This document shows, one piece after another, positions 1 to 64,000 of a stretch of DNA of 64,000 nt; positions within the stretch are counted from its first letter, which is position 1; each line of letters starts with the position of its first letter. Source of the stretch: Symmetrospora coprosmae (lineage: Eukaryota > Basidiomycota > Cystobasidiomycetes > Symmetrosporaceae); contig VUYT01000026.1 of the NCBI GenBank assembly GCA_008802785.1, positions 186,001 to 250,000 on the forward strand, read 5' to 3'. The notes beneath the pieces are model-generated. The model was given only the letters and a program-made list of their open reading frames with translations, was not told where the DNA came from and did no database searches. Position numbers and translations under genes: made by a program.

Positions 1-387
1 TGGCGGTATCGGTACTGTCGCCATGGAGGGATGCCACGTCCATCCATCAGCCATGCTGCGATGACGCCGGCGCAGCTTGGCCGAGCTTCCTGCTCCTGCT
101 CCTGCTCCTCCTCACCGGTCCAAGGATCGAATGCAGCCAGTTCTGTACAGCGTTCAGGTGGCTCATCGCAATGTCCGCGTCGTCCTCGTCTTCGTCCTCG
201 TCCTCTGATATAATGGATGGTGGGGGATGTCAGAGAGATCCAAGCTGCGCTGCGACTCTGGGCGGAGAGGCGGACGAGTGGGGCTCGAGCACGGGCGGCG
301 GGCTGCTCTTCTCCTTCCTTCCCATTGCACACACATATATACACACACATACATATATACACACAGCTTGGTGCGCGTCAGGCCGGC
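1..387. other. upstream region of the Rap1-like gene
   Basis: No gene is supported here. It holds a CA/TA-rich dinucleotide tract at about 328-366, just before the chosen start codon. Short open frames across it are low-complexity and show no family resemblance, so I read the stretch as promoter and 5' leader. Confidence 0.5.
328..366. repeat. CA/TA dinucleotide microsatellite
   Basis: Alternating acac/atat tract in the 5' leader of the Rap1-like gene. Confidence 0.8.
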
Positions 388-3211
388 ATGCCCGCTCGAG
401 CTCCACCCTCAGGAGGAGAGGAGGAGGAGGAGGAGCTGCTCGACCTCAGTCGCGTCCTCGTCACGCAAAAGGATGGTCAAGACTACCAGCTCCGCGTCTA
501 CATACCCAACAGCAGCAGCAGGGAGACGCTCCGGGCCATCGTGAAGGTACCGGCCATGCCCTCGTCTCATCGCAGTCGATACTGACTGCCCTGCCCTTTG
601 CTGCCCTCGGGGCATCGTGCATCCATCTCCATCCCAGGAACTGGGAGGGAAAGCGCACACAAAGACGGCCAAAGCAGCCGACTATGCCGTCGTGGACCCA
701 AAGGCACCCAAGGACAAGCTCGCGCTCCTCTGGGACGCCATCCGCACGGACAGGGACGAGTGCCGCATCGTCGACGTCGCATGGCTTCTCCGCTGCAAGC
801 AGAAGGGCCGCCGACTGCGCCACGAGAAGTGGGCCATTGCCCAGCCAGAAGTCAAGCCGCGCGCGCCATTCACCGAAAAGTACAAGGACACAAAGACGCT
901 GTACAATGACGCCGTCGACCTGCCCCTCATGGCGAAATACCTCGTCAGGGAGAAGAAGGACGAGCGAGGCGCGTCGAGCATCAACACCTGGGAAGCCTTT
1001 GTGCGGCGGTATCCCAACAACGGCCACACTGCACAGAGCTGGAAGCAAAAGTACAAGGTCAACAAGCACGAGGTCGACCGGCTGGCTAAAAGATATCGAC
1101 AGACGGTTGACAAGCGGAGAGACCGGGGAGAGGACCTATACACGGCGGATGAGGGTGACGAAGACGAGGCACCATCGGACGATCAGCCGCAGTCGCAGCT
1201 GCAGCAGGCGCAGGCACAAGCACAAGAGCAGGAGGATGGAGAAGACGACGGATCGTCGGATCACTCTAACGGGGCATCGAACGACGGGATGCCAATCAAG
1301 AAGGGCAAGACGGCCAGGCCCTCGTCTCGAAAGGGCAAGGAGCGCCAGAGCGATGTCGGACAAGGTGTAGCCGCTTCCGTCGCGTATTTCAAGCGTACTT
1401 CTGGATACCAGCAAGGCGAGGAACAGAGGCGCGGCAAACGTGCAGGATCTGCCATCGCTTCTCCCCGACCCGCCGCGTTCAACGCGCCAATGCGCAAGAA
1501 TGCACAAACGGGATTCATCGACGAGGACGATGACGACGGCGAGCTCGAAGGGGAGACAGAGGAAAAAGGAATCCCGGTCGCGTCTACTTCGCGACTGGCC
1601 GCGACCACTGGGCAGCGGCGAGCCTCGTTAGGAGCAGCCGGCCTGGGATCTCGGTCTCGGTCCCAATCTAGGTCCCGGTCCCGGTCTCGGTCTGGGTCCT
1701 CTGCACGCCCCGTCCGCCCGTCGGACAGCGGTATGGCAGATGCTCAGTCCACGCCCGCGTCAAGGACATCGTCACGCCGTCTCAATGACGATGAGATGCG
1801 AGACGAGTCAGAGGAGCAAGACTATGATGGCACGGACTGCGATGGCCGGACTCGACGCGCGTCCACCAAAGAATCGCATCGCAAGCGTGCGGCATCTGCA
1901 CCACGGGCGAGCGCGAGCGTGAGGCGAGGCGTGACGACGGATCTGGGTAGCTCGGGTAGGCCGGAGCGCGGCAATGGCGCGCAAGGGGAAGCTGCAGCAC
2001 GGGCACCGGTCCAGCGCGAGCAGCGCGGGGAGGCGGCAGAAGACGAAGCGGAGGACGAGGAAGACTTCGTCCTGCCTCCTCCGCTCTCTGCTACAGCCGC
2101 TGGGAGGCTCGTCGACCAGCGGGACGATGGGGACACGCCTGGGGAGCCTGTCGCTACCCGAAAGCGAAAGCGCAGCTCTGTGGCACAGATGGAAAGGACC
2201 GATACTGCAGATGCACAGACCAGCCCTGCTCGGCAGCGCGAGCACAAGAAGCGGCGCATTGAGGATGCCAGGTCCGTGTCGCGGGCGCGCAGCTCGGCCG
2301 AGCCACTCCGGCTCCGCAGCGAGTCGACCGCAGCCGGACATCCACCAAGCCGGGAGGTGTCGACAGTGAGCAGTCGCAGAGACCATCGCGGGCCCGTCGA
2401 TACGCTTGCGAGGCTCCTCAGCACACCAGCAGACTTTGGCCTCGATGCGATAACAGACCGCTCTGCCTCCGCGTCTGGGAGCGAGGCGGATCCAATGGAA
2501 GCAGGTGCGCTCGCGCAGGGGAGCAGAAGGGGGCAGACGAGAAGCGCACCCGTCGCGCAGGAAAGGCAGGCCGGCGGGGAGGCGGACGACGGGGAAGCGA
2601 TGACGGGACGGGAAGGTCGGGGAGGCAGCGCGTCGACGGCGGCGGCGGCGGCTGCTGTTGGCGAGCAGGAGGCAGGCGCGCAGGCAGATGCACTTGCTCA
2701 TGCGCATCACGACAAGGGCAAAGGCCGGGACGCGTCGCCTGCGCGCTCGCCTGGAAACGCGTCCGCTCCGCGATACCTTCTCCCGCCAGCTCCGGCCGCT
2801 CTCCGCTCCGGCCTAACCATTCTCTCAGACGGCTTGTCGAGGCATGATGGATGGACCACAGACTGCGTCGAAGCGCACTTCAGTGAAGTCCAGCTCGACG
2901 ATATAGAGTTCCTCATGAACGGCGACCGGGCGGCAGCCAAGTCGTTTGCGAACCTGCTGGGCAGCGGGAAGCAGTCCGGCGGTGGACAGTGCCTCACGCG
3001 CGCGCAGCTGGAGGAGTGGGCGCAGCTCAGGAAGGTCATGTGGACGCCTGAGCAGGACATTGAGGTGCTGGGCTGCGTGGATACGGGGATCAAGAGGGTG
3101 GGCCCGCATAGCGCAGACGACACGACGAGGAGGATGAAGTTCCTGGGTGCATATGCGAGGCAGCATGGCCCAAGAGCTGTGGAGAGGCGGCGGTTTCCAT
3201 TTGAGAAGTAG
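388..3211 (+). CDS. rap1: Rap1-like telomeric protein (BRCT, Myb, RCT)
   Basis: Two exons, 388-546 and 638-3211, phase 0, giving about 910 residues. The splice joins ...RAIVK to ELGG..., which restores the GG turn of a BRCT domain (about residues 20-120). A Rap1-type Myb/homeodomain-like module follows (about 130-200: FTEKY..., then TWEAFVRRYP and SWKQKYK). The middle is a long disordered, acidic, Ser/Arg-rich region containing an RS-type tract coded by an imperfect short tandem repeat near 1650-1700. The C-terminal 120 residues resemble the Rap1 C-terminal protein-interaction domain (WTPEQDIEVL...). The order BRCT-Myb-RCT is that of fission yeast and human Rap1, which sit at telomeres through a TRF-family partner and act in end protection and telomere silencing. 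I chose the start at 388 because upstream in-frame sequence is low-complexity leader. Function at telomeres is inferred from architecture; whether it binds DNA directly cannot be seen. Confidence 0.85.
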
Positions 3212-3527
3212 TTGCACATGAGCAGTAACACTCGGTAAGGTGTCGTTGCTGTCAGAGATGTCGTCGTATACATGGTCTGCCTCCCAACCAAGCCCAAGTC
3301 GACGTCGTTGTCGGTCTCCGCAACACCGCACCAGGTTGAGACGAACTTGCATCGCGTCGAGCGCATTCATCATTGATATCAGCAAGCAGTGGTTGGCGTC
3401 ATCCTCCAAGGCCATCTCGATGCTGCTCGCCTGACGTGCAGGCAGGCAGGCAGGCAGGCAGGCGCATACAGCCCAGCACATTGCACGCACGCACGCCGTC
3501 ATCGCACAGAGAGCGAGATAGCAGACC
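3212..3527. other. intergenic, RUD3 promoter and leader
   Basis: No coding signal. Contains a run of six GGCA units at about 3438-3463, immediately upstream of the golgin start codon. Confidence 0.5.
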
Positions 3528-6500
3528 ATGTTCTCGCAGTTCAAGCGGATTGTCAGCGACGGCCTCGACGAGCTCGATAGGCTTGGGGAGACATACACTG
3601 CGAGCGTGCAGAACGGCAGCACGTCGTATGAGCAGCAGCACGAGCAGTTCCCGGCCATCCTGAGCCAGCATGGACGCGGCTACAGCGAGAGCCAGCTGGG
3701 CGCATCTAGGAATGGCAGACGCTCTCCATTCGGTCCTGCAGGCGTCATCCCGCACGGATCATCTGCTACGGCAGCTATGCCAGCCCGGTTCAACCAGTCT
3801 GCCTCTGCCGTACCTTTGGCGATACCCTCCTCGAGCCAGCGCCGCTCGCCCTCTCCCACAGCGACGCCGAGCTCCATCGACGCCAGCAGCTTTGCAGCAC
3901 CCTCGGCATCAGGCTCCTTCTCGTACTCGCGACCGAGCGCGTTCTCCCCTCCGCCGCAGGAACAGCCGCGTCGTGGGAGCGACGACAGCGGCGACGGATT
4001 CCCAACCTTTGGCCTCGGCGGGCTCAAGCGCTCGCTGTCCGGACTGCCACGCACCAGCCTGGACCTCACCGGCTTGCGCAACTCGTTCGACTTTGTCTCC
4101 GCCTCGCCCAGCACCCCAGGCCGCGAGGCTGGCAACCCGGAATGGCCGGGCGTCCTGTCTGGCTCGACGGCGGCAGGGGGTGTCAGTCCCGGTGGTGCAG
4201 TTCGGCCAGGCACGAGTCCAGCGAGCGCAGCTGCAGCGCGGTCGCGCAGGCGGATGGCGCCGAGAGCCGCTTCCCTCTCTGGGCCATTCACGCCTGAAGG
4301 GACCCGGATGAGCATGCAGGATCCATTCTTCTTTGCCACGCTGCAAGGGCTGCCCGACGCGCTCAAGCAGGCTGCATTCACGCCACTGCCGAAAGAGGAT
4401 CCGGACGAGGAGCTGGATCAGATCGACCAGGAGCTCAATCCCCCGCCTCCGAATCCAGACCCGCGGATCGCCCTCACGGCATCGCATCCGAGCAGACTCC
4501 CCAATATACGCACGCACTCGCTCAGCATCTCCGTCCCACCCAGCTTCCGACCCAATTCTGCACCCGCCGCTGGCCCAGCATCATCCTTCCTTTTCCCACC
4601 GTACGCGCAGCAACCTTTAGCGCAATCGTCATCAATACCGCGGTCCCCGCTCGCAACGGCCGACAGTCTGCGTAAGACCCTCAGTAGGCATGATGAGATC
4701 GATGAGGACGCCGCCAGCTCTGCGTCGCCCTTTTCACACACGGCCGAGCTGTCGACTAGCGAAGGCCAGCAGCAGGCGAGGTATGACCCCGAGAAAAGCG
4801 ATGAAGCTCACGACACAGGTGGTCAAGCAGCGACGCAGAACGAAGAAGATACGACGGTACAGCCATCCATCCGAGAGGTGGAGGCCTCCCCGTTGCCGGC
4901 CTTCGATGACCTCCCAGACTTGGAGATGCCCAACCAGCCTCCGCCGCCTACGGTAGCTGTGAAAGCCCAGAACGTGCCATTCGGGCGACTCTCTGCATCC
5001 AGCACGCCCAGGAGGGGCAGATCACCAGCTGGCACCCCTGCCGCGACGCCCACACGCGGACGCTCTCCGGAAAGGCCAAGCTCGCAGGCGAGGGCAGCCC
5101 CGTCGTCAATAGGCGACGACTCTGCCGCTGCGAGCGCGATTGCATCCACCGGCGATATCGCGGGAAGCTCGGCAGAGCCTGTGCCACAGGAGACCGTGTC
5201 CGCTTTGAGCGACTCAGCCGCGGCCCTGCCAACAAAACCGCTGTCGCGTCCGCCATCACCCGCGCCCTCTCTGCCTGCCCCAACGTCAGCTCCAGCAGCA
5301 GGAGAGAAGGCTGCCAGTACAAAGCCCGAGTCCCTCGCGGCTCGCTTGGCCAGAATCTCGCGTGGAACGGGCCACGTGCATCAGCATCATGCGTCACCCT
5401 CGTCTGTTGCAGCAACAGCAAGCGATCCGCTACAGGGCGGGTCGACCGTGCCCGGCATTACGCCGGCACCTGTCCCCGCCGTCACACCCGCTGAGACGCC
5501 CAAGGCTGTCGTTGCCGAGGCCGGCTCAGAAGAGCTCAAACGGTTGCAGACACGCCAGACCGCCTTCGACAAGCTTTTAGCGGAGCACGCCCTGAAGGAT
5601 CTTGAAGGACTACGGGCTGTATTGCAGGATCGTGCTACTACAGCTGCTTCTCGCCAAGCCGGTCAGTCCGATCCTTCCCGGAGTGGCACAAGGCGAAACC
5701 CAAGCTGACAGACTCGCATTTCGCCTCCGTAGATGCCGATGCTAAGAAAAAGCTACTAGACAGCCAAATGCAGCTCATGACGCGGGTGACCACTCTCGAT
5801 GCTCAGGTTAAGGAGGCACAGGTTGCTACAGCAAAAGCGGAATCTCGGACGAAGGAGGAAGAAGAAAAGAAGGCCAAGTCCATTACGCTACTGAAAGCCG
5901 TCCGTCAGAAGCTCATCAAGGCCGAGAAGGACAGGGAAGAAGCCGAGATCATCCGAGACGCCACGAAAGCGTCAGAAGAGAGCCTCAGTCTGGAGGTCAA
6001 GCAGCTTCGACAGCGCTACGAGCAGGAAACGATAGCCCTGCGCAGCTCGCAGGAGCAGCAGCTGGCCAAGCTGCGCGCTTCGTACGAGCGCGAAGCACAA
6101 TCCATCCGGGCGGCGTACGAGCGAGAGGCTGCGGCTCGGCGTGGACAGAACGAGATGGACATCTTGGGTATGCGGTCCGCTCATGCGCGTGAGCTTGCGG
6201 CGCGGGACGGGCGAATTTCAAATCTGGAGACGGGTCTGCGAGACACGCGGCAGGAGAAGGACACGCTGTTCAGCGAGCTGCAGAGTCGGCAGGCCGAGGT
6301 GGAGCGCGCGGTCGCCGAGCGCGAGCACATACAAGTGGCCTTCGACGAGTTGCAGTACGAGCACCGGGAGTCTGCCGACCGCATCACTGCGCTGCAGGAC
6401 GAGGTGAGCTCGTTCAAGAAGGCGCGGCTTGATCAGACGCGCGACGAGGGGCACACACGCCGCTTGCTGTCCGAGCTCGAGGCGGGGCACGCGGATCGCA

Positions 6501-7449
6501 TGCGTGGGTACGAAGAACGCGTACGCACGCTCGAACGCGAGCGCGCGGAGACGGAGGAGAGCATGGCGCGCAAGCTGCAAGAGAAACTGCGCGAGGTCGA
6601 GCGCATGCGCGCTGAGGTCGCACGGCGGGACACAGAGAACGGCGAAGAGACGCAGCGTCGCGAGGAGCGGCAGCAGCGCATGGACCGCGCAGAGAGTCTC
6701 AATCGCTCGCTGCAGGAGAAGGTCTCCGCCCTTGAGATGCTGCTTGGGGAAGCAAAAGCCGACAACGCTCGTGTCAAGGACGACGAAGCCACGACAAAGG
6801 AGCTTCTAGCGGATCAGACGCGCCGCGCGACCGACCTCGAAGCGCGGTTGGAGGACCTGTCTGCCAAGGAGAGCCAGCTCCGAGCGAGCAACAAGACAAT
6901 GCGCGAGGAGCTGCGTAAGGTGCAAGCCGGCATTCTGCTATCAGAGCGGTCGCGCGGCTCTGGTGTCGGCTACTTCAGCAGCTTTTCAAGCTCAACATCG
7001 AATGCCGCCTCGCCGAATGCGTCCACGGCGAATCTAGCGGATGGCCTGCGCTCGCCTCCCCTGACGGGTGCTCGTAGTCGGACCATGTCGCGAAGTAGCA
7101 CGGATGCTGCAGGCACTAATGGGACCTCGCAAGGTGGTCCGCCATCGGCTACGTCCGCACTTGGGCCTGCAGCGGGCCCAGGCCCAACTCAGACGAGTGA
7201 AGAGGCTTTGAATTTCGAGTATATCCGAAACGTGATTCTGCAGTTCCTTGAACATAAGGAGATGCGGGTGAGTGTGATGCAGCTCGCTTAGAAGACCCTC
7301 AGCAGCGAGAAGGGATGGCACAGGGCTGAACATGCGCCCATTGTTCCCGCTTTTCTTCACGTCAGCCACATCTCGTCTCCGTTCTTGGCGTCATACTCCA
7401 ATTCACCCCGTCTGAAACGCGCAGGCTGACAGCTAAAGCGTCCGCGTGA
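3528..7449 (+). CDS. RUD3: Rud3/GMAP-210-like golgin with GRAB domain
   Basis: Three exons, 3528-5661, 5733-7267 and 7366-7449, give 1250 residues with consistent phases. The N-terminal about 700 residues are Ser/Pro/Ala-rich and disordered. A long heptad-rich coiled coil follows (about 715-1120: runs such as ELQSRQAEVERAVAEREH). The C-terminus carries a GRAB (GRIP-related Arf-binding) motif split by the last intron: FEYIRNVILQFLEHKEMR joined to PHLVSVLGVILQFTPSE. That motif recruits golgins of the Rud3/GMAP-210 type to cis-Golgi membranes via Arf GTPases, where they tether vesicles. The tiny 28-codon last exon is required to complete the motif, which supports the model. The long N-terminal extension ahead of the coiled coil is larger than in yeast Rud3 and its role is unknown. 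Confidence 0.85.
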
Positions 7450-7630
7450 GCCAGGCGGCGTGCATGTATCATAGTACAGGGCACCCCGTAGCAGTGTAAA
7501 GGGGCGGCCAGGCCAGGCTTGTGCAAAGGCATCGCAGTCGCACATGGGATTGGCGCGAACTGCTCTTCCATTCCTAGATACAGATGCCGCTTTCGACAGT
7601 CTACGATTTTGTCCCGGCGTGACCTCCAGC

Positions 7631-8998
<1,368 letters not shown>

Positions 8999-9464
8999 CC
9001 TGCTGTCGATGCTGCTGCTTTTGCTGCTATCTGGCTGGTAGATGGGGTGCTGTCAAGGGGAGGCGCTGCGACTGCCGGCGGAGACAAGGGCAAGGGCGAG
9101 GGCGAGGGCGAGGGCGAGGGCAATAAGGGGCCAAGGGGGAAGAAAGGCGTCGCTCTCAGTAGTAGTGACGGACAGCGGAAGAGGCAGCCAGGATAGACAG
9201 CAATTGCGCGAAGGGGATCAGCACGCTGGATCTGGCATCAAGATGAGCATCTGTAGTCTGCAACAATGCCTGATCACGTCGAAGGCTGCGTGCAATTTGA
9301 CCAAACCCCGACGGGCCTCACGGACGGCCCCGAACGTCGAACGACCTGACCGCTTGACAGCCGAAGAGGGGGACTAGGAGATCCTCACCTCTGACTATCG
9401 AACGCCTCTCTGCTTCGCTCCTACCTGATTCCCTTCCCCGAAAGTCCCGCCTAACCACATCGAC
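8999..9464. other. divergent promoter region (adenylate kinase / F-box-like gene)
   Basis: No coding support. Carries a GAGGGC hexanucleotide run at about 9085-9122 in the presumed adenylate kinase leader. Confidence 0.45.
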
Positions 9465-10662
9465 ATGCTCTTCCACGACCTCCCCGATGATGTCCTCCTT
9501 CTCCTCACAGACCCGGAGTCCGGCTACATGCACTGGATGTCCACCATCCAGCTCTCGCTCACCTCCTCGCGACTGCGCGCTCTGATTGTGCCACTGCTCG
9601 ACAGCCTTACAGACGAACAGTGGAGAGTCAGACTCGCTCGCTGTGGCTTCGGCAGATCTAGGATTCACGGGAGCCGCAGCTGGAGCGCACTGGCTCGAGC
9701 ACTAGTTGCCCATGCCGAGCCTTGTGCTGTCTGTGGGGCGATCCTCAACGAGCAAATGTCTGCCGAGGTACCCAAAGACCCGAGTGGGTGGCTCATTTCG
9801 AAGTGCTGAACAAATTTCTCCGATTCTGACCTCGCTCCATCTTAATTGACGATGGCACTATGGTGCAAACCCTCCTTTCAGAAGCAAAGGTCATCACTCG
9901 CCAGCAAGCCAGATCCGACGGCTCCCTCGGCGTATACAGGGGCATTAGCTGGGACGGCCACGACATGCTCGACAAGTTCGTTTCCTGCCACGAAAGTTTC
10001 GCCCGCAACGGGGCCGCAGGCATAGTGTCGATGTGCGCTCATTCCGTCCACCAGGAGCGCGTCCGACTCTCCCCGTATCTCGCCTGCCGATACCTGAGCC
10101 TGAACACGGCGCAGGGCAAGCTGCTGGAAGAAGACCTTGCGAAGCGCGTGCGCTCGACACATACGGACGCATTCTGGGAGAACCCCAAGTTCTGCCTTCA
10201 GGCACACATTGTGCTCTCTTCGCTTCTAGCAACGACCAAGCCCGTCGCGGAGCTTGTTGCAGACCAGCACAACTATTGCTTCTTCACGGAGGACCCGCCC
10301 AGACGGGATCTCGACATCGCTGTGACCGAGCCCGCAGTACGCAACGTCGCTGGTCTCACCACTCTCGATGTCATGCGCTTCCTGTCGGATTGGCGGGGCG
10401 GCACGACTGGGATGCACGAGCGGGAGCTTCTTCCGTTCGCGGGCATTGAGTGGGACACGATGGAGTTCATCGAGGGTGAAGACGGTACTGCCATGGACGT
10501 CGAGGTCAGTCTGCGATGGTTCTGTGGTCAGCTTCCTTTACTCCGGACGTGTTGAACCCTCACATTGGATGCATTCTCCGTAAGCAGATGGTTGCACGGT
10601 ATGAGCGGGCTTACGCGGACGAAGACGAGGGCGAGGAGGTCGACGACGAAGATACCGCATAG
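9465..10662 (+). CDS. F-box-like orphan protein, copy A
   Basis: Likely exons 9465-9767, 9890-10504 and 10588-10662 (about 330 residues). The N-terminus (LFHDLPDDVLLLL...SRLRAL) looks like a weak F-box, followed by a CxxC pair (CAVCGAIL). The rest matches the gene at 39474-40563: conserved blocks include HIVLSSLLAT, LTTLDVMRFLSDW and RELLPFAGIEW. I know no named domain for this part. Intron positions are also shared between the copies. The first intron is a problem: the acceptor homologous to copy B (after 9881) is out of phase with the only good donor at 9768, whereas an acceptor 8 nt downstream (after 9889) restores the frame. The gene may thus use a shifted acceptor, or be decaying. Possible role as an E3-ligase adaptor is inference from the F-box-like start only. 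Confidence 0.6.
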
Positions 10663-11013
10663 GAAGTGGGACGAGGAGCACAAACGCGACGTTCAATCTG
10701 AGGTCGGCTGGGGACTGGAGAGGGTAGAGGTTATAACAAGGCGGATAGTCGTATCCGCATCAGCAAGTCACCTTACGGCGCATCTGCGCCTTTGTAAGCG
10801 TTCGAATAGGCAGGCCATACTCCAGTGCCATCGTCCGCGATGCAAGCGTGTTAGCCTGGGACTCGACCTTTAAGCTCAGCTGGTACGGTGAAGCGATGAC
10901 TGCAGCAGGGACGAGCAGGGGAAGCGAACATGACACATCTATAGATGTTCACATGAGCATGACTGAGCAGGAGGGGCTGTCGAAACTACATCTCGGCGAT
11001 TGGCATCATTACC
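10663..11013. other. intergenic, convergent 3' ends
   Basis: Between two convergent genes; I see no coding or RNA signal. Confidence 0.4.
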
Positions 11014-11614
11014 TCACTGGTGAGGTGAAGAGGTGCGGCGCGCTGGTGGACCGGGACGCTCTCCCCTCATCATCTTGTGAAGCGATTGGAGCGACTGATT
11101 CTGCGGCATGCCTTCGCGCTGCCAGTGATCGTGCTGCTTCTTGAGCAGATAGCCTGCCCCCGCCGCTGCAACGACGATCGTGGCCGCAACTGTGCCCCGA
11201 GTGGCTGCGCTTGCCGGCTGACCACCACCACCGATGGTCGATTGCGGAGCCCCGGTGGGTCCAGGCACATAAGCGACAGGTCGGGGAGCGCCTCCAGCTC
11301 TGTTGGGCGAGCTGGACTCTGATGTGCCGGCACTGACGATAGGAAAGCCGTTTCGGTCAAACTGCACCCCATTCTACAGTGACGCCGGGAACATCTGGTC
11401 AGCTCTGGTTGATGAAAGCTTGGATAACGCGCGAAAGGCTCACAGTACCGGCGATCTGACCGTTGCTGGGGTGACGATTCACCGAGTGACGAGGAGCCAC
11501 GTTGCCGGTATCGTATCGCATACTGCCCGACGAGGCCTTGTGAGTGAGAGAGTGCTGGGACGCGGTCTTGCGCAGCTGCCGAGTCGAGGTCTGCTGTGTA
11601 GGAGTTTGCGACAT
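11014..11614 (-). CDS. small single-pass membrane protein, unknown
   Basis: Two minus-strand exons, 11614-11444 and 11373-11014, phase 0, about 176 residues. The N-terminal half is polar and Ser/Thr-rich. A single hydrophobic segment rich in Ala/Val (GTVAATIVVAAAGAGYLL) is followed at once by KK and a basic tail ending in RRTSSPHQ, so a tail-in-cytosol or organelle topology is plausible. No signal peptide is evident. I do not recognise the family. The splice site pair (ACT/GTGAGC, TGTAG/AAT) is good and the reading frame stays open across both exons. Confidence 0.5.
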
Positions 11615-12137
11615 GGTGCTTGAGCTTGGACGGGCCTAAGGAGATAGTGATTGATAGGGGGAAGAGTCTGGTAGGTTATGAGGGTGAAGATTGGATGTCG
11701 GGGTGTGGTGAGCAGAGAAGAGAGATGGCCATGCCGATTTTTATACGGCAAGGAAACCCGACATTATGGCCTCGATAGCGCCGCGCTGCGACGCAGATGC
11801 GGAGACGCGAGCGTATCGGCCGACATTGGGAGGCCTAGCGCCGGTAGATGAAGGGGAGATGCTGTGCTGTACGTACGGCACTGACCTCTGCTCCGCGTTC
11901 ACCGCTTACGCTACGGATCAATGGGCTGGGAGACAGCGAAGCATTGTCGAAGCGATGCGTCCGTAGGCCGATCATCCGTGCACGGAGGCGGTTGTTCCTT
12001 GTCTAGCAGTCGAAAGGGAGCCAATGGCGGCATGCGTGTTGATCATTCTGAGACAACAACAGGTGCGAGGTACGACTCATAGGGATGCAGTTCCAGAGGG
12101 CACTGTCACGAATAGAAGAGGAAGCAGAGCGTCCTCT
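11615..12137. other. intergenic
   Basis: Upstream of the small membrane protein and downstream of the Fyv7-like gene. Nothing recognisable. Confidence 0.4.
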
Positions 12138-13557
12138 TCACCGAGAACCGGCGCCGACCTTCCTCTCGATTTTGCCTAGCAAGACACCCATGCGCGATCC
12201 CTTCATTCAGTCGAGCACGACATATCAGCGACTGTGGAGCTATATAGAGCGAGCTGCTATAGTACCAGGAGGGAGCTCACCAGATTGGGCTGCCCCTTGC
12301 CAGTCTTCTTGGCCCACGCCTTGCTGTCAGCTTCCCTCTTCTCGCGGAGCAACTGGATCTCATCCTCGCTAAGCTTCTGCCGCTTCTGCTTGGGCTGCCC
12401 ATCTGCTGCGAGCTGCTGCTGCTGCTGCTGCGAGGGCAAAGGAGCGGCCTGTCTGCCTCGCATCCTGCTTTTGCCCTTGCTGCCACCTGCGTCGCCCGTT
12501 TGCCGGCTGGGGTGGACGTACGGCTCGGGGGCGGTAAGAGCGGGGGCTGTGGCACCACGAAAATGGTCTGGACCTGGTGCGGGGAGGACCTCCTCCTCGT
12601 CGGACGAGTCGAGCATGTTCTCTGGGTTGTGCTCCAGCTCGGACGACTTGCGCTTCCGCAGTGTAGGTCGCGACATCGAAGTCGCTGTTCCCAAAGGGTC
12701 CTCGACATCCTCGCGCATCGCGTCTGGGTCGGCACGTCGTTTGCCCTTGCTTTGTTTGCTGGGCGAAAGAGCGCTCGGCTCGGCCTGCATGTCGTGATCT
12801 TCCTCTTCGTCGGATGTGCCGGACATGGCCTCATCGACGTCGCGGGCCCCGGAATCGGGAGTGCTGCTCTTCTGCTCCTGCTTGAGCACCTTGGCATATG
12901 CCTGCTTGATCTTTGCGTTCTTGATGAGACCCGCTTTGATCTTGTCGGCTGCGGACGGCGTACAAGTAGACGCGGATTAGGGTGGGATTGCATTTCAGCG
13001 AGAATGCGGGCGTACGTCATGGCACGGCACGGCTGGAAGAGCACGGCACGCGCACCTTTGCCAGTGTAGATGCCCTTCTGCGGCTTTGGGCCAATCTGGA
13101 ACCCTTTGCCAGTGCCTCTCGCAGCTGCAGACGCCGCACCCGGTGCAGGCCCTCCGCCTCCCTTCTTCTCCCACCGCTTCTGCTTTGCGAGGAACTTCTT
13201 GCCCTGGTAACCTTCGCCTCGAGCGATGGCGTCCTTTGCAGCCATCCTGCCCTCCTTCGAGTACCGTGTCGCACTGGCGCTGCCGTCGGACTTGCCGTGC
13301 TGCTTGAAGGGGCCTGTTGTTAATGACAGGCAGAAAGGTAAGAGAGGACGCGTGCGCGAACATCAGTCAGCTCCGCAACAGTGTGGAAGCAGCGACGAGC
13401 CAGCGCCTCTCTGCATGTGAGCATAGCGGTCGCCTTTTCGCGCTGGATGAGACGCCGGCACGTCGCCACTCCACTCGTCCTCCTCACACTCACGTCGGGC
13501 AGCCCCTCCACCAGTCCCACCCGCACCACGCTGCCTATCCTCTTTGCTGACTGCCAT
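12138..13557 (-). CDS. FYV7: Fyv7-like rRNA-processing protein
   Basis: Four minus-strand exons, 13557-13494, 13313-13056, 12948-12281 and 12200-12138, 350 residues, all phases consistent. The N-terminal third is very basic (GYQGKKFLAKQKRWEKK; then ADKIKAGLIKNAKIKQAYAK). The middle is acidic and disordered with SDEEE clusters and NLS-like KGKRR and LRKRK. The C-terminus has the conserved signature KAWAKKTGKGQPNL joined by the last splice to GSRMGVLLGKIERK. These ends are typical of the fungal Fyv7 / CCDC59 rRNA-processing family, nucleolar factors in 18S rRNA maturation of the small-subunit processome. It is longer than yeast Fyv7 because of the acidic middle. The first exon is 64 nt and was chosen because its phase-1 donor matches the acceptor at 13313. 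Confidence 0.78.
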
Positions 13558-13856
13558 TGGTGTCGTCGTCGTCGTCGCTGCTGCTGCTGTCCTCTGTCGT
13601 GTCCAGTCCGTGCTGATCCAACCCCCGGCTGCGCGTGACTTTCGATCGACTCGCCTGTGCGACTTCGCCTGGCATGGCAAATTCATCGGAGACCATCTCT
13701 CATTCTGCATTCCACACTGTTATATCACAGACAGGTATCATAGCAGCGAGGAAAGTCTGCTCTGCTGGATCCGCATCTCATAGCCGTCGCATCGCACCTT
13801 CTCTCCCCGCCCGGCCGCAAGCCAGCCTGCTGCTACAGCGCAACCCTCACGCCGCA

Positions 13857-15349
13857 ATGACCCGAGCACGAAAACGCGATTCTGCAGCCTCAAAGCTGGC
13901 GACAAAGCTCTACATCAAGCCAAAGTCGCTCAAGCCGAAGGAGGTTGCGCCCCTGCCATCGTTCGAATCGCTTCCTGTGAACAAGGCGCAGTGCAGCAAA
14001 GCCGTCGATGCACTCGTCCAGTATGCGAAGCGCAAGGTCGAGCAGAAACAGGATACCGACCTGCTGGCAGGAGAGGAGAATGAGGATGTGTGGCTCGGAG
14101 TGACGCTCAAGCGGATGTAGGAACCCCCTTCCTCCTCCGTAACAGTCGACCGAGCTGTTCTGACGCGCCTGCGCTCCCTTCGCTCGCAGGTCGCCCAAGG
14201 ACAACCACAAGCCTGTCCGGATCCCACTGCCAAATCCCCTTCTCGATCCTCGCAAGAACCCAGTATGCCTGCTTGTCAAGGACCCACAGAGAGAGTACAA
14301 GGATCTGCTCGAAGAGAAGAAGATCAAATTTGTCAGCCGGGTCGTCGGGATGGAAAAGCTGCAGGGAAAGGTAAGAGGCCGCCGTGATCAGATGCTTTCG
14401 CTATTCATGGGCGAGATGGGCTGACTTGCTTGACAATCCTTGCTCCCCACCATAGTTCAAGCCACACGAGGCGAGACGCCAGCTTATGAAGGAGCACGAC
14501 CTGTTCCTCGTGGACGACCGGATCGTGCCAGAGATGCCGCGCGTGCTAGGCAAGCAGTGGCTGCAGGCCAAGAAATCGCCCATCCCCGTGACGCTGAAGC
14601 GGGTAGACCTAAAAGCCGAGCTCGAGCGCGCCATCTCGTCGACGTACCTGCGCATCAACAAGGGCACGAGCGTGGCTGTCAAGATTGGGTCTCTTGCCGA
14701 GCACACCGCCGCACAGCTGCGCGAGAACCTGCTCGCTGCCATCCCGCACCTCGCTGTCCGCCTGCCCATGGGTGGGTGGGACAATGTGCAGTCGCTACAC
14801 ATCAAGACGACCTCGTCTGCCGCGCTGCCCTTGTGGAATTGCGCCCTCAACCAGCCAGGCGAGGAGAGTAAGGAGGGCAGATTCTTCGTCGCCGACGTGA
14901 ATGAGGACGAGGTTGAGGCAAGGAAGCAGGCAAGGAAGGAAAAGGAGGAGCGCATCACAGCCAAGAAGGCGAGAAAGCTTGGGGGCCCGGTGTCGGCTTC
15001 GCAGCTGGCCATCGAGGCGGGCGGCGAGGAAGAGGAGTCGGAGGAGGAGGATGCGAACGCGAGCGCTGCTGACTTGACAGCAGCGACGGTCGAGACGCAG
15101 GATGGATCAGATGAAGATGATGACGACGACACTTCACCAGCACTCGAGGATATTGACGAGTCACTGGTCGTGCCGCCGTCACCCAGCTCGTCCGCCGTTG
15201 CTTCGCCGAAGCCTAAGGCCAAGGCGTCGAAGGACAAGAAGCAGAGGGCCGATGCACCCAGCACCAAGAAGACTGTCTCGTCGACGAGCAAAAAGATGAA
15301 GGGCCTCGAGGCAGTCAAGGGGATGCCGCGCAAGGTCAAGCAGAAGTAG
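13857..15349 (+). CDS. ribosomal L1-domain nucleolar protein (Utp30/Cic1 type)
   Basis: Three exons, 13857-14116, 14190-14370 and 14456-15349, 444 residues. The first intron interrupts an ATG codon (AT/G) and gives ...TLKRMSPKDNHKPVRIPLP. The L1 fold runs from about residue 45 to 320, with the diagnostic blocks RIPLPNPL, LVKDPQREYKDL, DLFLVDDRIVPEMPRVLGK and GTSVAVKIG. The C-terminal third is charged, with acidic stretches and a lysine-rich KVKQK end, as in Cic1/RSL1D1 and Utp30. These proteins bind pre-rRNA in the nucleolus during ribosome assembly. Which of Utp30 (small subunit) or Cic1 (large subunit, proteasome linked) is orthologous cannot be decided by eye; the long charged tail leans towards Cic1. 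An in-frame ATG upstream (13635) exists but the intervening peptide looks like leader sequence. Confidence 0.85.
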
Positions 15350-15601
15350 GCGTTGCATCACATCCGTGCTCTCCTCATGACGGTTCTCCCGGTTGTCCAT
15401 GCTTGTTGTATGTAGCTCCTTTAGCAAAGTAGACTGCAAGGATACTATTAGCTTCACATCACCTTCTTCGCCGTTGCCTGTCCGAGCCATTCGCCACGCC
15501 TATGAAGACCTCTATGACGTCGGATCGCCAGCTCTTCTGTGCTAATCCCGTCCCGAACCCACGACTGATACAACATCAGAGTCGCCATACTTGCACTGCG
15601 C

Positions 15602-16950
15602 ATGCTCCGCAGTCTAGTCAGCTCCTGCATCTATCCCTCCACCCGCCGAACGGCAGCAGCACGGAGCTCTTTACTCGCACAGCAGCAGAAGCAGTACCAC
15701 AGCAGCGCCCGCACCTCCAGCCACAGAAGCAGCAGCAGCATGTCGCCCGCAGCCGAGCACCTCGCAGACGAGGAGAAGGACGCAGGGAGGTCCACGCCCA
15801 TCCCCACGCAGCCGGACCCGGGGCACAAGCCCGCACCCGAGACGGGATGGGAGGGCGAGGTGCCCAGCAGGAACGGCGGGGACGGCGAGAAGGACTTCCT
15901 CAACAAGCCGCCGTACAGGTGGACATCGGACAAGTTTGTCAAGAAGTATGAGAGGTGCGCGCATGGCCGCTCCTCCCTTGTGTGTGGTTCGCCGCTGCTT
16001 CAGCGCACAGCGGCTGATGACGCGTGAGATGACATGCTCGGCAGCTCGTGCTGGTGCGGGAATCTCAAGTTCGAGTTCGCAGGCGACCCTTGGGACTCCA
16101 AGTTCTGTCACTGCCATGATGTGCGTGCCTGGATCCCTCTTGCCGCGCGCGAATTGATAGGCTGAATGAGGACGTACCCGCCTTTTCCCCGCTTGCAGTG
16201 CCAGAAGCTCCACGGCGCGCCCTTCCAGCATGCAGTGGTGCGTAGCTGATGACCACTCTGGGTGCCCGCTGCGGACCTCGAGCTGACAGATGCCATATCC
16301 TCCTCGCCTGGGCTTTCCAGATCTTCCCAAAAGTGCGCGCGACTGGCCCTGGTCCGCTGGGCCCAAAGACGTTGCTGATCCAGCGAATGCTGCGCTACGC
16401 GTTCATCACTCTCGTCAGACATCCGTACGCATGGTCAAGTGCGAAGGAAGCGGCAGCGCGACAGGCGACGGCCTCGATTTCTTCAACACCGAAAAGAAGG
16501 CATCGGTACACTATGTGCCATGCAAGATTGCCTGTGCCAACTGCCGCTCGCCGCTCTTCGACGAGGTGCGTCAGACTTCCCATCCTTAGGTCACTTGCCG
16601 CGGCGCGATCTGATGCGCAATCTGCGTCATTCCGATTGTTGCAGGGTAGAAACACCGTCATCTGCTATCCGTCCGGCTTCCAGTTTGGGGGCGACAACCC
16701 AATGCCAGAGGACTTCAAGGCGAAATGTCACATCTTCTACGGATCCCGCTCGGTCGATATGCCGGATGGCCTGCCGAAATGGGAGGGACACAAGGATGGG
16801 AGCAAGCTCATTCCGGAGAGTGCACAGAGCGAAGAGTCAGTCGACTGCACTGCGCTACTCCGATTTGCCCACGATCCTTGCTGACGCACGTCCCCTTCTT
16901 TTCTTTGCCACAGGGAGAAGGACAAGCTTGCGCACCCCGCCAAGATCTGA
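15602..16950 (+). CDS. mitochondrial GFA/CENP-V-type zinc protein
   Basis: Seven exons, 15602-15954, 16045-16120, 16199-16237, 16321-16332, 16419-16565, 16645-16835 and 16914-16950, 284 residues. The fourth exon is only 12 nt (IFPK). The glutathione-dependent formaldehyde-activating (GFA) / CENP-V zinc fold is shown by SCWCG, CHCHDCQK and CANCRSPLFD, which supply the Cys ligands for two zincs. The C-terminal part (CYPSGFQFGG, then FYGSRSVDMPDGLPKW) is shared by a fungal GFA subgroup. The first 45 residues are basic, Ser/Arg-rich and end in a QYHSSA-type cleavage context, so a mitochondrial presequence is likely. GFA proteins bind glutathione adducts or small thiols; the true substrate here is unknown and a formaldehyde role should not be assumed. 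Confidence 0.82.
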
Positions 16951-17124
16951 GATCGAAAATTCACAAACGGAGACTACCCTCTACATCCAGCGGAACACGA
17001 GCACAATCTGGCAACCTCGTACCATGTATAACACCCTGTCTGTAGACTACATGCCAAGACTTGCGCGACAAGCTCCGCTACGCACGCAGTCTGCCTCGTC
17101 TATCAAGGTCTTGCCGCTGTGCAC

Positions 17125-18299
17125 TTACTTGCGCGTCAAGAGAAGCAGTGATACGGTCTGCCCTATTGAGATGCGCTGCGAGTTGCCGAAGCCAAACTCC
17201 TCCTTGAGCTTGTACCTCTGCGCTTCCAGCGGGTGCTGCGGAGTCCCAACGAGGTCCGGGTGGTTCTTGTTGTACGTATTGACGGGACCGAGCGAGTACG
17301 ACAGGCCAGTCTGCAGGGGCGAGTTTCAGCAATGTGGCCTTATACATGAGTGAGTTTCCGTTCAAGAGCAAACTCACCACCTCGTCGACCGTCAATTGGC
17401 GCGAAAGGGCAAAGTCCTCGTGCCCTTGCTCGAGCTTGCCATCCCGGTTCCAGGACGGGCGCGTCACCTCCGAGAAGAGGCCATCGTCCTCCGGCAGCGG
17501 CAGAGTGTCGTACGAACTGGCAACGACGACGTTACCGGGAGTCATCCACGGATCAAAGACTACACTCTTAGTCTCGGTCATCAGATTGCGGACTTCCGGG
17601 AAGCGGGGCGTGCTGGGGTCTGCCGAATGTAGATGGGCTGTCAGCTCGAGAGCTCACTAGTGTCACGGCAGATATTGCACACACGGGGATAGACACCAAA
17701 TGCGACAAAGAGAGCAATGGTCGCTCCGGGTTTCGTAACGCGGTGCGCCTCGCGCCACCAAGACTGCGGGAACCAGTGCTGTGGGTTATGACACGCGATC
17801 AGCCGGCTGGCCGACATGCTCCTAAGACCTGGAGTGGTACATACTGCAGCGGTCCCCGACGCAATAAGGTCGATGCTACCGTCCTCGAGGAACGGGAGGT
17901 CCTCCGCGAGGCCTGTGCGGAACTCGACACCAACGAGCGCCTTGTTCTCCGGGAGCTGTTTGGCCGTGGCAATCATGGACTCGGACGGGTCGACACCAAT
18001 GACGCGCTCGAACCCCTGCTTCTTGAGGGCGCGGACGACCTGCCCGGGCCCGGTGCCAATGTCGATGGCGAGCGTGCGCGTATTGCCATTGCTGTGCTCA
18101 GCATGGTAGCGGTCAATTGCGTCGTACAGGACTGCCGGGTAGTCGGAGCGAGAGGCGGCGTAGTTGGCCTGCGGACGTTTCCAGGAGTGTTAGCAGTCAT
18201 GCCCGCCTGTACATGCTGGGTGCCTTCGAGCTGCTCGGGCAGGTCCCCGGCGAGCTCACTGACGGGGTCGAAATGGGATGCTGCAAAGACTTCGGCCAT
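17125..18299 (-). CDS. class I SAM-dependent methyltransferase (Crg1/TAM type)
   Basis: Five minus-strand exons, 18299-18264, 18168-17845, 17778-17685, 17619-17378 and 17310-17125, 293 residues. Motif I is AIDIGTGPGQ, with the acidic GVDPSESMI at the end of strand 2 and the GSIDLIASGTAAHWF segment typical of fungal trans-aconitate / Crg1-like methyltransferases. The C-terminal lid has TGLSYSLGPVNTY. Such enzymes methylate small carboxylic acids or toxins in the cytosol; the substrate is not deducible. The gene runs convergently with the GFA gene (174 bp apart) and divergently from the CUE gene. The donor closing exon 3 (C/GTGTGT) was selected by phase; the others are standard. Confidence 0.82.
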
Positions 18300-18721
18300 G
18301 ATGAGATCGGCGATTCAGTGTATGCGGGTCAGTATGTGAATCAGTACGAATCAAGCGGAGCCGTCAGTTCCCGCAATGTGCAAGCAGGCAGATCCTCCAG
18401 CTCGGCCGGCATGTCGCCATACGGAGTCGGGAATCCCGCCGTGGGCGTGGGAAGATGGAGACGCGAGGCAATGCAATGCAAGCAGCAGCTGATGACGGCA
18501 CACGGTGGACATCTATCCATGATACAGCAGCCAGGCTCAGTCTGCCTACCGTTACACGTCTCCCAATGCTGTCAAGAGAAGAGCCAGCAGGCCGTTGTCT
18601 GGTGCTGTGCCGTGCTGTGCCAGGCTGAGAGGCGTCTCCGCAGTGACCTCGACCCTTTCTTGCCTCTGGTCATCCCCTGATACTCAATAGCGACAGAAGC
18701 AGCATCACACGTGTAGACAGG
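18300..18721. other. divergent promoter region (methyltransferase / CUE gene)
   Basis: No coding support; expected to hold both promoters. Confidence 0.4.
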
Positions 18722-20373
18722 ATGTCGACTGAAACACCTCCCACGCCAGCCTTTGACCCTGTGCAGGCGGCAGCGTCTCCGCGTCAGCGAAGTGACGACG
18801 ATGGCGACGTCAGCAACACCGCATCACCCTCTCGGACAGCTCCAGCTCCAGCTGCAGCTGCAGTACCAGCTGCACCTCCAGCACGACCCGTCAGTCCTCC
18901 TAACCAGATGACGGACCCCGTCTCGGCGCTGCAGGCCATGTTCCCCTCGATGGACCGGACCATCATCACCGAGGTCCTCGCCGCGCACGGGGGCAACCCA
19001 GATGCAGCGAGCATGGCCCTGCTTGAACTGAGCGACGGCAGCCCTGCGACGGCCACGACTGCTGCAGGCACAGGAGGGGCTGGGTCTCACACCGCAAACG
19101 CGCAGATGCTTGCCGACGAGGCATACGCGCGCGAGTTGATGGCGCAGATGGAGCGGGAACACATGAGCGAGTACGGGCGACCCCTGGGCAGCGCACCACA
19201 CGCGACACGCGGAGATCAGCAGCAGCAGGGCATCGACTACAGCAGGCTCAACTACACGCCGCGGCAGCAGGGACAGCATGTCCCCAGCAGCGCACGAGGC
19301 GGTGCAGGTAGCCGGACGGGACTCGACCAGATGGTGGGGCAGCAGCAGGGACAGGATGTGCAGCAGGGCGATGGCAGGCCAAAGTACCAGGACGAGCTAG
19401 ATCAGCTTACAGTCCAGCTCGAGAAGTTTGCCGATAGTGAGTCGGGCCTGCCACGTTGCACCTCTCAGCGGAAAGAGTGCCCCGCTAATCTTGCGCTACA
19501 GCCGGCAAAAAGACATTCAACTCGCTGCTAAGCAAAGCAAAGGACAAGTACTCCGAGATGCAGACGCAGCGCACGCTCCAGGGCGCTCAGTACCAGGACC
19601 AGCAGGGGCACCCCCGCTCCTCAGCGTCCAGCTCTGGCTCAGGGTCGGTGACGGGAGCGACGTATACGCAGCCGACGACGATAGCGGGCTTCACCATTCC
19701 GTCCATCCCCGCACCGTGGCAAGGCGGCTTTGCAGGGTTCGGCGGCGCCGCGAGCACCAACTCGGGCAACGGGAATAGAGAGGGTAGCTTCCGCCCTGCT
19801 AGTCCGCGCGACAATCTGCGCTCTGGTGCTGCCAGTTCAAACAGGAAGGAGAGCGTCATGCGCGACTACAGTCAGTCACCCACGAGCCCGCAGACGCCAA
19901 CGAGCGGGGCAATGTACAGCCGTGACGACCTGGACGATGATGCGCCTCCCATCCAGATCAGTAGATCGCCAAACAGTACGCCCTCCCAGCCGATCAGAGC
20001 CTCGTCGAGTACAGCTGCACCCGCACTCTCCAGCTCGCCTGCGACGGCAGCTCCCGGACTGTCTACTTCGCCCGTCCCGACTCGCAGCGCGTTCGGCAGC
20101 TCGCCTGCAAAGGTGCACATGCTGCCTCGGCAGACTATCAATCTGATGGAGGAGGACATGGGCGCGAAAGATCGCGACACCGCAAGCCGGAGCGCTAGTC
20201 CCGCTGTCTTCGGTGCGCGAGCCACGTCGCCCTCGGCAGGGACGGCTCCAGGCGGGGCTACTGCGCCAGGAGCGACTGCGGCTGCAAAGACGCCAGCAAA
20301 GAGAGATGCCGACGACAGTGATAACGAAAGCGTGGAGTATGTGCGCAATCCGTTCAATAACGATGACGATTGA
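18722..20373 (+). CDS. CUE-domain ubiquitin-binding protein
   Basis: Two exons, 18722-19436 and 19502-20373, 528 residues. A CUE domain is clear at about residues 63-105: DPVSALQAMFPSMDRTII with the MFP motif and the di-leucine ALLEL, preceded by a Pro/Ala-rich leader. After it come a Met/Gln-rich linker, a helical stretch with TFNSLLSKAKDKYSEM, and a long Ser/Pro-rich disordered tail ending in acidic NNDDD. CUE domains bind mono-ubiquitin or ubiquitin chains; a CUE near the N-terminus followed by a disordered tail resembles Cue5/Tollip-like autophagy adaptors or Don1, but I see no certain Atg8-interaction motif. Location is probably cytosolic. The intron splits a Thr codon (A/CC). Confidence 0.78.
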
Positions 20374-20549
20374 CGCTGTAGAACTAGTCATGCACAAGTG
20401 ATCAATTATCGCTCCATCGATTGGTCGTTCACGGCGCTAGCAAGATGCGCTTACACTGGGACAGAGCAGCGACCGTACGACAGTCCAGGGTACGACAAAG
20501 CGCGTGTAGTCAAAGGCACGGTGATGCAGGCCTGGGATGCGCTCTGGGA

Positions 20550-20981
20550 AGCTACGACGACTGTACGAGCGATACAGTATGCCATAGAGGCTCAGTCAGC
20601 CGTCAGGCACTGCATGCCAACTGGGAAAAGGTGTTCATGACAGGATGCAGGAGATAGCTCGAACGTACGAGGGAATTAGAGGGCGGTACCTGTGCGTGTA
20701 AGGTGTCCAAAGACATGTTGATAATAGACGCGTCTGCGGGCTAGTGGTCCCGGCCATCCCAGGGGCGTCACTCTGACTACCGTCCATCTGGAGGCACAAG
20801 GAGATGTTGTCAGTCATGATACGATTCGCCCGCTCAGGACATGGCTGGCCTCTTCGTTTCTAGACTCACGTTGACTGCGAACGGATGCCATATAGCCACT
20901 TTGCCGTCAGCCGATAGCCGATAATGTCTTCTAAAGGCCAATCAGACGTGACACCTACCGAGAGTCCCCAACGGGACAACA
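20550..20981 (-). pseudogene. inverted partial copy of the symporter gene
   Basis: About 430 bp, read on the minus strand, matches 25463-25892 of the symporter gene on the plus strand with perhaps 10-15% difference. It covers the end of symporter exon 9, introns 9-12, exons 10-12 and the start of exon 13. Introns are present, so it is a DNA-level copy, not a reverse-transcribed one. The copy of exon 10 (TCAAC) is unchanged, the donor after exon 11 is altered (GTAGTC for GTATGT) and the copy of exon 12 contains an in-frame TAA, so it cannot encode a symporter. It lies just 3' of the dehydrogenase gene. Confidence 0.85.
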
Positions 20982-21018
20982 GGAAACCTACATCTGTCTC
21001 GGATCTTTGTACATTTGC

Positions 21019-22671
21019 TTACTGCAACTTCTTCTCGTTAACCATGCTCTCTCCAAACAGGCCCGCCTGCAGGTTTTTGACGCTCTCCTCCGCCATGGTC
21101 GAGCTAGGGATTTGGTTGACCACAGCATTAACCTTCTGCTTGGATCGCGTCCTGCGAGTAGGCAAGGCGGACTCACCGTGTCTCTATGTTTGCGGAACCA
21201 ATGTGAGGCAACAGCTGGTGTTCGTCCGTTCCCGAAGTCAGACGGCGAATATCCTCGATGCGAGAAGTTTGGGAGCCCGACTCACCACACATCGTCTCTG
21301 CTTGACCAGTGGGTGGTCGGCTGTGATCTGCGGCTCGCCCTCGATCACATCGAGGCCTGCACCAAAGATCTGTTCATCGTCAAGTGCCTTGACGAGCGCA
21401 TCCGTGTCGATAATGGGTCTGTAGGGTACGACAGGACAGCTTCAGCTAACTCTTGTGCTTGTCGCCTGACGTAACGATACTCAAACACACCCCCGAGCGA
21501 TGTTGACGATGACGGCCCGCTTCTTCATCAGACTGAAGAATTCGGCATTGACCGCATGCTTGGTCTTATCGTTGAGGGCGCACCCGACAAAGAGGATATC
21601 GCTCTTTTCCGCGAGCTCCTTCCAATCCTGGGCCGGTTTTATGGAGACCTGCTGCTTCTGCACGAGACCATAGAAATCCTCTCTGACCTCCTTGCCAGGC
21701 TGGGAAGTCAGGTAGAGGGCGTCTTTGATCTGGAAAGGAAGCAAGCGCCCAAGGGTGGCCTGTGCAATGCGCCCAAACCCAAGAAACCCAATCGTGGCGC
21801 CCGTAACCTGCGGTCCAGCAAGGAGGAGCGGGGACCAGGGCATCTTAGGCCAGTCGCCGTCAATGACTCGTCGCATGGCCTGGAATCCGGTAGAGGAGAT
21901 TGAGCAGCGCGTAAGAGGACGCAAAAGGTGCAGGACTTACCTCGCCGCCGAGACGTTGTGCCATGAGCGCAAGCATCACCGCTAGATCCGCAACGGCATC
22001 TGTAAGCGCTGAAGGAGTGTAGCCGAGCCTGATGTGACGCTTCTTCAGCGCTTCGAGCGCGACATGGTCGACTGCGTGTGCGCGGGCCCGGGGCAGGCAG
22101 GCACGAAGTGAGTCTCAGCAAGCCGTCTCTTGATTAGCGCGCGCGGAAGTACTTACATCCAGCCGAGTAGGAAGAAACGACCTTTAGCTGATCACCTGCA
22201 GCTGCGATGAGCTCTTCGTCGCATTTGTCGTTCAGCATGCACAGGATTCCAGATGCGCCCTTGGCGTTCTCCAGAAGCCACGCTCTGTCACAGGGCTGCA
22301 CGCGACAGAATACAAGGGACGTCAGTCACATTATGCTCGCATGGGTATTCATGGTATGCGCGTTGTTGTTCTGGCTCCTGGGCGACGCCGACTCTTATGG
22401 CCAATCGGTTGGAGAGCTGGGAGTTTGCACTGACCCGATCTTCCATCCATTGCTTGACCTCCAATCTGTCATCGGCATGAAGAAGCTTTGCGCCTTGCTC
22501 AGGCAGTGCTGTGGGATGGTGCTCGCATTAGCTTGATGGCGCTGACAGGGCCGGCCAGCCGGCTATGTGTGCACCCCGGGTAACAACGACTTTGGTTTTC
22601 GTCGACATGGATCGCAACGATATGAAGGTGGGCGCAGAGCGAGACAGAGTGCGAAGCGAGGTTCGAAGCAT
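21019..22671 (-). CDS. D-2-hydroxyacid dehydrogenase (glyoxylate/hydroxypyruvate reductase type)
   Basis: Eight minus-strand exons, 22671-22575, 22508-22435, 22295-22157, 22071-21941, 21879-21491, 21418-21286, 21214-21177 and 21103-21019, 361 residues. The Rossmann motif is [16 protein letters not shown]; catalytic residues are visible as Arg in VNIARG, Glu in DVIEGEP and His in LLPHIGSA. The family (GRHPR-like) reduces glyoxylate or hydroxypyruvate with NAD(P)H. The first 22 residues ([12 protein letters not shown]...SLRS) form an Arg/Ser-rich amphipathic presequence; a second Met (MSTKTK...) directly after it could start a cytosolic form. The coenzyme cannot be fixed from sequence alone. 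The gene is divergent from the symporter across about 1 kb. Confidence 0.88.
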
Positions 22672-23719
22672 GAAGCAAGGTGCGCTGAGTGGTCTGTGTT
22701 GGCGTGAGTGACAGCTGATAGCAGGTCCTCGGATGTGTTCCGTGACCCCTTCGGAGATTCGACAGACTGACTTTCCCGCCAAGTCATTGCCTGCCCTCAC
22801 AGGCCTGGGTGTATCGTACGCTCAGGAGGTACATGACAGATTCATAGCGCTTCAACGGCAGGTCTAAACGCAGCTCACTTCAGGGCCCTTCGCATATTGC
22901 TTTCGTATCAAGGACGGGCCCTCGAGGACACCGACGGGTCATCCAAACCCGTGGCCAACCTTTCAAGACAGTCACGAGACGCCTCGATGTGCCGACACGC
23001 ACAGACGGATGCCTCACTCTCGGAGTTATGTCTCACTCGTGCCAAACCCTTTGCATGCCCTCACGACTTTGCCGGAGGATGCCGAGCTTGACCAAGACCT
23101 TGGAGCTCGATTTCACCGAAACAGGGACTGATGCACGCGTGAAAAAGAGGAGGTCAACAAGCAGGGTAAACGAGGCCGAATCTCGAGATTGTCTATCATA
23201 ATGAGCAGCTGCAGGCCCGCGTCCGCCGCCTTCATCAGGTAACGGGTGCCCAGAGTTGGAGGGATTTGCCACTAGACGTCGTATCCACCAGTATGCAGCG
23301 CGCACAGGTAGCCCACATAGACCCCTGATTCCTCACTAATACTGAAGGTCGGTGAGGCAGGTCGCGGGACTACTCCTCACGACTGATCTCTGCCGGCCGT
23401 GTTGCCCTGCCGCAGGAAGAGCCGTACGGTGGAGATAAGGCCAAGTCACCCACGCCAAGTCTGTACAAGACTTCCAGCAAGAGAGCACAATGAAGAGCGA
23501 AGAATTCGCGTGCAAAGACAAGAGGAGATAGACTCTCTCGCGCGTGTTATCGCTCTTGCGATGAGGTTTGATACCGGATGACGGAGCCAAGCAGCTGCGC
23601 CGGGATCCGCATGACCTGCGGAAGTACGCACAGATAGTCGCCTGCGAAGTCTTGCAGGTCCTAAGAACGGCCTTACCTGCTCTTTCCTCTTCTCCCAATC
23701 AGTCAGAAAGGGCAGCAGG
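22672..23719 (+). other. 1-kb gap between genes; possible unresolved small gene
   Basis: This should include the divergent promoters of the dehydrogenase and symporter. It also shows coding-like pieces on the plus strand: an ATG at 22733 with an open frame (MCSVTPSEIRQTDFPAK...), which splices in phase from 22809 to 22884, then basic and helical stretches near 23093-23165 (TGTDARVKKRRSTSR) and 23212-23238 (LQARVRRLHQ), and a terminal piece near 23418-23490 (EEPYGGDKAKSPTPS). I could not join them into one model and recognise no family, so no CDS is claimed. Confidence 0.25.
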
Positions 23720-26482
23720 ATGTCTTCATCCGAGATCTACGAGGCCGACAAGGACGCCTTCAAGGCGCAAGTGCGCGAGAAGGACGCATCCCAAGCTGTC
23801 GTGCGCGACAGGCGCGTAAACAGCTCTGGATCCGACTTTGATGAGATTGACAGAGCCGACAGCAATGGCAGTAGTGGAGACGAAAAGCTACCTCCGAGCG
23901 ATGAAGTGGCAGACGAAAAGATGCAGAAGCCGAACCCTGACCGGAAATGGTGGCACACCGTCAAGGAGCCCGGCTCAGCCTTGCAGATCATCATTGCAGC
24001 TGCTCTCGCTATTGGAATCGCTGTCGGTGTTTCGGAGGCCACAGAGGTACCTCAGGCAGCGATCACTATACTGCTCATCCCGGGCAATCTGTGGCTCCGA
24101 GCCCTTACCTGCGTTGGTGAGTCGACCACCCTGCGTCTCCCGCTCATCGCACGTTGCTTACTATGATCCCGTCTACTAGTGCTGCCAATGAGTAAGAATG
24201 CCCCGCAGCTTACGTAGCTTCCAGCTTCTTGGAACTGACGACTGCGCCTCACCAGTTGTCGTCGCTATCGTTTTGGCCATGGTGCGGCTCAGGGAGATCA
24301 GCAAGGCTGGGCCGAAACTCGCCAAGTGGACCATCGGATACTACATTTCTACGACTCTGCTTGCCATCGGTCACAGCACAATCATGACTGCCTTTGTTTG
24401 GCGTAACGTCTTCATCGAGATGGACGCCGATTCTCTGGTCGTCTCGGACGGTCAGCAGGAGGTTATCGATGACAGGTCTTCGGTCGATAGTGAGCGTGCC
24501 CGCAAACTTCAATTTTCAATTTCCCCATGCCGCTTAGTGAAGAACTGGACTGACTCGCACTCTATCCCCCTCATCTCAGTTCCTCAAGTCGTGACCGGTG
24601 GGGAGCAAGCTTCTGCGTATGTTGTTGCCACAAACGCAGGATGCTGACTGCTTTTATTGCCTTGGCCATCTACACTCACCGGTTCAAGAACTCGTGAATT
24701 CCTTCGTCCCGAGAAATATCGTTCAAGCACTCGCCGAGAACTCCCTTTTGGCAGTCCTGGTCGTGTCGGCAATTGTCGGATATCTGGTCAAGCCGAAGGG
24801 CCTGATTGTCAGACTCGCGCAGGAGGTTGAGCTCATCGTGACTGTGATCAGTGAGTTGAGTCTGCTCACGAGTAGCCAGGCATGTCCAATATTGATGAGC
24901 GCGTATGATGTCGCTGTGCAGTTACCGTCCTCATCAAGCTTGCTCCGATTGGTATCGTACGTCGCGGGATGTTCGCTTCGGCCCAGCGGCAAGCAGATAG
25001 AGCTGATACGACACCTATATGCTTCCCGTCGGCAGTTCTTCCTCATTCTGAGTCAGTAAACCGCAATGCCTACGACAGGCCATGGCCAGCTCGCACGCAG
25101 TCGATTCTTACGGCATGTGCTCTGATGCACACAGGCAATATGATGCGATTGAACATCGGAGAGATCGGGGAGAATATCGGCTATCTCATCGGCGGCGCTC
25201 TCTGCAACATGGGCATTCAGTGAGGAGTCGCAGCGGCGCGGCTGGCCACTTCGACTTCAGACTAACATAGCATCTCCGCAGCTTTCTAATTGTCATGCCG
25301 CTAATCTTCCTGGCCGTAACAAGGACAAATCCCTACGCCTACATGTTTAGATCCGTGTCCGCCCTGCTGGTAGCGTGGGGAACGGCTTCTAGCGCAGCCA
25401 CCATGCCCCTTACGCTCCGCGAAGCCAGGAAGAGAGGCAACCCTATTACTGTGGTCAAGTTTGTTGTCCCGTTGGGGACTCTCGGTAGGTGTCACGTCTT
25501 ATTGGCCTTTAGAAGACATGAGCGGCTATCGGCTGACGGCAAAGTGGCTATATGGCATTCGTTCGCAGTCAACGTGAGTCCAGGAAAAACTGGGCCAGCC
25601 ATGCCCCGAGCGGACGTATCGTTTCATGACTGACAACATCTGCTTTTGCATCCAGATGGACGGTATGTCAAAGTTGCGCCCCGGAAGTGCCGGTCCCATA
25701 GACCAGCTGACATCATTACTCCCATAACGCCTTGCGACGCTCTGCACGCACAGGTACCGCCATTTATTTCCCTCGTACGTTCGAGCTATCTCCTGCATCC
25801 TGTCATGAACACCTTTTCCCAGTTGGCATGCAATGCCTGACGGCTGACTGAGCCTCTATGGCATACTGTATCGCTCGCACAGTCGTTGTGAACTTCCTGG
25901 CAGCCACGCAGGTGCCGAAGTCATGTCTACGAGCGGGCTGAGTCGAGTCCAGGCTGATGTCTCGTGCCTGATAGGGAATCCGCCTCGGCGCTGTCGACTA
26001 CATCCTCCTCGTCATCCTCTCGACCCTGTCCAGCATCGGGACGACTCCCATCCCGTCTTCCAGCCTGGTTCTAGTCATCCTAATCGCCACCTCAGTAAAC
26101 GTTCCCATCACGGGGGCCTACGGATTGGTGACTGCGATCGATTGTGAGTTCGCCCTTCCCTCCCGTTGAGCTACACCAGCGCTGATTAGTTTATCTGCAC
26201 TGTTCTCTCCTCGACAGGGTTCCTCGACAGATTCAGGTGAAGTCCCATGATCTTGCTGAGGGTCTGAGCAAAACCAACTATGACTGACAATTCCTGCTAC
26301 TGCTGAGTAGGACCACGCTCAATGTGAACGGCGATCTCATGGGCTGCCGCATCGTGTATGCGTTGACCAAGATCGAGGACCCCGCTGACATGGACGAGAT
26401 GCACGGTGTCGATGCCATCGATGCTGGCCAGCGCGTTCTGTTCAAGCAGAGGCACGCTGAAGAGGGTATTGCAAGAGACTAG
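23720..26482 (+). CDS. dicarboxylate/amino acid:cation symporter (DAACS/EAAT family)
   Basis: Sixteen exons: 23720-24116, 24180-24191, 24256-24489, 24580-24597, 24689-24850, 24922-24956, 25036-25051, 25135-25219, 25282-25484, 25569-25573, 25656-25662, 25754-25774, 25883-25911, 25975-26143, 26218-26236 and 26311-26482; 527 residues. Exons of 5 and 7 nt lie side by side and encode the core of the substrate/sodium motif (VNMDGTA). Other family marks are PRNIVQALAEN, the hairpin serine-rich loop equivalent (WGTASSAATMP), the second hairpin SSIGTTPIPSS and DWFLDRFRTTLNVNGD. An acidic hydrophilic N-terminus of about 80 residues precedes the first membrane segment. The protein should be a plasma-membrane importer of C4-dicarboxylates or acidic amino acids driven by Na+ or H+. 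The donor after exon 4 (GTGGGG) is weak and that junction is the least certain. Confidence 0.87.
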
Positions 26483-26602
26483 TATAGCACGACAAGTCAT
26501 ACACTTGCAGCAGGTTTTGTTGAGGTATACGACGCCCGGGATGGATCATAGAAGCGCTGGAAAGAGGGGACCATAGGACGGCCAAGTTCTGGGAGCATCG
26601 GA

Positions 26603-27639
26603 CTAGTCTAGCTGACCGCCCATGATGGGACAAGTGCTAACAGCCTGCCAAAAGTCGGTGCTGGACATGGCTCGTCCGAGTTCTTCTGCAGTCCTGGGCA
26701 GTCCCTCGACATTTTCTTCCATCATGAGCTCGGCCACCCACTGAGGCTGAGGTCCGCTCGCCGGCTTGCCAACGCCCTCGACCCCTCCATCGCCGAACCT
26801 GGAAGCCAGGTCCCACCAGTCATAGACGCGGAGGTCTGGGTGAAGTAATGTCAGCCCGAGTCTGGCATGCCTTGGGCAGGCGTACGCACCTGTAACGAGC
26901 CAACGCTGCCCAAAGACCTTGGGAGGCGCTCGCGATGTAGCCAGAATGGCACGCGCAACATCAATCCCATGAATCATGTGTATCGAGCCCTTGTTCTTGA
27001 GCTGTTCCTTGGTCCCCGCGATCCTGCTGACGTATCTCCGCATCGAGCGGCCGCCGCCCCACAGCCCGCAGAGGTTCAGGACTGTTGTGAGCGTTCCTTC
27101 CTTCGCAGTGTGCAGCTTGAGCAGCTCTTCTTCGGCGGTTGCGCGCTCGTTGGTTGTGCTGATGGGCGAATGCCTGTCGATCCAGGCTGATGAAGCCTCT
27201 TTCTCGTCTGCGGGTGCGAGGGTCGGTCCGCCGTCCCAGATGCCCGTGCTGCCGAGCTGAATGAAGCGGACGTCTTGGACGCGCATGTGCGTCTGGTGGT
27301 ACAGCTTGACGAGCCGCTCCGACCCGCCAGACAGGTAGATAGGAAAGACGATGAGTACGCAGCGCGCTGCAGGGAGTGCCTCGAACGGTCTCTCGTCATC
27401 GGAAGCTGGGTCGAAGGCGAACTTGATGGATCCGTTGCGGCCATCGCGGGTGGTCGAGGCGTACGAAAGCTTCTCTTCGCGCAGAAGCGGTACGAGAAAG
27501 TCGGCTGTCCAGCCTGTGCAGCAGATGGGGCGAGGTCAGGTCGATAAAGTGGAGAAGCCTGAGGATCTCTCTCACCCGCGCCCAAGATCAGGACGTCGAC
27601 GGGACTGTGGCCCGAACCGTCGCCTGCATGCTGACACAT
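26603..27639 (-). CDS. NAD(P)-binding Rossmann protein, epimerase-like
   Basis: Three minus-strand exons, 27639-27576, 27513-26890 and 26835-26603, 306 residues. The first splice rebuilds a Rossmann glycine motif, VDVLILGAGWTADFLVPLL, right at the N-terminus. Later elements are STTRDGRN, CVLIVFPIYL, the QLGSTGIWDG strand, the NLCGLWGGGRSM segment and MIHGIDVARAILA, a pattern of atypical/extended SDRs such as the YeeZ-like NAD-dependent epimerase/dehydratase relatives. A canonical YxxxK is not obvious, so catalysis is uncertain. The gene is convergent with the symporter, 120 bp away. An ATG 51 nt upstream (27690) is an alternative start. Confidence 0.72.
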
Positions 27640-27917
27640 TGCCGCGTATCCCTTCGAGTTGCGTGCAGTTCCGAGGCAATGCGAGAACATGGGTGGGACT
27701 GTGTTGCGCGGAGGCCGACGTCAAGGCTCGGGAGTCCCGAAGCTGTTTGGAATAGGAGGTGGCGTCGATGGAGGGTCCGGCACCAACATGGCCGTGCACA
27801 CACAGAGGTGAAGCCATAATGCTCAGGCGGCTCGCATCTGACATCTTACTGCAGTATGGCGCGCAGCTGTCCACGACAAAGGGAAGAGCGGGCTGAAGCT
27901 GCAGGCCACTGGCACCC

Positions 27918-27952
27918 GCGACTGCGACTGCGACTGCGACTGCGACTGCGAC
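27918..27952. repeat. GCGACT hexanucleotide repeat
   Basis: About six tandem GCGACT units within the otherwise featureless 27640-28026 upstream region of the trehalase gene. Confidence 0.85.
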
Positions 27953-28026
27953 GATGCCTAACACCGGCCAGAGGTTGCCTTCCTGCCTTCCCCGAGCTAG
28001 CATCACAGACAGAGACAGCTGCGGCC

Positions 28027-30961
28027 ATGTCGAGCTACACGTCCAACGCATCCAACGACTCGCTCCACCTCCCCGGTCACGCTCATGGGATCCAGCTCGA
28101 CGCCCAGCAGTACTATGCCAACGGGAACAGCAATGGCAATGGCCAGGCCAACGGGTCAGGACTCGTCTTCAAGGACAGGCACGTCAACAAGGGCAGGACG
28201 TACTCTGCCTCCATGGCCGGCGGCGCTGCCTTCAGGAAACCCAACCACATGGGCGAGGAGCGCGTCGAGCTCCGACGCCGGTTGTCGCACGGTGCGTCCT
28301 CAGAGAGACGACCCTCAAACGGCCTGGACATAGCAGACAGGCTTCGACACCTAGCTCATCCTCTTCTTCACCATCTTCTGCACGCAATATCGCCCAGACG
28401 AACCCTCGTACAAGCCGCGCAAATTCCTGGTAGACGTTGAAGAGACGATGCGGATTGTTCTCGAGCAGGAGGACACGGATGGCAACTTTCAGATTGCAGT
28501 CACAGACAGCGGACCAAAGGTGCTCGCACTGGGAACTACGGCCTCGAATGGATACCGCACTTTTGACGTGAGTGTCTGTGCTGCTTCGCTGCCCGGCGAC
28601 GATGGCCCCTTCGACCGACGCGTGACCTATCTGCCCCTTTGTTATCACCTTATCCCGCCGCCATCTCCGCTGGCCTCGCCTTTGCCATGCCTTATCTCGC
28701 ATCGGCCTTCCTCGTGATACATCCTGCGCCATGCCGTCCGTGCACAGATTCGAGGGACGTACATGCTGTCGAACCTGCTACAGGAGCTCGCCCTCGCCAA
28801 GGACTACGGCCGCAAGCACATCGTTCTCGACGAAGCCCGACTCAATGAGAACCCAGTCGACCGCCTTTCCCGCATGATGTGCGCTGCGCCGATGTCCCGC
28901 TCGGCCTGTTCGCTAGCCCAGCGCTGAACACAGCTCCTTGTCTCCGACCCATGCAGCCGCAACCTCTTCTGGAACGGACTCACACGCCGCATCGATGGCG
29001 ATGGCCTCGAGGTCATCTGTGCCGACCCAAAGAACCGGTCCAAGAGCCTAGCACCCCGGATCTACGTGCCTATCGACGAGCCAGAAATGTACGAGTACTA
29101 CAAGGCTGTCGCGGCCGAAAAGCCGCACCTGAATCTGCAGGTCGACCTCCTGCCTCGAGAGCTCACGGCAGAATACACAAGGAGCCTAAATGACAAGCCG
29201 GGAATCCTCGCACTCGCCATGGAGAAGGTCAAAGACGAGAACGGCAAAGACACCCTTCGTGGTATTCCATTCGTCGTGCCCGGCGCGCGCTTCAACGAGC
29301 TCTACAACTGGGACTCGTACTTCATCTCCCTCGGACTCCTCATTGACGGCTTTGTGGACCTTGCCAAAGGCATTGCGGACCATTTCTGCTTCGAGATCAG
29401 TGGGTCGATGTCAGCTATGCTCCTGGTAAGAGTCCTGCTTACCGGAACGACTGTGCTTTCAGAACACTACGGCAAGATATTGAACGGCAACCGGAGCTAC
29501 TACCTCATGCGGAGCCAGCCGCCTTTCCTTACAGACCTCGCGCTCCAGGTCTACTCGCGCCTAGACCCGTCGACCCCGGACGAGAACAAGGCCTGGCTCA
29601 AAAAGGTGATCCAGTCCGCCATTCACGAGTACCACAGTGTCTGGATGGCCTCGCCCCGCCTCGACCCAGTCTCCGGCCTGTCTCGCTTCCGGTGCGACGG
29701 ACAGGGCATTCCGCCCGAGACCGAGGCGTCCCACTTCACCCACATCATCCAGCCCTTTGCGGATAAGCACGGCATCAGCGTCAACGAGTTTATCGAGCTG
29801 TACAACGAAGGCGAGATCAAGGAGCCAGAACTTGACACGTACTTCCTGCACGACCGAGCTGTCCGAGAATCGGGGCACGATACCACCTACCGCTTTGAGA
29901 AGCGATGCGCCAACTTGGCGACGATCGATTTGAACACGTTGCTCTTCAAGTACGAGGTGGACATCGCAACGGCGATCCGGGACGTGTTCAATGACGATCT
30001 TGAGCTCGAGCACGAGTTCACGCTCAGCTCGTTCCCTGCCGGGACAGAAGTGCCGTACGAGGGCGAGTACCCCCCGAGCAACTCAGCTCCCTCGTCCACG
30101 AAGGCGAAGCAGACGAGTGCCGAGTGGTTCGCACGCGCCCAAAGGCGAAAGCAGCTCATCGACCACTATCTCTGGAATGAAGGGCAAGGCCTCTTCTACG
30201 ACTACGACACCGAGAAGAAGAAGCAGAGCGTGTACGAATCCGTCACGGCTTTCTGGGCGCTGTGGTGTGGATGCGCTACAGATGAGCAGGCCGCAAAGCT
30301 TGTCAAGAAGGGCATCCAGAAGTTCGAGGTTGCTGGTGGGCTTGTATCGGGCACAGAGGAAAGCAGGGGTCCTATCGGCCTCGATCGACCGAACCGGCAG
30401 TGGGAGTGAGTGCGATCCGGACTAGCTGCTCATGCATGGCACATGCTGATACCCCTCACGCCTCTTCTGCAGCTACCCAACCGCGTGGCCGCCTCACCAG
30501 ATGCTCGCCTGGTGCGGTCTGGAGAGGTACGGCTATGCGCAGGATGCGCAGCGGCTCGCGTACAGGTGGCTTTACATGTACGTCATTCTGAAGGCTGGCG
30601 GGAATTCCGCAGTGATGGGGCTGACCTCTGCGACCGTTGGCGTAGGCTCACCTCGGCCTTTGCGAGCTTCAACGGCCTGGTGCCAGAGAAGTTCGACGCC
30701 GTCAATCTCTCACACAACGTCGAGGCAGAGTACGGCAATCAGGGTAAGCATTCTCGCCTGCTGTACTAGGTCACGAGCCTGAAGCTGACCTGATGACCTG
30801 CAGGCACCGATTTCTTCTGCGTGCCGCGCGAGGGCTTTGGCTGGATGAACAGCAGCTACGAGCTTGGCCTCACCTTCATCACGCAGCATCAACGACGGGC
30901 ACTGGGCGCCCTTACACCGCCAGAGACTTTCTTCAAGATTCAGCAGAAGCAGCCAAAGTAG
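28027..30961 (+). CDS. NTH1: neutral trehalase
   Basis: Eight exons, 28027-28291, 28398-28567, 28748-28878, 28957-29399, 29463-30405, 30473-30577, 30646-30743 and 30804-30961, 770 residues. GH37 signature 1 is [14 protein letters not shown] and signature 2 is QWDYPTAWPP, the latter created by the splice at 30405/30473. It hydrolyses trehalose to two glucoses in the cytosol. Regulatory features of neutral trehalases are present: a PKA-type site RRRLS at about residue 85-89 in the disordered N-terminus, right at the first intron, and the calcium-binding loop [12 protein letters not shown]. This predicts cAMP/PKA activation during germination or stress recovery, as known for yeast Nth1. No signal peptide occurs, which excludes the acid (secreted) type. 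Confidence 0.95.
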
Positions 30962-31518
30962 GCAGGGCCTCCTTGACCCTCTCGACATCCTTCCCGCCGC
31001 GACGCCTCGTGACATCAGACCTTGGCTCAACAACAAGTCAGCATCTCTTTCCGCGTCTATCCGTACCGTCCCGTCATTTCCACAGCATCATTAGCACGTC
31101 GTTCCTCCTTGTTCCCCTCGCAGCTCCCTTTTTACCCTTCTTCGCCACCCTGCGACTGTAGCATAGCATTGCAGTACTGTTCCTTCAGGCTAGTCTTAAT
31201 GCGTGCGGATGCACAAGCTTACCTTGCAAGCAGTGCTTGATGAGTTATGGGGGTCACTCGAAGCATGTAGCCCAACGTGCAACGCGGGCGTCTCCCGAGG
31301 GACGCCTTGCCAAGGGTGGACGCGCATGAGCAGCGGAGCCACGGATTGCTTTACTTGCTTCGCATCAATCCCAACAGAACTGCGCTTGTTCACCACGCTG
31401 AATTACTGCAGAGCCTCAGTATTTGACCCACATAGCTCTCTCGCTCTTCGCGCAACCTCTTCGCAAGCCAGCCAGACAGACGCGTCCGACCCGGCATCCC
31501 CCTCCTCGACCCGTCAAG
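30962..31518. other. intergenic
   Basis: 3' region of trehalase and promoter of the polymerase-delta subunit. Nothing else recognised. Confidence 0.4.
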
Positions 31519-33308
31519 ATGCCTCTGTCGGCGTCAAAGAAGGAGCTCCTGACACAGCGAGTCGTCTTCAACCACGAGATACTCACGCATCGCGTCGTCG
31601 CGCGCAGCTTCAAGGTCAATACGCTCGAGGCGAAAAGGTGGGCCAGGGCTTTCCTCTCTGGTGCCGGCGCGTCTCGGGCTTTCTGGGCTGACGGAAATGC
31701 GCGTAACAGCCTCCTGCGCGAGTTCCACACGGCCAGCGATGGCAGAACACACGCCACGCACATCGTGACGGGCTACATGAAGCAAGATGTCGTCTTCTTG
31801 CCCAATGGCGCAGCTGATCACGCCGGCGAACCGAGCCAGGCCAATGGGCATGAGGTGACCTCATCCCTCGAGAGCGCAGCCCCGAGCTCGCAGCCCGCGT
31901 TAAGACAGGTGATCGCAGACGCGGTAGATGGCGATACCACAATGAGCGGAGTAGACGGCTTGCCGGCGCAAGGTGGTGCCTCCACGAACGGCGAAAGCAA
32001 CGGGACAAAGCGGACCGAAAATGAGGTCCAGTGCATCGCGCTCATCCCGGAGGACGAGCTCGAGCGTATGTGTGCTTCGCGATTGTGCGCTCTTCGATGT
32101 GTGCTGATCAGGCCGAACCCGCTTGACTAGGACGACTGCCCGAATTCACCAGGGTCTTGTCGAACGAGATCTACAGCGTCGAGCCGAGCAAGCTGTCTGT
32201 ACGCTACGGTCACATCAAGTCCTTTCCTTGCGCTCACTAACGTACCTCCTGCAACCTTCCACCCGTGTCAGGATCTCGTCCTCCTAACCGATGCCAACCT
32301 TCCGGTGCTGCAGAACCCTGACATGGCCGCTATCGACGGGGCTGTGATCGGCACTATCGCGCATAATCGAAGCGATGCGAGAAAAGTGCGCACTGCCTCA
32401 GGTGGGCAACTTGTGGCTGTCGGAGCTGACCGCGGTCTTGCTGTGACGCCTCAGGTGGCTGGCAAGTCAGCAAAAGCGTCTAAGACAGCTTCGACCAGCA
32501 CGACCAAGCCCGATCTTAAGCGCAAGGCGTCTGAGGCCGAGGTCGACGCAACGAGCGCGTCGGCGAGCAAGGCGTCCAGCAGTAAGACAACAGCCAAAGC
32601 CGACAAAGACAAGTCCGCCACGGAGACACCGAGCTCGACGTCAAAAGGCAAGTCGAGCGGCACCGCAAAGACCACAGACAAGGGCAAAGGCAAGAAGAAG
32701 GATGACGCGGAGAAAAACGAGGCTATGGGTCAGGACGACGACGACGAGTATGCTGGCATGATGCTCGATGACGATGACCTCATGGCTGAGATGGACGGTG
32801 AGCATCTGCACTGGCATGCTGCAATGATCTTGCCCCCATGGTGCATCTGCTGATGGTTGGACGCGGCGCGCCCTCAGGCATCGATGGCGGCAAGGCTCCC
32901 TCATGCAAGAACAACGGGCCCTCGCCTGTTGTGCCCGATAAGGGCAAAGGCAAGTCCAACTCGAGCTCGGGTAAGAAGAAGACGCGCACCGTGACCAAGA
33001 AGATCGTCACCACGGACGCCAAGGGGAGGAAGCAGACGCGCACCGTCGAGACCGAGGAGGAGTACTCCGGATCGTCGGACGATGACACTGTCACTGTCGC
33101 AGCGAGCTCCTCCAGGGGCGCAGCTGCAAGCAGTGGGAGCAGCAAGCCAAAGAAGGAGAAGGAGGCTGCTGGTCCCGCCGCTGGCTCGAGCGGTAGCGCC
33201 GCGCCTTCCTCAAGCACGCAGCAGAAGAAGAAGCCAGCTGGCAAGACGGGAGACCAGAGCAGTCTCAAGAGCTTCTTCGGCAAGCCGAAGCCGGCCGCGA
33301 AGAAGTAA
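31519..33308 (+). CDS. cdc27: DNA polymerase delta subunit 3 (Cdc27/Pol32)
   Basis: Five exons, 31519-31637, 31710-32065, 32131-32198, 32272-32797 and 32878-33308, 499 residues. The N-terminal winged-helix part (ILTHRVVARSFKVN..., THIVTGYM) is that which binds the B subunit Cdc1/Pol31. A long lysine/serine-rich disordered middle with acidic DDDDEY follows. The last residues hold a consensus PCNA-interacting PIP box, QSSLKSFF, followed by basic GKPKPAAKK, at the expected C-terminal place. It tethers polymerase delta to PCNA in replication and repair. The first intron (31638-31709) is 72 nt with no stop in frame, so a retained form would add 24 residues; homology favours splicing. Confidence 0.88.
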
Positions 33309-33422
33309 TCTAGTAGCTTTCCGGCGGTTGCGATGCAAGAGGGCGGTAGTGTGTACAACGACAGACACTCTTGTCGAGAAATCTCCGCAATAGCGCTCGG
33401 CTGTCTGTCCACATACAGGCTG

Positions 33423-35879
33423 TCACAGAGGTGCCCAGTCGAATGCAGCTTCCTGCATCTTCTTCTTGCGCGCACTCCAGCTCGTGCGAGCCGGATCATT
33501 GTCCACCTCGCTCGAAGCCAATCTCTCGGCTGTCGATGCAGGTTGAGGCGTCCGAACCATCTGGTGTGTATTTGACCGACTAGCTGGACTCGCAGGCGTT
33601 GCGGACGTTTCCAGCAATGCCTGAAGTGGCTGTAGCGATTGAGCCAGCGTCGCGATTGTGCGCGAGTCTAGCTGTCCGGCAGCAAGACGAGCAGCCACGC
33701 GCTCCCTGAGCGCGTCAATATAGTCAAGCACTGTTTGACCTCGAGCTACGTTGTCGTCCTCCACCGGCTTGTTAGCCTCCGTCGAGCCCTCATCTCCAAG
33801 CGTGATATTCGACTTGAGCGCTGATCGTGTATGCTCCTTCTGCTGTCTTCTAGCCGTCTTGCGCCGCAGGGCCTCGTCCCGCAGAAGGTTATCTGTCAGG
33901 TTAATGACCAGCTTCGGTAGCTTTGTCGTCTCCGACGGTGCAGAGTCCATCGCCCGCTTGAGCGGTGGCGATGGAACGCCCAGATACTCGACAGGCCGGG
34001 AGTTGGGGATATCCAGCACGTGTTCGAGTAACCCGAGCGAGTCGAGCGCATTGTGAGCCAAGTTGAGGGTCTGCAAGGCGGGAAAGTGCGGTCCGCTCGG
34101 TCCTCCCGTGGTAGCCACGAAGAAGCCGTCATCGAGCTGGTTCTTGGCGAGGTCGAGCTCCTTCAAGTTCGCCAAGCGGCCGAAGGTCTCGAGAGGGAGC
34201 TGGCCTTTGATGTTGTTATGAGACAAGTCCAGGGAGGTCAATGCAGAGGGGAGAACGGAGAGGCGATCCGAAGAAAGTGTGGACGACGAGAGCCGGTTCC
34301 CGCTCAGATTGAGTGCAGCAAGCTTGGGGAGGAGCGCAGTATAGTCGGTCGGGTCTTCGCTGCGCTCGTGCAAGGCCGATCTCGTTGGTGCACCTTGTTT
34401 GATTGGCGTTGAAGGGAAGGTGGCCCCTGGTCACGGGTGACGAGGTCGAGTCAGCCTTGTCCGGTAGATGCGGGTACACGACGTCGGGATCCAACACACA
34501 GAAATCTTCACCAGCACTTGTATCAGGCGCGGTACTTTCGCTGCTGATGCTGTCCAGCGAAACGTCTTCGGCCCCGCCACCCGCTTCTCCGCCTATGCGC
34601 TCTTCCGCCTCTCTGCGCTTTGCAGTCTTCCTCCATCTGCGCACCTCCGCGTTCACTCCCTTCATCCTACCCTTGATCTGGGTCTGCCATCCCTCACATG
34701 GCCAGAGCTCTGTGAGCTGATTGCAGCTCAGATCCAGCTCCTGCAGATGCACCAGCGCGAGGATCTCGATGGGCCATTCCGTTAGTCGGTTGTTGGCGAG
34801 GTTGAGTCGCGAGAGATTAGTCAATGTTCCCAGCTGCGCCGGAAGAGGTGACGGGATGCGATTGTGGTGCAGGTCAAGCACCTCGAGGCTCGCAAAACCC
34901 GCGAGCGCCACGTCCAACCTGTCGAATTCGTTGTTTGACGCTTTGAGCGTCGTGAGTTCCGCAATCTCCCACCATGGTATGGACGAAGAGGGAGCGCTGT
35001 CTGTGCTGTCCTCGCCGTGTTGTGGCAGGGTTGTCGACAGCGAGAGGTGACGGGCTTGCTCGACCAGCGCGGTGAACGGCTTAGCTGGGCCCGAGTTAGA
35101 CGGGTGATAAGGTGATCCGCGTGGGACAAGGAACTCGTACACCAGTACGGGGATATTTGGCAGCGACCTAGAGCAGATGTTGAGCCGGCCTAAAATCCGA
35201 CGTATCAACACGAGCGGCGAAAGGGGCAAGACGCGTCGTCGTCAGTAGTTGTGCAGAGACTGGCGGATCCTCCAGAGCCGGGCAAGATCAGCGGCGTACC
35301 AGTTGTCTTTGCCTTCTCGATGGCATCAGAGAGGCTAGTCAGGCCAAACTCCAGCGAGTCGACGGGGCTGTCGAGGGGTAATACGGTGAGCGTGTTGACC
35401 GAAGTTCTTGAGGACGGTCTGCTGTGGGACTTCTCCAGGCCATCGTGGGAGGACAAGGAGGAGCGTGAACGGGTCGAGCCATTGAGATCCGCATCGCCGC
35501 TGTCATTGACGTTGTCGTTCCCCTTGGACGCGTCTCCATCTTCATGGGCAGCAGAGGATGCTGCCGCTGCAGCCGCCGCAGCCGCTTTCGCTCGTCGCAA
35601 CTCCGCAAGACGCGCCTTGACTGCAATTACCGCATGGATGCATTAGCACAGCATGCACGCATGCATGTCATGCAATACTCGATGAGGCGCGCCCTCACCC
35701 TGAGGAGACGCCTCGGTGGCTCGCGGCGTCCGTGGACTGGATGGCGTCGACGAGGCTGAGGAGGACTGCTGCTGCTGGACCACCACCCGGGCCGACAGCT
35801 TTGACCTGACTGGCGTGAACGGCCGGCCTGGGACGTGCACAGGGAATCCACTCGAGCCACTGATGTTGCTGCTGCTCAT
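33423..35879 (-). CDS. leucine-rich-repeat protein, LRRC40-like
   Basis: Minus strand; exons about 35879-35699, 35620-35261, 35189-34435 and 34364-33423, about 745 residues. The layout resembles LRRC40: a disordered N-terminus, a cap strand (RLNICSRSLPNIP), then IPWWEIAELTTLKASNNEF, where WWE before the first full repeat is characteristic, and LRRs such as LEVLDLHHNRI, LSRLNLANNRL, LQELDLSCNQL and later LTSLDLSHNNI and LKELDLAKNQL. The C-terminal 200 residues are helical and polar, ending KKKMQEAAFDWAPL. Function is unknown; LRRs usually mediate protein contacts. Two junctions are uncertain. The exon 2 donor (GTCTCT) is weak. Between 34340 and 34440 the frame changes and several phase-consistent splices are possible (a 70-nt intron 34365-34434, or a 35-nt one). 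Confidence 0.7.
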
Positions 35880-36218
35880 CTTGCCGTACGACCCCGTGGT
35901 ATCGCTGGCTGATGGAAGGGAAGGGCTGTTCCGAGCTCGCTGGACGTCAAAGCACGCTCAAGCACGCTGAATATCCAGCGGGCAGAGGGAATGGGCTCCC
36001 CTACTGATAGTGGAGTGCGCATGATGACCAACACAGATATACTCTCAGCACAGTCGCCCAGCTTCCCCTTGCCGGCGTTCACCGCCGGAAGTCGAGTGGC
36101 ATGAGGGGAAGTCTCAGAAGCATACATACCGCCTTCAGCATTGCAAGCATGGCTCGTCACTATACAGGCAGCGAGTGACTCTACAGACGGCTGGCATCCC
36201 TCACGACATCGCCTGACA
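35880..36218. other. intergenic
   Basis: Promoter of the LRR gene and 3' region of the membrane protein gene. No other signal. Confidence 0.4.
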
Positions 36219-37833
36219 TCACCGCGCGTATCGTAGCTCGCCAACGTTGAGAGCCTTGAGCCGCTCACGCTCCTCCCGTGTGGCTCGTCTACGCTGCTGC
36301 TCGTAGCCCTCGCTCGACGCCTCGGATGAAGCTGTGTCCGCAGACGAGTAGATCGTCCCGCTGTACTGGCTGGCGCTGTCCATCGCATGCCGGCTTTCCC
36401 GGTTGGCGCGGCGCTCGTCCTCCTGCCGGTCCTTCTCGGCCGCGAGATGCATGCTGAGGATGCTGCGTCGGTACGACATTTGCTCGCTCCAGTATTCCTG
36501 CATGACGCGTGCGCGGCGAGCACGCGCGCCCTGGTGACAGCGCCAGAGGCCGAAGACAAGGCCCGCCATGCCGGCCAGGATGCCGAGCGGGACGAGCACG
36601 TACACATACCGCGGGAGCGAGGCGGGCGTCTCTGGAGGCGCGACGCACACATCGCTGATGTCGCAGTTCCCAGAGAGGCACTGCGTGTCGGATGTGCAGG
36701 GGCGCCCGACGCCTAGCCGCGCCTCGCAGCGCAGAGAGTCGTTCGAGCAGTACAGGCCCGTCACGCAGTTATCGCGAGACACGATGTCGGTGAATTGGCT
36801 GCCATCCGGCAGGTAGCCCGAGTAGACGGTGTTGTCGATCTTGCAGGCCTGCGCGGGTAGGTCAGCGAAGAGAATGATGAGCCAGAGTCGATGAAAGCCG
36901 CCCAGCATAAGCTGCACGCACATCTCCGAGTTGCACATCCGCATAGATGCACGTATAGCTGAGACACATCGAGCCATTAAAGTTGCCGTCGTTGGTGAGA
37001 ACAGCAGCGCTGCTGGGAGGCTCGCACTCATCTGGTACAATTGCGCATCAGCGCGCAGTCTGTCGCCCAATGTGCGCCACTCCGGCTCACCATCTCTGTT
37101 CAGCTGGCAAGCTCCGCCCAGAGGAATCAGGGGCTTGCACTCGTCCTCCTCGTCCGGGCAGAACTGGTCCAAGGCGCATCGAGGTGGCAGGATGTCGTTC
37201 TGACCATATCTGCGAGACAATGCTAGGCTATCAGTCTACTCTATCCTTTGCAGGCTGTTTCGGAGTTGCTGCCTACCCGAATGGGAACTCGTCCCTTCTA
37301 CACCCTTTCGGCTGGCAGACAGCAGTGACGTTATTTACTACGGCTGCAGAGCCCGCAGCTATGCTGCTCGAAGTAGATGCCGCGGCAGTAGTGGAATGGC
37401 CTTCGCTGGCTGTGCCTCCGTCTGCCAGAAAAATGTTCTGCGGACCTGCTCGTTTGCGAACGGTCGTTTCGTGTCCGTTCCCTGCTCGATGATGTTTCGT
37501 ACTGCCTCGGTAACCGCGGAGCAGACCAAGCGGTAGCGGGGAGATTGACACAGCGGGCAACTCCACGGGCAAGATGCCATCGAGCTCTAGCTTGTCTCGT
37601 CGGATCCGCTTCTTCGTGTCGAAATCTTCGACAGAAGTGGTCGCATTGGCGATCGCAGACAATGTACTACTGTTGGTGCGCAAAGGCGCACAATACTCGG
37701 TAGGGCCGCAGTCGCTTTGGAACTTGTGCGTATTGGGGTCCAGGCGGTTGTTGGACACCTTGCAGGGCTCACCCAGCGCCGAGCAGACGGACGCTGCCCA
37801 GAGCAGGGCGAGCAGGCTGCGGAGTGAAGTCAT
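36219..37833 (-). CDS. cysteine-rich type I membrane protein, unknown
   Basis: Four minus-strand exons, 37833-37277, 37209-37091, 37031-36922 and 36848-36219, 471 residues. A signal peptide (MTSLRSLLALLWAASVCSAL) opens the protein. The ectodomain has about 24 cysteines in loose CxxxxxC spacings (for example CGPTEYC, CALDQFC, CVTGLYC, CLSGNC), N-glycosylation sites and a basic KKRIRR site that might be a Kex2-type processing point. One membrane span (about 337-358: YVYVLVPLGILAGMAGLVFGL) precedes a 110-residue cytosolic tail rich in Arg/Glu with repeated RR and Ser clusters. It should be displayed at the cell surface. I do not recognise the family; the pattern resembles orphan basidiomycete surface proteins rather than EGF or CFEM domains. 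Confidence 0.7.
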
Positions 37834-38208
37834 GGCGGGGAGGTGAAGGTAGGTGTGTGTGTAAGGTATAGTGGAGTGCAGTAGCCTCGTGGAAGCAGGC
37901 ACGAAGCGAAGTCAGCGGAAGTCAGTTCCAGCCGGCTCGGATTGCAATGCGGTCAGTGTGGTGGGCTCAGACAGCGGGTGCAAAGTGAGTCAGAGTCTAG
38001 AGAAGCTGCAGCGAATGCCACTCCATATCAGTCATGCGTAGATGCAACTGCGCAACAAGGTCTCTTTCCCCGGCGAAACTCCTCCTTCGTTCGCCACTGG
38101 CCCCCGCCAATTTTCGATTGCCTTCCTTCCCCTGCTCGGCGCAGCTCAATGCCCCTGCTGGAGCCTTTCCTTCTGCCCCGAGACCTCGAATCCGACAAAT
38201 CTGCAATC
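37834..38208. other. divergent promoter region (surface protein / eS30)
   Basis: No coding support. Pyrimidine-rich stretches occur close to the eS30 start, as is common in ribosomal protein promoters. Confidence 0.4.
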
Positions 38209-39100
38209 ATGGGTAAAGGTGAGCAGCGGCAGCACTGACATTGTATATGTGTGTATGTAGAGCTTCCTGCTGATGCGCGCTCCCGCCCATAGTTCACGGT
38301 TCCCTCGCCCGAGTGAGTCCTGCTGGACCGCCGATCTAGCTGCTGCCGCTGCCGTCTGTCAACCCGAAACTGCTGCTGCACGCCGCCTACACCGACCTCC
38401 CCAACGATAATGGAAGGATGGGGCAGGATGTGCAGGAAGCAAGATGGAATCGTGACGTGGCCGTATAGTGTGATGGCCACGCAGGTCCGTTGGAATGCGG
38501 CGAGGCGCTTCGAGGCCCAGTGGCACGAAAGGGAGGAACGCCCATGAACGGCTTAGGCCAACAGCAGGAGAGAGCCGTCGACACAGCACGGCCGGGAGGA
38601 ACAGGACGCGTGCGCCGGAGGCGGCGGGAACTGCGCCTCGTTGCGTTTGAGGGAGATGAGAGGACGAGCACGTACAGCGCACTGTATGCGCTGGCCCACT
38701 CCAGCGGCAGCGAATCACCGGCAGAATCGGCTTCGACAGCGGCAGTGCCACCATCAGCAGCAGCGGCACAGCAGCAGCATATGGAATACCCGCAGGATCG
38801 ACCCGGTTGCTGACCACACCTTGCATCGCTGCTTCTCCGTAACACAGGCCGGAAAGGTCAAGTCGCAGTGCCCCAAGGTCGCTCCTCAGGAGGACAAGCC
38901 CAAGAAGCTTCAGGGCCGGGCAAAGAAGCGCATCCAGTACAACAAGCGTTTCGTCAACGTCGTCCTCGTCAACGGCAAGCGTCGCGCGTGCGTACCCGCT
39001 TGCCCATCAGCCACGCAGTCCACGCAGTCTGCAAGTTCATCGCTGATCACACTCGTTGTGCCCCCACAGGAACCCCGCACCCCCTGGAAAGATGGGTTAA
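38209..39100 (+). CDS. RPS30: 40S ribosomal protein eS30
   Basis: Four exons, 38209-38218, 38293-38312, 38848-38987 and 39070-39100, only 66 residues. The protein starts MGKVHGSLARAGKVKSQ and contains [17 protein letters not shown], the eS30 signature; it ends NPAPPGKMG. There is no ubiquitin-like fusion, unlike animal FAU. The first two exons are 10 and 20 nt. Intron 2 is about 535 nt, by far the longest intron in this part of the window, which is common for ribosomal protein genes and may hold a regulatory element; none is visible by eye. Confidence 0.93.
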
Positions 39101-39473
39101 GCAGTGTCTCGCCATGTCGTTCCTGTACCTCTACGCATAAAACTGGTAACCCCGAGGGTCGGCGGAGTTGGAGAGGAAGGACGGACCCCTGTCTGCAGGT
39201 CAGCTTGTACGGCACCCACAGTCTTGCGGTCCCGCCACGTAATCCCAGTTCGACGTTGCCTCAGCAGAGCCGGATCCTCGAGAGCAGTGACTGAAAGCGG
39301 CAATTGAGCGAACTCTGCATACAGTGAGGCTGAGAGTTGCAGCTGCGAGAGGTGGTTGCAGCACAATGTCGCCTTCAACGTACACCGAATCCAGTACGAC
39401 ACCGACAGCACGCGCTCTATGACAAGTGTGGGTGGGGATCCCACACAGCAACTTCCCACTCTCATCACCAGGG
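39101..39473. other. intergenic, convergent 3' ends
   Basis: Between eS30 and the orphan copy B. Nothing recognised. Confidence 0.4.
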
Positions 39474-40563
39474 TCATTCAACGGGCATGAAGGGATCGCC
39501 GTAAGCAGCGATGAGCTTTCAGTTCGCAGCGCAAGGGGCCAAGATCAGCGCAGCCACACAGGTACAGGAACTCCCGGACGCACCTCAATGTCCAGATGAT
39601 TGCCATCCTTCCGCTCCACAAACTCGTAAGGCGCCCACTGAAGAGCGAACATGATTGCTAAGCCCAGTCACTTAAGAGCAAGGTAGCTCGACTCACGTCA
39701 ATGCCTTTGAAAGGCAGTAATTCTCGGTCGAAAAGACCCTTGTCTTCTTCCTTCGACCAATCCGTCATGTGTCTCATCAGATCCAGAATGGTTAGACCGT
39801 TCTCATTCTCGACCATAAGTTCCTTAGGTCCTGGCGCACGTCGTCTTGGTATAGCGCGATAGAAGCCATAGTCGTGGATGTCCATGGCAAAGTTCGAGGC
39901 AGGACGGTCCGTTGCAAGCAGTGAGGAGAGTACCACATGCTGGTCCAGCCGCATATCCCCCCGCGACCAGAAAGCGTCCGTGTTAGCGGTCTTGGTCGCG
40001 CTTCTCAGAGCAGTTGACAGCGCATCGGCCTCTGCGTGTCCGAGCTTGAGAAGCTGAGCGGCGAGACGTGGTGATATCCTGGCCCGGTCTGACTGTAATT
40101 CTGCAGCACAGACCGACACTATAGCCAACTCGCTGTGCTTGCCGGCATCGGTAAATTTGTGCGCCGCAAAAGAACCGTCATCCCTCGAGATGCCGGGATG
40201 GATAACAAGGTCATCATTGTCCTCGGTCGCTCGCGCCTCTTCACGCGTCAAGACGTGTGTGTCTGTGGTGTCACTGTCAGTCAGCCGGTACAGCTGGGTT
40301 GCCGAAATGCTATACGCGCACTTACCTCGCCCACCGCCTGCTTGGACCGCCCTTGCGAGCGTAGCGCGACAGATCGCACAGGTCGCAGAGTGGGCGTGCA
40401 TGTGCCCTGCATGAGCAGACCAGGACTCTGAGCGATGGAGCGCAGATCTGCCGAAGCCGTGACTGATGAGCTTGTCCCTCCAGCAGCTGTCGCTGAGAGG
40501 AGGCAGCGGCTTGGAGATAGGCGTCAGGAAGTTGGCAAGACGGACGACTCGCGTCGAGAACAT
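39474..40563 (-). CDS. F-box-like orphan protein, copy B
   Basis: Minus strand; exons 40563-40326, 40262-39697, 39637-39584 and 39515-39474 give 299 residues with all phases consistent. It is a diverged paralog of the gene at 9465-10662: shared blocks are HGFGRSALH (cf. CGFGRSRIH), the CxxC in CAICRATL, HVVLSSLLAT, GLTILDLMRHMTDW and RELLPFKGID/WAPYEF. Introns 1 and 3 occupy the same positions as in copy A; copy B has one extra (39638-39696). The model starts inside the region that forms the end of the F-box-like segment in copy A, so copy B has lost that segment, or has an upstream exon I could not find. Function unknown. Confidence 0.68.
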
Positions 40564-40894
40564 TGTCGGGTTCGGTCGTCAATTAGGTCCGAGAGACGAG
40601 GGACACACCAGATATGGAGGCGGTTGTCAGGATGAGGGGGAGGAGACGAACAGGCGTCGACTGCGTTCGACCAATGCCAGTGACTACCAGGACGGGTGGC
40701 CGACGGAGCATCGGGACAATACCGGTGGCGAGACGGAGTTCTCCTGGGGTCGGCAAGCAGGTCTCCGTTACGCTCAAGCAGAAGTTGCAGTCAATCGATT
40801 CAGCGGACTTAATGGTATGATACATTGCTTGTCGTGCCGCTGACGAATCGCGGCAGCGATCCCGTTCGTTCGCAAGCGCATGCTGCTAATTGAA
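40564..40894. other. intergenic between orphan copy B and GFA gene
   Basis: No F-box-like exon for copy B could be found here in any minus-strand frame; otherwise featureless. Confidence 0.35.
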
Positions 40895-41650
40895 CTAACC
40901 CTTGATCTTCTTGGCCATCATGCCCTCGTAAACAGTGAGGCCATCTGCGTTGCTGCGAGTGTGAGGGAGACCGCTCTCATGGTAGATCTCGACCACATGC
41001 TTGATCTCTTGGACATTGTCGAGTGGGCCTGCCTTGACAAAGCTGAAGTGCGGCAGGAAAGCGTCAGCCAGACTGCAGGACGCAGATGCCGGTTCCAAGG
41101 CCCGCAGAACTCACCGAACGCCCTCCATGGAATCTGGGTCGGACCACAGCTGGGAGCCACCTGTTTAATCATGTAAAACACCTTGTCAGTAACGATGACC
41201 CCCGAGCACGAGCCGTTTGAGCTCGTGCGGCGGCGACCATCGGCTCACAGTCTCCGCAGAAGTATCGGTGAATCGCCTTTCCAGAATCGGCCTGCAGAAG
41301 GGAGATCGCGCTCAATCAGCAACCCTCCCCAACAGCGTCATACTTCTACTACTAGCGTGGCTAATGAGCGAGCCACAACGCAAGCTTCTCACCTTGGTGT
41401 CGTCAAAACACTTGGGCGTACCCTTGGTGACCTTGATGTCGTCCGGGCTGCTCTTGACGTTGTACGAGCTGTAGGAGCGGCGTGTGTCAGCGATGGCGAA
41501 TTGTGCAGCCACGACTACATCTACCTACGCTGAGGTGTTGAGCTTCTGGCACGTCCGGCAAAGGCACGACACTCCCGACCGGGATTGCTCTCCCTGGTCT
41601 TCCATCGTGTACTCGATAGCACCGCAGTAGCAGGATCCGTTAATCGCCAT
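40895..41650 (-). CDS. small GFA/CENP-V-type zinc protein
   Basis: Five minus-strand exons, 41650-41529, 41468-41393, 41291-41249, 41160-41115 and 41042-40895, 144 residues. Zinc ligands of the GFA fold are seen in SCYCG near the N-terminus, CLCRTCQKLN, and YFCGDCGSQLW, the last split by an intron within the second Cys codon. The C-terminus is short (VYEGMMAKKIKG). There is no targeting sequence, so it is probably cytosolic, in contrast to the longer GFA protein at 15602-16950. Members bind glutathione conjugates in some bacteria; most fungal ones are uncharacterised. Confidence 0.8.
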
Positions 41651-43039
41651 GTTGTTGCTGAGCTCGAGCAGATAGGCAGACTTAACGAAAACGAATGTAT
41701 GTACAGTACGAAGTCAAGAAGCAAGGTGAGCAGATAGCGGTCTCGTCTGATTGTGCGGAGACGCCCTCGATCACATGGCCCGCGGCAAGTCTGGATCCTC
41801 GCAGAGCCCAACATCCCGGAGCGCGACGGCTTGCGCAGTATAGGTGGTCACGCGCGTCTGTGCCAGTGTGTGCCGGGTCAAGGGCATCGCTGCGAGAAGG
41901 AGGACGGCTGTGCATGTCCAAGATGCAGCTCGTTGGCGCCTATATACTACGGTTACGGCTCCAGTGCCGCGGCTCTGAAGCCAAGTCGCTGTGGCCACAC
42001 ATCTCTCACAGGCGAGAGCCTGCATATGAGGAGCAGACAACTACGGTGAAGCCTATGCCTATCTGGAATCTACCTAGCCCCCCTCCGAATCCGCTCCTAT
42101 CGTCTCTAGCCGGCCGGCGACTGCGCCTGCGAAGAGAGTCCATCAAGAGCGACATCTGAGACCGTTTGTTGGGTCGCCCATCACGCTGCAGTCTCCGAGG
42201 ACCCAGCAAGAGCAGCCGCTGAGAAGCAGCCATTGGCGCGGTTCCTCCGAGACAGCCGCGGACGGTGCAAAGACTTCTGTAGTGGGGGTGCGGCAGCCGT
42301 TGGTGCAAACCGTCTTGAGCAACGTAGTGTACGCCGTAGTAGCCGCTGCTGAAACGCGGCAGGACGAGCCAAGCCGACAGCAACGGGACTGGAAAAGCTC
42401 CAGGGCATGACGAGGCCAGCATATGCCCGGCCCCTCCCTGGGTGTTGCGACTTTCAAGAGGACCGCAGAAAGGGAGCGGCAGGACAGGCACAGACGAGAA
42501 GCACAGGCAGGGTCCCTCGGGCTGAGTCGCATTCATTCATCAGTGCCGTAGAAGTTGCGTGCATCGCCGTGTTGCCTGATCATCTGCCATTGCTTGTTGC
42601 CATACACTCGCTGGATCATTGCATCTGCCTTCCATCTGGAGTCCGCTTGGGAGCGTGCGCAGGTGGGCGGCTGTGTTGGCAGCCACAGCGTGCACATTTG
42701 ATCGGGAGAGGAGCAAGCTCTGCGTTGACCGAGACTTGGAGGCGCGAAAGTGATTGACTACTGCTCTTGATTGCGGAATCGTCGTCCCGATGATACGGGC
42801 AGGCTAGCAGGTGGTACGGTCCGGAGGAGCACCATACCCAATTTCTAAGCGGTGTGGTCGTCGGCTGCCGCTTCAGGTTTGTATGTAGCGTTGGCCTTGA
42901 AGGTAGGAGATGCAGAAATTGCGTCGGTGAAACGAAATGTGCGCATACTCTCGAGGGATTGCGCAGAAGTTGGCACTTCGCGCCAACATATTGTGTGATC
43001 CGGATAACTCTGAAAGCTGAAGGCCGGGAAGAAAAGAAA

Positions 43040-43193
43040 AGGTAAAGGGGGAAGCTGTTCTTGTGATTGTGATTTGACTTGAATTGCGGACGCTTCATCC
43101 GCTTGTTTGCCTTTTGGCATTTTGGTTTGCCGCTTCCGTCCGTCTTGCAAAGCTCGTGCCTACTCTCGCTCTCCGCGCCGTGGAGGGGGCTGC
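43040..43193. repeat. duplicated gap flank, copy 1
   Basis: Same as 43370-43523 apart from one mismatch in the TTTTGGCAT/TTTTGTCAT word. It probably represents one genomic locus assembled twice. Confidence 0.85.
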
Positions 43194-43269
43194 GTCATCC
43201 CTCGAGATGCCGGGATGGATAACAAGGTCATCATTGTCCTCGGTCGCTCGCGCCTCTTCACGCGTCAAG
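43193..43269. repeat. copy of 40176-40252 abutting the gap
   Basis: 77 nt identical, in the same orientation, to the inside of orphan copy B exon 2 and its 3' splice site region. It ends exactly at the N run. Best explained as a misplaced read end. Confidence 0.85.
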
Positions 43270-43369
43270 NNNNNNNNNNNNNNNNNNNNNNNNNNNNNNN
43301 NNNNNNNNNNNNNNNNNNNNNNNNNNNNNNNNNNNNNNNNNNNNNNNNNNNNNNNNNNNNNNNNNNNNN
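43270..43369. other. assembly gap (100 N)
   Basis: Exactly 100 N, the usual placeholder for a gap of unknown size. Confidence 0.99.
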
Positions 43370-43523
43370 AGGTAAAGGGGGAAGCTGTTCTTGTGATTGT
43401 GATTTGACTTGAATTGCGGACGCTTCATCCGCTTGTTTGCCTTTTGTCATTTTGGTTTGCCGCTTCCGTCCGTCTTGCAAAGCTCGTGCCTACTCTCGCT
43501 CTCCGCGCCGTGGAGGGGGCTGC
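43370..43523. repeat. duplicated gap flank, copy 2
   Basis: Partner of 43040-43193. This copy is contiguous with the RRM protein gene and includes its stop codon and 3' region. Confidence 0.85.
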
Positions 43524-46329
43524 CCTGCATAAGGGTGGAAACGGTCGTCCTGGTCGTCTCTACCTCTGTACGGTCCAGACGAGCGCGGACTGCCCGCAGA
43601 CATTGGCGGCTCGAAGCGCGGCGGATAGGCCGGCGGAGCTCCAGCGCCCGCGCCGACTCCAGGAGGGAGCATCCTGCCCGATGGCGGAGGTGGATAGAAG
43701 GCGCTTTCCGGGCCGGCAAAGCCAGGGTATCCAGGAGGCGGCAGGCTGCCATAGGGTGGGTACCCGACGCGCTCTCGCTCGCGCATGGGCTCCCTCTCTC
43801 TTTCCCTGTCCCTGTCCCTGGCGCGCTCGCGGTCGCGATCTCCTCCTTCCGGCCCAGCGACGGGATAACCCCGTGGCGGGAACGGAGCTCCTCCCGCTCC
43901 TCCGCCTTCGCGGCGATAGTACGCCTCGCGCTCGTCACGCTCCCTCGGATCGCGGTAGTCTCTCTCGCTGCTGCGAGCGGAGACAGGCGGAGGAGGGGGA
44001 ACCGCACGTTCGTCTCTGCCGTCCCGCACAGAAGGGCGTGGCTCCCTCTCGCGCTCTCGGCCAGGGTCTCGCCTATCCCTATCCCTGTCGCGGTCGTCGA
44101 GGAGCCGACTTGCACCGGGAGGAGGATACTCTTCGCCGCGCCCTGCAATGGTGCCGTAGTATCCCGACGGTGTCGGCGCGCCCGGACCACCTCGCGGATC
44201 AAAAGCACCACGAGGGAGAAGAGGCGGGACCGCGCCTTGCGGGATGTATCCCGGTCCGGCAGCAAACATGTGAGCAGGAGGCGGGAAGTGGTGGGCAGGT
44301 GGGAAGCCAGGTGGAGCGCCGCCTCCGCCACGGTCGCTGCTGCCGCCGGGGTAGAAGGGCGGTTCGCTTCCGTAGAGATGCGCAGGCGGGGGCATGCCGT
44401 CGTAAGGGGGGTAGGGCGGCACGCCCATGGGTGCATAGCCAGGCGCGGGCATCCCGGCGGGCGGGAAGTGCGCACCGCTGGGTTCGCCTGGACCGGCACC
44501 GCGTCGGTAGTCGCGGTCCCTGTCGCTGCGGTCGTACTCTTCCCTGCCGCCGCGGTAGCTGAGCGGGGCGTCTCGCTCGCGATGATCGCCACGTACAGAC
44601 TGGTGGAGCGGCTCGCGCGCAGGAGGCTCGTACGGCCGACGATCGCGGTCCCGGCTGGCATAATCTTCTCTTGGATCCCTCGCTCCTGCACGGTCGGGCT
44701 CGCGAGCAAAGTCTCGATCTCGCTCCCGTTCGCGGCTGTACGGGGGCGGGCTCCTTCTCCTTTCTGGCCCATCCCCGTACCTGCCCCTGTCGAGCCCGCG
44801 ATCCCGCTCCCGCTCTCTGTCCCTGTCGTCTCGCGGGTCAACCCTGCGCGGCTCCCTGTACCGCTCGTCGCGTCTATCGCGGTCGCGGTCAAGGTCTCTG
44901 TCCCTGCTATCGCGCGGCCTGAAGTCCCGTTCTCGGTCTCGATCTCGATCTCTGTCTCGGCCGTCGCGCGAAGGCGGGGGGCTGCGCGTGCGGTGGTGCG
45001 CGTACTGGGGCTTGTACGCGCCCTCGAGCTTGCCGGCGTTGCGCGGGTCTTTCGGGCACTGGCGCGCATAGTGGTCGCGCGAGCCGCACGTAAAGCACGA
45101 GTTGGTCTCGACGTTCTTCTTCTGCGTGGCGGTCGAGCGCGACGCCTCGACCTTGAGCGTCTCGCCGAGGAAGACGCCCCCGTCGTACGTCTCGATCGCC
45201 GCCTTGGCCGAGCCCGTCTTGACATAGTCCTGTCGTCGGCACAGTAGTGACGTACGTTGACGCGCCACATTGTCAGAAGGGCGCGCTGTGCCGGGTCTGG
45301 GTCCAGGCAACAGAAACGCACAATGAAGGCATAGCCCGTTTTGAGCTGAATGTGGTCAATCTCGCCAAACTGGCCAAAGCAGTCCTCGAGGTCGCCTTTC
45401 TCCGTGTGGTCTGGCAGCCCGCCAATGTAGATTTTCACGGCGAGGTCTTTCGAAATGAGCTCGTCAAAGTCTGGGTTGCCCGTGGAGGAGACCGGGGGTG
45501 GGTTGGCCGCTTCGGCGTCTGTACGCGCATCGTTGCTCTTGTCGTCGGCAGTACCTTGTCCCGCACCGTTCTCGTCACCATTGCCATTCTGATGGACCTG
45601 CTGCGCGCCCTTTTCGGTGTAGGCTGAAGGGACCGCTTCGGGGAACTTGCCGTTCTGGTTGTCGATGGAGGCAGTAGCGGCAGTTGCTGCGAGGTCCATC
45701 CCATCTGTGGCGGGCTCCATATTTGTGTCGTTGCTCTCGTCTTTGTTTCCGTTTGCGGAAGAGGCAGAGGCAGAAGCGTCGGGCGGCTGTGCCACTACGG
45801 CATCTCCGGTAGTGTCCTGGTGTGGACCTAAGCTTTCATTGTCTGCAGCAGGAGGCACGGCTTGATCCATGCCAGCAGTCGCGGGCTCTGCGTTATTGCC
45901 GGTGATGACCTTCTCTGCTGCTGTCGCCGGAGTTAGGTCCAGGGTGATGTCCATTCCGGCCGTTGCAGGTTCCTCATTTGTCGAAGGGACGGCCGGCGGG
46001 GCATTCGTCGTTGATGGTGATGACGATGAAGGAGCAGGTTCGGTCGTGGTGGCGAGCTCCATTCCTGCAGTAGCTGGCTCTGCGTTGGTCTTGTCCTGGT
46101 CGACTGCCTCGTCGATGCCTCGGGTCGCCGGCTCGAGGTTGGCCGCATCATTTGCAGGCGGGACAGCTGGGGCAGAGGTGGATGCAGACGCGGATGCATT
46201 GTGGGGAGCAGCAGATGCCTCAGTCGCGTTTGCCTTGCTCTGTGCAGGCGGCGCGTCCTGTATGGCTCCATCTGCCGTTTTTGGGACCCCTTCCGGTCCT
46301 CTGGACGCGGTCTGCTGCTGATCCTCCAT
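43490..46329 (-). CDS. RRM and CCHC zinc-knuckle RNA-binding protein
   Basis: Two minus-strand exons, 46329-45322 and 45229-43490, phase 0, 915 residues. The intron lies inside the RRM, joining ...GYAFI to DYVKTGSAKA. The RRM spans about 298-366 with RNP2 KIYIGGL. A CCHC zinc knuckle follows at about 381-394 (CFTCGSRDHYARQC). The C-terminal 500 residues alternate Arg/Asp/Glu repeats (RDRDRDRER) with Pro/Gly/Tyr-rich stretches, resembling SR proteins such as 9G8/SRSF7 in domain order though with RD/RE in place of RS. This suggests a nuclear role in splicing or mRNA export; that is inference. The N-terminus holds five copies of an EPATxGMD-type motif (residues 66-73, 84-91, 120-127, 148-155, 205-212). 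The C-terminal end lies next to the misassembled gap. Confidence 0.82.
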
Positions 46330-46784
46330 TGCGGCAGAGAAGGAGGAGCAGACGGGCGTCTCTGTGCTCTGTGCTCTGTGCCGATTCCAGATCTGATGCA
46401 GCTCTCCAAGCTTTCCACGGGATGGGATGTGGTGCGCAGACAGTGCATAGAAGAGAGAGAGAGAAGAAAGAGGCAGCAATGTCCAATGTCCAATGTACCC
46501 AGCCCCGCCCCCAGGTCAGTCCGAGCAATGCAGCATATGGAGCAGCACACACAGTGGTGCGATTGATGGTGGATTGTGACTGTGACTGTGACCACGACCA
46601 TGTGTGATGCCATACAGCGCGTCCCCCTTCTCTGCCCTGCCCTCGCCATGTCCACTCTCACCCTGCTGGCCGGGGGCTGGCAGCAGCAGCAGCAGCAGCA
46701 GCGTGTCCCACCTCACCCACTCACCGACAGCGTCAGATCAGAACACCACTCGAATCTCAACATAGCACGCAGTCTATTCCCACA
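46330..46784. other. divergent promoter region (RRM protein / Rab11)
   Basis: No coding support. A short CAG run occurs at about 46680-46700. Confidence 0.45.
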
Positions 46785-48539
46785 ATGGCAGACAAGTGAG
46801 GGCGGGACAGTGGATCCTGCCTGCGTCGCCTGCCTGGCCCGCCCTGTCACTGAGATGGCCCCCCTTGTGGCCTTATCCGCCCACGCACGCCAGCCCATCC
46901 AACAACTACGACTACCTCTTCAAGGTGCGCGGGACCCGGCACAGGCATTCGTGCTGCGCTGCTCTGATCCACGCTGACGTCCCTCACGCCCATCCCCATC
47001 CCCATGCAGGTCGTCCTCATCGGTGATTCGGGCGTCGGCAAGTCGTGAGTATCGCGCGTCGTTTGTGGCTCGACCCCCGGGTGGGCGGACGCTGCTGTCT
47101 GCCTGTCCCTTCAATCCCAAGGACGCTGTAGAGCTGCACTGAGCTGAGCTGACTCTGGCACGCGCTTGCTCCATGCGATGACACGCAGGAACCGTGAGTT
47201 TCTCGTGTTGAGACCATCCATCAGGCCGGGCACTGGTGCTGCTCTGCTCGTTGGCCTGGCCTGGCAACGCCGAGCGCGAGTCGCCCTTCTGCAGCGTGCA
47301 TGCAAGCTGGGGCGCATGGGGGCCAGAACCCTACAATCCACATACCCCAGCAGCGCGCTTGCAGCTGCTCGCGGGTCGGGGGAACCGCATCAGAGCACAG
47401 GCTGAGACAAACGCCCGCCCGCCCGCTCTCTACATCTCTGCTACTACAGTACTCTCGCGATTCACGAGGAACGAGTTCAATCTCGAGTCAAAGTCCACCA
47501 TTGGCGTAGAGTTTGCGACCCGGAGCATCAGCGTCGATGGCAAGACGGTCAAGGCGCAGATCTGGGATACAGGTGAGTGCGCGAAGGGGCCCGGCGAGGC
47601 GGCGATACGCAGGGCTAGGCTGCGCTGGGCTGGCTGGCAGATGGTGGAGAGGTCCGGGCAGCTCTTCGAGGGCACCCACAGCGGAGCATCGTCCACTCCA
47701 GGGAAACGTGGCATGCGCCTCTTGGCCCGCACGCCGCTTCCCGGGAGCTCTCCAACCCTGCCAGCCTGCCTGCCTATGCCGGTGCCCCGGTATCGCACAC
47801 CGGACATGAAGCACGCCCGCAGGCAGTCCCCCGCTGACGCCACGCGCCGATGCCGTCCTCATCTGCTCGCTCGTTCCCCTCCTGCAGCCGGCCAGGAGCG
47901 GTACCGCGCCATTACGTCGGCCTACTACCGCGGCGCAGTGGGCGCGCTCCTCGTCTACGACATTGCAAAGCACCAGACGTACGTCAACGTGACGAGGTGG
48001 CTCAAGGAGCTGCGCGACCACGCCGATAGCAACATTGTGTGGGTTCACTTGTTGTCCCGTGCGCGCGTCGAGTCATGCAGAGTGCTGCCTGGCGCGCCCG
48101 AGTGCGCCTCGCTCTGACTGTCGCTGACGGGGCGAGCTCGTACAGGATCATGCTCGTCGGCAACAAGTCAGACCTCAGGCACCTCCGCGCCGTCCCAACG
48201 GACGAGGCAAAGGCGTTCTCGACCGAGAATGAGCTCAATTTCATCGAGACGTCTGCGCTCGACGGCAGCGCGGTCGAGAGCGCCTTCCAGAACATCCTCA
48301 CGGGTGCGTCCGCCGCCCGTTTCTTCCACGCTCACTCTAACACGCGGGATCCACAGTCGGCTAACGCTCCGGATCTCGCATCTCGCATCTCGTGCTTTGC
48401 GTGCGCACCGCACACAGATATCTACCGCATAGTCTCGGCAAAGACGCTCGAACAGGGCGAGGTCGTCAAAGCGCCAGGCCAGGGCGACTCGATCAAGTTC
48501 GAGCCGACGCCTACGGGCGAGAAGAAGGGCTGCTGCTGA
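46785..48539 (+). CDS. RAB11: Rab11/Ypt31-type small GTPase
   Basis: Eight exons, 46785-46795, 46894-46924, 47010-47044, 47189-47193, 47450-47572, 47888-48038, 48146-48303 and 48418-48539, 211 residues. Exon 4 is 5 nt (GAACC) and lies directly after the P-loop. Guanine-nucleotide motifs are GDSGVGKS, the switch I region [28 protein letters not shown] and ETSAL. The C-terminus ends in a geranylgeranylated double cysteine (GCC). The N-terminus [10 protein letters not shown] and the effector region are those of Rab11/Ypt31, which act at trans-Golgi and recycling endosomes. Every splice is phase-consistent. Confidence 0.95.
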
Positions 48540-49092
48540 GTGGACCCTCCACGCGCGGCCCTCTACGAACTCTGCGACGAACTCGACGATGGATATACCT
48601 TTACGGACCCCCCTCCTCTCGCTGCCAGTGGCTGCGCTGCGTTCGGCTCGGATCTGGGAGGCGGTGTACCCCGGGCTTGTGCCCCATCTTCTCTCCTTTC
48701 TTCCTCTCATAGCAACACTCTGTGTACATGCCCGTCCTGCAGTGCTTGTAAATCAATGCTGCCGATGAGCCTCGGGATTGTGGGCTGGTGCCGGCCGGCC
48801 AGCCCTCTCCTGTCCCGGTCCCGCAATTTCCGTCGGCGTCCCAGCAGCACTCTACACGAGCGGCCACACCGCGCGCCCATCGTACATTTGCAAGATGTAC
48901 GAGCGCGCACTGCTTGACCACGGTTGCGGATCGGAGTGTGGCGTTTCACCGTTACACCTGCGGGTCTAGCTGGTCTCCCAGTGAATCATGCATGCGTACT
49001 TCCTCCTGGCCATATTGCTACAAGCGTGCTCCGAGGGCATGCGCGCGTCGCCTTGTCCGTGGTGACGCTCCGAAGAGCGGACCAAGTTGCAG
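48540..49092. other. intergenic, convergent 3' ends
   Basis: Between Rab11 and bS6m. Nothing recognised. Confidence 0.4.
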
Positions 49093-49800
49093 CTACAATT
49101 GCCGTTCTTGTTCGCTCCTCCGCTGGGTCTCCATCAGTGGCCGGCGAGCTGCCTCCCTCTGTGCGCGGGTCCGCTCCCCCGACGGCTTCTGCAGCACGTC
49201 CTTCATTCCTTGCGACTGCCCTTTCTCCTGCGGATTCAGCGCCTCCCTGACGGTATCTGCCAGCGACGGGATGTGCAGCTCCTCGTTCGTGGGTGACTCC
49301 ATGGTTTGCGAGAGGTGCGGCCGCTCCGAGGCGCGCAGCGAGCTCGAAGGGTGCGAGGCAAAGAACGAAGGCGTTGCAGAGATCTGAGCGAGCGTGACGC
49401 CCTTCTTGAGCGTCGCCCACCTGTGTGAGTGTGAGTGTGAGTGTGCGTGTGTATGTGTGTGCAAGCGCGCGAAAGGTCAGTCAGCAAGCGCGCCGGTGCC
49501 AAAGGTCCAGAAAGGCGAAACCCACCGGAGGACCCGCGGATCTGCGCGCATCATGTCGTCGAGCATCTTTACCGTCCGCGGGTTGGCGTCAAAGTCCATT
49601 GTCCAGTAGTCGCCCTCGACGTGCCATTCGCCGTCCTTGCGCATCCGCTTGGGCAGCGCCTTGCACCCCAGGCTGTCCATCCTGCGCACATTGCCGCCCT
49701 GCTCGTGCACCAGCGTCGCCGACGAGGCGAGCAGCGTCCGCAGAGGGTTGTACGCCGTCTTGTAGTGCTGGGCGATGCACACGAGGTTGTAGAGTGGCAT
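49093..49800 (-). CDS. MRP17: mitochondrial small-subunit ribosomal protein bS6
   Basis: Two minus-strand exons, 49800-49526 and 49420-49093, 200 residues. The start MPLYNLVCIAQHY and the segments GGNVRRMDSLG, LPKRMRKDGEWHVEGDYW and DPRVLRWATLKKG are those of fungal Mrp17/bS6m. The splice places RW across exons. The C-terminal 90 residues are a charged, fungus-specific extension. The intron contains a GT-rich microsatellite (about 49423-49461). The protein acts in the mitochondrial 37S subunit; no cleavable presequence is evident, as is usual for bS6m. Confidence 0.87.
49423..49461. repeat. GT/GA microsatellite in bS6m intron
   Basis: Tandem GTGTGA units grading into GTGTGT, lying just inside the 3' end of the intron on the coding strand. 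Confidence 0.8.
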
Positions 49801-50122
49801 CCTGACTGGCAGAGCGACTGCTGCTGCTGCTGCAGCTATGTTCTATATTGCGAGTGCGAGTGGGTGGAAGAGAGAGCAACGATGTACGTACGGAACTTCG
49901 GGCAGCGCACAGAGCCCGACTAAGGGAACGGGTCTTTCTCCGGACACGCACAGGGAAGAATAACTTGAGGACAAGCAGGCAGGAAGGAAACTGACTAGCA
50001 GTCAGAGTATGGCTATGAACAGATGTCAATGCGGCTCAACCCTGGGCATCCCCATTCTAGCCCGCTCGAAAGTGCCCGCATGCTGCCCAAGGTTAAGCCT
50101 CGCCGCTACGTTTCCCGATTAC
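49801..50122. other. intergenic
   Basis: bS6m promoter side and 3' region of the DUF6533-like gene. Nothing recognised. Confidence 0.4.
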
Positions 50123-51636
50123 CTAAAGCCCATCCTCCCTGTCGCGCCGTCCATCAGCAGGTGTGACGACCTCGTCGAGCTCAAAATGGTCGACCTTCTT
50201 CTCCTCGTCGTCAAAGTCCCGGTCGTCCGACACCTCGGTGCGCGACGAGGTCGAGATGGACTTGCCGCGCTTGGGAAGCAGGTGGTGCGGCGTCGCGGGC
50301 GTACCGGGGCTGAAGGGCGAGACGGGGCTGCGGATAAAGTGCGTCGAGTACGGACTGACGGGCGTGCTCAGGCTGTTGCTGTTGCTGTTCTGCCCGTGCT
50401 GCCCGCCACCGCCGCCTGTCTTGGGACCCGTTCGCCACGAGAAGCCCCGAGACGAGTGCGTCGCAATCTGCGAGACGGACTGGCCTGCCGCATGCATGTT
50501 GAACAGCAGCCGTGTGCACATCAAGCTTCCGATCGATGCCGCCACGGGAACCATGAGCGACGGGTTGTCCTTGTTGAAGGCGAAATTGCTGTGAAAGGGG
50601 TAGGAGGGGATGAGATCCAGTGGGTTCTCCGCAGATTTGACGCTCAGCGACTCACAGCGTGACAGCGAGCTTGGTGCTGAAGACGAGAGCAAAGTAGATG
50701 AGGCCATCCTGCAAAATGCTAATGTCGGCGAACGTAAGCTTTGGGTACGGCTGCATCGTCGAGCTAAATCGACCCACAGGTCAAACAGCGGGGAAGAGGC
50801 CCCGCCGACCTTCTTGTAGCGCCAGATCTTGAAGACAGTGAGGGCGACTGCAGTGGCATCGTACACCACGCAGATCACCCATGGCACGACAGCGTACTTC
50901 TCCATGGCATCGCTTGGCACGGAGATGCAGCCCTTCTGACCGGGCGTCAGAACAAGGGGACCATTCTCGTGAGCAGCCCAGACGGATGACCTATCGCGCA
51001 GGCGGAAGAGAAGTCAGACGTTGCCTAGGCTGCGTGCAGTCTGCGTGCAACCGTGACTCACGCCCCGAGGACGTTGAGCATCACGCCAAAGAGCACGGCA
51101 ATCCAGAGCTTCTTGCTGTAGAGAGCGTAAAGGCGGACGCCCAAAATCATATCGCCATGTGCCATCTGAACAGTGCCGTCGATGATGCGTCAGCGTCGTA
51201 AGGTTAGGCTACGGAGACCCGAATGAATGCAGTCGCACCGAGATAAGGCAGAAAAGATAAGGAAGCCAATGGATCTTGCGGCAGGTCTCGAAGGAAATGT
51301 CGGAAAATGAGAAGGCCTGTAGCCGCGACTGTTAGACTAGAATGTGGCATTGGATAGAAAGAAGAGAGGCCTGGAGCTCACCAGGTAGAGAATCATCCCG
51401 ATGATGGCGCAGTACTTGTTCAGAAGGTAGGCACCCTGCAAGAACATGACCATCAGCTTGATCTATCGCGCCTGGGCGAGAAGCGGCCTCACCTTGACCA
51501 GGCCCCACTTCCGCTGCCTCCAGATGAGTTCGGTTTCCTTTGGCATGGACGTTGTGGATTCCCAGAACAGCAAGCAGGCCATGCAAGCCAGGAATGTCCG
51601 GCTGTTGACGAGGTTGTCCTCGAATGAGATGGGCAT
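50123..51636 (-). CDS. multi-pass membrane protein, DUF6533-like
   Basis: Seven minus-strand exons, 51636-51493, 51435-51382, 51316-51239, 51165-51062, 50990-50810, 50750-50656 and 50588-50123, 373 residues. Several hydrophobic segments alternate with short loops. The opening ETELIWRQRKWGLVK, then YLLNKYCAIIGMILYL, and MILGVRLYALYSKK fit the basidiomycete DUF6533 membrane family, and ILQDGLIYFALVFSTKL is the typical late segment. The C-terminal 130 residues are polar with Gly/Asn/Ser tracts and a Pro-Ser cluster, ending in acidic residues, probably cytosolic. Function is unknown for the family. The intron 50751-50809 (GTCGGC donor) was chosen by phase; a much shorter 23-nt alternative was rejected. 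Confidence 0.65.
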
Positions 51637-52288
51637 ATCGGTCGGGATGAAGAACGTGAAAAGGTAGAGTGAGGAGTGGCCCGGGAAAGTGTAGGGCAAG
51701 GGAGAGATCTCAAAACGCCAGAAAGAAAGAAACGGTTAAAGAGTGTTGGGATGTGTAGCTTGGCACAGAAGAAGAGAAGGGATGGATGGGAGATGAAGTA
51801 TGCGAGCGGAAGAGACGGAGAAGAGCGGCACAGACAGTGAGATGGGAGGTCCAGAAGGTCAGAGCAATTGTTGGAAGTATTTGTGCAGGCCCCTTTGCTC
51901 TCAATCTCAGCGATAGAGTCGGACCTCTCGAAGACGTTCGGCATGCCGCCGGCACAAGTCGGAGTGGCATGCTCTTGCCGCTTCGATGAGTGAAGACTCC
52001 GCGACCCATCTTCCTCTCGCCCCTTTGTGATCCTGTCGAGACTGGGGAAGAAGGCCGGGCTGATGTTTGGGCGCAAGAAGCTCTGCGGAGCGGAGATCTA
52101 TCAGCTGGCAGCGCACGCGAGCAGGACCGGCGTGGGTGGATCGGAACCGTCTTCTTGCCGCTTCCTGCAGCGCCGATCAATATCTGTACGCGGGTCGAGC
52201 GGGAGCAGCGAAGGCGGGGCAAGGCCGGACCCTTCCAAATTCAACGGCAGGCGGCTGCTAAGTCCGTCTCTCTCTCGCCGATCCGGCT
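51637..52288. other. intergenic
   Basis: Upstream of the membrane protein, downstream of QTRT2. Open frames here have no motif support. Confidence 0.4.
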
Positions 52289-54146
52289 CTATTGCAGAGC
52301 ACTACCCACACCGTCGACCGGGTCGACAACGCTCGTCCTCTCCAACTCATCGACTGGTGGATACAGTCCGCCAGGAGTACCGCTCCCGCTCGCAAGACCA
52401 TCGTCTCCATCGCGTCTGCCCTGGCCGAGGCCTTTCAGCCTGCCCTTCCCCCTCTCCTGTGCAACCTTTCCCCACTCGCGCCGTGCTTCCTCCAAGCAGG
52501 CGAGGTGCTCCTCGTATACCGCTTCGAATGCGCGCTTGTCGGACTCAAATGTCCCGGCTACAAGCGAGGCCCGCACACCGTGCAGGAAGTGCGCCATGAC
52601 ACACGTGTTGTGCATCGCGAGCAGGACATGCGATGTCATCTCGTGCGTGTGCAGGAGATGGTGCACATAGGCCCGCGTTGGACCATCGCCCAGGGCTTCG
52701 ATGCCGTATTGCTCCATCAACGCAGCGTGCAATGCGGGGGATGCAAGCGGGGTGAAGTCGCGGGCAAATTCCTCCCGGAAGAGGTTTATGCCTTGAGGCA
52801 TGGTCTGTGCGAGCTGTTCGCCCCGGACCGCCGGCGGAAAGACGAAGTCCAGTGCGATGCCAGTGCTTGAGAGCATGCTAGACCACTCATCGACGAAGAG
52901 ATCGATTCCCTCATCGACTAGGCGGAGTACCTCGTGAGGACCCTGTGGGCACAGGGCTATCCGCGGCTTGTGCGACGGTACAGGCCCGAGGCTGGCTTGC
53001 ACGAGCATCGAGAGGTCGGCTGCTTCGGCTTCCGATGCTGGCAGAGTATCTGCAGGCGTCCGCAGACTATTCAGATTTATGCTAAAGCCTGCAACACGGC
53101 TTGCGAGGCTGCTCCCGTCTTCTCGTTCTTCCGAGATGGACATAGCGTATTCTTTGCGTGCAAATCCATTTGCCGACCCGACGAGTGGGGCTATGACGTT
53201 CGTCACATCCTGTCGCGAGTATGTCCGGATGATGAGGAGGATTCTCGGCAAAGGCTAGGGTAGCACTTTGGTTCACTTACCTTGCTGCCCTCCACGACGG
53301 TTTCTAGCCATTTCGCAGACCGTGCTATGCTCTTGCCTATCCGCCGGTGCGAGTGCTTGGCGCCGACAGGCTCGTCTGCAAGTGCAACAAGCAAGTCTGG
53401 CGGTCTTGGGAGAGAGTAGGCGAGGAAGTCCGCCGGCGTGATCTATGAAAAGGGCATCGTTGGTGATTACTTCCGCAGGCCTAGTCGTCCGCTTGTGAAA
53501 CCGCTTGTGAAGCTCAGACCCACCTTGCGCACTCCACGAAAGGTCTGGCAGGCAACGTAGTCGTCGTGATTGCTTATCGACATTTCAAGGTTGGACGGGT
53601 CGCGTAGCATTCCGAGGATCACATGGGGATCCCGCTCTGCCTGCTCCACCTGCTGATTTTGCACGCACCCGTCGCCATGCCTGGCTATCGTTCTCGGGCA
53701 ATCGCGCAGTCCGAGATAACGTGCAAAGGAGAAAGGCGCTGCGATGTGGGGTGGCGGCTGGCTGTCGAGCCTGATGGTCATGCATCGGCAAACGTCAGCC
53801 GAATCCTGGGAAGATGGCCAGACCTAGCCAAGTCAGCCACCTACAGATGCTCCGTTGCGACCGCGACCATATCTATGGGCAGCCTGTCAACGTTATTGTT
53901 CGTGAGGTGGACTGGAGACCCTTTCTTCGTATAGCTGATGATGGCTGGTGTCGATATGGACCAGGAGTAGCCTTCTACATCTCTCGTGAAGGTAAACGCA
54001 CCAAGACGCGCTTTGTCCGCCCGAGCCGCGAGAGTACCGCTTTCATCGCGGCCGCAAAGAGCGAAGGAGAGCGTAGGAGCAGTGAAAGGAAGCGACGAAG
54101 ACGAGACTGAGATGTCCTCGGACGGTCGCGGTGGCGGCGATGTCAT
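52289..54146 (-). CDS. QTRT2: queuine tRNA-ribosyltransferase accessory subunit 2
   Basis: Four minus-strand exons, 54146-53845, 53770-53524, 53442-53281 and 53209-52289, 543 residues. The TIM-barrel of the TGT family is clear: ARLGAF, TPAIISYTKKGSPVHL, SISNHDDYVACQTF, PPDLLVALADEP, NVIAPLVGS and ALCPQGPHEVLRLVDEG, then TRAYVHHLLHTHE and AMHNT. Differences from catalytic TGT and the phrase order fit QTRT2, the non-catalytic partner of QTRT1, which together insert queuine at tRNA position 34 (cytosol and mitochondrial surface). The segment that normally carries the zinc cysteines (CxCxxC before TRAYVHHLL) has no cysteine here, while the later His is kept. The C-terminal 70 residues are a disordered tail. 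Confidence 0.88.
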
Positions 54147-54568
54147 CGCGTAGGAGGGGACGGTGCACGCGCGAAAGGGCAGCGCAGGAGTACAGACAGA
54201 CGAGCAGCTCGACCAGTGTGCAGGCGAAGAGAGATGTATCTTTCGAGGGCTCTCCTATGGACGGTCTTTCTTAATCTTGACAGGTTGAGGGCTTGCCAGC
54301 CTTGTTGGTCAGGCACCGACCGGGACGAGGAGTATGCGCCGCCGAGCTTGAAGCGGCGGCGAGGAGAAGCGCCTGATCCTGATTAACGACGAGAATCGGG
54401 CGCAGCACTGCGTCGAATGTGCAGAGCCCGCCCGGCCTAATCTGGTCTGGTCTGGTTTGGTCTGACCTGCCAGTCGGTGCGATTGCAAGCAGAGAGGGAG
54501 GCATCCCCGCTCGTCCAGCTCCAAGAGCATCCCACCGAATCCAGCGCAGAGTCCTGCACTGCCAGCAG
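54147..54568. other. divergent promoter region (QTRT2 / orphan CxxC protein)
   Basis: Contains repeated TGGTCTGG words at about 54440-54470. No gene supported. Confidence 0.4.
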
Positions 54569-55649
54569 ATGACGACCTTCCAGCTCAACTCGCCTCCCAG
54601 GCGCTTATGTTCTGGTGGAAAGGGACGCGAACGTTTCAGCGGCAGCGGCGCCGGAACGGGAGATGCATCGGGCGGGGCCGCGTTTGCACGAAGCACGAAG
54701 CGTGCGCGGTCCACTAGTCCAGACAGCGGCAGTCGCAGTGCTTCCGCATCTCATGCAGGCAGTCGGGTGCGTAACTCCTGCATTCGGGCGAGCGCGCCTA
54801 TCCCTGGCTGATGACGCCTACTTTACCGCAACAGAAGCGGCAACACCTCATCCTTGGACGCAAGCTCAGCTACTCGCACGACAAGACAATTTTCGAAGCG
54901 CGGCTGCGCGAGAAGGAGGCCTTCCCGTCGCTATACTCGGTCGCTTCCAGCCTGTCGAGCTCACACCCTGCAGCTAGCGGTGACCAAGGCCGCGTGGAAC
55001 AACCTACCAACCTCGATACCTCGCTTACCGACGCGCAGTGGTCAGGACCGGCTTGCATGTCGCGAGCCTCGAGCACCGACTCGGTCGTCCGGGGTGCTTC
55101 GCAGCTTTCGGTTCAGGAGACGGAAGTACAGCCTGGCTGGACCACAGGAGCCTCGTACCCGGCCTCTGCGGGGCCTCCGATCTCAGAGATGGAGGTGGAG
55201 ATGCGCGACGTTGACACGGTATGTCACCGCAGCTGACAGCTGTACCTCCCCTGGCAATGACAGCTGAAGGCCTGCACCTTCAGCCGCCCTTTGCAGCGCC
55301 GACGCCTGTCTGCTCGCCAATCCTCGCGCCAGCATCTCATCCCACATTCTCTCCGTATACATTTCCCCCTCACACGCCGCCAATGCGCGGGACATCCTTG
55401 CGAGTCGCCTCGTCCCCAGACGCCACTCCGCAAGGATCGAAAAGGATGGAAATGGAGGTACCGGAGCACCTGGTCCTCCCCGACTATACAACGTCCAACA
55501 TCACCTTCCCTGCCCAGCCTTGCGCTTCCTTCTCGCCCATGCTCAGCAGCAGCAGAGGCAAGAAGGCGAGATTCACCATGGGCTTCAAGCGGGGTTGCGA
55601 GCGCTGCGAAAGAGGGGATGCTGGACACTTCAGTCATATCGACTACTAG
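54569..55649 (+). CDS. orphan protein with C-terminal CxxC/His motif
   Basis: Three exons, 54569-54766, 54835-55218 and 55284-55649, phase 0 throughout, 315 residues. The sequence is mostly disordered and Ser/Pro-rich. Two blocks look conserved: QHLILGRKLSYSHDKTIFEA near residue 68, and the C-terminal KKARFTMGFKRGCERC followed by GHFSHIDY. The latter has a CxxC and two His that could bind a metal or form a short linear motif. Putative NLS: KRAR and GKKAR. I recall similar C-terminal tails in small fungal regulatory proteins but cannot name a family with confidence, so no function is given. Confidence 0.55.
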
Positions 55650-56011
55650 GCATCTCTTGTCCAACACCGGCCTCGGCACTACCGGAAACCTGGCGACCTC
55701 GCTGGCGCCGAGGGACCACCTCCAGGCACAATCATGCAACTCCGTAACGACACGTTGTCCCCTTAACGAAACATCGCAGCAAGCAGTCGCTCTGAATCCT
55801 CCTCCTCTAGTCCAAGCGCAGCAGTCCCGGTGTACCAGTCATCCATAATTGCAACCCTCGTCTTCGTTACAGGCGCAGAAGAAGGTCACCGACATGACCG
55901 AGATGTCGCCCAAGCGCCGAAACATACGCACATGTATCTCTAGTGTAATGACGATGACCACTTCGTTGACGACGAAGAATACCAGGGGACAGACGTTCCG
56001 AAGGCGCCAGA
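55650..56011. other. intergenic, convergent 3' ends
   Basis: A minus-strand open frame (55839-56087) continues from the STT4 C-terminus if its last intron is not spliced; otherwise nothing. Confidence 0.4.
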
Positions 56012-59000
56012 TTATTTCGCTAAAGGAGCCAGGAAGCGTGTCAGCCTGGCAAGTACGACGCTTGTGACAGAAAGTGAGAGCCGACATACCATATGGAATG
56101 CGATTCTGTGCGTACTGCGCAACCGAACAAAACCAACAAGTTCAGCATCCTACATTCGAATCTGGCGAGGGCACTTTCTGGGACGCCTACCTGGAAGCGA
56201 TCGTAAATGATGCTCATGCTGTTCTCGCAAGCGTCATCGATAACAGTCATCATGTAGTTGGCAGCCTCGCGCTCTGCCATGTCGGGCTTGAAGCGGTCCC
56301 GGATCCGGTCGATGGTTCCCTCGCCCTTGAAGCTAGGGAAGTCCGTCGGCATCATCAGGCGACACGTCGAGACGACGTCCTCGGCGTAAGGTCGGCAGGC
56401 GAGGAAAGCCTTGACAGTAAGCTCGCAGAACTGTCGGTAGCCCTGCGAGTTCTTGCCGCCCATCAGCGTGATCATTTCGTGCGTGAGTTTAAACGAGTTG
56501 GGCTCGAATTTGATGCCCTAGAGGATGGAAGCGAGATCAGCTTCAGTACGCTCCTTGATGATTCGAGAAGTTGCCTCAACTTACTCCTGGCCGTAAAGAC
56601 AGAGAACGGTCAAAGGGCATGGAGGACAAGAGTTAGCCTGGCACCTTGCTCCAAAGGGATTTACACAGAGGCGTCGAAGAAACTCATCAATATCGAACAG
56701 GAAGCCGAAGTCAATGTGCGTGATGCGCCCTTCTCCGTCGATCATGATGTTGCCGTTGTGTCGGTCTTTGAGCTGGAGGATGTAGCAGAGAACGGAGTAG
56801 GCGGCCATGGACTGGATGAAATTGCTCCTAGCTCTCTGAAATGCCACCGACTCTTGTGGACCGAATTGGAACAGGAAGAAGGAAGTGAGGTCGTTGATCT
56901 TGGCTCGTCCCATTTCATCGCGCGAGGTAGCGTTGGGGACCACATCGATGATGCCCGTCCCCGGACCAGTAGCGAGCACGCGGTACGGCTGGACTTGAAG
57001 ATCGAGGCCGTTGACGTTGAACATGTTCTTGAACTGCGCGATGACCTGTAGAGCGAGCACATCCTGCCTACAGTCATCGCCGACCTTGAAGATGGCAGAG
57101 AGCATCGTCTCTTCGCGACGCTTGCGGGGCTGCCCACTCTCGCCACCCTGTAACGAGGGGAAGCCCTCGTCTGCGCCCCCATCCTTGCCGTGATCCTTGG
57201 TGTGCTCGCCACCAACTGACGTGATGGCATCTTCGTTGTACTCCTGCTCGTACTCTCGCGATACCTTGAATGTGGCCATGAAGGGCGTCTGTTCGGCACA
57301 TGTGCAAGGTGATCAGCAGAAGTGGACGGGATGACCGAACCAGAACACTACACACCTTGGCATGCGACTGCAGCGGTCGACCAGAGTGCCTGTCGATATC
57401 GATGACTTGGCCTTCAGGGTGCGACGGCAAGTAGACACCCTTCTCGACCTTGATCTTTGCCATCTCCTCATCAATCTTGGCTTTCTTCTCGGGCTTGGTC
57501 TTCTTGACGAGCGGCATGAGCTTCCTCGAGATCGATGTGACCTCATTGAAGAAGCCAAATTCCTTCTCGTAGAACTTCTTTGCTTCGCCAGACAGCGAAC
57601 TGACGATGAGGTCGACCATTCGCTCGAAGACGGCCTTGTCTGGATCTGGCACTTCGGCGAGGTCGTCTTTGTACGCGTTAGCCTTCATGTTCCAAATGAT
57701 CTGATGACAGAAGAGCTGCGAGATCTTGGAGGTCTCGAAGATGAACCGTTCCATGTAGTCTGTGGATGGCGTAGGAAGGGGGAAAGCGCCGTCAGAAGAT
57801 TCGGTAGTTGGCTCGGCATCTCGGATAGCAGACTTACGAAGCGGGTCGGTGCGAAGAGCCTGCACGACTTGAGGGACGTAGAAAAAGACAAGATCGACAG
57901 GGTGCTGCTCGAGGACGCGCATAGCGTATTGCAAGACCAGCGGCTCCTGGTTGAAAGCTGGCAGGAAGTAGCGCAGAGCCGACACCGGCGACACTGGCGC
58001 CCAGAAGACAAGGTTCTTCAGATGCGGGCGAGCAGCAGGAGAGACTTTTGATCCGAGGAAAACGTCCAGTGCCTCCGGCGATGACGAAGCCGCGAGCGGA
58101 TCGGCCAGGACCAGCCGGTGCACTTCGGCCGCCACCGCAGCGTTCTTGAAACGGCTTCGCATGAGGATGGCAAGGCGAGGGCTGTGTGTCCAAGTGTCTC
58201 GGACAATGCTAGTCCAGGCAGGCTGAAGCAGGATCTGCTTTAGTATGAATGCGGGATACGATAGGTCGAGCGCCCACTCACCTCCGTGAGTCCCTTAGCC
58301 ACATTCATGGGCGGGTCCTGGCCACGCTTGGCATCACCGAGAGGGTTGATCCACACTGCGAGACGCTGAATCTCGTTCTCGAGGTGCAGTATGAGGACCT
58401 GCTGCAGGCTCCTATACTTTGCAGGCCGTGTCTGCGAGGTCTTCATCTCGTGCTCGAACGGAAGAGTCCGGCTCGAAATATGAAGGTGCGGACCAGCGGC
58501 ATTTGCGTCATCCCGGACGATCTCGAGCAATCGCTGGATAGCCCGCACGTCCTCTTGCATCTGCAAGCGATCGGCTCCGTACGACCAGGTCGGTGCTTCC
58601 TCGAACCAGCTCAACGCTGCTGCATACAGCTCGTGGCGGTACGTTCTTTCGAGAGACGCTTCGAGGTGTGTACTGTTCAGGATTGAAAAACCGAGCGTGA
58701 GAAGCTTCATGCGCAACTCGCGGCACAGCGGGTGTTTGCTGTCAGGTGTAAAGGAACAACTTAGCTACTTTTCGTCATTGCGGAAGTAGCGGGTTTCCTC
58801 TCACCCCCAGATCTTGAAACGCTGACACGAGCGGACGACAAGCCGCATGCAGCCCAGAACGAGGTACCGGTCTCGATATCGATAGGCCTGGAAGCGACTC
58901 GAGAGGAACTCGAGAAGATATCGATGAGGCGTCAGAATCGTACGGACCACCCTGGATGCTTTCGCTATGGCGGCAATATCTGTTGGCGAGTACTCTGTTT

Positions 59001-62000
59001 TGGAATTGATGGGATCTTCCGCTCTACACGATGGTACAAGAGGTAACGTCAGCTTGCTCCGGACGAGCGGGACCGCTTTTATAGGACCAAGCAGGCCTCG
59101 CTTACTTGAGCAAAGCGGAGAAGAGGCCGCGACGGCGCCTGACAGTCCACGCCCATGCGAGGTGCAGATCGACCATGAGCTTCTGCTCGACGTCAGCGCG
59201 CTTGTCCACCAGCCAGGCCCAGATCTCGACTCCGAGGTGCATGGCGGGCGGATTGATGGCGTGCAGGGGAATGAAGACGATCTCCCGGAGCAGCTCGTAG
59301 TCTAGCTCCGTCTTCGCGAGGATGACGGCGGCAGCGCGATACAGGATAGTCCGCAGTTCCTCGACGCCGATGGCCGACTTCCGTAGGCGCATTGCCTCGG
59401 AGATTGTGCGCAGGCGGTCTTTGAGCTCTTTGACGTGATGCGTGTCGATCGCATCGTCTTCGTGAGCTGTGGAACATAGCCGGAGAGCACGTCAGCTGTA
59501 CTACAGACTCGGACACGCACTACAAGTCGCTCACATAGACCAAACACCGTCTTGGCCTCGGATCCGTAGGTGTGCCTTGTTCCGAACGCACTCGAAAAGA
59601 CAGACGACGTGTCTGCTCGCCAGCCTCCATAATCGGGCAGGCCAGCTACCGGGCGAACAATGTCAAAGCGCAACCGTCAGTCAGAATTAGATCATGGGAA
59701 GACACCTGGATCGCACACTCACCTTCTCTCGCGCTAACAGGCATCTGCCTAGCAAGCTCGAGTGCTACGCCCTGGCCCATTCCAGATGTAGACCGGAGCT
59801 CAGTTGATGTCTCCACGTCCAGATAGTCCTGGAGCAGACCGATCATCTCCGCCGGCGACGCGGCAAGTGCGCCTGCCAGCCAAACCTTGGCGTGCCTGTA
59901 CATTGTCGCGAGCATCTCGTTGCGAACATCGTAGTCGTCTGGAAGGACGAGCGTGATGTCCGCTCGCTCGGAGCGGAACTCAAAGATCGGTGAAAACTGG
60001 AGGAGGTCTCAAGCGGTCAGCGAATAACAGCGGAAGACGGTGAGATGGCACTGCGAATCCCATCGCTAACTCACCTCATCGTCCATCTCGCTCTCACAGG
60101 CATCTCGCAAGAGTGTGAGCGAATCAAGTATCCCACGCAGGAGGGTAGCATCGCACAGAAGAATGGGAAACACTGCAAAAATGCTATCGAGTGATTTAAT
60201 AGCAGCGATCCTGGCCTTGAGGTGCGTGTTCGAGCATTGCAGGACCATTTCCTTGAGCCGGCTGGCGCTGCTGCTCATCATGGCATGTCGCCGCACGCGC
60301 TGTCCGAACGAGCGGATGAATGCCTCTGTTACGCGCGTAGCGATTTCTGCCAGGGGTCCTGCAAGCGGTCCGTTGTTGACGCCCGGATTGTGGAAGTACC
60401 GGAGCACGAAGGACGGGTCGCCAAGTTCGGCTCTGAACGTCTCGAGCCGGGCTACTGCCAGGAGGAAGACCACCTGCGGGTAGGTGACGGTACGCGACTG
60501 GGCCACGCTCTGATTACTGAGGAACGGAGCGAGTTCTGCCCTGAGGCTTTCGGAGGACTGCGTGACAGGGCGGGAACCTCGTCAGCCATCGCCGTAGATC
60601 ACCAATTGGATTCTCGGTACGCACTGTTCCGTGTTCCCTCCTCAGGATCGGGTTGTATTCGAGCTCAGTCTCGGTGTAGTTGAGTGGCGTACCATGCAGC
60701 AAGGACGGCGTCTTTGCGGCGATGCTCTTTAGGCAGGCCCTGTGTAGCTGTGTGTCCTTGCCCGCGCTGCTCGCGAGTCCAGACGCCGTGCTGATAAGCC
60801 AGAAGTTGCGGAAGAGCAGGGCGAGCTCCTCGGTGAGGTGCTCGCGGTGCGGGTGGAATGTGGGTAGCGCGAGGAGTGTCTCGATGAGAGCGAGCGTATC
60901 GAGCAGCTGGCGCAAACTGGACATCCGGTCTGCAGATGGGACCGTACCACTGAGAGCGGTGGCGCTGGGGCTGTGATGGAGCGAGAGGTGGCGATGGTGC
61001 GCCCCGGTGCCAGCCGACGCAGCTGGCTTGATGGGCGAGCTCTGGTCCATGAAAAGGACAAGGAGCTCTCGCAGAAAGAGGCCCGCAAATTGGGGCTTTC
61101 CGTCGAGACAGTTGGCCAGTTTGAGCGATGCGGCGTGAAGCTGTGAACGTCGAACTGTAAGCAAACTTCAGAAGAAATTGCACTCGGACGTTGACTCACT
61201 GCCGGATGGTGCGAGCGTCTTTCGGCCTCGGTGCCTTCGACAGAGCCAACGGGCGAGCTTCTCGCAAATTCCGTCAGTGCGCGCACAATGTCCACAAAGT
61301 CCGCCTCTTTGGCCTCGCCCGCCAGCTCGGCGACACACAGCAGCGTCGTGCTCTCTACAGAGTGCGCGCCGGCTCCTGCGCCAACATGACTGTTATCGTG
61401 ATGGTGCTGGAAGCTGAGGTCCGAGTTCCTCAGGCGCTGCAGCATCATCCCTAGCGCGAGCGAGCGCATCTCGTCCTTCTTGCTTCCGGCCAGAGCAGGG
61501 CCAAGCCGCTTAGCGAGGTGCGTAACGGCGACGAGCGTGTTGCTCGAAACGAGTGCGCGCTCCTCGGGCGAGCGGACGCTTCCGCCCGCCATCCCTCCGC
61601 CGCCAGTGCTGCGGAGCGAGTCGTAATGCCCGTTCCCGTTCCCGTTGCCATTCACGCTTGCGCTCGGCACCCACGATGAGCGGATCGACCCGTTGCTCTG
61701 GTCGCCCCGCGTCGACGGGAGGTAGTTGAGCAGCGAGTAGACGGTAGAGAGCGTCTGGTCGTCCTGGTTGGCCACCTCGAAGCAGATGGCGAGCGTCTCG
61801 GCGGCTCGCTGGAGCAGCGGCGAGGCGGCGGCTGGAGCGGCAACGTCCTCAATGCCGAGGGTGAAGATTCGCAGAGGAGAGGTGATGAACCTGCGCAGGA
61901 GAGCAGTGCTGCCTTCGGCGCGGTTGGGGAATCTGCAAGTGCAGTGCATCAGTCAAATCGCCCAGGGAACGAAAGAGGCAAGACGCACCTCTGCGCAAGG

Positions 62001-63561
62001 ACAGCCACGCTGTCGAGAGCTGCCATCTGGACCTTAGAATCGTAGACTGGGCTCTGCTCAGAGAGAAAAGTGTCCAGCGTGACGGCGTGCGCGGTCGCGG
62101 TTTCCCCTCGCAGCAGGCACAGCGCCGTCCCGATCTTGAGGGCATCGGCGATGCAGTCGAGCTCGTACTGGTCTGTGCCATCGTTCTCACTGTCTTCATC
62201 GTGACCTTCGGCCTGAGCGAACTCGTCCAGCTCGCGGAGCGCTTGAATGGCAGCTTCGAGTCTGTGCCTTGCAACGCTCGTGACCTCCTGCAGGATCTCT
62301 TTATCGATTGCAACTGCTCCGGGGTTCTGCGCACGGTTGCTGCCATTGCGAAGCCGCTCCCAGCCTTCCTCAGCGGTGTAGCCGCCCGGCCCTGGCCCTT
62401 GCCCTGCCTCTGTGTCTGTGTTCGTGTCGGCAGACGCGAGGCTTACGATGACGCTCTGCAGGATGCGCATATCCCAGCGCGTCACGACATTAGCCACAAA
62501 GGGCGCGCTCCTTTTCTCGTATTTTGCGAGAGTGGAGAGGATGGCGCGCCCGTCGGCCGATGAGTGGGCGAACGAACCCGTCAAGCAGGCGTGCAGGCTC
62601 GAGAGGCCCGCGGCACTAAGCGGCTTCCCGGCCGTGGCGGCGAGGGCGTCGCTGAGGGCACTGGCAGGCCAGATTGTGCGTGCGGACTGCACGGCGCGCT
62701 GGATGCCATGCAAGCAGGGCAGGATGTGCTCGATGACGCGTGTGGCTGCGGTAAGGGGTTTAGCATTTGGTCATCAGGCTTTGGCTTCCCAGTCGAGCTT
62801 CAGCAGCATGATCTCAGGCGACTCACCCTCTGCGTGCTCAACGGCGCTCTTGAGACGACCGTAAGTGCCAAAGAGAGCACTAAGGGCATGCCCAGCGGAC
62901 CCTCTGGCCTGCAGCGCAATGGATGCGGTGGCGAGGTGGAACGCGAGCTGGTCTGGCAGGAGCCACTCCGGGTGGGAGCCTGTGTGCGCGGTGAGTGATT
63001 AGCCAGTGCACAGATGCTTCTTGGGGGATGCAGGCGCGTGGCCGAACTGACCTTGCGCCCCAAGGCACCTCTCGATGCGGATATCCCCAAGCTGCTCGAG
63101 CGCAGCCAGGACGACGCGCTCGGCCTGCGCGTCTGGAACGATGGCAGCGCGGAGGTACTCGCACACTGCGATGAGGGCATTCGCGTCGCCGAGCCTCCAG
63201 AGGCGGGCGTTGCGGGAGCTGGAGCCGGAGCCGTTCGAGCTGAGCAGCTCGGCGTTAAAGCCAAAGCGGCTCAGGGCGTTTTCCTGGCCGGCGCTGGACT
63301 GCGGCGCTGCTGCTGTTGCTGCGGCGTCGACAGCATCGTCGCCATTGCTGTGCTGGATCTCAGTATGCTTGCCCTTGTCTGTGTCCTTTTTCTTGTTGTC
63401 TTCCCTGCTGAACGAGGCGGCGAGGCTCGACAGGATGGCCTGGTGCAGGTTGAAGTCGAGGCTGGTCGACGACGACGCATACCACAGACACGACAGCACC
63501 AGAGATCGTCAGCCCTCGTCTTCGCTATGCTATGCGATTGGCCCCCATCTCACCTGTCCAT
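56012..63561 (-). CDS. STT4: phosphatidylinositol 4-kinase III alpha
   Basis: Nineteen minus-strand coding exons: 63561-63554, 63461-63052, 62979-62827, 62745-61989, 61932-61190, 61154-60625, 60557-60075, 59996-59723, 59645-59535, 59466-59106, 59023-58805, 58738-58282, 58234-57838, 57759-57356, 57288-56688, 56592-56585, 56517-56191, 56114-56090 and 56019-56012, about 2090 residues. The N-terminus [13 protein letters not shown] is the conserved Stt4/PI4KA start. Helical-solenoid blocks such as [24 protein letters not shown] and [13 protein letters not shown] follow, then the lipid-kinase-unique region and the kinase: [12 protein letters not shown] (ATP lysine), DRHNGN (catalytic loop), [10 protein letters not shown] (activation loop) and [12 protein letters not shown]. 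It makes PI4P at the plasma membrane. The intron 56593-56687 has AT-AC ends (see findings). The junction 61155-61189 needs a 35-nt intron or another solution and is unresolved. Confidence 0.92.
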
Positions 63562-63709
63562 CCTTGCTTGCAATTGCCTCGATGGATGCACCTCAGACCG
63601 TTCGCTAAGAAGGAGCGACGTCACGCGCAGGGGCCACCAAGATCCGTTGCATCATATAATAAAGGCATTACTACAACAACAGCACACACGAGCGTCACTC
63701 TGACCCACA

Positions 63710-63901
63710 TCACATCATCCCCTCCCCGCCTCCTTTCCCATACGAAATGTCGAGGTTCTTTCTTGCCCGCGCAATGTCCTCCTGGAGGTAGAGGAGCTCC
63801 TCGACACGGGCGAGCTGGCGCGCCTGCTGGGGCTTGCGCAGAGCAAAGCGGAGGTCGTCCATGCGGATTTTCTTAGCGTTTGGCGAGTGGACCGCGGCGG
63901 C
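63710..63901 (-). CDS. TAF13: TFIID subunit 13 (TAF13), 3' exon only
   Basis: One minus-strand exon of 64 codons, beginning at an acceptor (GCAAG/GCC) at 63901; the rest of the gene lies in or beyond an intron that runs past the window end. KKIRMDDLRFALRK, VEELLYLQEDIARARK and LDISYGK are the C-terminal histone-fold helices of TAF13, which pairs with TAF11 in TFIID. The gene is in tandem with STT4, its stop 149 bp upstream of the STT4 start codon. Partial because of the window edge, not damage. Confidence 0.85.
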   Translation of the reverse strand, partial: AAAVHSPNAKKIRMDDLRFALRKPQQARQLARVEELLYLQEDIARARKNLDISYGKGGGEGMM

Positions 63902-64000
63902 CTTGCACTGGGCGAGGCGAGGCGAGGCGCGAGAGAGGGAGACACCCAGCAGCGTCAGTCGAATGGTACGCGGGAAAGCCGGGCGAGGGGGAGAACAAGA

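What the first reader, a model, noticed from the sequence alone, without database searches (positions are those of the whole stretch)
56585..56694. Probable AT-AC intron beside an 8-nt exon in the STT4 catalytic core
In the PI4-kinase activation loop, family members read HIDFGF(L/I)[15 protein letters not shown]. Here FDI is followed by codon G and then ATGAGT; no GT donor nearby leads to the conserved residues. If an intron runs from AT (56687) to AC (56593), 95 nt, the next 8 nt GGCCAGGA, followed by a perfect GTAAGT donor, give G+GG CCA GGA / GGC, exactly GPGG, in phase with the next exon. The intron contains a GCTAACTC branch-like word and a pyrimidine-rich end. The donor ATGAGT is unlike the U12 consensus ATATCC, so it would be a U2-type AT-AC intron, which is rare. 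All other introns in the window have GT-AG ends in my models.
Basis: partly seen in the sequence, partly recalled or inferred. Interest (0 to 1): 0.82.

Follow-up and report, generated by a model that had tools for sequence, protein, structure and literature searches.

The report
Conserved AT-AC intron beside tiny exon
In the gene for a membrane-lipid kinase of a basidiomycete fungus, three highly conserved amino acids appear to be encoded by an 8-base exon that follows an intron with rare AT-AC ends, and traces of the same odd arrangement show up in related fungal sequences, although these fungi are thought to lack the special machinery that usually removes such introns.

Summary
STT4 lies on the minus strand. 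Removing ATGAGT...TTTAC (56687-56593, 95 nt) and joining the 8-nt exon GGCCAGGA (56592-56585, then GTAAGT) gives FDI-GPGG-IKFEP. GPGG occurs in 118 of 120 listed homologues; none of 301 enumerated GT/GC-AG combinations yields it. The strongest evidence is comparative: 23 predicted proteins (one near-identical to the window) read through the same point as FDI-Asp-(Lys/Glu). 22 of 23 fit a donor AT(A/G)AGT; no unambiguous GT was seen. In 8 the read-through forces AC before an 8-nt GPG exon; in 8 more AC fits and AG does not, in the assigned reading; 7 are unreadable. Named carriers: Rhodosporidiobolus azoricus (Pucciniomycotina) and Amylostereum (Agaricomycotina, donor side only). No U11, U12, U4atac or U6atac match was found, but U1 was missed too; basidiomycetes are reported to lack U12 splicing (PMC2846911). 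Best reading: an old U2-type AT-AC intron, absent from four close metagenomic relatives. The smut-fungus label is not supported. RNA and orthologous DNA are lacking.

The parts
56688..57288 (-). STT4 exon ending ...[11 protein letters not shown] (phase 1)
   Evidence: P0121 is identical over 197 of 197 aa
56593..56687 (-). AT-AC intron, 95 nt, U2-type signals
   Evidence: an intron at the same site in 23 read-through homologues
56682..56687 (-). 5' splice site ATGAGT (GTGAGT with A at +1)
   Evidence: 22 of 23 homologues compatible with AT(A/G)AGT
56609..56613 (-). likely branch site TTGAC, A 17 nt before the intron end
   Evidence: 10 of 13 other STT4 introns have a (C/T)T(A/G)A(C/T) word at 16-28 nt
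   Evidence: less usual distance
56593..56594 (-). 3' splice site AC (TTTAC)
   Evidence: AC forced in 8 homologues, allowed with AG excluded in 8 more in the assigned reading (6 by scan, 2 by eye), 7 of 23 unreadable
56585..56592 (-). 8-nt exon GGCCAGGA; with the flanking G it encodes Gly-Pro-Gly
56518..56584 (-). following intron, GTAAGT...CTCTAG, 67 nt (phase 0)
   Evidence: apparently the same position alone in P0131, P0134, P0137, P0139, P0157 and P0224, P0229
56041..56517 (-). open frame of the next STT4 exon from GIKFEPNSF; the true exon probably ends after YDRFQ
56659..56664 (-). competing GT donor GTAAAT; spliced to 56517 it gives in-frame [15 protein letters not shown] without GPG
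   Evidence: among the 23 read-throughs LRRLC is kept only in the near-identical P0121
56587..56588 (-). AG inside the 8-nt exon; an AT-AG splice here would leave a 2-nt exon and in-frame FDIGGIKF

Best explanation
This is a real, phase-1 U2-type AT-AC intron followed by an 8-nt exon, which together rebuild the conserved Gly-Pro-Gly-Gly after the DFG motif of the PI4-kinase STT4. Shown: the sequence, the exact reading frame, and the recurrence of compatible boundaries in read-through proteins of related sequences. Inferred: U1 and U6 recognise ATGAGT through its +2 to +6 bases (GTGAGT-like), and the major spliceosome carries out step 2 because the unusual first A is matched by a last C, as G is matched by G in ordinary introns (recalled work on yeast introns with changed first and last bases). 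Inferred: since either single change would block splicing, the pair is hard to convert to GT-AG and tends to be lost with the whole intron instead.
For: AT-AC gives GPGG, while 0 of 301 enumerated GT/GC-AG combinations do. 118 of 120 listed full-length homologues have GPGG. 23 homologue clusters read through as FDI-D-(K/E), 0 as FDI-G-(K/E); 22 of 23 are compatible with ATRAGT. In 8 (P0126, P0128, P0165, P0167, P0168, P0242, P0243, P0248) a Thr codon forces AC before an 8-nt GPG exon; 6 more by scan (P0037, P0144, P0160, P0173, P0249, P0251) and 2 by eye (P0121 ending YGQE, P0169 ending YGLE, taking a stop codon to follow) allow AC and exclude AG in the assigned reading. The near-identical P0121 has 0 of 197 exon differences but 3 of 35 in the read-through, as expected of intron (p = 0.003). 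One DNA match to the locus in the genome. U2 (2 genes) and U6 (1) were found; U11, U12, U4atac and U6atac were not.
Against: No RNA data. P0158 has His, which excludes T at +6. The acceptor is not readable in 7 of 23. The peptide scan matches 563 of 4800 shuffled peptides by chance (shuffles held at most 60 residues, four real read-throughs are longer); it gives a chance match (GG) in P0121 and the window, and P0144 has a second possible parse that would allow AG. Two more sequences, P0184 and P0307, have (A/G)T at the site and could be GT. A plain codon-usage gene model prefers the GT-AG route 56664-56518 even when AT-AC is offered at a penalty. The search for U1, which must exist, also found nothing, so the missing U12-class RNAs are weak evidence.
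Confidence: 0.92

Rival explanations
1. The main mRNA uses the canonical GT at 56664 to AG at 56518, making an in-frame kinase with DEFLRRLC in place of GPG.
For: In frame, standard ends, and preferred by the codon-usage model.
Against: It removes GPG, present in 118 of 120 listed homologues. LRRLC recurs only in the near-identical P0121 and in none of the other 22 read-throughs. It leaves the 8-nt exon and its flanking signals unexplained.
Confidence: 0.03
2. The AT donor is joined to the AG inside the small exon (AT-AG), leaving a 2-nt exon and FDIGGIKF, as main form or as a minor isoform.
For: In frame; in the sequence CAG is the first AG after the TTGAC branch word.
Against: Loses two of the conserved residues. 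AC is forced in 8 relatives whose small exon, as assigned, has no AG inside it (GTCCTGGA, GTCCCGGA, GGCCTGGA and similar, back-translated by hand).
Confidence: 0.03
3. It is a U12-type AT-AC intron removed by a minor spliceosome that this fungus still has.
For: AT-AC ends are mostly recognised by the U12 spliceosome (PMC7072748, passage); U12-class RNAs can be missed by search, as U1 was.
Against: Donor ATGAGT/ATAAGT is not ATATCC; no TCCTTAAC-like branch site by eye in the sequence printed; no U11, U12, U4atac or U6atac match; PMC2846911 (abstract passage and section 11) and PMC8199999 (passage) report that Basidiomycota lack U12 components.
Confidence: 0.01
4. Sequencing or assembly error, or a pseudogene.
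For: No read data were available.
Against: A JGI metagenome protein (P0121) has the same read-through D-E...YGQE with substitutions inside it; there is one DNA match in the genome, and a long spliced frame of 2113 aa can be built.
Confidence: 0.01

Closest known systems
U2-type AT-AC introns (AT-AC II), e.g. in voltage-gated sodium channel genes (recalled; Wu and Krainer 1999 seen only as a reference-list entry). PMC3033335 (passage) suspects 42 real AT-AC introns in C. elegans, probably U2-type
   Same: AT...AC ends with a GT-AG-like context (ATAAGT/ATGAGT) and no U12 branch site
   Different: Fungal, in STT4, 95 nt here (55-76 nt as assigned in relatives), next to an 8-nt exon, and apparently shared between two subphyla of Basidiomycota
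U12-type AT-AC introns
   Same: Terminal dinucleotides
   Different: ATATCC donor and TCCTTAAC branch site absent
Microexons of fungal genes (6-bp shortest exon in Phanerochaete P450 genes, PMC1184071, passages)
   Same: Very small coding exons between short introns
   Different: This one encodes a conserved catalytic-loop motif, and its upstream intron is AT-AC

Membership tests
U2-type AT-AC intron | Intron ends AT and AC | tested here: met
   DNA and frame in the window. In homologues the start is A(T/C) in 23 of 23; the end is compatible with AC in 16 of the 16 readable ones in the assigned reading
U2-type AT-AC intron | Donor resembles GTRAGT apart from the first base | tested here: met
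   ATGAGT here; 22 of 23 homologues allow ATRAGT
U2-type AT-AC intron | Removed by the U1/U2/U4/U6 spliceosome | not testable with these tools
   Needs splicing assays
U12-type intron | Donor RTATCCTT | tested here: not met
   ATGAGTTT
U12-type intron | Genome has U11, U12, U4atac and U6atac | tested here: inconclusive
   None found, but U1 was missed by the same kind of search
Microexon | Internal coding exon of only a few bases, included in mRNA | tested here: inconclusive
   8 nt by sequence and homology; inclusion in mRNA not observed
STT4 / PI4-kinase III alpha | PI3/4-kinase domain with best matches to STT4 | tested here: met
   PDB PI4KA E = 3.8e-36; listed homologues carry PF00454 and PF19274 and several are named STT4

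The most novel reading that the evidence does not exclude
The intron is a relic: an AT-AC intron already in the ancestor of Pucciniomycotina and Agaricomycotina, possibly a former U12 intron taken over by the major spliceosome when the minor one was lost. It has since been locked in its AT-AC state because A(+1) and C(-1) can only change together, so it is either kept as AT-AC or lost whole. Its slow splicing, with frameshift on skipping the 8-nt exon, may tune the amount of active STT4.
Probability: 0.25. Interest if true: 0.78.

Novelty: new member of a known kind. Interest (0 to 1): 0.6.

Why it matters
AT-AC introns are reported as rarer in fungi than in plants and animals (PMC7072748), and basidiomycetes are reported to lack the U12 machinery (PMC2846911). 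A U2-type AT-AC intron that apparently persisted in two subphyla, with no clear GT-AG version among the sequences seen, offers a natural test of how first and last intron bases co-evolve. It may also explain damaged catalytic loops in public STT4 gene models, and shows a class of intron that GT-AG gene finders miss inside a core enzyme.

Tried and rejected
GT/GC-AG solutions: all 301 enumerated one- and two-intron combinations (introns of at least 30 nt) failed to give GPGGIKFEP. A codon-usage gene model chose the GT 56664 to AG 56518 route even when AT-AC was offered at a penalty; I set that aside because it removes a conserved motif. Orthologous DNA: viral contigs and genome contigs gave no relative, so conservation had to be read from protein read-throughs. 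Among the short ORFs without DFGF, 6 had a frame that could be read otherwise: P0184 and P0307 have an intron beginning (A/G)T(A/G)A at the same point (ambiguous between AT and GT, not counted), P0224 and P0229 have only the second intron, P0197 and P0233 are uninformative. Ustilaginomycotina placement: not supported. Ten paper searches showed no report of this intron in their listings or in the passages I opened; one search was too broad to be informative, and the library lacks most subscription journals.

Full report
Observation. The minus-strand sequence is exactly as described. STT4 runs from about 63460 down to about 56050; a codon-usage chain of exons gives a protein of 2113 aa, whose kinase part matches PI4KA chains in the PDB at E = 3.8e-36. 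The segment ...GATATTG|ATGAGT...TCTTTAC|GGCCAGGA|GTAAGT...CTCTAG|GGCATCAAA splices to FDI-GPGG-IKFEP.

Is it chance? None of 301 enumerated one- or two-intron combinations with GT/GC donors and AG acceptors gives GPGGIKFEP. The pattern AC|GNCCNGGN|GTRAG appears in 0 of 20000 dinucleotide shuffles of the interval, and GNCCNGGN|GTRAG in 1 of 20000. Of the 120 full-length homologues listed (of 2544 found), 118 have GPGG directly after FDI, 1 (P0037) reads through, and 1 (P0075, Phenoliferia) lacks DFGF in its gene model.

Comparative evidence, donor. No related fungal DNA was reachable, but some predicted proteins read on into the intron. Searches with the exon frame (121 found, 120 listed) and with P0144 (297 found, 120 listed) gave 187 distinct short proteins, P0121-P0307: 22 read through as FDI-D, 56 run on continuously as xPGG, 6 have xPGV (5 of them fit the second intron alone, P0277 does not), 42 have no DFGF, 60 are other kinases and 1 is different. 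With P0037 there are 23 read-throughs, one of them (P0121) near-identical to the window. None of the classified rows shows the FDI-G-(K/E) expected of a GT donor at this site; P0184 and P0307, readable only in another frame, could be AT or GT. In all 23 the residue after Asp is Lys or Glu, i.e. G|A(T/C)(A/G)A(A/G), and 22 of 23 allow ATRAGT; P0158 (His) does not. The query for itself carried FDIDKS, and that FDIDEF, which favours such rows in the ranking, though GPGG rows were still listed.

Comparative evidence, acceptor. A scan for an 8-nt GPG exon in the read-through found matches in 15 of 23; that of P0121 is a chance one, which the window shows too, since their ORFs stop just after the small exon. 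In 8 (P0126, P0128, P0165, P0167, P0168, P0242, P0243, P0248) a Thr codon forces AC just before the exon, for example T-S-W-S-K = ACG TCC TGG AGT AAG. In 6 (P0037, P0144, P0160, P0173, P0249, P0251) AC is allowed and AG is not in the assigned parse; P0144 has a second parse that would allow AG, and P0037 and P0160 have a second match too. P0121 and P0169 end in YGQE and YGLE and, if a stop codon follows, fit TA(C/T)|GG..GA|GT by eye. Seven cannot be read (P0127, P0158, P0163, P0172, P0241, P0244, P0250). The assigned intron lengths in the 14 scanned cases are 55-76 nt against 95 here. Shuffled peptides give some match in 563 of 4800 cases; the shuffles held at most 60 residues, while four real read-throughs are longer.

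Breadth. Named carriers are Rhodosporidiobolus azoricus (Pucciniomycotina; donor and acceptor readable) and Amylostereum chailletii (Agaricomycotina; donor only). By best BLAST hit among the 120 full-length homologues, whose given names are all basidiomycetes, so that other phyla could not win, the others lie nearest Tremellomycetes (P0144, P0242), Cantharellus (P0165), Phanerochaete/Irpex (P0163, P0168) and other Agaricomycetes; these placements are rough, and P0126 and P0173 are ambiguous. Four close relatives of the window, P0122-P0125 (88% over 186 aa, grouped with it at 85/96), run straight through GPGG while still reading into what looks like a later intron after YDQFQ, so they are probably genomic and lack both introns. 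Tilletia and Ustilago-type sequences also run through, but many of these are annotated proteins, so loss is not shown there.

Placement. (186 kinase residues) puts the window and P0122-P0125 with Atractiella, Phakopsora and Microbotryomycetes (93/91) and apart from 8 Ustilaginomycotina rows. The whole-protein tree also keeps it out of those 8, but as a long branch near the drawn root, with its highest identity to Laccaria (43%), so its own subphylum is only probable.

Same species group. P0121, from a JGI source, is identical to the window over 197 of 197 exon residues but differs at 3 of 35 read-through residues (p = 0.003): the stretch behaves as intron, and an assembly error is unlikely.

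Mechanism. The donor is GTGAGT, the commonest donor of this gene (5 of 13 other introns), with A for G at +1. TTGAC lies 17 nt before the end; 10 of 13 other introns have such a word at 16-28 nt. In a U2-type spliceosome the first and last intron bases interact in step 2; A with C can replace G with G (recalled yeast genetics, not read here). The U12 alternative is disfavoured: no ATATCC, no match for U11, U12, U4atac or U6atac while U2 and U6 were found. The U1 search also failed, so this is weak. PMC2846911 (abstract passage, other passages and section 11 read) reports loss of U12 components and introns in Basidiomycota, with two 'other AT-AC' introns in Phakopsora and one isolated U4atac there that it takes for a remnant; PMC8199999 (passages) says the same of basidiomycetes. 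PMC7072748 (passages and one section) finds AT-AC rarer in fungi than in plants and animals. Against rarity, PMC4324775 (passages) reports 69 of 14305 Trichoderma junctions as AT-AC.

Consequences. Skipping the 8-nt exon shifts the frame to an early stop; keeping intron 1 also gives stops; two in-frame alternatives exist (GT 56664 to 56517, and AT to the AG inside the small exon), both losing part of GPGG. Correct splicing should therefore be required for an active kinase (inference).

Verdict. A real and apparently old U2-type AT-AC intron with an 8-nt neighbour exon. The kind is known; the apparent conservation in a lineage thought to lack minor splicing, and the absence of any clear GT form in the sequences seen, are the surprising part. 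The lock-in and U12-relic ideas are inference.

Noticed in passing
P0037, P0127 and P0075 (public proteins of Rhodosporidiobolus azoricus, Amylostereum chailletii, Phenoliferia psychrophenolica): Public STT4 gene models have a damaged activation loop at this point, possibly because an AT-AC intron was not modelled.
   Followed up: partly
window 56020-56153, minus strand: STT4 probably has a further intron after YDRFQ (CAA|GTAGGC); P0122-P0125 also read into unlike sequence after YDQFQ. The true C-terminus was not settled.
   Followed up: partly
window 63700-64000 and L010, minus strand: Upstream of STT4 lies a TAF13-like histone-fold gene (recalled resemblance); my simple gene model fused the two.
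   Followed up: no
L011 and L012 (G000 contig C75, about 426-429 kb): Two U2 snRNA genes on opposite strands about 2.6 kb apart; no U1 gene was detected by the Rfam model.
   Followed up: no
P0158, P0160, P0163, P0165, P0167, P0168, P0169, P0172, P0173: These nine sequences appear to have another intron between HI/HV and DFG, so the DFGFLFDI block is itself a short exon there.
   Followed up: no
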